Below, piece by piece: positions 1-33,457 of a stretch of DNA of 33,457 nucleotides. A model generated the notes under the pieces. The model was given only the letters and a program-made list of their open reading frames with translations, did no database searches and was not told the DNA's origin. The position numbers were made by a program, and so were the translations under genes. Origin of the DNA: Streptomyces globisporus (GTDB lineage Bacteria; Actinomycetota; Actinomycetes; Streptomycetales; Streptomycetaceae); NCBI GenBank assembly GCA_014649555.1, contig BMTG01000029.1, positions 1-33,457 on the forward strand. Direction: 5' to 3'. Position 1 is the first letter of the stretch. The number at the start of each line of letters is the position of its first letter.

Positions 1-83
1 ATCTTCGCGATGCCCGACATTCCGGCGCCGCCGATGCCGATGAAGTGGGGCCGTTCCATCGCGGCGGGAATACCGGGTGCCAT
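1..83 (-). CDS. murC: UDP-N-acetylmuramate--L-alanine ligase, N-terminal fragment (cut by window edge)
   Basis: Read on the minus strand from ATG at 83, the first 27 codons contain HFIGIGGAGMSGIAK, the glycine-rich Rossmann-like nucleotide-binding start typical of MurC. A GGAGGA ribosome binding site lies just upstream (about 91-97). MurC is the cytoplasmic ATP-dependent enzyme that adds L-alanine to UDP-MurNAc in peptidoglycan synthesis. Only the N-terminus is inside the window, so completeness cannot be judged. If the gene is the normal chromosomal copy, it marks the border between core genome and the accessory DNA that fills the rest of the window. The short N-terminal extension before the HFIGIGGAG motif agrees with streptomycete MurC as I recall it. 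Confidence 0.85.
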   Translation of the reverse strand, partial: MAPGIPAAMERPHFIGIGGAGMSGIAK

Positions 84-202
84 CTGTGAATCCTCCGGGG
101 TGTAGATGCGGCTTTGTGCTGAGCACACGAGATCAGCCTATGTGCTGGCCGCTGTGCCCCGGTCACGGCGGGAGACCGCAGTGCCCTCCCCGGGCCCACA
201 GG

Positions 203-592
203 TCAGCCCGGTGGACCGGAGGCGCGCCAGGAGCGCAGGCGATCGGCGACGTCGTAGACGGTCACGCGCAGGGCCTGGATGTCCATGATGAGGTCGCGCC
301 ATGGCTCGTAGGCCGTGTCCACCGTCTCGCCGGAGGCTTCGATGTAGGCCGTGGCGACGCCGTAGGCGAACAGTTCGCTGCGGACCGGGAGCGGCCGCAG
401 GAGCACGATCTGTTCGAGGAGGGCGGCTGCGCGCCAGTAAGCGTCGGGGGTGCTTTCGGTAAGGCTTGGTGTGTTGACGCGGTGGCGGGCGACGGCGGCG
501 ACCAGGGCGGAGTAGTCACGCACGGTCAGCTCTTTGCCGAGGAGTTCTTCTTGGCGGTCGAGGAGCCAGCGCATGTCGATGTGGAGTTCCAA
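203..592 (-). CDS. Fic/Doc-like toxin component of a toxin-antitoxin pair
   Basis: This 129-residue protein starts MELHIDMRWLLDRQEELLG and contains VRDYSALVAAVARHR and the stretch R-AAALLEQI-L-RPLPVRSELFAYGVA-AYIEASGE. That pattern matches small streptomycete proteins annotated as Fic-family toxin components. In classical Doc the equivalent helix precedes the HxFx(D/N)GNKR catalytic loop. Here only the NELFAY-like part (SELFAYGVATAYI) is recognisable and the His/Gly-rich AMP-transferase motif is absent, so enzymatic activity as a kinase or AMPylase is doubtful. The gene lies 5 bp downstream of the ribbon-helix-helix antitoxin gene, the usual antitoxin-first order. The family call is from recall of similar proteins; toxicity is inference. 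Confidence 0.62.
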   Translation of the reverse strand: MELHIDMRWLLDRQEELLGKELTVRDYSALVAAVARHRVNTPSLTESTPDAYWRAAALLEQIVLLRPLPVRSELFAYGVATAYIEASGETVDTAYEPWRDLIMDIQALRVTVYDVADRLRSWRASGPPG

Positions 593-597
593 GGAGT

Positions 598-834
598 TCA
601 GGCCGCCCGCTGGTCGTCCGGGAGTCCGCCGAAATCGCGGTCGAATGCCTCGGCAATGCCGGGGCGGGCGACGGCGGTCCGGAACGCGGTGGTCGCGTGG
701 CCGAGGGCGAGCTGGTTCTCCTCTTCCAGGGCGAGGGCGGCGAGGTAGCTCTTGACGCTCTGGCCGCGGGCGGCGGCTATGGCCGCGAAGCGGTCGCGCG
801 TTGCGGTGTCGATCTTGACGGTTGTGTCAGCCAT
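598..834 (-). CDS. Ribbon-helix-helix antitoxin
   Basis: The 78-residue protein begins MADTTVKIDTATRDRFAAIAAARGQSVKSYL. This is the beta-strand plus two-helix pattern of an Arc/CopG-type DNA-binding antitoxin, with an acidic C-terminal tail (residues 38-78) likely to bind the toxin. I chose ATG at 834 because the RHH fold begins there, but GGAGGT sits only one base from it, which is tight. The reading frame stays open upstream to an ATG at 1035 and would add 67 residues including a membrane segment. The repeats at 833-871 overlap this start, fitting an operator at the 5' end. The toxin gene follows 5 bp later. By family analogy the protein represses its own operon and neutralises the toxin. 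Confidence 0.72.
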   Translation of the reverse strand: MADTTVKIDTATRDRFAAIAAARGQSVKSYLAALALEEENQLALGHATTAFRTAVARPGIAEAFDRDFGGLPDDQRAA

Positions 835-871
835 ACCTCCAGCATACCCAGCGGGATACTTTCCGGAATAC
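833..871 (-). promoter_or_regulatory. Four-repeat operator candidate for the antitoxin
   Basis: ATAC on the plus strand (GTAT on the minus strand) recurs at 833, 844, 856 and 868, a spacing of 11, 12 and 12 bp. On the minus strand the units read GTATTC, GTATCC, GTATGC and GTATGG. About one DNA turn between direct repeats is what tandem RHH dimers bind. The array lies across and just upstream of the antitoxin start codon. Binding is inferred. Confidence 0.45.
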
Positions 872-1035
872 GAATGCGGAAGTCCGCGGCATCGACCCGG
901 GCGGCACGCGGGTACCGCGAGGAGCCACAGGCCAAGGAGCAGTGCGCCGGCGCCGATGACGAGCAGCGCGCCTTGTGCGGCGCGGAGCCACCAGCGTCCC
1001 CGCCGTCGGAGCTCGGGCCGGGTGACTACCGGCAT
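838..1035 (-). other. Open frame for a small membrane segment, in frame with the antitoxin
   Basis: From ATG at 1035 (overlapping the end of the preceding gene by 10 bp) the frame encodes a basic start, MPVVTRPELRRRGRWWLRAA, then a hydrophobic stretch ALLVIGAGALLLGLWLLAV. It runs without a stop into the antitoxin. Third codon positions are GC-rich as far as about codon 50 and then lose that bias where the GTAT repeats begin. This fits a formerly separate small membrane-protein gene that lost its stop, or a 145-residue membrane-tethered antitoxin. Neither option can be settled by eye. Confidence 0.3.
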
Positions 1036-1235
1036 GGGAGTGCGCAGGCCCAGAGCTCGGTGGGGTCAGTGAGGAGACCCTTCTCGGCGGTGAACATGCC
1101 GAGTGGCCGGTCGGCGGTGAGGCATGCGGCGCACAGGGCGCATCGCCACCCCTTGGCCTGCTCGAACGTGACGCGCTCCAGGTCCACGCCCGGAAGCGCG
1201 GTCCGGGGTGCCGGAATCCGGGTGGTGGGCGTCAT
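1026..1235 (-). CDS. Small Cys-rich hypothetical protein
   Basis: This 69-residue protein carries WRCALCAACLTADRPLG and a C-terminal WACALPC. The CxxCxxC cluster plus the C-terminal Cys pair suggests a metal-binding or structural fold. Its ATG overlaps the stop of the DUF6415 gene (ATGA at 1232-1235), so the two are translationally coupled. I recall similar small proteins beside DUF6415 genes in Streptomyces, but no function is known to me. Confidence 0.6.
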   Translation of the reverse strand: MTPTTRIPAPRTALPGVDLERVTFEQAKGWRCALCAACLTADRPLGMFTAEKGLLTDPTELWACALPCR

Positions 1236-1609
1236 GCCGGGGGCTCCTGGCCGTCGTGGTGGGTGAGGTAGAGGTCGCGGAGTGCGGTGGTGAGGGTGGT
1301 GATGGTGTGCCAGTAGACGTAGGCGTCGCGATGGCTGGTCTGGGAGGTCGGCCGCACCGGGACGTCCAGGTTGCGTTCAGCGGCGCGGACCAGGTTGTAC
1401 ACGTCGACGTTCGTGGCCGCCATGCCGTCCTGCCCGTTCAGGTGATGCATGAACGTCCGCAGGTGCTGGGCCATGACGTCGGTCCCGGTGTCGATGACGC
1501 TGCGCGGGGGCAGCGTGATGCGGCTGGACAACGCGTGGTCGATGTCGCGCTGCACCCCGTCGAGGTCCTGTGCGCTCAAGAGGGCCGCTGCCGCTCGCCG
1601 GTCGGTCAC
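1232..1609 (-). CDS. DUF6415-family protein
   Basis: The 125-residue product starts from GTG at 1609, with GGAG five to eight bases upstream on the minus strand. The frame is open further upstream, but that region is antisense to the divergent regulator and has no ribosome site. The sequence is helical, with LRTFMHHLNGQDGMAATNVDVYNLVRAAERNLDVPV split into pieces that resemble the DUF6415 family ('natural product biosynthesis protein' in streptomycete annotations). The actual role of that family is unknown to me. The gene is divergent from the HTH/TPR regulator at 1847 and coupled by a 4-bp overlap to the small Cys-rich gene at 1026-1235. This is the pairing usually seen for DUF6415 genes. Confidence 0.65.
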   Translation of the reverse strand: MTDRRAAAALLSAQDLDGVQRDIDHALSSRITLPPRSVIDTGTDVMAQHLRTFMHHLNGQDGMAATNVDVYNLVRAAERNLDVPVRPTSQTSHRDAYVYWHTITTLTTALRDLYLTHHDGQEPPA

Positions 1610-1846
1610 TTTGCTCCTTCGGCCTTCCAGTCCCGGGTGGCCAGATTCGCCCGGGCGGGGCCTGCATCTCCATCCCCGTTCCGGCATCGGGTTCACCTCG
1701 GGTGAGGCCGGTTCCAGCGCGTGGACATCGCCGTCACACCGGTTTGTCATCGGTCTCACTGCGGTGCCCGGATTGCGGGAAGCTGTAGGGGTGTTGGGAT
1801 CTACCGTCGGCGCGGTGACGTGACGACCGGACGGAGGGCCTCGCCC

Positions 1847-3187
1847 ATGACGACGTTGTTCCGACGGCTCATCGACGAGCAGGAGCTGCGGGACCCGCGG
1901 GCGTTCCTGCCGCGCTTCCGCGAGCACGCCCGGCTGCTGGCCGAGCGGGACGGGGACGTCCGGCTGGCCACTCTGGAGCCGGCGGCTTCGACGTTCGAGG
2001 CCTGGTACTACGGGCAGCGGCTGCCCAACCGCGATGCCCGCCGGGTCCTGGTGGCCTGGTTCGGGCACAGCATCGAGCGGTTATGGGCTCCGGCCGGTGA
2101 GGCCGCTGTCGCGTCACGAGGCGGTGCTCTCGACCTTGAGGGCGCCGATCTCCACGAGATGAGAAGAGGGGCTGCCATGGCCGCACGACGAGCACGGGAC
2201 TTCGCCTTGGGCGCTGAGCAGGGACAACTGGGCGACGAGACCCTCGGATACCTCCAGGACGAGGTCCGGCGCATCACCGAGCAGTACCCGCGGGTGCCGC
2301 TCCCGACGCTGTTCGACGATCTGGCGTCGGCGCAGAGCGATGCCTTCCGCCTGATCGAGGGAGGACGTGCCCGGCCTTCGCAGATGCGGCAGCTCCACGT
2401 CCTGGCCACGCTGCTGTCCTGGCACATGGCCAAGGCCTGCCACGACCTCGGCGACGAGAGCTCGGCGATGATGCACGCCCGCGCCGCCGGGGTCAGCGCC
2501 GAACAGGCCGAACACCCCGCCCTGAGCGCCCTCGTCCACGGGCTGAAGAGCCTCATCTCGTACTGGTCCGGGCGGGGCGAGGACGCCCTGTTCCACGCCC
2601 GCCGGGGCGCTGCTGAGTATCAGCAGGTCCACGGCACGGTCAGCGTCTGGCTCCCCTCACTGGAGGCGCGCGCCGCGGCACTCCTGGGTGACGCGGCCGG
2701 GGCGGCCGCCGCGGTCGAGCAGGCGGCCCGCCGGCGCGAGGCGGTCGAGCCGGATGATCTGGACGAGCTCGGCGGGCTGCTGACCTTCCCGGCGGAGAAG
2801 GAGTTGTACTACCGGGTCGAGACGCAGGTCCTGCTCGGCCAGGGCGCCACCGGTACGGCGACCGGGGCGGCAGCCGAGCAGGCGGTAGCAGCGTTCAGCA
2901 ACCCCGATGCGCCGTTCTGGGCGTTCGGCGACGAGGCCGGGGCACGCTGCAATCTCGCAGTGGTCCGTCTCCACGACAACGAACTCGACGGAACCGTCGA
3001 CGCCCTGCGACCGGTCCTCGATCTGCCGCCCGCCCAGCGCAACCGCGGAATCGTCGTATCCGCCCAGCGCGTGCACCGCGCCCTCGGACACAGCCCCGCC
3101 CGCACCTCGCACCTCGCCCGCGAACTCCGCGAGGAGATCACCCAGTACGCACCAACCACTCCCCCGGCCACCGCGCTGCCGCGCTGA
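1847..3187 (+). CDS. HTH transcriptional regulator with TPR-like helical region
   Basis: I start this 446-residue protein at MTTLFRRLIDEQELRDP (ATG at 1847, GGAGG ten bases upstream); the frame is open for 42 more codons but without coding character. Residues about 25-85 resemble the atypical HTH of large streptomycete regulators (TFEAWYYGQRLPNRDARRVLVAWFG, ending in ERLW). The rest is a series of Ala-rich helix pairs, for example HVLATLLSWHMAKACHDLGD and AMMHARAAGVSAEQ, typical of TPR-like sensor domains. It is divergent from the DUF6415 operon and followed 15 bp later by a GNAT gene. The likely role is transcriptional control of the neighbouring operon; the ligand is unknown. Confidence 0.75.
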   Translation: MTTLFRRLIDEQELRDPRAFLPRFREHARLLAERDGDVRLATLEPAASTFEAWYYGQRLPNRDARRVLVAWFGHSIERLWAPAGEAAVASRGGALDLEGADLHEMRRGAAMAARRARDFALGAEQGQLGDETLGYLQDEVRRITEQYPRVPLPTLFDDLASAQSDAFRLIEGGRARPSQMRQLHVLATLLSWHMAKACHDLGDESSAMMHARAAGVSAEQAEHPALSALVHGLKSLISYWSGRGEDALFHARRGAAEYQQVHGTVSVWLPSLEARAAALLGDAAGAAAAVEQAARRREAVEPDDLDELGGLLTFPAEKELYYRVETQVLLGQGATGTATGAAAEQAVAAFSNPDAPFWAFGDEAGARCNLAVVRLHDNELDGTVDALRPVLDLPPAQRNRGIVVSAQRVHRALGHSPARTSHLARELREEITQYAPTTPPATALPR

Positions 3188-3202
3188 CCGTAGAGTCCTG
3201 CC

Positions 3203-3781
3203 ATGTACCCGATCAGCCGCCACAGCCAGCGCCTCCACCTGCGCGAGCTCCGCCCCGACGACATCGAGGGCATGTTCGCGATCTACGGCGATCCCCGCGC
3301 GACCGAGCACATGAGCTTCGACCCGCGCACCCGCCAGGACGTCGAGGGGATCATCGCCCGGTCAATCGCCTCGGCGGCCGCAGACCCCCGCCAGGAGTAC
3401 GCACTGGCCGTCGCCGACACCGGCAACGACGACGGGCGGCTGATCGGGTTCGGCCGCCTCGCCCTGGACCCCCACCAGCCCCGGGCCGCGACCTTCGGCT
3501 TCGCCCTCAACCCGGACGTCTGGGGCAACGGATACGGCACCGAAACCGTACGGCTGCTGCTGGCCTGCGCCTTCGAAGACCTCGAACTCCACCGGGTCTG
3601 GGGCGCCCGCTCCCCCCACAACACCGCCTCCGCCCGCACCATGCACCGTGCAGGGCTCACCGAGGAGGGCTACATCCGCGAACACGTCCAACGCGGCGGC
3701 CAATGGAGCGACTCCATCACCCACTCCATCCTCGACCACGAGTACACCCCACTCCCGGAGAATGACCGCCCCTCTCTCTGA
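3203..3781 (+). CDS. GNAT family N-acetyltransferase (RimJ/RimL-like)
   Basis: This 192-residue protein begins with the strand SQRLHLRELRPDDIEGM, the usual RimJ/RimL-type start. It carries the acetyl-CoA pyrophosphate-binding motif as NPDVWGNGYGTETV (residues 104-117), followed by the conserved N140-x-ASARTMHRAGL and a final strand. The length is normal for the family. It transfers an acetyl group from acetyl-CoA to an amine; the substrate (protein N-terminus, antibiotic or metabolite) cannot be read from the sequence. It follows the HTH/TPR regulator by 15 bp on the same strand and probably shares its transcript. Confidence 0.88.
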   Translation: MYPISRHSQRLHLRELRPDDIEGMFAIYGDPRATEHMSFDPRTRQDVEGIIARSIASAAADPRQEYALAVADTGNDDGRLIGFGRLALDPHQPRAATFGFALNPDVWGNGYGTETVRLLLACAFEDLELHRVWGARSPHNTASARTMHRAGLTEEGYIREHVQRGGQWSDSITHSILDHEYTPLPENDRPSL

Positions 3782-3906
3782 TACTCGCGCAGGTCGGCAG
3801 CGGGCCCCCGGCCGAAACGCCGCCGAAACCCGGACGCGGGGGGCCTCCGCTGAGTAGCTGTTTTCGATCCTGGGTTCTGGGTAGATTTGCGCCCTAGCCT
3901 GGATCG

Positions 3907-4232
3907 GTGTCTGAGTGTGCCGAGAGGACCGGGGAGAGGGACTGTCGGGCTTGCGGTGAACGGCTGAGGCCGGACTCCCGGCCGAGGCGATGTTCTGCTC
4001 GTCGGTCTGTCGTTCCAGGCAGTGGCGCAAGGAACGGCGGCTGCGGAAGCAGTTGGCGGCCGTCCGGGACGAGACCGGCACGGTCGAGTGCCCGGAGTGC
4101 GGGGCCCGCTGGGTGGCCGGCGTCGACCGCCGCTCGGACGCCCGGTTCTGCTCGCGGCGGTGCGTCGTGAGGGCCTGGCCGAGGACCCCGCACCGGCAGT
4201 TGGGCGAAGCGGCCCTGATCCAACCTGACACG
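3907..4232 (+). pseudogene. Zinc-ribbon protein gene, broken by a frameshift
   Basis: From GTG at 3907 the frame encodes SECAERTGERDCRACGERL, an opening CxxC zinc knuckle, up to about 3985. The matching continuation, FCSSVCRSRQWRKERRL then VECPECGARWVAGVDRR and FCSRRCVVRAW, lies in the next frame from about 3990. Joined, they give the pattern CRACGERL...FCSSxCRSRxW...CPECGxxWVAGVxR...FCSxRC that I recall for intact streptomycete zinc-ribbon proteins of unknown role. The shift falls near 3980-3990. After the shift the frame has no stop before the nucleotidyltransferase start and simply runs into it. A sequencing error or a programmed shift are alternatives to true decay. Confidence 0.55.
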
Positions 4233-4997
4233 ATGACGACCATGACTCCCCAACCGCACCCCTGCCCCTGGATCGGGTCTGACCAGGCAGCCGCGGACGT
4301 CCGTGCGGCTGCCGGACTCGTTTCTGCGCGCTATCCGGAAGCGACCGGTGCGGTGCTGGGTGGCTCTGCCGCCTGCGGTCAGTCCACTCCCGGCAGTGAC
4401 CTCGATATCACCGTCCTTCTCCCTGATCACGGCATGAGGCGTCGTGAGGTGCTTCGTCATGACGGCCGCTTGGCCGAGGTCTTTCTCAACAGTCGCTCCG
4501 ACCTGCGAACCGCCTTCGTGGAAAGCCGCACAACGCGCCGGGCCACGGCACTCTTTCTCTTCGCCGACTCCATCGTTCTCCACGATGCCGATGGTCAAGT
4601 CGAGGCTCTTCGCCAAGAAGCGAAAGCCCTGTTGACGGCAGGCCCGGATCCCTTGACAGGGCCTGAGCGCGATGCCCAGCGAGCCCTGCTCACAGACCTC
4701 CTAGACGACCTCACTGACACCGGCCCCCACAGCGACCCTCACGAACAGCTGGCGGTGGCAGACCGAGTCCTGCGCGAAGCGGCACAATTGCTCACTGCGC
4801 ACCATCGCACGTGGAACGGCGCCGGAAAATGGCTGCCTAGGCGCCTCAAAGACGCTGATCCCGATCTCGGTCAACACCTACTCGACGGACACCTCGTCCT
4901 GGCCCGAGATGCTGACCCGACACCGCTGACGGCCTCGGCTATGCGAGTGCTGAACCTGACAGGCGGCCCTCTCCGCGAAGGTTACGTCGACCGCTGA
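4233..4997 (+). CDS. Nucleotidyltransferase domain protein
   Basis: I start this 254-residue protein at MTTMTPQPHPC (ATG 4233; ATG 4242 is possible). Residues 41-62 read VLGGSAACGQSTPGSDLDI followed by TVLLP. This is the GGS-x9-DxD signature of the polymerase-beta nucleotidyltransferase fold, with D56 and D58 as metal ligands. The C-terminal half is helical with a hydrophobic core (LLTAHHRTWNGAGKWLPRRL), as in kanamycin nucleotidyltransferase-like and minimal NTase proteins. It would transfer a nucleotide to a small molecule or protein. The frame is continuous with the upstream broken zinc-ribbon frame, but no ribosome site supports a fusion. Third-position GC is lower here than in the neighbours, hinting at a separate origin. 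Confidence 0.75.
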   Translation: MTTMTPQPHPCPWIGSDQAAADVRAAAGLVSARYPEATGAVLGGSAACGQSTPGSDLDITVLLPDHGMRRREVLRHDGRLAEVFLNSRSDLRTAFVESRTTRRATALFLFADSIVLHDADGQVEALRQEAKALLTAGPDPLTGPERDAQRALLTDLLDDLTDTGPHSDPHEQLAVADRVLREAAQLLTAHHRTWNGAGKWLPRRLKDADPDLGQHLLDGHLVLARDADPTPLTASAMRVLNLTGGPLREGYVDR

Positions 4998-5008
4998 CAC
5001 CTTGAACA

Positions 5009-5890
5009 TCAATGAGCTTCTTCGGGCTGGCCCCTGATCGGGTGACGGCTGCGAGGCGTAACAGGCGAGGCCCTCGGGCTGTTGATCGAGATGTCTGACG
5101 TCTCAACCGATGTGTCTTGGGGCCTTGTTGGTCATCTATCCTGCCAGCCTCGACCTGCCGCATGCGCTCGTAGAGTGGGTGACGATGCTCATCGTCACCC
5201 GTGAGGGCGACCGGCGGTGCAAGCTGCGCCCATCCCAGCGCGCGATGGTGGCGCTGGTGTACCTGCGCGAGCACACCACCCTGGCCAAGATTGCCGCAGG
5301 ATTCCGCATCAGCGAGTCCACCGCCCACGCCTACACCACCGCGGTCATCGATCTGCTGGCCGAACGGGCACCCGGCCTGCTGAAGGTGCTGCGGGAAAGC
5401 GGTCCGGACTTCGTCCTGCTGGACGGCACTCTCGCCGAATGCGACCGCGTCGGCGACGGCCGGGCCGACTACTCCGCCAAGCACCGCCGCCACGGGGTGA
5501 ACGTCCAGGTCGTGACCGATCCGTCCGGCCAACTGCTGTGGCTCTCGCCGGCCCTGCCAGGACGCAGCCACGACCTGACCGCCGCTCGCACACACTGGAT
5601 CATCCGGATCTGCGAGCGCCAGGGCGTCCCGATCCTGGCCGACCTGGCTTACCAGGGCGGCGGACCCTGGGTCACCACGCGCATCAAGCGTCGGCCGCAC
5701 CACGACCTCACTCCGACCGACCAGACCCTCAACCGGGCACTGTCTTGCACCAAGGCTCCAGTTGAACGCGGTGTCGCCCGCCTGAAGTGCTGGCGAATCT
5801 TCCGTCACGCCCGATGCAGTCCGAACCGCATGACGTCAATCGCCAAAGCCGTCCTCACTCTGGAGCGGCACCGCTGACGAAGCTCAATGA
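5009..5890 (+). mobile_element. IS5-family insertion sequence, apparently intact
   Basis: The 882-bp element is bounded by imperfect inverted repeats. The left end reads TCAATGAGCTTCTTCGGGC (5009-5027). The right end, read inward on the minus strand, is TCATTGAGCTTCGTCAGCG (5890-5872). The triplet ACA flanks both ends (5006-5008 and 5891-5893), a candidate 3-bp target duplication. A single transposase gene fills most of the element. It lies between the stop of the nucleotidyltransferase gene and the 3' end of the gene at 5980-6612, so no gene is visibly interrupted. The intact ends and open frame suggest recent insertion. Confidence 0.75.
5110..5877 (+). CDS. IS5-family transposase (DDE, DDE_Tnp_4-like)
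   Basis: The 255-residue protein has an N-terminal helix-turn-helix ([20 protein letters not shown], then [17 protein letters not shown], residues 39-75). The DDE catalytic domain follows: D105 in FVLLDGTL, D178 in ILADLAYQG and E219 in [10 protein letters not shown], plus the family-typical GRSHD at 151-155. Length and order match Streptomyces IS5-group (IS112/IS1373-like) transposases. Family members usually start near [11 protein letters not shown], so a TTG start at about 5125 is possible instead of ATG 5110. The catalytic residues are all present, so it may be active. Confidence 0.88.
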
Positions 5891-5979
5891 ACAACGCGAA
5901 GATCGAGAAGGCCATGGGGAGGGGCGAAACGCGACCGAGCGCTGCCGCTGGCTAGTCCGGTCAGTCACAGCGCTCGGAC

Positions 5980-6612
5980 TCACCACAGCTCTCCGGGTCC
6001 TATGACAGTGAGTCCCACCTGCTCGGCAAGCCAGTGTGCGTACGGCTCCCTCACCTGGCGGCCGTCAATGCTGACGCTACGGACGTGAAGCAGGACGGTG
6101 TGATCGTCGGCAGGCTCGTCGAGCTCGCGGGTGCGTGTGTTGAACAGGAGCGACACCTCGGCATGCTTTCGCTCGCCAAAAAAGTCCAGCTCAGGCGCAT
6201 CAGGCCAGCACAGCCACTCCCAGTTGATCCAGCCCCTGCTCAGGCCGATCGCCGCTGCGAAGGCGTCCTCAATTCTTCCGATCGGCAGGTAGTCGAGCTC
6301 GCACGTCACCGGCAGCCGTCCATCGTACGCCGCCGGATCGGTCGGCAGATCAGACCCTGCGAGGCCGGCCACCAGCGGGGGCCACTGCTCCCGTGGCACT
6401 CCGTCGACCTCTCGATAGTCAAAATCCCCCGCGTACTGCCCTTGGGGCAGCTCCCTCGCCACCCGCTGCACCTCGGCAACAGAGCAGAGCTCGGCATACG
6501 CGGTGACCCGAGAGTCCTCGCGGCGGCCGAACTCCATCAGACGGCGCGCGGTGCTGAGAGCTAGGCCGAGGTCGGAAGTACGGAAGACGGGGTAGGCGAC
6601 GTCGTTGGACAT
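5980..6612 (-). CDS. Hypothetical protein (210 aa)
   Basis: The frame from ATG at 6612 encodes a soluble, acidic, Trp-rich protein (for example RGWINWEWLCWPDAPELDFFG) with normal streptomycete codon use. It has no signal peptide or membrane segment and no motif I recognise. The C-terminus is just downstream of the IS insertion point (convergent with the transposase), and 189 bp of noncoding DNA separate its start from the helicase gene. It could belong to an immunity-protein-like or SMI1-like group, which often show such Trp-rich acidic character, but this is a guess. Confidence 0.55.
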   Translation of the reverse strand: MSNDVAYPVFRTSDLGLALSTARRLMEFGRREDSRVTAYAELCSVAEVQRVARELPQGQYAGDFDYREVDGVPREQWPPLVAGLAGSDLPTDPAAYDGRLPVTCELDYLPIGRIEDAFAAAIGLSRGWINWEWLCWPDAPELDFFGERKHAEVSLLFNTRTRELDEPADDHTVLLHVRSVSIDGRQVREPYAHWLAEQVGLTVIGPGELW

Positions 6613-6703
6613 GCGGGTGACTGTGCCACGACCCGTCCTCGCAGGTCACGGGATTTCCGCTGCGAACCGCTCATGCGCCTATAGCGCCACGATCAGGTGA
6701 CGT

Positions 6704-6721
6704 CGCTGAAGAGGCTCAATG
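6704..6721 (+). repeat. Solo IS end resembling the right inverted repeat of the nearby IS
   Basis: GCTGAAGAGGCTCAATG at 6704-6721 resembles the right end of the IS at 5009-5890 (GCTGACGAAGCTCAATG) in the same orientation, with three differences. It lies in the noncoding gap 6613-6801 between the 210-residue gene and the helicase. It may be a leftover end of a related, deleted element. The match is short, so chance similarity is possible. A small CTCGCG/CGCGAG stem at 6783-6799 just past the helicase stop could be its terminator. Confidence 0.3.
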
Positions 6722-6801
6722 TCCGAGCCACCGATGCCTGCGGTCCCGAAATCTCGACGGGTTGAGAAACACCTTCTGATGGCTCGCGCGATCCGCGAGG
6801 T

Positions 6802-9381
6802 TCAGGGAGCTTCAACGGCAGCTCCTTGGGCGGGAATCGAGCTGGCCCGGCGGCGGGTCGGCCACTTCCCGGCCTTGCGGTAGCCCTGGATCTTGGTGTT
6901 GAGCTGAGATCTGTGCATCCCGAGAGCTGCCGCGATGCTGGACTGGGTGACCCGCTCCTTCTCGACCAGCCGGATCACCTCCGCACCGAGTTCAGGCGGA
7001 GGGAGGGCCACGAGCCTCTCCGCTTCGGCCGCCGTGGCGTCACGGTTGGGCTTCGGTGCCCACACCGATTCCCAGGACATCCCACGTTCCTCCAGGGCGC
7101 GCTTCCGGGCCGGGGGCAGTTTCTGCGCCTGGCCGTTGTGCGTCTTCGTTCCGTTGTTGAGGTTGCGGTAGTACATGATCGATTTTCCGAGCGTGTATCC
7201 CTGCTCGTCGACGTAGTCCTTCCGGATCTCCTTGAGGCTGCCGTACCGGGCGACGTACCGGTCGCACGCCTGAAGGAACGCCGTCCACCGGCCCGCTTTT
7301 CCTCCTCGTTCGGGCCTCCAGCCCAGTTCCCGCAGGGAGGCCAGCTCGGCCGGGTCGATGGTGCCGTCCTGCCACTTCTTGCGGTACCTCGCCAGCCGGA
7401 TTCCGAGCGTGTAGCCGTCCTTCGTCTCGTACGCCTTTTTCACTTCCAGGTGCCCGTGCTCGCGGACGTAGTCCATGCAGGCAGTGAAGAGCTGCTGCCA
7501 GACCATGGCGCTGTGGTCCCAGATCATCCCCAGGTCATCGAGGGCCGCCTTCACCGCGGCCGGTGTCTGCTTCGCCCGGACGCGTGTGGTGTTGACCTTG
7601 AGGCCGAGGGAGTAGCCGCTCGGGCTGACGTAGCTCTGGGCGACGTTGAGGTGCCCGTACTCCTCTCGGAAGGCTCGCAGCTCCTTCAGGAACTGGTTCC
7701 ACGGCAAGTTGGTGGTGTCCCAGATCATGCCGATGCCGTCCAGGGCTGCGATGCGTTCGGGGCGCAGCCAGCCCTTGCGCCGGTGCTGGCGGGCGTTGCT
7801 CATCCACTGCCCCAGGGCGAACCCGTCCTGTGTTCTGTAGGCGGAGGGGACGTTCAGGTCGTCGTGGTTCTCGGCGTAGGTGCGTGCGTGCCCGAAGCCC
7901 GTCCACCACGCGGAGGTGGTCTGCTTGACCGTCAGGGCCTTGATGCCGGCCAGGACGTCGTCGCTGGTGCCCGGGGGCAGCTCCACCGTGATCCGGGCGG
8001 GCAGTTGCGGGTTGCTGGTGGTGTCGTGCGACGCCTGGTTGTCCAGCTCGATGCCCAGGGTCTCGTCGTGCGCCCGCAGGGCACGCAATACCTGCCACAG
8101 CACCCGGAAGTCCCCCGGCTCCAGGTCCCCGACCTCTTCGGCGGAGTCGGGGATCACGATCGGCACGATGACCGTGGCGATGCCCTGCTCGTCGCCGGAC
8201 CGGCGCACGGCCCGGCCGACCGCCTGGACGATGTCGACCTGGGAGGTCTTCGGGTGGGTGAAGGCGATGGCGTCCACGGCCGGTACGTCGACGCCTTCGG
8301 ACAGGCAGCGCACGTTCGTCAGCACGGTCCAGCCCGCGGGCCCGCCGGGCGGGGTCCGCAGGGATGCCAGGGCCTCCTCGCGCCGGCGGTGGTCCATGTC
8401 CCCCGAGACCCGCTCGGCGTGGACCACTGCATCGGGGCGGCTGACGGGGGGCAGCCGGTCCAGCGTGGCGGGAAGGGTGCGGGTGAACTCCGCTGCCGCG
8501 TCCAGACGGCTGGAGAAGGCAATGATCCGCCGCAGCCCGTACTGCCGCGCCGCCTGCGCGATCACCGTCTGCGCGGCCAGGACCCGCAGGTCCGGCGTAC
8601 CGGGTCCGTCGACGAGGAGACGCTCGTCCTTGAGGACCAGCAGCAGCTGAGACCGTGTCACCCCGATGACGACGACACGGTAGTCGTCCAGGTATCCCTC
8701 GCGGATCGCGCGCGCCCACGGGTACGCGTAGAGCACCGGCCCGAACACCTCGGTGTCCGACATCGACACGGACCCCAGGATGCTCTGTCCACGTACCTCG
8801 TCGATCCGCGGCGTTGCCGTCATGAACAGACGGCGCCGGGCGGGCAGGAACGCCTCATCCAGAACCCGGCGAGTCGCGTAGTCGAGTCGCCCCGCCAGGT
8901 GGTGCGCCTCGTCCAGCACCAGGAAGTCCGCCGCCGATCCCGCGGCGGACATGGCCTCGGCCAGCCGGCGGGCGGAGAGATAGGTCCCCACGATCAGCCT
9001 GCGCCCGCCCTGTCCCCCCAGCCACTTCGTGATCTCTTCCGGATCGGTACTCACCTGGGCGTCGATGTCCTCAAGGTGCCCGGGGTCGTCGACGACCGTG
9101 TCGTCGGAGCACACGGCGAGCACCGCATCGATCCGGGAAAGGCCGCGCCAGGCCGTCACCGTCTGCGCGACCAGAGAGAGCGAGGGGACCAGCACCACCA
9201 TCAGCCCGTTGCCGGGAACGAGCTTGCTCGCGGCCATGATGGACATCAGAGTCTTCCCGCTGCCGCACGCTGCGTGCAGCTGGCCCCGGCCCCCGCCGGC
9301 CAGTCCGCTGACGATCGCCTCGACTGCCTCCAGCTGGTACGGGCGCAGAACGGGCCCTGCGCTACTGGCGTCGCGGTTCAC
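6802..9381 (-). CDS. SF2 DEAD/DEAH-box helicase with four helicase-associated domains
   Basis: The 859-residue protein starts at GTG 9381 with GGAG seven bases upstream. Helicase motifs are complete: LRPYQLEAVEAI (12-23), Walker A ACGSGKT (38-44), DEAH (157-160), TATPR (188-192), EGVDVPAVD (362-370) and motif VI QAVGRAVRR (386-394). After it come four repeats of the helicase-associated domain, each opening with W and ending near a conserved G-[MW]-x-W (about 492-555, 561-622, 628-688 and 699-770). A C-terminal HTH (VTQSSIAAALGMHRSQLNTKI, 811-831) ends the protein. Such multi-HA helicases are common on streptomycete linear plasmids and chromosome arms. The nucleic-acid substrate is unknown; a role in element maintenance or end processing is inference. 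Confidence 0.88.
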   Translation of the reverse strand: MNRDASSAGPVLRPYQLEAVEAIVSGLAGGGRGQLHAACGSGKTLMSIMAASKLVPGNGLMVVLVPSLSLVAQTVTAWRGLSRIDAVLAVCSDDTVVDDPGHLEDIDAQVSTDPEEITKWLGGQGGRRLIVGTYLSARRLAEAMSAAGSAADFLVLDEAHHLAGRLDYATRRVLDEAFLPARRRLFMTATPRIDEVRGQSILGSVSMSDTEVFGPVLYAYPWARAIREGYLDDYRVVVIGVTRSQLLLVLKDERLLVDGPGTPDLRVLAAQTVIAQAARQYGLRRIIAFSSRLDAAAEFTRTLPATLDRLPPVSRPDAVVHAERVSGDMDHRRREEALASLRTPPGGPAGWTVLTNVRCLSEGVDVPAVDAIAFTHPKTSQVDIVQAVGRAVRRSGDEQGIATVIVPIVIPDSAEEVGDLEPGDFRVLWQVLRALRAHDETLGIELDNQASHDTTSNPQLPARITVELPPGTSDDVLAGIKALTVKQTTSAWWTGFGHARTYAENHDDLNVPSAYRTQDGFALGQWMSNARQHRRKGWLRPERIAALDGIGMIWDTTNLPWNQFLKELRAFREEYGHLNVAQSYVSPSGYSLGLKVNTTRVRAKQTPAAVKAALDDLGMIWDHSAMVWQQLFTACMDYVREHGHLEVKKAYETKDGYTLGIRLARYRKKWQDGTIDPAELASLRELGWRPERGGKAGRWTAFLQACDRYVARYGSLKEIRKDYVDEQGYTLGKSIMYYRNLNNGTKTHNGQAQKLPPARKRALEERGMSWESVWAPKPNRDATAAEAERLVALPPPELGAEVIRLVEKERVTQSSIAAALGMHRSQLNTKIQGYRKAGKWPTRRRASSIPAQGAAVEAP

Positions 9382-9557
9382 TGTGCCTCTCCTTCTGTGA
9401 GCTGATCAGGTGGCTGCGCCCCGGTACGGTTCGGGCGAACAGCAGGGCCGTCGGGTAAACGGCCGGGCCAGATGGCCGGTCACCGCCTTCGCGGCGTCCG
9501 TCGGGCGGATGCGACCTTGGCCGGAGGGTCGGGATGTGGCTGCGCGGCCCTTGGCGG

Positions 9558-10085
9558 CTACTCCTTGACGGGGAGTGCGGCGACGTTGCCGCACTGGCAG
9601 GCGTCGATCACCGCGAGGGCCTGCCCCCGGCTGAAGCTGCGGCACGCCTCGGCGAGGAGGGCGGGCTCCACCATTTCGTCCAGCTCGGCGTCCTCGACCT
9701 CCTGGGCCAGGATCTCGCCGGGCTGCTCGATCCATAGGACGTCGATGATCGTCCCGCGTACGAGCCAGGCCAAGGCCTCCCACTGGAGCGCGGCGAGCGG
9801 TGGCAGCGTCTCCCTCTCGGCGGCCAGCAGCCTCTCCAGGGTGTCGGGCGGGAGCGTACGGCCCGAAGTGCTGGGGGCGTTGCGGGCACGGGCTATGGCC
9901 TGCGAGATCGTCTTCTCCGACACCCCGAGTTCTTCGGCGAGCTGCCGCGGTCCGCCCCGGCCGCGGCGAACCGCCTCGTCGTAGATCGCCCGGGCCTTGT
10001 CGTCGGCGCCGGCGGCACGCTCGTTGTTGCCGTGCTCGATGCGGGCGTTGGCCGCGTCCAGCAGCCGGTGGAATGCGGATGACAT
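9558..10085 (-). CDS. HTH domain protein (175 aa)
   Basis: The product starts at ATG 10085 behind AAGGAG. Residues 42-68 read RGGPRQLAEELGVSEKTISQ, continuing AIARARN, a clear helix-turn-helix of the sigma/Xre-like kind. The C-terminal half is acidic and helical (PGEILAQEVEDAELDEMVEP) and ends with a CQC pair. The gene lies 176 bp upstream of the helicase start and 68 bp downstream of the acidic 208-residue gene, all on the minus strand, so it may be co-transcribed with the latter. It may regulate this cluster; the target is unknown. Confidence 0.7.
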   Translation of the reverse strand: MSSAFHRLLDAANARIEHGNNERAAGADDKARAIYDEAVRRGRGGPRQLAEELGVSEKTISQAIARARNAPSTSGRTLPPDTLERLLAAERETLPPLAALQWEALAWLVRGTIIDVLWIEQPGEILAQEVEDAELDEMVEPALLAEACRSFSRGQALAVIDACQCGNVAALPVKE

Positions 10086-10153
10086 CGGTGGTGCTCCTTC
10101 GACGAGGGGATGCCCCGCCCCCAGCGCGGGAGCGGGGCATTCCGGAGAGGGTG

Positions 10154-10780
10154 TCAGGCGGACTGCTCGGCGAGTTCGGCACGCAGACCGCGCAGGTACT
10201 CGTCCAGGCCGTGGACCACGGCGACCGGACTCTCACCGCACTCGGCGAGGTCCCCGGTGATCTTCGCGGCAATCTCGTCGAGGCGCTCGGAGGTCGTCCC
10301 GGCGGTGATCCCGTACTCCTCGGCCTCATAGCCGTTCGTCGCACCATCGACGCCCCATACGCCCACCAGGTCGCCGTCGCCGAAGCCCTGGAACTCGATC
10401 CTCTTGCCGCCGTAACCCAGTCCCAGGTGCTCCTCGATCTCCGCCTCGGCGGCCCGCGCGTCGTCTCCGAGGCGGGCGACCATGTTGTTGCCGTCCCAGA
10501 TCTCTTCCCAGTCGGCGAGCATCCGCGCTGCCAGCGGCGCGATCTCCTCCATCACCCGGTTCGCCGCCTCGCCGGTCAGCACCGGGATCGCGTAGCGGCG
10601 CTCGAAGCCGTGACGAACGGCGGCCGGTGAGCCGCTGCCGACCTCGGCGTCGTAGTCGGCAAGCAGGGACTCCTGCTGCAAGTCGAGTTCGATGTACGTG
10701 CCCTGCGGCTCACTCTGTCCGTCATAGTGGCGATACAGCTCGTCCGGCTCGGTGCAGCGGATGATCTTTACGTCAGTCAC
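10154..10780 (-). CDS. Acidic hypothetical protein (208 aa)
   Basis: MTDVKIIRCTEPDELYRHYDGQ begins a highly acidic protein with no membrane segment and no domain I recognise. Short hydrophobic strands (GTYIELDLQQ, AAVRHGFERRYAIPVLTG) alternate with acidic helices, and the C-terminus (VVHGLDEYLRGLRAELAE) is helical. It is the first gene after the strong promoter-operator at 10863-10906 and is followed by the HTH gene at 9558-10085. Position and acidity would fit a DNA-mimic or regulator partner, but that is speculation. Confidence 0.6.
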   Translation of the reverse strand: MTDVKIIRCTEPDELYRHYDGQSEPQGTYIELDLQQESLLADYDAEVGSGSPAAVRHGFERRYAIPVLTGEAANRVMEEIAPLAARMLADWEEIWDGNNMVARLGDDARAAEAEIEEHLGLGYGGKRIEFQGFGDGDLVGVWGVDGATNGYEAEEYGITAGTTSERLDEIAAKITGDLAECGESPVAVVHGLDEYLRGLRAELAEQSA

Positions 10781-10826
10781 GGATACCCTCCGGTGTTGTC
10801 GGGAGGCCCCTTACTGGCCGCCCGGC

Positions 10827-10860
10827 GGGGTGTCAGAGGGCTGGACCCCTCTGACACCCC
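10827..10860 (-). other. Perfect 14-bp stem-loop at the likely 5' end of a transcript
   Basis: GGGGTGTCAGAGGG (10827-10840) pairs perfectly with CCCTCTGACACCCC (10847-10860) around a 6-nt loop. It lies between the promoter at 10863-10891 and the gene at 10154-10780. If transcription starts about 7 bases past the -10 box, the stem forms the extreme 5' end of the mRNA. It could stabilise the message, or it could be the terminator of the protease gene ending at 10929. There is no T-run on either strand. Confidence 0.6.
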
Positions 10861-10862
10861 AC

Positions 10863-10906
10863 ACGCTACTTACCCCTAGGGGTAAGTGCAACCCCTAGGG
10901 GTAAGT
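10863..10906 (-). promoter_or_regulatory. Promoter with palindromic operator in the spacer, plus a second operator copy
   Basis: On the minus strand a -35 box TTGCAC (10891-10886) and a -10 box TAGCGT (10868-10863) are separated by exactly 17 bp. That spacer is the palindrome core TTACCCCTAGGGGTAAG; the full 20-bp palindrome spans 10868-10887. A second copy sharing ACCCCTAGGGGTAAGT lies at 10891-10906, with centres 19 bp apart. A repressor bound here would block RNA polymerase directly. The C4-TA-G4 core recalls CsoR-type metal-sensor sites, but no metal gene is nearby. Confidence 0.6.
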
Positions 10907-10928
10907 TCGGGAATCGACGCGCTCCTCA

Positions 10929-11837
10929 TCACGCACGTGGCGCACAGCTTCGTGCGCTGGGAGCGGCCCAGCGGGCCATCCACAGGCGCAGCCGCGTCGG
11001 CGGGTGGCTGATCAGGCCAAGCAGCGAGAAGCCCCACCTGCGCAGCGGCGGTACGGCACGTCGTCTGTCGAGTTCCTGTCGCCAGCAGGCGACGGCTGTC
11101 TCCCGGCCGCACCGGTTGTTGGCGGCCCGGTCGCACGCGAGCTCGCCCCACCACTGGTAGGCGGCCCAGGCCACAGCGATCCCGCCAAGCGCCAGGGCCG
11201 CGTCCGCGAGGGGGAGCTGTCCGGCGCACAGCGCCGCGGCCGTCAGGGTGACCGTGCCCGCGGCGAGACGTTTCCGGCCGTCCTGGCGCCGCAGGTGGGC
11301 GAGTTCGTGCTCAAGGATGTGTGGCAGCTCGGCACTGCGGTCGGGCTCCAGCCAGCCGTAGCCGAGAGCCACGTGCCCGCGATCCCCCGCCCTCACCGAG
11401 CTCGCATCCTCCCAGGAACCGATGCGGCCGCCCGCCAGTGCGAACGTGACAGCGGCCATGCCGGTCTCGGCCGCGAACTCCGAGACCCGCTGTTCCACCC
11501 GCATCATCTGCCCGATCAGGAACGCGGAGTTCTCGTCGCCCGGGTCCGGCTCCGTGCGGGCCAGTGAGCGCCGGTAGGCGCCCCACGTCATGTCATGCGC
11601 GGCCGCCCCCAGCCACACGGCCTCCTTGAGACACACGATCCCCCACAAGGCCCAGCCCACTCCGGCCGAGAACGCGAGCACCACCAGGGCAGGCGCATCC
11701 ACCGTTCCGCGTGCTCGGACACCCGCCATCCAGCACAGCAGCAGCACCACCAGGATGACGGGACCGCCGCGGCGAATCTGCTTCCTCAGCCGGAGCGCGA
11801 ACTCGGGGCACACCCAGGAGCGCTCTCGCCGGGTCAC
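10929..11837 (-). CDS. M48-family membrane metallopeptidase
   Basis: The 302-residue protein has two N-terminal membrane segments (about 26-40 and 49-70). The zinc-protease motif HELAH is at 177-181 (LPHILEHELAHLRRQDGRKR), and GELACDRAA follows, whose E232 would be the third zinc ligand. A further hydrophobic pair lies between them (about 193-230). This matches HtpX/M48-type integral membrane proteases with a cytoplasmic active site. Its start overlaps the stop of the Mrr-type nuclease gene by 4 bp, so the two are translationally coupled. The substrate is unknown; membrane protein quality control is the usual family role. Confidence 0.82.
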   Translation of the reverse strand: MTRRERSWVCPEFALRLRKQIRRGGPVILVVLLLCWMAGVRARGTVDAPALVVLAFSAGVGWALWGIVCLKEAVWLGAAAHDMTWGAYRRSLARTEPDPGDENSAFLIGQMMRVEQRVSEFAAETGMAAVTFALAGGRIGSWEDASSVRAGDRGHVALGYGWLEPDRSAELPHILEHELAHLRRQDGRKRLAAGTVTLTAAALCAGQLPLADAALALGGIAVAWAAYQWWGELACDRAANNRCGRETAVACWRQELDRRRAVPPLRRWGFSLLGLISHPPTRLRLWMARWAAPSARSCAPRA

Positions 11838-12559
11838 CGGCCGCTCCGTGGTTGGGGGATTCTCGGCAGGAGTTCCCAGAGCGGGCGGTTGCCGCTCGCC
11901 CAGGTGGCGAGGACGCGCCGGTCGGCGAGGTGCATGTGCAGCTGCTGGGCGAGGGGTGCGCAGCGGGTGGAGAAGCGGCCGTTGGTGACGACGAGGACGA
12001 CGTCGGCTCCGTAGAGCTGGCGGGCGGTGCCGTTGACGCGCTGGAGGTCGGGGGTGCCGACCGCGGCTCCGCGGTCACCGTCCTTGCGGTGCTTGCACTG
12101 GATGACCCAGGTGCGTCCGAGGGGGTCGGTGGCCAGGACGTCGGCACCGTTGTCGCCGGCCCCGCCGATCTGCCGGGCGTCGGTGCACCCGTCGCGGAGC
12201 ATGAGGTCGCGGATCGCGTACTCGAAGTCGCGGTGGTGCAGGGCGTCGAGCTCCGGAAGTCCGTAGCGCAGGGCCTGTTGCCGCACGCGTGCCCATGTCC
12301 GCTGCTGCTGGAGCCGATGGGCCCACCCCGCTCCCCCGATCAGGGCGAGCGCTCCCAGGACGATCAGGACCCACCAGTTCACCAGGAGCCAGGAGACCAG
12401 AGCCCAGGCAGCGGCGACGGCAAGGGCCACGACGGCGAACGTCACCTGTGCGTCGCGTTCCCGCTGGCGGCGCGAGCGCGAGGAGCGGCGGCGCGGGGCT
12501 GGGCGGCGTGGGTTGCGCCGCGGTGCGGGGCGTCGGCGGGCGGGGCGGCGGGTGGTCAT
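11834..12559 (-). CDS. Membrane-anchored Mrr-type restriction endonuclease domain protein
   Basis: The 241-residue protein opens with an Arg/Pro-rich basic tail (1-36), then two adjacent membrane segments (about 39-60 and 62-78), then a PD-(D/E)XK nuclease domain. The catalytic pattern is E113 in the first helix (DFEYAIRDLM), D136-x-GAD140, and Q154-x-K156 in WVIQCKH, as in Mrr/RecB-like endonucleases. Such membrane-tethered Mrr proteins are common in actinomycetes and may cut incoming or modified DNA at the membrane; that role is inference. The gene sits in a tight minus-strand operon between a small membrane protein (17 bp away) and the coupled M48 protease. Confidence 0.8.
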   Translation of the reverse strand: MTTRRPARRRPAPRRNPRRPAPRRRSSRSRRQRERDAQVTFAVVALAVAAAWALVSWLLVNWWVLIVLGALALIGGAGWAHRLQQQRTWARVRQQALRYGLPELDALHHRDFEYAIRDLMLRDGCTDARQIGGAGDNGADVLATDPLGRTWVIQCKHRKDGDRGAAVGTPDLQRVNGTARQLYGADVVLVVTNGRFSTRCAPLAQQLHMHLADRRVLATWASGNRPLWELLPRIPQPRSGR

Positions 12560-12575
12560 CGGGGGGCTCCGGGGT

Positions 12576-12785
12576 TCAGCGGGTGGAGTCGGTGATGCCG
12601 GAGGCGAGCTGCCCGACGAAGTCGAGAATTCCTTCGCCCACCGGGGTCGGGGCGATGACGACGCCGAGAGCGAGCACGATGATCACGGTGAGCTTCTCGT
12701 CGTTGCGGCTTCGGGCCTCGGTGCGGCGGCGCAGTCGGAGGAGGACGATGACGGCGAGCAGCACTCCGACGTTGATGGTCAGCAT
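12576..12785 (-). CDS. Small membrane protein (69 aa)
   Basis: MLTINVGVLLAVIVLLRLRRR is a signal-anchor-like start, followed by a charged loop and a second hydrophobic segment (LTVIIVLALGVVIAPTPVG). Two membrane spans with the intervening Arg/Lys-rich loop on the cytoplasmic side are predicted. It is the first gene of the minus-strand operon with the Mrr-type nuclease and M48 protease. Function is unknown. Confidence 0.6.
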   Translation of the reverse strand: MLTINVGVLLAVIVLLRLRRRTEARSRNDEKLTVIIVLALGVVIAPTPVGEGILDFVGQLASGITDSTR

Positions 12786-12923
12786 CCGTCCCGCCCCTGG
12801 TCAGCCTCAGTCTCGTTCTGCCTCCCCTTGTACCTGCAATCCGCATCGTCGTGCCTGGCAGTTGCCGGATGATGACGCAAAGCGACTGGTTGGCCGGATC
12901 CGTTGCGGCGGGGGTGACCGTCG

Positions 12924-12952
12924 GCGGTCCCCGAGGACTCCTCGGGGGCCGC
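12924..12952 (-). terminator. Hairpin terminator after the 120-aa membrane-protein gene
   Basis: GCGG-T-CCCCGAGG (12924-12936) pairs with CCTCGGGG-G-CCGC (12940-12952) around a 3-nt loop; only T12928 and G12948 are out of the perfect pairing. It lies 16 bp past the stop at 12968. Streptomycete terminators often lack a T-run. Confidence 0.6.
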
Positions 12953-12967
12953 TGATGTGAGGCGGGG

Positions 12968-13330
12968 TCACGGCCCGTGGCCGGCGGGCCTGCCGTCGGC
13001 CGCGGGCCCCGGCACAGGTGGTGCCGAGGAGCTGTCTCGGGGCACGGGACGGGCGTCTGCTGCGGGGTACTCGACGCCCCGGATGCCGCCTCCGAGGTAG
13101 CCGCCGATCGCGATGGCCGCCGCCGCAGCGGTGATGGCGTACACGAGCCGCTCGCCCTTGGTCGCCTGAGAGGCGGATCCGGGAGCCGGGGCCGTTTTCC
13201 GGTAGACGAGCCAGGCGAGCACCAGTGCACCGGCAGCGACGAATGCGGTGAACAGATCGAACGTCACAGCGGGCAAGGGCGCCGTTTCCTGGGCGGCGGC
13301 CGCCAAGGTGACGCCATCGATGTCGAACAT
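12968..13330 (-). CDS. Small two-span membrane protein (120 aa)
   Basis: ATG at 13330 follows a GGAGGT site. The first hydrophobic span is LFTAFVAAGALVLAWLVY (about 26-43); the second is LVYAITAAAAAIAIGGYLGGG (about 62-82). A loop with basic residues lies between and a Pro/Ala-rich tail (PVPRDSSSAPPVPGPAADGR) follows. I recall comparable small membrane proteins on streptomycete plasmids but know no function. It is divergent from the gene at 13491 and separated from the next minus-strand gene by a terminator. Confidence 0.6.
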   Translation of the reverse strand: MFDIDGVTLAAAAQETAPLPAVTFDLFTAFVAAGALVLAWLVYRKTAPAPGSASQATKGERLVYAITAAAAAIAIGGYLGGGIRGVEYPAADARPVPRDSSSAPPVPGPAADGRPAGHGP

Positions 13331-13478
13331 GGTGGGACCTCCGGTGAGTTGGGATCGTCACGATGGAGGACGCGGGGGTTAGCCCCGCAAGCCCTCGTCC
13401 CGTGGAGAGCCCACAGGACCGCAAACACCGGATCGCGGAGAGGAAGAAAAGTGGACCCCGGCCGCGTGTGAAGACGCC

Positions 13479-13491
13479 TAGCCTCGAAGCG
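13479..13491 (+). promoter_or_regulatory. Possible leaderless promoter (-10) directly before a GTG start
   Basis: TAGCCT (13479-13484) ends six bases before the GTG at 13491, the spacing expected when transcription starts at the initiation codon. No ribosome binding site precedes the GTG. No convincing -35 box is visible, so this is a weak call. Confidence 0.3.
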
Positions 13492-14513
13492 TGACCCGTG
13501 ACAACAAGCCTCCCCACGCGTTCCGGCCCGTAAGGCGGGCCCTGGACGCCGCTGGCTACGGCCCGGACGTCTACGGGGACAAGAGGTTCCTCCTGGACTA
13601 CAACGAGGGCTTCATCCCGAAGCTGACCGCGGACGCCAAGGCCGAGGAGTTCGACAACGCAGTGCTGGCCGCCGAACTCTGCGCCCGGGCCCGTACCTAC
13701 GGCCAGCCGTGCCCGGCGCTGAAAGTGAGGTGGCTGGCGATGAACCCGGACCCCGGCGCCACCCACGAGCTGCGCGCGGCACTGCGGAAAGGCGTCGAGA
13801 ACCTCCTGAAGCGACCTGACGGGCCGCCGCCCCCTCGCATCAACGTCCACTCCCACCGGGCCATCGAGTCGCTGCTTCCGCTGTCCCCCGAGCCGGTGCT
13901 GGGAATGTTCGCCCACATCGGCCAGGCCGGCGGATTCAGCCACGGCGAGATCGTCGCGTTCCTGAAGGACGTGCAGGAAACCCCCAGGGCGAAGCCCGGC
14001 GTCTGGAAAGCCAATCTGCGCGAGGCGTTCGGGATCATGTGCGCCAATATGGGGCCCTCCCTCCACGAGAACCCGCTGGAACGGGATCTCCTGGAAGATG
14101 CTTTCCTCGCGGCCAACCCGCGGGCGGTACGCCTGCGCGAGCTGCTGAATCACAAACCGAAGTCCACGCCCGACAGCGACAACGGCATTGCCAGCCTCCT
14201 TGACATGGTCAGCACGGACAACCTCACCGACACGGACCGCGCGTTGAGGCTGCTTGATGAGAGCGACGACGTTGTCCTGCGGGCCACCGTGCTGGTGGTC
14301 GGGCGGGCGCGGCGCACGGGGGGCTTTCCGCACGAGGAGCACCACCTCCAGCGGTGCCGGGTGGCGGCCAATTGGGACGCGCTCATCACGTGCCAGATCC
14401 TCGACCCGCGCACCTTCGCGTGGTGGATGGCCGCCAATGGGGACTTCCGTCCCCTCCGCAGTGTCGCCACAGGGTTCATAGTCGAAGTGGCCCGCCGCGC
14501 AGGGATGGCGTGA
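13491..14513 (+). CDS. Hypothetical protein (340 aa)
   Basis: This soluble protein has normal codon use and no membrane segment or recognised motif. It is mostly helical, with repeated Leu/Ala-rich helices (VLAAELCARARTYG, ELRAALRKGVENLLKRPDG, IVAFLKDVQETPRA) suggestive of a helical-repeat fold. The GTG start is supported by the reading frame and possibly by a leaderless promoter. It is the only plus-strand gene between the nuclease/protease operon and the replication module, and it is convergent with the DciA-like gene. Function unknown. Confidence 0.65.
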   Translation: MTRDNKPPHAFRPVRRALDAAGYGPDVYGDKRFLLDYNEGFIPKLTADAKAEEFDNAVLAAELCARARTYGQPCPALKVRWLAMNPDPGATHELRAALRKGVENLLKRPDGPPPPRINVHSHRAIESLLPLSPEPVLGMFAHIGQAGGFSHGEIVAFLKDVQETPRAKPGVWKANLREAFGIMCANMGPSLHENPLERDLLEDAFLAANPRAVRLRELLNHKPKSTPDSDNGIASLLDMVSTDNLTDTDRALRLLDESDDVVLRATVLVVGRARRTGGFPHEEHHLQRCRVAANWDALITCQILDPRTFAWWMAANGDFRPLRSVATGFIVEVARRAGMA

Positions 14514-14609
14514 ACCTGTCCGGGTCTGCGTCTCGGCAGTACGCCGCGCGCTCGGCACTCAGCCGACCGAAGGCGAGAACTGCCCTGCCCGGGCCCTCTG
14601 CTCCCCCGC

Positions 14610-15452
14610 TCAAGCCGTACGGTCCATGGGCCCCGGCGCGGCCGCAGGGGTGATGCTGGTCAGCCCCGCGCGTTCCGCGGCGAGGCGTTGGAGGGCTCGT
14701 GCCCGGGCTGCGTCGCTGGGACGTAACCGCTGCTGAGCGGCGGTCTTCCTCTGGAGTTCCTCCAGGGCGTGGCGGCCGTCGGCGAAGTGGTCCTCTGGTT
14801 CCCGGAGCCTTTCGCGGAGCTGCCGTTCGGCGGCCTCCTGGATCTTCGGGTTGATGTGCTGCTGCCTGGTCCAGGTGGCGCGGTGGGCGGCGATGGCCTC
14901 CCGGTATCCCTCCGGGGCCTCTTCCCGCGTGTACCGCCTGGGCGTGGCGGCAGGTTGCGGAGCTGCGGCGGGCGCGGGTGTCCGGTCGTCATGGGGTGAC
15001 GGCGAGGTGAGTGCGGCCGGGCGGAGGATCTCCAGGCGCCGGACGGTGTCAGGGCCGACGGTGTCGTTGACCTTGGCGGTGATCTGCTTCTGGTGGAGGG
15101 TCAGCTGCGTGCGGTAGGCGGGTGTTGCGGGCCGGAGGTGCAGGGTGCCACTGGCGGCGTCGAACTGAACGGCCTCCACCTTCCCGGCGAGCTCGGGCGC
15201 GATGGCTGGCCACTGATCGATGACGCTGCCCGCCGTCGCGGCCGCGGCCGCCGGAGTGGCCCAGCCGCGCTCCGCAACCATCCGCGACAGAGCATCAGCG
15301 AAAGCCAGCGGATCGCGGCCGCCGCCGCGCTGAGTACGGGTTGTCGTGTTGCGGGTGCGCTTGGGCTGAGGTGCGCTCTTCGCGGCAGCGCGGGCGCTCC
15401 GGAGGGCGATGCGGGCTAGGTCGGCCCCGGTCGGTGTGGTGTTCTCGCTCAT
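14610..15452 (-). CDS. DciA-like (DUF721) protein
   Basis: In this 280-residue protein residues about 45-150 resemble DUF721/DciA: PLAFADALSRMVAERGWATP, then W-AIAPELAGKVEAVQFD, SGTLHLRPATPAYRTQLTLH and INAKVNDTVGPDTVRRLEI-like strands. An Ala/Pro linker and a charged helical C-terminus follow. DciA is the ancestral bacterial protein that assists loading of the DnaB helicase. Its ATG overlaps the stop of the initiator-like gene by 4 bp (15449-15452), so the two are made together. A plasmid-borne DciA coupled to an initiator suggests recruitment of host DnaB to the element's origin. The fold call is by eye; the role is inference. Confidence 0.65.
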   Translation of the reverse strand: MSENTTPTGADLARIALRSARAAAKSAPQPKRTRNTTTRTQRGGGRDPLAFADALSRMVAERGWATPAAAAATAGSVIDQWPAIAPELAGKVEAVQFDAASGTLHLRPATPAYRTQLTLHQKQITAKVNDTVGPDTVRRLEILRPAALTSPSPHDDRTPAPAAAPQPAATPRRYTREEAPEGYREAIAAHRATWTRQQHINPKIQEAAERQLRERLREPEDHFADGRHALEELQRKTAAQQRLRPSDAARARALQRLAAERAGLTSITPAAAPGPMDRTA

Positions 15453-16777
15453 GCCGGGGCTCCCGTCCAGCTGTTGAGGAAGGCGGCCATATCGGCGGCC
15501 GCGCTGTGGTCGCTGAGGTCGTCCAGGCCGAGCTCAGCCTGCCGGGCTGAGTAGGTGGCGAGACCTTCGGCCAGGCCGTCCAGCACGCTGCGCACCAGGT
15601 CGGGGCTGGAGGCTGCAAGCGGACCGGAGGCTTCCTGCTCGTCCCAGCCTTCGGCCAGCTCTGCTGCTGCGCTCTGGTGCTCAGCGGTGGCCTGCTGGGC
15701 CAGGCGGGCGCGGATGTAGGCGGCGGGGCGGGCCGGGCGCCAGGTCAGATGCCAGGAGTGGAGCTCCGCGGTGATCGTCGGCCAGTCCCACCCGGCGTCC
15801 GTGAACGGCCGCAGCGCGACTTCCAGCTCCCGCAGACTGGCCCGCTGCGTCCAGGTGACCCGGGGCCTGACCTGCTGGACGATGCCGATCCCCTGCCGCG
15901 TTTGGCCCGCGGTACGGCGGCTCCCGTCGCTGTTGTAGCTGATCTCGAAGGAGGGGCGGGGGGCTTTGCGGCAGCTCGCGCGCTTGCGCGAGGTGTCTTT
16001 ACAACCACTCTCAACCCGCACATCAGGTGATTGGTGGTAAAGACCAGGAGAATGGGGCTCACGGCTCGCTGAGCAGGAGTTATCCACAGTGGGGTTATCC
16101 ACAGGACGTGCTCCCATGCCTCGGGATGTGCGGGTCCGGCGAACCTCCGGCCGAACGCGCCGGTTCCGGCGGCCGGTTGCCTCCCGATCCGCGCTCCGTG
16201 CGGCCGAGGCGGCGACCGCGAGCTCCCGGCCGGCCGGGGTCACTCCGCAGACGCGGGCCTGGTAGCCCGTACCGTCCAGCCGGTGCCCCATCGCGTCGTC
16301 GTACGCCGGAGGGATCACCGCGCCGTAGATCGTCGCCGTCGCCATGTACGGCTCCCCCGGTGACGCCAGGTTGCGCTTGCTGCCGCGGACGAGCCAGACG
16401 AGGGAGCCCAGCTCCCGCAGGATCCGGATGTGGCGCTTGACCGTGGCCCGGGAGAGTCCGGTGCGGCGGACGATGCCGTCCAGGTCGTAGATGGCGATAC
16501 CGCGCCGGTAGTCCATCCGGCCCGCGAGGTCCTCCGCGACCAGCATGGTCGAGGGGCCGGCCCCCGGGTGCAGGCCCGCTGACAGCAGCCACACCACGGA
16601 GCGAATCCACGCACGCGGCTCAGCGCGCCGAGAGGCAGTACACAGGATGTCCTGCGCGTCCTCCTGGATGGCAGGAATACGTGTAGGACTCGGTGTGGAA
16701 CCCGGACGCACAGCGTCCGAAGACGAAGCCGCCCGGGAACGGGGCAACATGACGGCGAGGGCCGCCACCGGGCTCAC
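15449..16777 (-). CDS. Winged-helix replication-initiator-like protein (pSLA2 Rep1-like)
   Basis: I start the 442-residue protein at GTG 16777 (AAGG six bases upstream); GTG 16810 and ATG 16750 are alternatives. Residues about 79-137 form a winged HTH, VRRTGLSRATVKRHIRILRE, then LGSLVWLVRGSKRNL. A middle low-complexity part (about 190-270) holds VDNPTVDNS, encoded by two DnaA boxes. The C-terminal half is helical (WDWPTITAELHSWHLTWRP, then AYIRARLAQQ). I recall near-identical N-termini among streptomycete plasmid and chromosome-arm HTH proteins. In pSLA2 the origin lies inside the initiator gene rep1, which fits the boxes here. It is coupled to the DciA-like gene. Initiator function is inferred, not proven. 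Confidence 0.6.
   Translation of the reverse strand: MSPVAALAVMLPRSRAASSSDAVRPGSTPSPTRIPAIQEDAQDILCTASRRAEPRAWIRSVVWLLSAGLHPGAGPSTMLVAEDLAGRMDYRRGIAIYDLDGIVRRTGLSRATVKRHIRILRELGSLVWLVRGSKRNLASPGEPYMATATIYGAVIPPAYDDAMGHRLDGTGYQARVCGVTPAGRELAVAASAARSADREATGRRNRRVRPEVRRTRTSRGMGARPVDNPTVDNSCSASREPHSPGLYHQSPDVRVESGCKDTSRKRASCRKAPRPSFEISYNSDGSRRTAGQTRQGIGIVQQVRPRVTWTQRASLRELEVALRPFTDAGWDWPTITAELHSWHLTWRPARPAAYIRARLAQQATAEHQSAAAELAEGWDEQEASGPLAASSPDLVRSVLDGLAEGLATYSARQAELGLDDLSDHSAAADMAAFLNSWTGAPA
15995..16044. repeat. Inverted repeat inside the initiator gene
   Basis: GTCTTTACAACCA (15995-16007) and TGGTGGTAAAGAC (16032-16044) match as an inverted repeat at 12 of 13 positions, with 24 bp between. 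The arms are unusually AT-rich for this DNA. It lies 36 bp from the first DnaA box and so may be part of an intragenic origin. Confidence 0.5.
16080..16103 (+). other. Two perfect DnaA boxes (candidate replication origin)
   Basis: TTATCCACA occurs at 16080-16088 and again at 16095-16103, same orientation, 15 bp apart, both exact matches to the E. coli consensus; the streptomycete preference is TTGTCCACA. They lie within the coding sequence of the initiator-like gene, where they encode VDN repeated. In DNA this GC-rich two perfect copies so close together is unlikely by chance. Confidence 0.65.
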
Positions 16778-16914
16778 AGCGAGCCTTCGTGGAGGCTCGG
16801 CAACAGGCACAGTGAGCGGTCGACGAAAAGGTCACTTTTGGGCGCAAAGCGCACGGCCGTAGGCCATGCAGCCGACGCCTCCGCGCTGACGCGCAGCGGG
16901 TAGGACAAAGCGAA

Positions 16915-16945
16915 TCCCCTGGTTAGGGGAGCCGTGACCAGGGGA
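16915..16945. repeat. Overlapping, mutually exclusive palindromes
   Basis: TCCCCTGGT (16915-16923) is a perfect inverted match to ACCAGGGGA (16937-16945). Its first six bases also pair with AGGGGA at 16925-16930. The two stems cannot form together, a switch-like arrangement. It lies inside the iteron region. Confidence 0.4.
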
Positions 16946-17109
16946 TGTGACCTGACAATGGCCCAGGGATAGTGGCGGAGCGGATGAGTGTCCGCGTATC
17001 CTGGGTACAGGTGACCACGGAGACCGCGAGGTCCACCGGTATCACCCCGGAGAGGTCACCTCACCGGACACGACTCGGAGCTGTGGAAGGCGTGCGAGTC
17101 GACTCAAGG

Positions 17110-17151
17110 AGCCGTTCCCTCCCTGCCAGGAGGGGGCGGCTTCGTCTTTTT
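17110..17151 (+). terminator. Rho-independent terminator (plus strand)
   Basis: AGCCG (17110-17114) pairs with CGGCT (17137-17141) and CCCTCC (17117-17122) with GGAGGG (17129-17134), followed by CTTTTT at 17146-17151. This is one of the few T-run terminators in the window. No protein gene precedes it on the plus strand, so it may end an untranslated RNA. On the minus strand it would be downstream of nothing. Confidence 0.6.
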
Positions 17152-17180
17152 AGGGGCCGCGGGGGCTGCTGGTCACGAGA

Positions 17181-17717
17181 TCACCCTGTCAGTAGGCGGG
17201 AATCTGGATGAAGAACTACAGAGGCTGGGCGTTGCCCCAGCCAGCCAGACAGACGGTGTGCGGGAGCTTCGGTCCGCACGTGCTCGAAGCCCTCCCGGAC
17301 GTAGAACGATTGCAGAGCGGTATTGCTACGCCAGCAGTCCAGGCGGACCCAACTCTTGCGCTCCTGCTGGGCCTGATGACCGGCCCAGTCGAGTAGCTGC
17401 CCACCGAGGCGGCGCCCCATCGCGGCGCGCGCGGTGATGAGCTTAGCGACGTAGACAGCATCCTCCGGCCGATCCTCGGGCTGCCAGAAATCCATGTCAG
17501 GCGGTGCGAGAGTGATGGTGGCGAGGACCCGCCCCTCCTCCTCGACGAGCCAGGTGCGTCCCGCTGCGATGTCAGCCTGCCACTTCGCGAGTGCCGGAGC
17601 CCGCGTTTGCGGGTTACGCCATTGATCGATCCCTGCCTCGCTGAGCCATTGCTCAGCTTCGACGCGAAGATCCATCAGCGCGGCGACGTCCTCTTCACCT
17701 GCCGGTCGAATCATCAT
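17181..17717 (-). CDS. GNAT family N-acetyltransferase
   Basis: This 178-residue protein starts MIRPAGEEDVAALMDLRVEAEQWL, the usual GNAT beta1-alpha1. The central strand LATITLAPPDMDFW follows, then the acetyl-CoA loop VAKLITARAAMGRRLGGQLLDW and the C-terminal LDCWRSNTALQSFYVREGFEHV, all in family order. The start overlaps the GntR gene stop by 4 bp, so translation is coupled. In streptomycete plasmids and AICEs a GntR regulator paired with a GNAT gene is common. The substrate is unknown. Regulation through the GntR protein is likely. Confidence 0.85.
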   Translation of the reverse strand: MMIRPAGEEDVAALMDLRVEAEQWLSEAGIDQWRNPQTRAPALAKWQADIAAGRTWLVEEEGRVLATITLAPPDMDFWQPEDRPEDAVYVAKLITARAAMGRRLGGQLLDWAGHQAQQERKSWVRLDCWRSNTALQSFYVREGFEHVRTEAPAHRLSGWLGQRPASVVLHPDSRLLTG

Positions 17718-18475
17718 TCGCTGACGTCCATCTCATACACGAGGATGTGCCGATCTCCTGGTGCGATCGTCACCATCACTCGGACCGGGCAATCCGCCCC
17801 GTAGCCGATACGCACGTGCTGCGCGACCGGCGTACCGACCGGCAACTGCAGGCGCTCAGTCTCCTCAGGAGTAGGCATCCGGATGGCGATCTCATCCCGT
17901 ACGTGGTGCTGAGGGTGGCCGATGCTCCTCAAGATGCCGCCCGGGATCGCCACATCGCCCTCTTGCTCCAGCAAGGTGTCCTCCGCCAAGGCGAGAGGGA
18001 AAGAGCTGGTGCTGAGCTGAAACGGGCGGTCATCCACGAGACGCATACGAGTGCGCGTGAGTACCGAGTCACCCTTGGCGATCTGGAGCCACGCGGCGAC
18101 CTCGGCTGACGCTGGACCGGTACTGACAGCTACCTGCTGAGCGGGCGTCCGGCCCGCAGCTGTGATTGCCGCTGACCAGTCATCCATCGCTCGTGAGTCG
18201 CGGCGCTTCCCACGCTCGAAGTGAGTCAGATTCCAGGTGATCGGCTTGTCCAGCCGAACGCGGCGCCTTCCTCCCTGTTCGCCTACAACGAGGCCCTCCA
18301 ACTTCAGAAGATCAATACCCGCGCTTACCGTCTTGGCCGTGACGCCGTACGCATCCGCCAACTCGCGGCTCGTAGGCAGCGGGTGCCCAGGCGGCAACAC
18401 GCCAGTGCGGATCTGCTCTCGCAGGTCATCTGCGATCGCTCTCGCCGTCGTTCGGCGCTCGGTGTGCGACGTCAT
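17714..18475 (-). CDS. GntR-family (HutC/UTRA) regulator, Kor-like
   Basis: The 253-residue protein (ATG 18475) has an N-terminal winged HTH: ARAIADDLREQIRTGVLPPG, then PLPTSRELADAYGVTAKTVS, residues 11-75. The C-terminal UTRA-type ligand domain (about 90-250) includes PFQLSTSSFPLALAEDTLLE and ends with a strand typical of HutC members (RVMVTIAPGDRHILVYEMDV). GntR/HutC regulators of actinomycete plasmids (TraR, KorA, KorSA) repress transfer genes. This gene is divergent from the long transfer-type operon, with palindromes and three shared AGTTANGTAC sites between. It probably represses both directions; that is inference. Confidence 0.85.
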   Translation of the reverse strand: MTSHTERRTTARAIADDLREQIRTGVLPPGHPLPTSRELADAYGVTAKTVSAGIDLLKLEGLVVGEQGGRRRVRLDKPITWNLTHFERGKRRDSRAMDDWSAAITAAGRTPAQQVAVSTGPASAEVAAWLQIAKGDSVLTRTRMRLVDDRPFQLSTSSFPLALAEDTLLEQEGDVAIPGGILRSIGHPQHHVRDEIAIRMPTPEETERLQLPVGTPVAQHVRIGYGADCPVRVMVTIAPGDRHILVYEMDVSE

Positions 18476-18481
18476 GGCGTG

Positions 18482-18519
18482 CACAGTACCTCTAACTGCG
18501 AGTTAGGTACACAACTGTG
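18482..18519. promoter_or_regulatory. Nested palindromic operator upstream of the GntR gene
   Basis: CTAACT-GCG-AGTTAG (18492-18506) is a perfect palindrome. Outside it GTACC (18486-18490) mirrors GGTAC (18506-18510), and CACAGT (18482-18487) mirrors ACTGTG (18514-18519). It sits 7 bp upstream of the GntR start codon, where an autoregulatory site would be. Confidence 0.6.
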
Positions 18520-18617
18520 AGCCACTTGAGGACCTCTTGAGCTTCTTGGGTACTTAACTATTGACTTTGGGTTACCCGCTTCGTGTACTGTCGGCGCTGT
18601 CGGCGAAAGTTATGTAC
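18501..18617. promoter_or_regulatory. Three AGTTANGTAC sites in the divergent control region
   Basis: AGTTAGGTAC (plus, 18501-18510), AGTTAAGTAC (minus, 18559-18550) and AGTTATGTAC (plus, 18608-18617) share nine fixed bases with one variable base. They surround a candidate plus-strand promoter with -35 TTGACT at 18561-18566 and -10 TGTACT at 18584 (17-bp spacer) or TACTGT at 18586 (19-bp spacer). Looping or cooperative binding by the GntR protein is plausible. The rest of the gap up to 18841 shows no gene. Confidence 0.55.
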
Positions 18618-18841
18618 CAAAGTCGATGACAGCAGGGGTCACCGTTCCTTCGGGGGCGGGGCAGTGGGGTGAGCCGAGCTCCCCCGGCAGAGGCACCTGT
18701 ACCGAATAGCTCCACCTGATCCACCTCGAAAGCGCTGCTGCGCTGTCTGTCCGCCAGGACCAACCCCCCGCCCATATGGTGGGGCCGGCCTGGCGCGGCA
18801 GAGAAGGCAGCACCCGCACCCGTACCCGTCAGGAGGATTCG

Positions 18842-19630
18842 ATGCCCCGTAAGCGTCCCGGCCGCGTCCGGACCAGGAACACCAACCGCCGTGCACCGCT
18901 ACTGCTCAGCACCATGGCCCCCCAGGACTTCAACGTTCGGCCCGGCGAGACGAAATCGATCGCCTGCCCCGATTGCCGCACCTGGCGCCGGATCATGGGC
19001 GACACGGTCCTCAAGATTCGCGAGCACGTCAGCGACGAGCAGGGCGCGACGCGCACCGCCTGCCCCGGCAGCGACCAGCTCGTGGTCGTCAACATCGACA
19101 TCCGGCGCTGGCAGGTCGAGCAGGACCGCCTGCTGCGGGACGCGATGCCGCAGGACAACCGGCGTGCCGCACAACAGTTCTACAAGCCCCTTCCGGCCGC
19201 AGCCGCCCCGGTGGCACGGATCAAGGGAGAGGCCACGCTGGAGACGACCCGGCAGTCCTACCTGGCGCACCGTAAGGGCTGCATCCGGTGCGTCGGCGGC
19301 CAGCACTGCACCGACGGCGGCATCCTCGGCCGCCGCTATGTCCGTGCCCTCCATGAAGAGCCCGCTCGCCGAGAGGCCCGCGAGCAACTGGAGCGCAAGG
19401 CCCGCCGGACCGAACGGGCGCGGACTGCTTCGTCCGTTCGCACGGCGCAGTGGGCCAAGTACGGCGGCCTGACGGTCGAGACGTCGAACAACCGGTGCAC
19501 GCCCCGCCTCCCGGAAACCCGCTCCGAGTTCAGCGGCCCCCAGCTCCCGCTGGCCCCTTATGACGAGGCGGCGCACGACCTGCGGCAGGCCGAACTGGGC
19601 AAGCAGTACGCCGCCCGGACCTCCGCCTGA
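18842..19630 (+). CDS. Cys-containing hypothetical protein, first gene of the transfer-type operon
   Basis: ATG 18842 follows a strong CAGGAGG site; the 22 upstream open codons are likely leader. The 262-residue protein has CPDCRTWRR (about 43-51) with a later C in TACPGSDQ, as a zinc knuckle, and a second Cys/His cluster HRKGCIRCVGGQHC (about 149-162). A long basic helix follows (ARREAREQLERKARRTERAR). It is the first gene downstream of the promoter regulated by the GntR sites. Two hairpins follow it. A DNA-binding or recruitment role in plasmid transfer is a guess. Confidence 0.65.
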   Translation: MPRKRPGRVRTRNTNRRAPLLLSTMAPQDFNVRPGETKSIACPDCRTWRRIMGDTVLKIREHVSDEQGATRTACPGSDQLVVVNIDIRRWQVEQDRLLRDAMPQDNRRAAQQFYKPLPAAAAPVARIKGEATLETTRQSYLAHRKGCIRCVGGQHCTDGGILGRRYVRALHEEPARREAREQLERKARRTERARTASSVRTAQWAKYGGLTVETSNNRCTPRLPETRSEFSGPQLPLAPYDEAAHDLRQAELGKQYAARTSA

Positions 19631-19653
19631 CCCGTACAAACCAGGACGAACAA

Positions 19654-19700
19654 CCACGGCCCCGGCCGCCCCGATCATGCAGGGGCGACCGGGGCCGTGG
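19654..19700 (+). terminator. Hairpin terminator
   Basis: CCACGGCCCCGG (19654-19665) pairs perfectly with CCGGGGCCGTGG (19689-19700), and inside it GCCCC (19668-19672) pairs with GGGGC (19682-19686). It begins 24 bp after the stop at 19630. There is no T-run, as usual in streptomycetes. Confidence 0.7.
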
Positions 19701-19744
19701 CTGCTCGTACAGCAGCACAGGGCCACCGGCCCCGCAAGCAAGCG

Positions 19745-19778
19745 ACGCACCCCCGGGCTTAGGCCCCCGAGGGTGCGT
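19745..19778 (+). terminator. Second hairpin, terminator or attenuator
   Basis: ACGCACCC (19745-19752) pairs with GGGTGCGT (19771-19778), with further partial pairing of CCGGG to CCC inside, followed by CTTCG. Lying 32 bp before the next start codon, it may be a leader attenuator rather than a second terminator. Confidence 0.5.
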
Positions 19779-19809
19779 CTTCGCAGATCACCCCGCAGAG
19801 AGGGAAATC

Positions 19810-20340
19810 ATGCGCGTGAACAGGATGACATTCCATCAGTCCCCGCCGGCACGTGGGGCCGCTACGACCGGCGTGTGTCCGGACTGCCAGCTCATCATGG
19901 AGGTGTGCACGTGCCGGGGCGGCGTCGCCGTCCTCGACCAGCACACCGAGACCATCCCCGCCCCGACGGCTGGTGGCGGGTACGGCGACTGGGAGGACCG
20001 CGACAACCAGCGCGGCCCGGAGCGGGACGAGACCGACACTGACCTCTTCCGTCAGCTCGTCCGCCAGCTGGTGGACGACGGCGACGACCGCGCCGCCACG
20101 GCCGGCCGCCGAGCGCGGCGCACGGTCAAGGAGATGACCGGCCAGTCCCTGCCGCCGGTGCTGCACATGACCCGGCCGCTGACCTTCACCCCGACCGCTC
20201 CGGCGGGCCCGGTGGCGGGCGGGCAGTGCACGAGTTGCGGCGGGTACGGCGGCAAGGTCGTCGACACCAGCGATGGCACCGTCACCCGTCAGACCTGGCA
20301 CTCCTGCATCCCGTGCGGCGGTACGGGGGTAGCCCGATGA
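19810..20340 (+). CDS. Zinc-knuckle protein with DnaJ-like CxxCxG motifs (176 aa)
   Basis: The start ATG 19810 has GAGAGGG upstream. The N-terminus has CPDCQLIMEVCTC, and the C-terminus has CTSCGGYGGKVV then CIPCGGTGVAR, the CxxCGGxG pattern of DnaJ-type zinc fingers. The middle is acidic and helical (ETDTDLFRQLVRQLVDDGDD). Two pairs of CxxC spaced by about 21 residues could bind one zinc. The gene overlaps the next by 4 bp (ATGA). The role is unknown; it belongs to the run of small Cys-rich proteins. Confidence 0.7.
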   Translation: MRVNRMTFHQSPPARGAATTGVCPDCQLIMEVCTCRGGVAVLDQHTETIPAPTAGGGYGDWEDRDNQRGPERDETDTDLFRQLVRQLVDDGDDRAATAGRRARRTVKEMTGQSLPPVLHMTRPLTFTPTAPAGPVAGGQCTSCGGYGGKVVDTSDGTVTRQTWHSCIPCGGTGVAR

Positions 20341-20450
20341 GCAGCTGTGGACACCCCCCGCGCCTGGTGACCGTCAACCACGTCGGCTCCGACGGCAAGC
20401 CCTACCAGTCCGTAACTCACGAGCCGTGTCAGTGCGGCGGCAAGCAGTAA
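20337..20450 (+). CDS. 37-residue Cys-rich peptide
   Basis: ATG 20337 overlaps the stop of the preceding gene (ATGA). The product MSSCGHPPRLVTVNHVGSDG then ends EPCQCGGKQ. One Cys-x-His near the start and CxC near the end could bind one metal ion. Translational coupling and position in the run of small Cys-rich genes support it being real; it has no known function. Confidence 0.55.
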   Translation: MSSCGHPPRLVTVNHVGSDGKPYQSVTHEPCQCGGKQ

Positions 20451-20458
20451 AGCTGCTG

Positions 20459-20656
20459 ATGCCGCATCGGATACGCGCCGCCCGGGCCGCGCAGTACCTC
20501 GCGGTCCGGGCCCTCACTGCCCACGGTCTGGCGCACCCGCTCACCCTCGCGCTCCTGGCGGCCGCCTCCACGGCAGCCGCCAGGGCGTGGGACCGGGGCC
20601 ACCGCGTGGACGCGATCCACACCGCACCCGTACAGAGAGCCCGCCGTGCCCGCTGA
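20459..20656 (+). CDS. Small Ala-rich protein (65 aa), possibly membrane-associated
   Basis: From ATG 20459 the product is MPHRIRAARAAQYLAVRALT then AHGLAHPLTLALLAAASTAAARAW, one amphipathic basic helix and one hydrophobic stretch. No good ribosome site precedes it and the start could lie at GTG 20426 or 20432, inside the previous gene. It overlaps the next gene by 11 bp. Real expression is likely from the tight packing, but the evidence is modest. Confidence 0.4.
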   Translation: MPHRIRAARAAQYLAVRALTAHGLAHPLTLALLAAASTAAARAWDRGHRVDAIHTAPVQRARRAR

Positions 20657-20831
20657 CCTCTACACCCGCTACATGGACGCCCACCGCAAATGGGCCGACC
20701 ACGCCGCCGACTGCGGCACCTGCACCACCACCCGGCCCGGCTGCCCCGACGGCATCCCGCTGTGGGAGCGGTACTGCCGCCTGCAGGACGCCTACCTCAC
20801 CCACCTCCGCACGAGAGGCACTGACCTATGA
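20646..20831 (+). CDS. Small Cys-containing protein (61 aa)
   Basis: GTG 20646 starts MPADLYTRYMDAHRKWADHA then ADCGTCTTTRPGCPDG, a CxxC plus a further Cys and a later Cys (RYCRL). A single helix follows (LQDAYLTHLRTRG). Its stop overlaps the next start (ATGA at 20828). It is part of the coupled run of small Cys-rich genes. Function unknown. Confidence 0.55.
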   Translation: MPADLYTRYMDAHRKWADHAADCGTCTTTRPGCPDGIPLWERYCRLQDAYLTHLRTRGTDL

Positions 20832-21094
20832 CTGCCACCATCACCTCCCTCACCGCCTTCGCTGCTGCCGCTGCGGCGGACACCGTGTACGTATCCCCGC
20901 CCGCCCCGATGTTCTTGGCCAGCATCCCGACCGGGGCCGGGGCCGACGTGCACGTCTACCGGGACTCCGACGGCAGCCTCAGCAGCGACTGCACCGGCTG
21001 CGGCGAGTACGCCTGGACGCTCCTGGTGACCCCCGAATTCGCCCAGGAACACGCCGCAACCTGCTTCCGCCCGCCCCGCTCGCGGGCGGCCTGA
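20828..21094 (+). CDS. Small zinc-finger-like protein (88 aa)
   Basis: The 88-residue product has an Ala-rich start, then SSDCTGCGEYAWTLLVTPEF and AQEHAATCF, giving C-x2-C-x14-H-x3-C, a plausible zinc site. It is coupled by 4 bp to the previous gene. The C-terminus is basic (RPPRSRAA). Function unknown; similar C-terminal C-x2-C...H-x3-C proteins are frequent on streptomycete plasmids as I recall. Confidence 0.55.
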   Translation: MTATITSLTAFAAAAAADTVYVSPPAPMFLASIPTGAGADVHVYRDSDGSLSSDCTGCGEYAWTLLVTPEFAQEHAATCFRPPRSRAA

Positions 21095-21112
21095 CGGGCT
21101 GCCAGCTGCCTC

Positions 21113-21149
21113 CCCTGCCCGTCCCGGCCCCGCGCCGGTACGGGCAGGG
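21113..21149 (+). terminator. Hairpin terminator
   Basis: CCCTGCCCGT (21113-21122) pairs perfectly with ACGGGCAGGG (21140-21149), with CCGGC/GCCGG inside (21124-21128 and 21134-21138). It starts 18 bp after the stop at 21094. A G-run rather than a T-run follows. Confidence 0.6.
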
Positions 21150-21220
21150 CCGGGGGGGGAGCCGGACAGCCCCACCCCGCTCCACCCGTCTGCTGACCCC
21201 ACCTTGCTGAGGAGTACGCA

Positions 21221-21547
21221 ATGACGCGCACGCTCACGACCGACGCTTTCCGCGACCAGCACGGCGACCCCGCCACCTGGAGCCCCGCCACCCTGGACAG
21301 CTACCAGGTGATCGGGGACATCGCCCCGCCGTCCCCGCCGCCCTACACCCACCGTGAGATGCAGGCCGAGGCCGAAGCGTGGCACACGTCGGCGGCCGGG
21401 CAACAGCGCCTGGCCGACGAACTGGCCCGCAAGGGCCACACCATCGCCGCCGGTATCCACCGGCGCGGCGCGCAGGACGCCCGGCAGCACGCGGAGGCGG
21501 CCCGGCTCGGCTGGCCCGCCTACGAAGCGTTCCTCAACGGCTGGTGA
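21221..21547 (+). CDS. Hypothetical protein (108 aa)
   Basis: ATG 21221 has GAGG upstream. The product begins MTRTLTTDAFRDQHGDPATW and ends in helices (HREMQAEAEAWHTSAAGQQR, LADELARKGHTIAAGIHRRG). It has no Cys clusters and no membrane segment, and its helical make-up fits a small DNA-associated or structural protein. Function unknown. Confidence 0.6.
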   Translation: MTRTLTTDAFRDQHGDPATWSPATLDSYQVIGDIAPPSPPPYTHREMQAEAEAWHTSAAGQQRLADELARKGHTIAAGIHRRGAQDARQHAEAARLGWPAYEAFLNGW

Positions 21548-21813
21548 CGGCCGGTCTGGCGGTTGCCCGATCCGCCCGCCCCGACCGCCCAACCACCAGG
21601 GCGAGCTAAACCGCCGTACCCCGCAGGACCTGGATCGGACCGGGCACGGGTTCGTCCAGGACATCGAGTCGTTCGTCGCCGGGACGATTGCGGCCTCCAC
21701 CCCGCCCTCCTGACACCGGGGCGATGACCCCGGCCGCCGTCGCCTGGCTGCGCCAGCACCTCACGCAGCACAGCAGCACGCTGCCCACCCAGCGCTGACC
21801 GCCCCAGCACAAC
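21548..21813. other. Gap before a terminator, no clear gene
   Basis: The only small candidate is a 24-codon frame at 21724-21798 (MTPAAVAWLRQHLTQHSSTL start), with no ribosome site. Otherwise I see no gene, repeat or promoter here. The gap ends with the long hairpin at 21814-21860, and 77 bp of leader with GAGAGAGG precede the next gene. Confidence 0.4.
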
Positions 21814-21860
21814 GGCCCTCCGAGTCCCCGGCATTTGAGCTGCCGGGGCCTCGGAGGGCC
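21814..21860 (+). terminator. Long hairpin terminator
   Basis: GGCCCTCCGAG-T-CCCCGGCA (21814-21833) pairs with TGCCGGGG-C-CTCGGAGGGCC (21841-21860) around a 7-nt loop; the stem is 20 bp with one mismatch. It separates the small-protein run from the DUF2637 gene. Confidence 0.75.
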
Positions 21861-21937
21861 TGGTCACGACCTTACCCACCGCCGTAGATCCACGGTGACC
21901 TCTTGCACGGAGGCGCCCGGAAGAGAGAGGACACCCT

Positions 21938-24103
21938 GTGGCCACCAACACCGCCACCCGCCGCAAGCGCCAGCCCGCGGCGAACGCGAAGTCCCGCAAG
22001 GGGCGCGCCAAGGCACCGGCGACACCGGTCTCCATTCCCGCCCAGGCCGCCGCTCCCGAGGAGACGGTGCCGCTGGTCTTCCTGGAGGCCGACCCGGTCC
22101 TGGCCGACGCCGCCGACCGCGCCGCCGACCTCCGGGACCAGGCCGACGCCGACGTCGTGCGGATCCTCGCCGACGGCGAGGCCCGTGCCAACGAACTGCT
22201 GGAGGATGCCCGCACTGAGGCCGCCTCGATCACCGAGGCGGCCACCACGGAGCAGTCCCGCCTCCTAGCCGCCGCCGCCACGGACGCCGACCGGGTCCGC
22301 ACGGAGGCCGCCACCACGGCGGCTGCCGACGCCGACCAGGTCCGCGCCGCCGCCGAGACCGAGGCGGAGCAGCTGCTCGTCGACGCGCGCCGCCAGGCCG
22401 GCACCGTCACGGCGACAGCGGCCAATGAGGCGGAGAAGGTCCTCGCCGACGCCAAGGTGACGGTCGAGGAGCTGCTCGCCGACGCGCGCCGCCAGGCGCA
22501 GGAGGTCACCACCACGGCGGCCGCGCACGCCGACGAGGTCCGCACCGAGGCCGCGCAGGCCGCCGCGAAGACCCTCTCCGACGCGGAGACGCAGCGCACC
22601 GAGCTGCTGGCCGGTGCGGAGCGCACGGCGGTGGAGACACGCACCCGGGCCACCACCGACGCCGAACAGGTGCTGGAGCGGGCACGGAGCGAGGCCGACC
22701 GGGTGCGCGAGAGCGCGGACGGCCAGGCCGCGCAGGTACGGGCCGGAGCCGAGAAGGTCGCCGCCGGCCTTCGCTCCGACGCCGACCGCGCCCTGGACGA
22801 CGCCCGCACCTCCGCTGAGGAGCTGCGGACGGCGGCCGACAAGGACGCCGCCCGGCTGCGCGAGCAGGCCGAAGCCGACGCGCAGTTGGCCCGGGAAGCG
22901 GCGGCGCAGGCCACGGCCGACCAGGCCGCCGCCGCTCAGGCTCGCGCCGAAGCGGACCGGATCCTTGAGGCGGCGACGCAGCGCACCGTGCAGCGGGCGC
23001 GGCGCCGGGAGATCCGGACCGAGTCGCGCACAGCCCGGCGCAAGGCCCGCGACGAAGCCCGGCCCGCCGGCGGGGTGCCGCCGCTATCCGGGCAGGAGTT
23101 GGTGCTGGTCGTCGGGATCGTCCTGGCGGCCGCGGTCGTCTCCACCCTCGGGCTGCTCTCCTCCTACACCGCGCTGGAGACCAAGGCAGCGACGTGGGGC
23201 TGGGACTGGCCGTGGCTGCTCCCCGTCGGCATCGACGTCGCGATCCCCGCGTTCACCGGAGCCAACCTCATCCTCATCCGGATGGGCATGGAGCTCCGCT
23301 GGATCCGCTGGGTGCCCCGGGTGCTGACGGCGGTGACGGTCTACCTGAACTGGCAGGCGTCCTCCACCCCCGGAGGCCGTATCGGGCACGCCGCCCTCAC
23401 ACTGCTCTGGGTGATCTTTTCCGAGATCGCCTCGCACGTGTACGGCACCCGGATCGGCGCGGTCACCGGCAAGAAGCGCATGGAGACAGTGCGCCGCTCC
23501 CGCTGGATCCTCGCCCCGATCCCGACAGCCCGCCTTCGCCGCCGGATGATCCTGTGGGAGATCACCTCCTACCAGCAGGCGCTCACCCGCCTCCAGGAGG
23601 AGACCTACACGCGAGCGCAGCTCAAGGAAGACTTCGGGCTGCTGTGGCGCTGGAAGGCCCCGCTGGACAAGCGGATGGCGCTCAAGCTCGGCTCCGCGCC
23701 CGCCGCGCTCGCTGACACGCTCACCCCCGAGGACACGCTCACCGTCGAACGGGTGGAGGAGAGCGAGCACGCTCGCCCGGACATGAGCGCGCTCACCGAT
23801 GAGGCGACGCGCGGCGAGCGCGAGCGCCCGGCGCTCACCACCGGCGCTCACGAAGGTGAGCGCCCCACGGACGATGACGACGCTCACCGAGCGGACGGCG
23901 CGCTCACGCGCAGCGAGAGCGACGCGCTCACCGAGCGCCGCCACGCTCGCATCCGTCTCCTCTACACCGAGCTCGGGCGCCGTCCCGAGTGGAAGGAGAT
24001 TCGCGACGCGCTCACCGACGCGAAGCTGTCCGACAGTCCGGTCTCCCGCCCGACCGCCCAGCGCCTGCGCGCTCAGGTCGAAGAGGCCACCCCGGGCGCG
24101 TAG
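21938..24103 (+). CDS. Long coiled coil fused to a DUF2637 membrane domain
   Basis: GTG 21938 follows GAGAGAGG. In the 721-residue protein residues about 50-350 are an Ala/Glu/Arg-rich coiled coil with hendecad character; LL-x-DARRQA recurs 33 residues apart, mirrored by a 99-bp DNA repeat (22372 and 22471). A basic hinge follows (RRREIRTESRTARRKARDEA). The DUF2637 domain has four membrane segments (about 386-408, 427-445, 455-475 and 483-502, ending LLWVIFSEIASHVYG). The C-terminal third has ALT-rich low complexity and a helical RIRLLYTELGRRPEWKEI motif. DUF2637 proteins occur in actinomycete plasmids and AICEs next to transfer ATPases. A septum- or membrane-positioned scaffold for conjugation is inference. 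Its 3' end carries the GCTCAC cluster. Confidence 0.8.
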   Translation: MATNTATRRKRQPAANAKSRKGRAKAPATPVSIPAQAAAPEETVPLVFLEADPVLADAADRAADLRDQADADVVRILADGEARANELLEDARTEAASITEAATTEQSRLLAAAATDADRVRTEAATTAAADADQVRAAAETEAEQLLVDARRQAGTVTATAANEAEKVLADAKVTVEELLADARRQAQEVTTTAAAHADEVRTEAAQAAAKTLSDAETQRTELLAGAERTAVETRTRATTDAEQVLERARSEADRVRESADGQAAQVRAGAEKVAAGLRSDADRALDDARTSAEELRTAADKDAARLREQAEADAQLAREAAAQATADQAAAAQARAEADRILEAATQRTVQRARRREIRTESRTARRKARDEARPAGGVPPLSGQELVLVVGIVLAAAVVSTLGLLSSYTALETKAATWGWDWPWLLPVGIDVAIPAFTGANLILIRMGMELRWIRWVPRVLTAVTVYLNWQASSTPGGRIGHAALTLLWVIFSEIASHVYGTRIGAVTGKKRMETVRRSRWILAPIPTARLRRRMILWEITSYQQALTRLQEETYTRAQLKEDFGLLWRWKAPLDKRMALKLGSAPAALADTLTPEDTLTVERVEESEHARPDMSALTDEATRGERERPALTTGAHEGERPTDDDDAHRADGALTRSESDALTERRHARIRLLYTELGRRPEWKEIRDALTDAKLSDSPVSRPTAQRLRAQVEEATPGA

Positions 24104-24197
24104 GTGAGCGCCCGGTGAGCGCGAGGCGCTCACCGCCTGACGCTCACGCTCGCCACCGGCCCGCGCTCGGGGTGCGAGCGCGGGCCGGTGTGTGAGC
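23719..24197. repeat. Cluster of 15 GCTCAC/GTGAGC motifs (candidate transfer locus)
   Basis: GCTCAC occurs at 23719, 23737, 23791, 23833, 23846, 23882, 23902, 23926, 24010, 24128 and 24142. GTGAGC occurs at 23856, 24104, 24115 and 24192. Many copies read GCGCTCACC. Elsewhere I see roughly one per one to two kb. The first ten lie in the coding region with mostly the same orientation, where they force ALT tripeptides; the last five lie beyond or at the stop. TraB-type plasmid ATPases bind short repeated octamers at clt loci, so this is a candidate recognition region. Confidence 0.6.
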
Positions 24198-24209
24198 GCG
24201 AGCGTCAGG
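24138..24209 (+). repeat. Nested hairpin with a perfect 14-bp stem
   Basis: ACCGGCCCGCGCTC (24155-24168) pairs perfectly with GAGCGCGGGCCGGT (24176-24189) around a 7-nt loop. Outside it CTGACGCTC (from 24138) mirrors GAGCGTCAG (near 24200-24208). It follows the DUF2637 stop by about 35 bp, so it may be a terminator. It is also embedded in the motif cluster. Confidence 0.6.
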
Positions 24210-24258
24210 CCGCTCGCCCGCCCCTCCCCGAGCTCGACTGAGTTGAGAGGAACTCGAC

Positions 24259-24420
24259 ATGAGCGATCTTCAGTACGCGATCGGCGTGATCCTCGTCCTG
24301 ATCACCCTCGCCATGATCCTGGCCACGCCGTTCCTGCTGGTCCACTCCCGCAGCCTGTACGACCACGGCCCCACCTGCTGGTGGTGCCACCCCCGCCTGC
24401 TGCCGCGCAAGCGGCGCTGA
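24259..24420 (+). CDS. 53-residue membrane peptide with CWWC motif
   Basis: ATG 24259 has GAGAGG nine bases upstream. The product has one hydrophobic span YAIGVILVLITLAMILATPF followed by a short region with PTCWWCHP and a basic end (RLLPRKRR). A single-pass membrane protein with a CxxC pair facing one side is predicted. Similar tiny Spd-like membrane proteins accompany transfer genes in streptomycete plasmids; the CxxC resembles the Cys-rich neighbours. Function is unknown. Confidence 0.6.
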   Translation: MSDLQYAIGVILVLITLAMILATPFLLVHSRSLYDHGPTCWWCHPRLLPRKRR

Positions 24421-24558
24421 CCTGCTGGCCATGGTCGCCACCGGCCCCGCTCACACCCGAGCGCGGACCGGTGACGGCCACGGCCGGCAGGCCGCTCGCC
24501 CGCGCCGCGCCCCGAGCGCGGACACAGCGGGCCAGGCACCACCCGCCCCGCGTCAGAC

Positions 24559-24621
24559 CGCATCCGTCTCCCCCGCACCGAGTTCGGGCGCCACCCCGAG
24601 CAGCCGGAGACCCACGACGCG
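24559..24621 (+). pseudogene. Decayed copy of the DUF2637 gene 3' end
   Basis: This 63-bp stretch matches 23948-24010 (the coding region for RIRLLYTELGRRPEWKEIRDA) at 50 of 63 positions without a gap, giving RIRLPRTEFGRHPEQPETHD in the equivalent frame. Flanks on either side show weaker similarity. No start codon or usable frame remains, and the gap 24421-24703 otherwise contains no gene. It looks like a leftover of a duplicated or second related gene. Confidence 0.5.
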
Positions 24622-24635
24622 GTTCAGGCGCACGA

Positions 24636-24670
24636 AGGCCCCCCGCTGAAGCGTGATCAGCGGGGGGCCT
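24636..24670 (+). terminator. Hairpin terminator
   Basis: AGGCCCCCCGCTG (24636-24648) pairs perfectly with CAGCGGGGGGCCT (24658-24670) around a 9-nt loop; CGGTCTTCTG follows. It precedes the ribosome site of the next gene by about 20 bp. Confidence 0.7.
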
Positions 24671-24703
24671 CGGTCTTCTGCTCACGCAAGAAAGGAGCAC
24701 AGC

Positions 24704-25219
24704 ATGGCACCCGCGACGACCGGGCCGGCCCCGAAGTCCGGGAGCTTCACCCGTACGACGACCCCGCCGGCGCCCGCGCTGGCACCCCCCACGGTGATCC
24801 CACCGGCCCTGGAGATCTGGGCGCCCGACCCCCCGACCTGGAGCCAGCGCATGATCCCCAAGGGGATCCGGTCCGCGATGGCTGACCTGGGGCTTTGGCA
24901 GGAGCCGCGCCCCTTGAAGCCCTCGTTCCACCTGGTCCAGGTGATCGAAGTCCTCACCCGCTACGGCTGGTGCCAGAGCTTCGATTTCTCCCCCACCGGA
25001 CGTATGTGCATCAGGGGTGCCCAGACCTTTCTGGAATCCACCGGGCACGTCACCACGATCGACCGGCGCAAGGCCGTGAATTACCTCCAGTCCCAGTTGG
25101 TCCGCCAGGGCGTGAACATGCGGTTCTGGGAGTGGAACGACCTTTCCAGCAACACCTTCCGGGGTGTGGAGGCCACCATTTCGGCGGCCTCTGACATGGC
25201 GCGTAAGAACGGAGACTGA
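24704..25219 (+). CDS. DUF6197-like protein (171 aa)
   Basis: ATG 24704 follows AAAGGAG. An Ala/Pro-rich first 45 residues lead into a small domain with LVQVIEVLTRYGWCQSFDFS, then GRMCIRGAQTFL and WEWNDLSSNTFRGVEATISA. The pattern (helix-GW, G-x-x-C-x-x-GA, then WND-x-x-x-x-T) recalls the DUF6197 family found in streptomycetes. The family has no known activity that I recall. The gene is directly upstream of the membrane/coiled-coil gene and downstream of a terminator, so it may start a new transcript. Confidence 0.6.
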   Translation: MAPATTGPAPKSGSFTRTTTPPAPALAPPTVIPPALEIWAPDPPTWSQRMIPKGIRSAMADLGLWQEPRPLKPSFHLVQVIEVLTRYGWCQSFDFSPTGRMCIRGAQTFLESTGHVTTIDRRKAVNYLQSQLVRQGVNMRFWEWNDLSSNTFRGVEATISAASDMARKNGD

Positions 25220-25220
25220 A

Positions 25221-25853
25221 ATGACACCGGACGAAGAGAGGGAATTCGAAGGAATTCAGGCCGGAATGACGGCCGGAATGACCTTCGGGAACAGCACTCC
25301 GGACGCTTCCCCGTACGCCGACGAAGGGCCTTACGGAACCCCGGTCGTGCACAAGAAGGCCGGTCTGACCCGCCGTGGAAAGGTTGCCATCGCGGTGGCC
25401 GGAGTGGCGATCGTCGGCGGCGGAACCATCTGGTTCCAGGTCCATTCGGCGGCCGTCGCGAAGGACGAGAAGGAGGCCGCCGCTCTCCAGATCCAGATGA
25501 AAAAGCTGGAACTGGAGGAAATCAGGATTCGGAACGAGCAGGCGCGCACCGACAAGAAGGCCGCGAGCGCTTCCGCAGAGAAGATCCAGGCGGCCGTCGA
25601 CAAGTGCGTGAAGGACTCCTCCGGCCTGATCGGCAAGGGGTTCGGCTCGCCCTCCAGGGGCGAGGTCGTGGCGGACTGCAAGCAGCAGTACGAGACCGCC
25701 GACGGGTCCGGCATGCAGGCCGCCGGCAACGTCCAGGACGCCAGCAACACGGGCGGCGGCGGGATCAACTCCCCCGCCCTGCTGGGGCTCGTCGCCGGTG
25801 GCGGCCTGGCCGTCGCGCTGTTCGCACGCAAGGGCAAGAAGGCTGACGCCTAG
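25221..25853 (+). CDS. Two-span membrane protein with central coiled coil (210 aa)
   Basis: ATG 25221 starts one base after the previous stop, with GGAG upstream. After an acidic start, residues 55-72 form a first hydrophobic span (VAIAVAGVAIVGGGTIWF), then a charged coiled coil (EKEAAALQIQMKKLELEEIR and onward, to about 130). A C-terminal hydrophobic segment LLGLVAGGGLAVALFA with a basic tail RKGKK ends the protein. Two Cys residues (KCVKD, DCKQQ) lie in the loop before it and may form a disulfide if exported. A membrane-spanning bridge in a transfer apparatus is conceivable. Confidence 0.65.
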   Translation: MTPDEEREFEGIQAGMTAGMTFGNSTPDASPYADEGPYGTPVVHKKAGLTRRGKVAIAVAGVAIVGGGTIWFQVHSAAVAKDEKEAAALQIQMKKLELEEIRIRNEQARTDKKAASASAEKIQAAVDKCVKDSSGLIGKGFGSPSRGEVVADCKQQYETADGSGMQAAGNVQDASNTGGGGINSPALLGLVAGGGLAVALFARKGKKADA

Positions 25854-25870
25854 TCACGCACGGTGATTAA

Positions 25871-25952
25871 TTACTCCCTCCCTCCCTGGCGGAGAGCGCC
25901 GCAATCGGACTCCCATGGTCCGGCTGATCGGCCGCTCTCCGCTCGGGAGTAA
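25871..25952 (+). promoter_or_regulatory. Nested-hairpin leader upstream of the Gly/Ser-rich gene
   Basis: Three collinear arms pair: TTACTCCC (25871-25878) with GGGAGTAA (25945-25952), GCGGAGAGCG (25889-25898) with CGCTCTCCGC (25933-25942), and CGGAC (25906-25910) with GTCCG (25919-25923). A tandem GGAGTAA (25946-25959) overlaps and follows the last arm, and could act as ribosome-site-like sequence held in the stem. It lies 40 bp before ATG 25993. Control of translation by folding is a possibility. Confidence 0.5.
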
Positions 25953-25992
25953 GGAGTAAGGAACCATCTTGATCACGGAGAGTGAGGAAACC

Positions 25993-27879
25993 ATGGCGAC
26001 CGATACGGCGCCCCCGGTCCCCGCGGGGCCCCCCGATCCGCCCGCTGCGCCGGCCGCCCCCGCCGCGTCGGCGCCCACCGGAGACACCGGCATCATGGCC
26101 GCCCTGATGGCTGCGGTGGAGCCCGCCCGGCCGGTCACCGCGACTGCCGGGGCCAGGCCGGAGGGCGACGACCCGGCCGCGAAGGCGGACCCCGACGGAG
26201 TGGTGGACCGCTCCTCCCCGGGCGTCACCAGCGAGCAGTTCAAGGCCCCGGAGGATTTGACCGGGGCCGGATCCGATGCCGCCGGTGCCAAGCACAAGGA
26301 AGGCGTTTTCAAAACGCTGATCCGGGCGGGCGCGACCCGCTGGGCAAAAGGCGGCGGGACCGCGAACAAGCGGCTGGACCTGGAGAAAGCCAGGGCCGGT
26401 GCGCACCAGGTGAAAGAGGCCCGGACCACCACGGTCATGAAGTCGCCTGGACTTCCCACCCGAAACGGCTCCGGAGGGTCCGGTGGAGGGGGCCGTAATT
26501 CCGGCGGAAACAGCGGCGGAAATTCAGGCCGTAATTCCACCGGTACCGGCTCCACGGGTACCGGACGTGGCGGAAGCGGCGGCACCACCGGAGGCGGCGG
26601 GCGCGGCTCGTCCGGCTCGAATGGGAACGGCGGATCCGGCAGCGGGCGCGGCACCAGCACAAACGGTGGCGGAAGTTCGCCGAAGGACACCGGCCCCAAG
26701 GGGCCGAAAGACTCCGCAGGAAAGGGGAAGGACGGCTCCTCGGGGAACGCGGGATCCGGTGGAAAGGCTGGCAAGGACGGAAAGGCCGGTGTCTTCGGAA
26801 ACGGCGGCGGATCGACATCGGGCGGCTCGTCCGGCGGTAATTCCGGCACCTCGAAGGACAAGGCCGACAAGGACAAGGGCTCGAAGGCCGACCTGACGAA
26901 GGGCGGCGGTGGCCAGGGCTCGGGCGGCTCCTCCGGGAGCAGCGGTGGATCCGGGAAGAACGGCGGCTCCTCCGGGGGCAGCGGGTCCGGAAAGAGCGGC
27001 TCCTCCGGGAGCGGCGGCGGATCCGGTTCGAGCGGCTCCTCCGGCAAGAACGGCGGGTCCGGCAAGAACGGCGGCTCCGGGAACAGCTCGAACGGGACCA
27101 ACGACCGGACCCCGCTCCAGCGTTCGCGGGAGACGGGGCACGGCGACGGCTCCGCGGTCCGCAACGCGGTCGACCACGTGAAGGCGTACGCGCAGGGGAC
27201 CAAGGACGGCTACCAGGACAAGAAGGAGGAGAACGGCAAGGAGCACGCCCGCCTGGACAAGGCGCACGCCGACCACAAGGCGAAGCAGCAGGACCCGAAG
27301 AAGGGCGACCCGAAGCAGCAGGGAACGGCGGTCACCGGGCCCAGCGGCCAGACGATCGTCATCGCCCCGCCGGAGAACGGAGACGACGGAGTGAGCACGG
27401 ACGTGAAGCCCCTCCTGGTCAAGGAGATCGACGCGAACACGCTGACCCTGGGCACGGACGGTGCCCGGGGGTCGGTCAGCCGCAAGGAACTCCGCAACTT
27501 CAAGCAGTACGAACGCAAGCTGGAGGCCAAGGAGAACCACCTGATCAAGGTGGCCGACGCGTGCAAGTCGCTCCAGGCCGCAGCCGAGGACGAGGCCAAG
27601 GACTGCCAGGAGCTGGCCGACCAGGCCAAGGCCGTCGAAGGCGGCGAGAAGTTGGCCGCGAAGCTGACGCGGCTGGCCGACGCGGCGAAGGCCCAGGCGA
27701 CGGAGGCCGCCGAACTCCACAAGCGCGCGAAGCGGGCGGCGGAGATGTGCAAGGTCGTCATGACCAACATCGGCACCCGGTATGCGCCGCTGTATAAGGC
27801 CGTCGTCGACAGCGACGAGACGAAGCCGGCCGAACTGCGCTTCTACAACGACAAGGGCTCCTACGCGCCTGCCGCGTAG
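25993..27879 (+). CDS. Large low-complexity Gly/Ser-rich protein with helical C-terminus
   Basis: ATG 25993 (the frame also opens at TTG 25969) gives 628 residues. The N-terminus is Pro/Ala-rich; residues about 156-372 are a Gly/Ser/Asn-rich low-complexity tract with repeated G-S-S-G and GGSGKNGGS units; residues about 476-600 are charged helices (ESADACKSLQAAAEDEAKDC-like, then AKLTRLADAAKAQATEAA) that resemble the 126-residue protein just downstream. The C-terminus ends in a short strand region. The long flexible linker and helical end suggest a spacer or scaffold in the transfer apparatus. A secreted substrate is an alternative. I know no homologue. Confidence 0.6.
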   Translation: MATDTAPPVPAGPPDPPAAPAAPAASAPTGDTGIMAALMAAVEPARPVTATAGARPEGDDPAAKADPDGVVDRSSPGVTSEQFKAPEDLTGAGSDAAGAKHKEGVFKTLIRAGATRWAKGGGTANKRLDLEKARAGAHQVKEARTTTVMKSPGLPTRNGSGGSGGGGRNSGGNSGGNSGRNSTGTGSTGTGRGGSGGTTGGGGRGSSGSNGNGGSGSGRGTSTNGGGSSPKDTGPKGPKDSAGKGKDGSSGNAGSGGKAGKDGKAGVFGNGGGSTSGGSSGGNSGTSKDKADKDKGSKADLTKGGGGQGSGGSSGSSGGSGKNGGSSGGSGSGKSGSSGSGGGSGSSGSSGKNGGSGKNGGSGNSSNGTNDRTPLQRSRETGHGDGSAVRNAVDHVKAYAQGTKDGYQDKKEENGKEHARLDKAHADHKAKQQDPKKGDPKQQGTAVTGPSGQTIVIAPPENGDDGVSTDVKPLLVKEIDANTLTLGTDGARGSVSRKELRNFKQYERKLEAKENHLIKVADACKSLQAAAEDEAKDCQELADQAKAVEGGEKLAAKLTRLADAAKAQATEAAELHKRAKRAAEMCKVVMTNIGTRYAPLYKAVVDSDETKPAELRFYNDKGSYAPAA

Positions 27880-27900
27880 CACCAGGAGGGACAGAAGATC

Positions 27901-28281
27901 ATGGCGGAACTGACGTACAAGGTCCTCGTCCGCAAGACGCAGGAGAAGGAGAAGGCGCTGGCCCGCAACGCGGAGGGCGTCAAGAAGGCCGCGGAGAACA
28001 TCAAGGAGCTGGCCGACGACACCGCCTCCGACGCGGACGCGCTGGGCGCCAAGAGCGTGGACCGCGACTCCCTGGCGGAGTGCCAGGAGCTGTCGAAAAT
28101 CATCCGCGGCGTGTCGGAGGGCGCGATCACCTACGCCTCGAAGACGGCCGACACCGCGAAGGCCGCGAAGGCGGCCGGAGACCAGGCCCGCACCACCCAC
28201 GCCGGGTTCCAGGAGGCGTTCGACCGCTCCGACGTGACGGACCTGGAGAAGGTCAGCCGCGACTGGTTCGAGCAGGAATAG
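27901..28281 (+). CDS. Small helical protein (126 aa)
   Basis: ATG 27901 follows AGGAGG. Almost the whole length is predicted helix: LTYKVLVRKTQEKEKALARN, then KKAAENIKELADDTASDADA and AITYASKTADTAKAAKAAGD. It shares composition and layout with the C-terminal helices of the preceding protein (both have a C-QEL motif), so the two may be related modules. Size and helical hairpin form recall WXG100-type proteins, but no WXG motif is present. It is directly upstream of the FtsK/TraB-type ATPase. Confidence 0.65.
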   Translation: MAELTYKVLVRKTQEKEKALARNAEGVKKAAENIKELADDTASDADALGAKSVDRDSLAECQELSKIIRGVSEGAITYASKTADTAKAAKAAGDQARTTHAGFQEAFDRSDVTDLEKVSRDWFEQE

Positions 28282-28305
28282 CAGCACCCAGCACCACCCA
28301 CCATC

Positions 28306-28352
28306 GGCGCGGCCAGCCCCGGGGAATCGCATCCCTGCGGGCCGGCCGCGCC
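28306..28352 (+). terminator. Hairpin between the helical protein and the ATPase gene
   Basis: GGCGCGGCC (28306-28314) pairs with GGCCGCGCC (28344-28352) and GCCC (28316-28319) with GGGC (28339-28342), one mismatch between. A short TTT follows. It starts 25 bp past the stop at 28281 and may set the relative level of the ATPase. Confidence 0.55.
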
Positions 28353-28388
28353 TTTGCAGATCCCCCAACCCAGCAGGAGTAGCCCCCG

Positions 28389-30722
28389 ATGTCCACCATC
28401 ACCAAGACCGTGCCGAACGCGGAGCCTGCGGAGCGAGCCACCGCGGCGCTCCAGATCGTCCTCCCCGTCGGGGTGGGCATCCTGGCCCCCTACCTGGACC
28501 CGAACGCGGCGGCCTACGCCGGGGCCGGCTTCATCGCCGGTGCGACGTTCGCCGGCGCCAACTACATGAACCGCCTTGGTCGCTGGGCGAACCAGCTCCC
28601 CGGAATCGACATCGCGCGGGCGCACCGCGACACCATGGGGATCTCCACGATCACCACCGGCATGGGCTTGGCCCTGGGCCAGCTGGGCGGAGCCGAGGCA
28701 TCCGAAGCGCTGATGGCCGGTGTATTCGAGCCGACCACCGTTCCGGGGATCCTGTCGCTGGGCTGGTGGGCCGCGGTCGTCTTCACCGGCTGGCGTCTGC
28801 GCCGCGTCTTCGGCAGGCAGAAGATCGAGGTGGAGCAGGCGCAGCCGACCGGGCAGGCCGCCCTCGCCAACACCGGCACCCCAGCCCCGGTGTCCCTGGC
28901 CGACAAGATGATCGCGGCCTGGGGGCGTGTGATCAGCGATCCGAAGAACGGCCGCCACCGCAACCAGGTCCTCTCCGACGTCGTGATCTACGCGGACCGC
29001 TGGGAGGGACGGGTCACCGCCGCCCTGGGCGACTCCGTGAACGTGTCGAAGGAGGCCGTCTCCAGCCTCTTCGGCCGCTCGGTCGACGACATCACCCTGA
29101 AGTACGGGGCGCACTCCGGGGAAGCGTTCATCACCGTCTGGTACACCCAGCGCCCGGAGCTGGACCCCTCCACCCTCCAGGGCGCCTGGAAGCGCGTCCA
29201 GGCGCGGGTCCTGCCCAAGACCCACCTGGAAGAGGTCGGCGAGGACGTGAACACCGGCGGCCAGGTGGCGCGCGTCGTGGCCGACGACGACCTGGACGCA
29301 CTCCCCCGCGTCGTCAACCTCGGGGAGCTGGCCGGAGCGCTGCGCCGCTCCATCGACCTCGTCTCCTACGAGCCGGGACGCCGCGACCCGCGCCGCGCGA
29401 TCATCCGCATCATGGACCACAACCCGCTGGAGGCAGGCCACGAATTCCAGGGCCTGGACTCCCTGGTGGCCACGCCGGGCGGCTGGGTCAACATCGGGAA
29501 GATCGTCTCCGGGTTCCCGGCGAAGCTCCAGCTGTTCGACCCGAAGCTGGGCGCCCTGCACGTCGTGATCGCCGGTACCACCGGCTCAGGCAAGGGCGGC
29601 ACGGGCCAGATGATCAGCCTGGCCTACCACGCCAACAAGATGGCGCAGATCTACGGCGACCCCAAGGGCGCCAGCAACCCCGCGATCCCGAAGATGGCCG
29701 CCTACAGCGGCCTGACGAAGTACGGCGCCCTGGGCGCCATGCGGCTGTCCTGGTGGGTCCTCCAGCACCGGATCGACGAGGCCGCCCGCCTGGACCTGAA
29801 GAACTTCGAGCCGTCCGCGATGCGGCCGTACTGCGCCACGATCCTCGACGAGGCCGCCCAGATGCTGGCGCCGGGAGCGGAGAACCGCAAGGAGGCCATC
29901 AAGATCGTCAAGGATGGTGCCTCGCTGACCCGCTCCATGGGCATGCCCTGGGTCCTGATCAACCAGACCGTCAACTTGGACCAGCTGGGCGGCGAGCAGG
30001 CCATCCGCGCCAACCTCATCGCGGGCGGGACCTGGATCATCCTGCGCACCGACAGCGACCAGGTGAACCTGGGCGACCTGCCCCCCGGCTTCGACGGGCT
30101 GGACCCCTCGCTGATCCCGCCGGTGTGGGTAGAGGAGGACGACGCGCTGGTCTACGACCCGACCATGGCGGAGTCGGACCCGCGCCGCACCTTCGGCCTC
30201 GGCTACGTCGCGGCACCGGGCGGGCGCGCGGGCATGATGCGCATCGACACCCTGGAAGACGCCACCGAGCACATCCGGCCGGAGAACATCATGGCCCCGG
30301 TCGACGTCCCCTGGTGGGGCGACCAGGCGCACATGGAGGAGCTGGCCCAGACGCCCATCCCCGGCTTCGAAGAGAAGGACAGTGAGGGCGGAACCGGCGA
30401 GGCCGGGACCTCATTCCCCGGCGTCGACCTCCCGAAGGCCAAGGAGCTCACCTCGGAGGAGAAGGTCCTGGCCGCCCTCCGTGACGAGTCCGACCCCATG
30501 TACGTGGACATGGTCGACCAGGGCGACGAGATCGACCCCGAGGACATCGACTACGTGGAGCGGGGACAACTCCAGGCCGCCTGCGGGGTCGCGGAGTCGA
30601 CCTTCGCGAACGTGCTCAACAAGCTGGAGAAGAAGGGGCAGATCCACCGCGTCAAGGACGGGAAGTCCTCGAAGGTGGCCCTGGGCAAGCGGCCAGAAGA
30701 AGACGCCGAAGAAGCCGCCTGA
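28389..30722 (+). CDS. FtsK/TraB-type DNA translocase (conjugative transfer)
   Basis: In this 777-residue protein the N-terminal part (about 20-135) has two or three membrane segments, then a soluble region. The ATPase core has Walker A GTTGSGKGG at 396-404 and Walker B ATILDEAAQ with D487-E488. The Lys of Walker A is followed by Gly, not Ser/Thr, as in TraG/VirD4-type coupling proteins. Residues 715-760 form a C-terminal winged helix (LQAACGVAESTFANVLNKLE, KKGQIHRVKDG), the position of the DNA-binding gamma domain in FtsK and TraB. In streptomycetes one such hexameric ATPase at the hyphal tip moves double-stranded plasmid DNA between cells. This is the likely transfer protein; the GCTCAC cluster is a candidate target. 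Confidence 0.85.
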   Translation: MSTITKTVPNAEPAERATAALQIVLPVGVGILAPYLDPNAAAYAGAGFIAGATFAGANYMNRLGRWANQLPGIDIARAHRDTMGISTITTGMGLALGQLGGAEASEALMAGVFEPTTVPGILSLGWWAAVVFTGWRLRRVFGRQKIEVEQAQPTGQAALANTGTPAPVSLADKMIAAWGRVISDPKNGRHRNQVLSDVVIYADRWEGRVTAALGDSVNVSKEAVSSLFGRSVDDITLKYGAHSGEAFITVWYTQRPELDPSTLQGAWKRVQARVLPKTHLEEVGEDVNTGGQVARVVADDDLDALPRVVNLGELAGALRRSIDLVSYEPGRRDPRRAIIRIMDHNPLEAGHEFQGLDSLVATPGGWVNIGKIVSGFPAKLQLFDPKLGALHVVIAGTTGSGKGGTGQMISLAYHANKMAQIYGDPKGASNPAIPKMAAYSGLTKYGALGAMRLSWWVLQHRIDEAARLDLKNFEPSAMRPYCATILDEAAQMLAPGAENRKEAIKIVKDGASLTRSMGMPWVLINQTVNLDQLGGEQAIRANLIAGGTWIILRTDSDQVNLGDLPPGFDGLDPSLIPPVWVEEDDALVYDPTMAESDPRRTFGLGYVAAPGGRAGMMRIDTLEDATEHIRPENIMAPVDVPWWGDQAHMEELAQTPIPGFEEKDSEGGTGEAGTSFPGVDLPKAKELTSEEKVLAALRDESDPMYVDMVDQGDEIDPEDIDYVERGQLQAACGVAESTFANVLNKLEKKGQIHRVKDGKSSKVALGKRPEEDAEEAA

Positions 30723-30782
30723 CCGAAGGACCGCGCCGACATCCTCACCGCCGCCACCCGCTGACCCGGCCACCCCATCACG

Positions 30783-30825
30783 GCCCTGCGCCCCGCCGAC
30801 GCCTCTTGTCGACGGGGCGCAGGGC
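30783..30825 (+). terminator. Strong hairpin terminator after the ATPase gene
   Basis: GCCCTGCGCCCCG (30783-30795) pairs perfectly with CGGGGCGCAGGGC (30813-30825); inside, CGAC pairs with GTCG with one mismatch. It lies 60 bp past the stop at 30722, ending the transfer operon. Confidence 0.75.
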
Positions 30826-31105
30826 TGCCCGCACCCTGACTCGCCCGATCACTTCGATCCTGACCCTCCCCCGGTGACCGGACACCGAAGAACCTGCCCT
30901 CGCGGGAGGGCGCGCCACCGAGATGGCGGATACAACTGGTAGAGTTTTATTTGTCAGTCGCTTGGGCTGGCCACACGCACCGCTGCGCGCAGTGAACTGC
31001 CGCACGCCCGGCAAGAGAGCGCGCCAGCGCTGCCCCCTTTCATGCCGCCCCAGCCTGCATCAGGCCCCGCGGCATAACCCACCCGTCCGTCTCTGGAGGT
31101 CTCTC
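30826..31105 (+). promoter_or_regulatory. Gap with an AT-rich promoter candidate
   Basis: No gene is evident. An unusual AT-rich stretch at 30930-30955 contains TAGAGT (30940-30945) as a -10 candidate, but no good -35 box. It is 150 bp before the leader peptide at 31106. Promoter function is tentative. Confidence 0.3.
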
Positions 31106-31213
31106 GTGCCCAAATCCCGTCCGCGCCGCCGGATCGGCAGGCCCCACCCGCAGTGCCCCGGCCCCCGCCACCCGCTCCCACAGCGCCGCCTTCCCGGTAC
31201 CTGGTGCCGTTGA
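31106..31213 (+). CDS. 35-residue peptide coupled to the RRQRL zinc protein
   Basis: GTG 31106 follows a strong GGAGG site. The basic, Pro-rich product begins MPKSRPRRRIGRPHPQCPGP and its TGA stop overlaps the ATG of the next gene (ATG at 31213, one base shared). The next gene has no ribosome site of its own, so the peptide may exist to couple translation. A peptide of this size is not certain to be functional. Confidence 0.5.
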   Translation: MPKSRPRRRIGRPHPQCPGPRHPLPQRRLPGTWCR

Positions 31214-31674
31214 TGCCCCGCACCCGACGCAAGGCGCGCGAGGTGACGCGGGTGCCGCGCAGCGCTGCGACCCTGCCCGAGTTCGATCGTGGCGCCGTAC
31301 CCGAAGGCCTCGTCACGAGACGGGCTCTTCGCGAGATGGGCCTGAGCCCCGGCGACAACGAGGGCCCGGTCGCGATCCTGCGGTGCCGCCTGTGCGCGAC
31401 CCGCCCGAACTGGTCGTGCCGCCACCCGACCCGGGGATTCCTCCTCCGCGTCGACCTGGCCCGCCCTAAGCGTGTCCCGACGCTGGCTCAGGAACTGGCA
31501 CTGGACCGGGCGATGGCCCGCAGAAGCACCTGCACCCGGTGCTCGCGCCGGTACGACTACTGCCTCCCGCTCCGCACATTGGGCTGCTGCGACCCGTGCG
31601 CCCGCGGATACGAGCCCACCCCCGGCACCTACGTCCTCGCCACCGTGCCGGTCACGCACCGGCTGGCCGCCTGA
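31213..31674 (+). CDS. RRQRL motif-containing zinc-binding protein
   Basis: In this 153-residue protein, LVTRRALREMGLSPGDNEG matches the RRQRL-type motif (here RRALR). The basic region with CRLCATRPNWSC and a long stretch FLLRVDLARPKRVPTLAQEL then RSTCTRCSRRYDYC and CCDPCARG match the family's zinc-binding Cys set. Such proteins are typical of streptomycete plasmids and AICEs near transfer and Nudix genes. Their function is not established to my knowledge. Translation probably depends on the overlapping upstream peptide. Confidence 0.75.
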   Translation: MPRTRRKAREVTRVPRSAATLPEFDRGAVPEGLVTRRALREMGLSPGDNEGPVAILRCRLCATRPNWSCRHPTRGFLLRVDLARPKRVPTLAQELALDRAMARRSTCTRCSRRYDYCLPLRTLGCCDPCARGYEPTPGTYVLATVPVTHRLAA

Positions 31675-31792
31675 ACAACCCCCTGGCGAAGGGGCGATCG
31701 CACGATGACCGAGATCCGCCCCGGGCCTCCCACCCGCTCCGAAGGAGCGTGGGGGCAGACACATCGTCCCTCACCTCCCCACTGGAGCCAGC

Positions 31793-32038
31793 ATGAGCCC
31801 CCGCCCCAACGACCAGGACCGCTCCGAACTGCGCGACCTCGTCGCCAACGCGGTCCAGCACCGCGACACCGAAGGCGAGCGGATCGAGACCGAGTTCTGG
31901 CAAACGATCGACCGCCTGCAAGGGCGCTACCACGGTGCCCAGCAGGACATCGCCGACAAACTCAGCATCAAGCGCAACCAGATCCTGCGGCAGACCAAGC
32001 GCTACCGGCCCGCCGCCCAGGACACCGCCAACGACTGA
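31793..32038 (+). CDS. Small HTH-like protein (81 aa)
   Basis: ATG 31793 has GGAG seven bases upstream. The acidic-basic product ends in a probable helix-turn-helix, QQDIADKLSIKRNQILRQTK (about residues 50-69). The first half is a charged helix (ELRDLVANAVQHRDTEGERI). It is 13 bp from the Nudix gene on the same strand and may be a small regulator of it. The HTH call is by eye. Confidence 0.6.
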   Translation: MSPRPNDQDRSELRDLVANAVQHRDTEGERIETEFWQTIDRLQGRYHGAQQDIADKLSIKRNQILRQTKRYRPAAQDTAND

Positions 32039-32051
32039 CGGAGAAACCCAC

Positions 32052-33104
32052 ATGACCAAGACCACCGAGACCACCGGGCCTGTCCCCGCCGCCGTGCGTG
32101 ACTGGTCGGTGAGCTGGCCGCAATACGCACCGATCGACGTCACACCCCCCGAACTGCTCCCCGCTGCTCTGGCCCACCACGTGCCCGACTGGGCCGAGGC
32201 CGCCCCCACTCCGGCCGACGTCCTGGACTGGGACCGGCGCCAGGCCGACGCACTCGTCCCCTACCAGCTCGATGCCCTCGGCCAGCCGCTGAACCCGCTC
32301 GGGCGCACCGGCAAGTGCGGCCGGAACCTCGGGAAGTGGGGTGAGAACGCCGCCGCCGACCCGATCGTGGTCGCGGGCACCGGCCCCGACCGGCGGGTCC
32401 TGCTGATCACCCGGTCCGACATCGAGGTGGAGGCGATCCCCGGTGGGATGGTCGACCCGGGCGAGACCGCTCCAGCCGCGCTCGTCCGGGAGCTCCGTGA
32501 GGAGACGCGCGTCGACCTGCGCGACCGCACCCCGGTGATCCTCGGCGTCGACCTGGTCGACGATTGGCGCAACAGCGACCACGCCTGGGTCGCGTCCACC
32601 AGCGCGCTCTACCAGCTCGACGCCATGGTGACCGCCATCGGTGACGATGACGCGCTCCGTGCCACCTGGTACCCCTTCCGGGACCTGGACCAGCTCGCCG
32701 CCGTGATCGAGGCCGCCGGGCGCACCCTGTACACCGCGCACAGGCCCCTGTTGCAGCGCGCCCTCGACCACCTTGACCAGTCCGAGGCCACCGTCCCTGT
32801 CAGCTCGATCAACGAGTTGGTCGCGCGGCATGCAAACCACCTCGCCCAGCTCACCGAGGAGCCGCTCGCCGAGACCGGCTCCGACCTCATCGACCAATTG
32901 CGGGAGGGCGAGCACCGCCTCGCCCAGGCCGGTATCCAGGGCGGCGACGCGCTGGGCGTTGCCGCCGGACTGCTGGACCAGGCGCTCGACACGGAACTGG
33001 ACGGAGGTACCCAGCTGGACCAGAAGGCGTTCGTCGTCGACGCCGCGACCCTGCTGCGCGGCCTCGCGGACATGACCGCCGAGTACCGCCGCACGGCTGC
33101 CTGA
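32052..33104 (+). CDS. NUDT9-like Nudix hydrolase with helical C-terminus
   Basis: ATG 32052 follows GGAG in this 350-residue protein. Residues 83-106, GRTGKCGRNLGKWGENAA then ADPIV, match the GRG-LG-WGPNHAADPI element that I recall in ADP-ribose pyrophosphatases of the NUDT9 type. The Nudix box spans 132-154 (G-x5-E-x7-REL-x-EE): G132, E138, R146, E147, E150 and E151 are in place, but the usual Gly of the box end is Arg153. A helical C-terminal half of about 110 residues (about 230-350) is extra. The family splits nucleoside diphosphate-linked molecules such as ADP-ribose into nucleotide and phosphoribose. The plasmid role is unknown. Confidence 0.82.
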   Translation: MTKTTETTGPVPAAVRDWSVSWPQYAPIDVTPPELLPAALAHHVPDWAEAAPTPADVLDWDRRQADALVPYQLDALGQPLNPLGRTGKCGRNLGKWGENAAADPIVVAGTGPDRRVLLITRSDIEVEAIPGGMVDPGETAPAALVRELREETRVDLRDRTPVILGVDLVDDWRNSDHAWVASTSALYQLDAMVTAIGDDDALRATWYPFRDLDQLAAVIEAAGRTLYTAHRPLLQRALDHLDQSEATVPVSSINELVARHANHLAQLTEEPLAETGSDLIDQLREGEHRLAQAGIQGGDALGVAAGLLDQALDTELDGGTQLDQKAFVVDAATLLRGLADMTAEYRRTAA

Positions 33105-33177
33105 CCTCGGACTCTGAACGCGTGAACGCGGCCCCGCCCCGCCCGCCGGGGCCGCCCGCCGCAACCGGAAGGACCCG

Positions 33178-33432
33178 ATGAACCGCCTGACCTTCAAAAC
33201 CGGCACCATGTGCACATTGATCGGACCGCCGGGCTGCGGCAAGTCCACCTTCGCCGCCCAGTGGCCCGAGAGCTGGCGGGTCTCCCTGGACTTCTACCGC
33301 AAGCTCGCCGCCGATACCGAGACCGACCAGTCCGCGACACCGGTCGCCGTGCAGATCCAGGACCTGCTCCTGGACGCCCGCCTGGCCCGTGGTCTGACCT
33401 TCTCTGAACTAACAGATCGTCCCGATTCGTGA
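33178..33432 (+). CDS. P-loop kinase (AAA/polynucleotide-kinase-like), truncated
   Basis: ATG 33178 starts a protein with the Walker A GPPGCGKSTF (18-27), then WRVSLDFYRKLAADTETDQS and VQIQDLLLDARLARGLT. The family, often beside Nudix genes in streptomycetes, continues past RLARGxT with TVVDATN-type residues. Here instead the frame ends in FSELTDRPDS then stop at 33432. The break falls near 33400, after which the DNA becomes more AT-rich (GAACTAACAGATCG). The gene looks cut by an insertion or deletion that extends out of the window. Kinase activity is unlikely from this remnant. Confidence 0.65.
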   Translation: MNRLTFKTGTMCTLIGPPGCGKSTFAAQWPESWRVSLDFYRKLAADTETDQSATPVAVQIQDLLLDARLARGLTFSELTDRPDS

Positions 33433-33457
33433 TCAATCACCGCTCCGTCACGGTGGG

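Follow-up and report, generated by a model that had tools for sequence, protein, structure and literature searches.

Why are so many copies of one short word crowded into the 3′ end of a DUF2637 gene of Streptomyces globisporus and the DNA that follows it, and which protein would read them? The gene lies in a window (the whole stretch of DNA analysed, 33,457 bp) on a contig whose nearest relatives are linear Streptomyces plasmids. The motif GCTCAC/GTGAGC occurs at 37 sites in the window compared with a shuffle mean of 30.4, hence the window as a whole is not enriched; the unusual feature of the motif is its clustering, not its window-wide total. A recount exactly reproduced the 15 sites that the initial annotation had placed in 23719–24197, ten ahead of the stop codon (24101–24103) and five beyond it. 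The remaining 22 sites amount to approximately 0.67 per kb, in keeping with its estimate of about one per one to two kb elsewhere.

CGCTCAC is a sharper, longer form of the word. It occurs 21 times in the window, with 15 copies within 521 bp (23700–24220) and six elsewhere, and the count is 15 in the array versus four in the 31.7 kb beyond 23001–24720; GCGCTCACC occurs nine times, eight of them within 23700–24220. The array of 15 words (23718–24198, both strands) has the consensus gGCGCTCACCc, and an extra, sixteenth CGCTCAC at 23580 is likewise present in the listed close relatives. It had been proposed that the coding copies force repeated ALT tripeptides; this holds for the seven of ten in the ALT/TLT register and fails for two in another frame and one on the opposite strand. 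The last five copies fall in a strong inverted-repeat region 3′ of the stop codon (24103–24210), as seen in the RNA fold of 24100–24230 (−110.4 kcal/mol, z −10.3) and in a self match of 24135–24210 on the minus strand. Because the inverted repeat is very strong, this stretch may have an additional role as a terminator or hairpin; the case for the array within the gene holds up without the post-stop copies.

The cluster also stands out when density is counted on a wider scale. In the organism’s own genome (8.25 Mb), the pair CGCTCAC-N4-30-CGCTCAC is found at 19 places, seven in the array and 12 scattered singles, and an inverted CGCTCAC pair is found at seven distinct places, two of them in the array; neither the direct nor the inverted word-pair search found a second such array there. 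On the linear plasmid of a relative, Streptomyces sp. NBC_01213, of which 100 of 102 kb were read, the homologous array of 14 CGCTCAC is the sole cluster of the word, and no 500-bp stretch more than 1.5 kb from it holds more than two copies. Genome-wide abundance of the word was rejected as an explanation by these pair and 500-bp counts.

The DUF2637 protein and its cassette

The array-bearing gene (21938–24103, plus strand) encodes 721 residues from the chosen start codon, which is not certain. The product matches PF10935 (E 7.1e-11) with 42.7 bits against a gathering cut-off of 22.8, which places it in the DUF2637 family. It consists of an N-terminal coiled coil, a membrane domain (23120–23575, plus strand; Pfam match, residues 395–546), a linker and a C-terminal helix-turn-helix. 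The coiled coil is Scy/DivIVA-like, with family scores far below the cut-offs. Its NBC_01213 counterpart, annotated as DUF2637, shares 85% identity with it over the N part and 98% over the C part. The linker-coding sequence (23687–23899, plus strand) contains the greater share of the coding copies, and for this linker AlphaFold2 gave a pLDDT of approximately 30 (residues 201–271 of the folded segment) in a model that was poor overall (mean 49.7); this is suggestive of a disordered linker. The C-terminal domain (23900–24094, plus strand) was modelled by AlphaFold2 from 19 close sequences as a DNA-binding-like bundle of three helices with a mean pLDDT of 88. The top matches listed in a fold search were mostly helix-turn-helix or winged-helix proteins, all weak, and 37 columns are invariant over 19 sequences, PVSRPTAQRLR among them. 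A PDB sequence search with the domain returned no match, and a PHROGs search gave families of unknown function only.

Downstream on the same strand lie a small open reading frame of 53 residues with a hydrophobic N-terminus (24259–24420; 98% counterpart in NBC_01213) and cassette genes for a DUF6197 protein (24653–25219; Pfam E 2.8e-14), a protein of membrane and coiled-coil type (25164–25853), a Gly/Ser-rich protein with a helical C-terminus (25969–27879), these two judged by eye and belonging to no family, and a 126-residue protein with no family above cut-off (27901–28281). Further on is a gene for an FtsK/TraB-like ATPase with a winged-helix-like C-terminal end (28389–30722, plus strand). 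This designation reflects weak family scores, namely NCBIfam plasmid_TraB (E 0.002, far below cut-off) and the Pfam families MarR (E 0.027) and FtsK_SpoIIIE (E 0.095), both below cut-off; a PDB search with the ATPase gave no meaningful sequence match. In some relatives it is annotated as a DNA translocase FtsK or a type IV secretory transfer protein. Like Spd/SpdB spreading proteins, the DUF2637 protein is of membrane type and has its gene in a traB-like cassette, with the TraB score of the ATPase being weak; the array is a short-repeat cluster in a transfer region, as is a clt (TRS) locus. Comparison supports the initial annotation in treating the motif as a short word, repeated within a transfer-type cassette, that has the look of a recognition array acting in cis.

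Iterons occur inside rep genes of linear plasmids. The array could accordingly consist of replication iterons, as in the rep genes of some Streptomyces plasmids, and repeats adjoining a rep gene are reported as typical of iteron origins (PMC3583192). We consider this very unlikely. The array of NBC_01213 is 74% GC, contains none of the eight lowest-GC stretches of that plasmid and lies away from the extremes of cumulative GC skew; the protein proposed as reader sits in the membrane, and the module type is present on linear plasmids as well as on circular phage-plasmids. A replication origin was rejected because the NBC_01213 array coincides with neither an AT-rich stretch nor an extreme of the skew. 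Ten proteins around the array were scanned with no rep family match, and several had no family at all.

The DUF2637 family is present in all 392 Streptomyces genomes sampled, and the 30 best Pfam-scoring DUF2637 loci in these genomes have no comparable arrays (cluster score at most 27, versus 55 for the array and up to 41 for array-free pieces of NBC_01213). Seven further regions include six AICE-like ones (our label) with DUF2637-type genes and at most weak CGAAACG clusters, which in some are close to the gene start. Weaker clusters in that position, together with the placement of the array between its gene and the cassette genes, would fit an operator array: bound along the end of its gene and the start of the cassette, the protein would repress or sense the operon to which it belongs. 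This is an unlikely role, given that approximately 500 bp of sites, mostly coding and with roughly 8–45 copies across elements, is far beyond the needs of an operator.

Selection on the array

Comparisons were made over 52 collected elements, 51 of them distinct; L069 equals L021, and this duplicate is counted in the shuffle, alignment and permutation figures, while the main covariation test was repeated without it. From 98 plasmid records with an ATPase match, 17 were used, NBC_01213 included, as were 14 of 20 genome regions. The regions dropped were L067, L074 and L079, which end ahead of the membrane gene, L081 and L082, which are partial matches without the cassette, and L083, which gave no membrane gene. 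A clear array is present in 44 of the 51 distinct elements, with none in five (L076, L077, L080, L118, L120) and a weak one in two (L117, L121); array size across elements is roughly 8–45 copies.

There are eight C-terminal types, each with one word of its own, for which we use our own labels HTH1 to HTH8; only HTH1 was folded. HTH1 goes with CGCTCAC in 23 distinct elements, the window included (24 rows with the duplicate), HTH2 with CGGTCCG/GGTCCGGA in ten elements, HTH3 with AGCCGAAGC in three, HTH4 with CCGTCACG (CGTCACG) in two, HTH5 with GGTTCGC in one, HTH6 with CCGTACCGGT in one, HTH7 with CGGCTCA in three and HTH8 with CGTGAAC in one. Several array-bearing membrane proteins of the other types are not DUF2637 by Pfam, and their membrane nature was judged by eye; among six other array-bearing or cassette membrane proteins (L028, L032, L033, L035, L036, L117), only that of L035 passes as DUF2637.

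In the last 510 coding nucleotides, the HTH1 rows contain 5–15 CGCTCAC versus synonymous-shuffle averages of 0.5–1.3, and the observed count is above the maximum of 300 synonymous shuffles in 24 of 24 rows (23 distinct elements). HTH1 sites fill four of the six registers on both strands (106, 85, 47 and 17 sites, duplicate included), and as a result the array sites encode different peptides. Each row also has at least one CGCTCAC in the 250 nucleotides past the stop codon, with a mean of 3.2 compared with a background expectation of 0.054. When aligned, the sites occupy 41 positions, none common to all 24 rows and the commonest shared by 23, with 8–20 copies per row; as aligned, site positions are gained and lost while the array persists. 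Comparison therefore shows that selection acts on the DNA, because the shuffles are exceeded, the sites occupy several registers on either strand, and individual positions come and go with copies persisting. The initial annotation had read the copies running past the stop as selection on DNA and not on protein, a reading that stands with all 23 distinct elements exceeding every synonymous shuffle; the cluster is conserved, with an array in every row, while its positions are not.

It is accordingly most improbable that the array merely follows from codon bias acting on a linker peptide of low complexity. Such an origin would suit the disorder predicted for the linker in the poor model, and also the arrays of HTH3 and HTH8, which are almost single-register and may be peptide-driven, but it conflicts with the shuffle results, with the four registers in use and the copies past the stop, and with the HTH2 arrays, which use all six registers in nine of ten loci. 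This candidate was rejected for HTH1 on the synonymous shuffles and kept for HTH3 and HTH8.

The CGCTCAC array is present in 19 of 19 full-length close DUF2637 relatives (7–17 copies), and in all 19 an ATPase gene lies approximately 4–6 kb downstream of the array gene. The ATPases are of three types: six are of the window type (90–96%), eight are approximately 30% identical to the window ATPase over 221–486 residues, and five are of another type, with a distant relationship (phmmer E 5e-10 against the ATPase of L018) and no winged-helix match in the three members scanned with Pfam. Comparison thus shows the position of the array gene upstream of an ATPase cassette to be constant. Among 459 window frames of at least 40 residues, all those found in 19 of 19 relatives (at least 50% identity over at least 30 residues, flanks up to 10 kb, three relatives being shorter) overlap the DUF2637 locus at 21.5–24.3 kb; by this comparison, no other window gene within reach is constant among the 19 relatives. 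The DUF2637 gene is retained while cassettes vary among relatives.

Covariation of the word with the two proteins

The initial annotation had proposed the ATPase encoded at 28389–30722 as the reader, its C-terminal winged helix binding the array as a clt. There is precedent for this: TraB of pSVH1 is reported to read 8-bp repeats through a winged helix, and TraA of pWTY27 to bind its clt (PMC3583192), and the cassette here is similar in kind. The starting point of our comparison was the observation that elements with the same ATPase can bear other arrays.

We compared the last 90 residues of the membrane protein and the last 110 of the ATPase, using thresholds of our own choice; five elements without a tblastn ATPase match are omitted, and the four pair classes omit 73 of 1035 pairs of middle identity. 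Pairs alike in both the membrane C-terminus (at least 0.5) and the ATPase C-terminus have a median word cosine of 0.929 (75 pairs). When the membrane C-termini are alike (at least 50%) and the ATPase C-termini are below 40% identity, the word is common and the median remains at 0.862 (121 pairs). The reverse class, with membrane C-termini below 35% and ATPase C-termini at least 70% identical, comprises 160 pairs with no common word (median 0.043, maximum 0.146), and for the 606 pairs unlike in both C-termini the median is 0.062. The partial correlation of the word with the membrane C-terminus given the ATPase C-terminus is 0.957, versus −0.071 for the reverse (46 elements, 1035 pairs), where the pairs are related and the independent units are the approximately eight types. 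These values were reached by 0 and 1646 of 2000 permutations, respectively, duplicate included, and are 0.969 versus −0.098 in the 39 array-bearing elements.

Individual loci behave likewise. L028 and L033 encode membrane proteins that are 64% identical over approximately 740 residues and then unrelated, and their words are CGGTCCG and GGTTCGC, respectively; on alignment, this pair is the clearest natural domain swap. L032 and L086 (HTH4, 45% protein identity) both use CGTCACG with three of 16 site positions in common, beside ATPases that are 91% and 29% identical to that of the window, and CGCTCAC persists in 19 of 19 close DUF2637 relatives, whose ATPases fall into three widely divergent types. 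The membrane segment also tracks the word (correlation 0.933; partial 0.427 given the C-terminus) because segment and C-terminus are usually inherited together; in the 16 pairs with like segments and unlike C-termini, the median cosine is 0.047.

Comparison of these sequences thus shows the word to be tied to the C-terminal part of the membrane gene and not to the ATPase. The ATPase was rejected as reader on this covariation, with near-identical C-termini beside different words and the same word beside divergent ATPases; the proposed reading by its winged helix is not supported, given the 160 like-ATPase pairs that have no common word, and a clt of that kind now appears highly improbable. A host factor is an unlikely reader as well, since the words vary among elements of one genus. 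The better candidate is the DUF2637 protein’s own C-terminal helix-turn-helix. As array and C-terminal domain are linked in the DNA, the covariation assigns the word to the 3′ module of the gene and stops short of binding by the domain.

A possible docking and address system

We consider it probable that a membrane-anchored, SpdB-like protein of transfer or spreading encodes its own docking array here and reads it with its own helix-turn-helix. The DUF2637 gene would both code for the membrane-anchored protein and carry, mostly in its linker-coding DNA, 15–16 copies of the word of its helix-turn-helix. Through many individually weak contacts, the membrane protein would dock the double-stranded plasmid beside the FtsK/TraB-like translocase, whose gene lies 4 kb downstream, and the plasmid would in this way be chosen for conjugal transfer or for spreading within the mycelium. 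That the helix-turn-helix binds the word, that the plasmid is docked and that this serves transfer or spreading is what we infer from the sequences, and the transfer step draws on the cassette and on published accounts of Spd and TraB proteins (PMC4170104, PMC12857230, PMC3583192).

The arrangement has partial parallels in known systems. The clt (TRS) loci read by TraB of pSVH1 or TraA of pWTY27 are likewise reported as short-repeat clusters in or beside a tra gene, with an FtsK-like translocase, and 16 bp of the pWTY27 clt lie inside traA (PMC3583192). The array here, in contrast, lies mostly within the gene of a membrane protein, and its variation does not follow the C-terminus of the ATPase; it would act like a clt, yet by the covariation test it is apparently not a TraB-read one. 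SpdA2 of pIJ101 is reported as a small DNA-binding plasmid protein that affects stability and has its site inside its own gene, this site (sps) being a 12-bp palindrome in one to three copies (PMC4170104). The location within the reader’s gene is shared, whereas the present array has 15–16 copies of a 7–9-bp word, CGCTCAC rather than the palindrome CGTCACGTGACG, and involves several exchangeable words and a membrane protein of large size. The HTH4 word CGTCACG is contained, possibly by chance, in the sps palindrome, which is absent from L032 and L086.

SpdB proteins are a further parallel as membrane proteins encoded in the traB region; SpdB2 of pSVH1 is reported to contact TraB and to bind DNA, in a non-specific manner (PMC4170104). 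The C-terminal stretch of pIJ101 SpdB resembles HTH4 (blastp E 6.8e-4 to L086 and 0.006 to L032), which hints that the array-gene membrane proteins are SpdB-like; the window protein is not among the best eight blastp matches listed for pIJ101 SpdB, which itself has no Pfam or NCBIfam match. Unlike the elements studied here, pIJ101 has no comparable array, with two isolated CGTCACG and two sps palindromes instead. In the titles and abstracts found on Spd, clt, iterons and phage-plasmids, a coverage that mostly leaves out subscription papers, no similar array is described.

The same reader could alternatively bind a centromere-like array, with the membrane protein holding or distributing the plasmid in hyphae. 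This is a less likely but appreciable possibility. Several partition types are described as having statically bound arrays of centromeric repeats, and SLP2 Spd1 is reported to be redundant with ParABS in intramycelial movement (PMC13245405); the coiled coil resembles, below cut-off, the polarity proteins Scy and DivIVA, and the gene is retained among variable cassettes. Set against these points, NBC_01213 has its own ParA/ParB approximately 24 kb from the array, pSCL2 and the NBC 01658 plasmid also have ParA/ParB, and at all 19 loci examined the array gene precedes an ATPase cassette. In SCP1, parS1 is reported to lie inside parB1 (PMC13245405), a site embedded in its reader’s gene as here. 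The present system differs in its many short words, its large membrane protein and the lack of a ParA partner or ParB-family match; a Pfam scan of 20 window proteins found no ParA or ParB, and hence no adjacent ParABS partner.

Under the docking reading, related plasmids and phage-plasmids appear to exchange the protein end and the DNA word together. A broader generalization, which we hold tentatively and at slightly less than even chances, is that linear plasmids and phage-plasmids of Streptomyces share a modular address system, in which a membrane transfer protein has its own DNA address in its linker-coding sequence, and its helix-turn-helix and this array (roughly 8–45 copies) are swapped as a unit among elements that keep the same translocase. 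The nucleotide sequence would then be at once a protein code and a specificity tag that sets which replicon each transfer machine moves.

If true, this would explain how double-stranded DNA transfer systems with interchangeable FtsK-like motors pick their own plasmid, and would shift specificity from the motor, as in the TraB/clt view, to a membrane adaptor. Whether TraB alone sets specificity becomes directly testable, and the eight pairings predicted between a C-terminal domain and its word are suited to binding assays. DUF2637, a family of unknown function, gains a candidate role at DNA together with a ligand that can be tested.

Inverted repeat after the DUF2637 stop codon and the sps site of pIJ101

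The DNA 3' of the DUF2637 stop codon (24103-24210 of the window) is a very strong inverted-repeat region, the stems of which include words of the CGCTCAC array. In pIJ101 (L124), the C-terminus of SpdB is HTH4-like, comparable to those of the array-bearing membrane proteins of regions L032 and L086. The HTH4 array word, CGTCACG, is contained in the published palindrome of sps, the SpdA2 site of this plasmid (CGTCACGTGACG; 8140 and 8173 of L124).

Other short-word clusters

Clusters of CGAAACG/GTTTCGG occur close to the start of DUF2637-type genes in four regions (L125, L127, L129, L130); these are weaker and are located at the 5' end, not the 3' end. CGCTAGC/GCTAGCGA is clustered at about 2294-2460 of L126, a region of contig C4 in the window's own genome, and again at about 691 of L127. 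The L126 cluster lies directly past the 3' end of a gene whose 873-aa product scores weakly as TraB, and its placement looks like the classical clt position. Two more k-mer clusters are present in NZ_CP108543.1 (L026/L027), in the 3.4-kb segments that begin at 13.6 kb and at 61.2 kb, with ACATGTC found eight times and AGGAGCA 12 times within 400 bp.

The ATPase cassette on phage-plasmids

Seven circular plasmids, 86-93 kb in size, also carry the ATPase cassette of the window (L035, L036, L117-L120, L122). All seven regions encode a terminase and four of them a major capsid protein. These replicons are phage-plasmids with a conjugation-type cassette.
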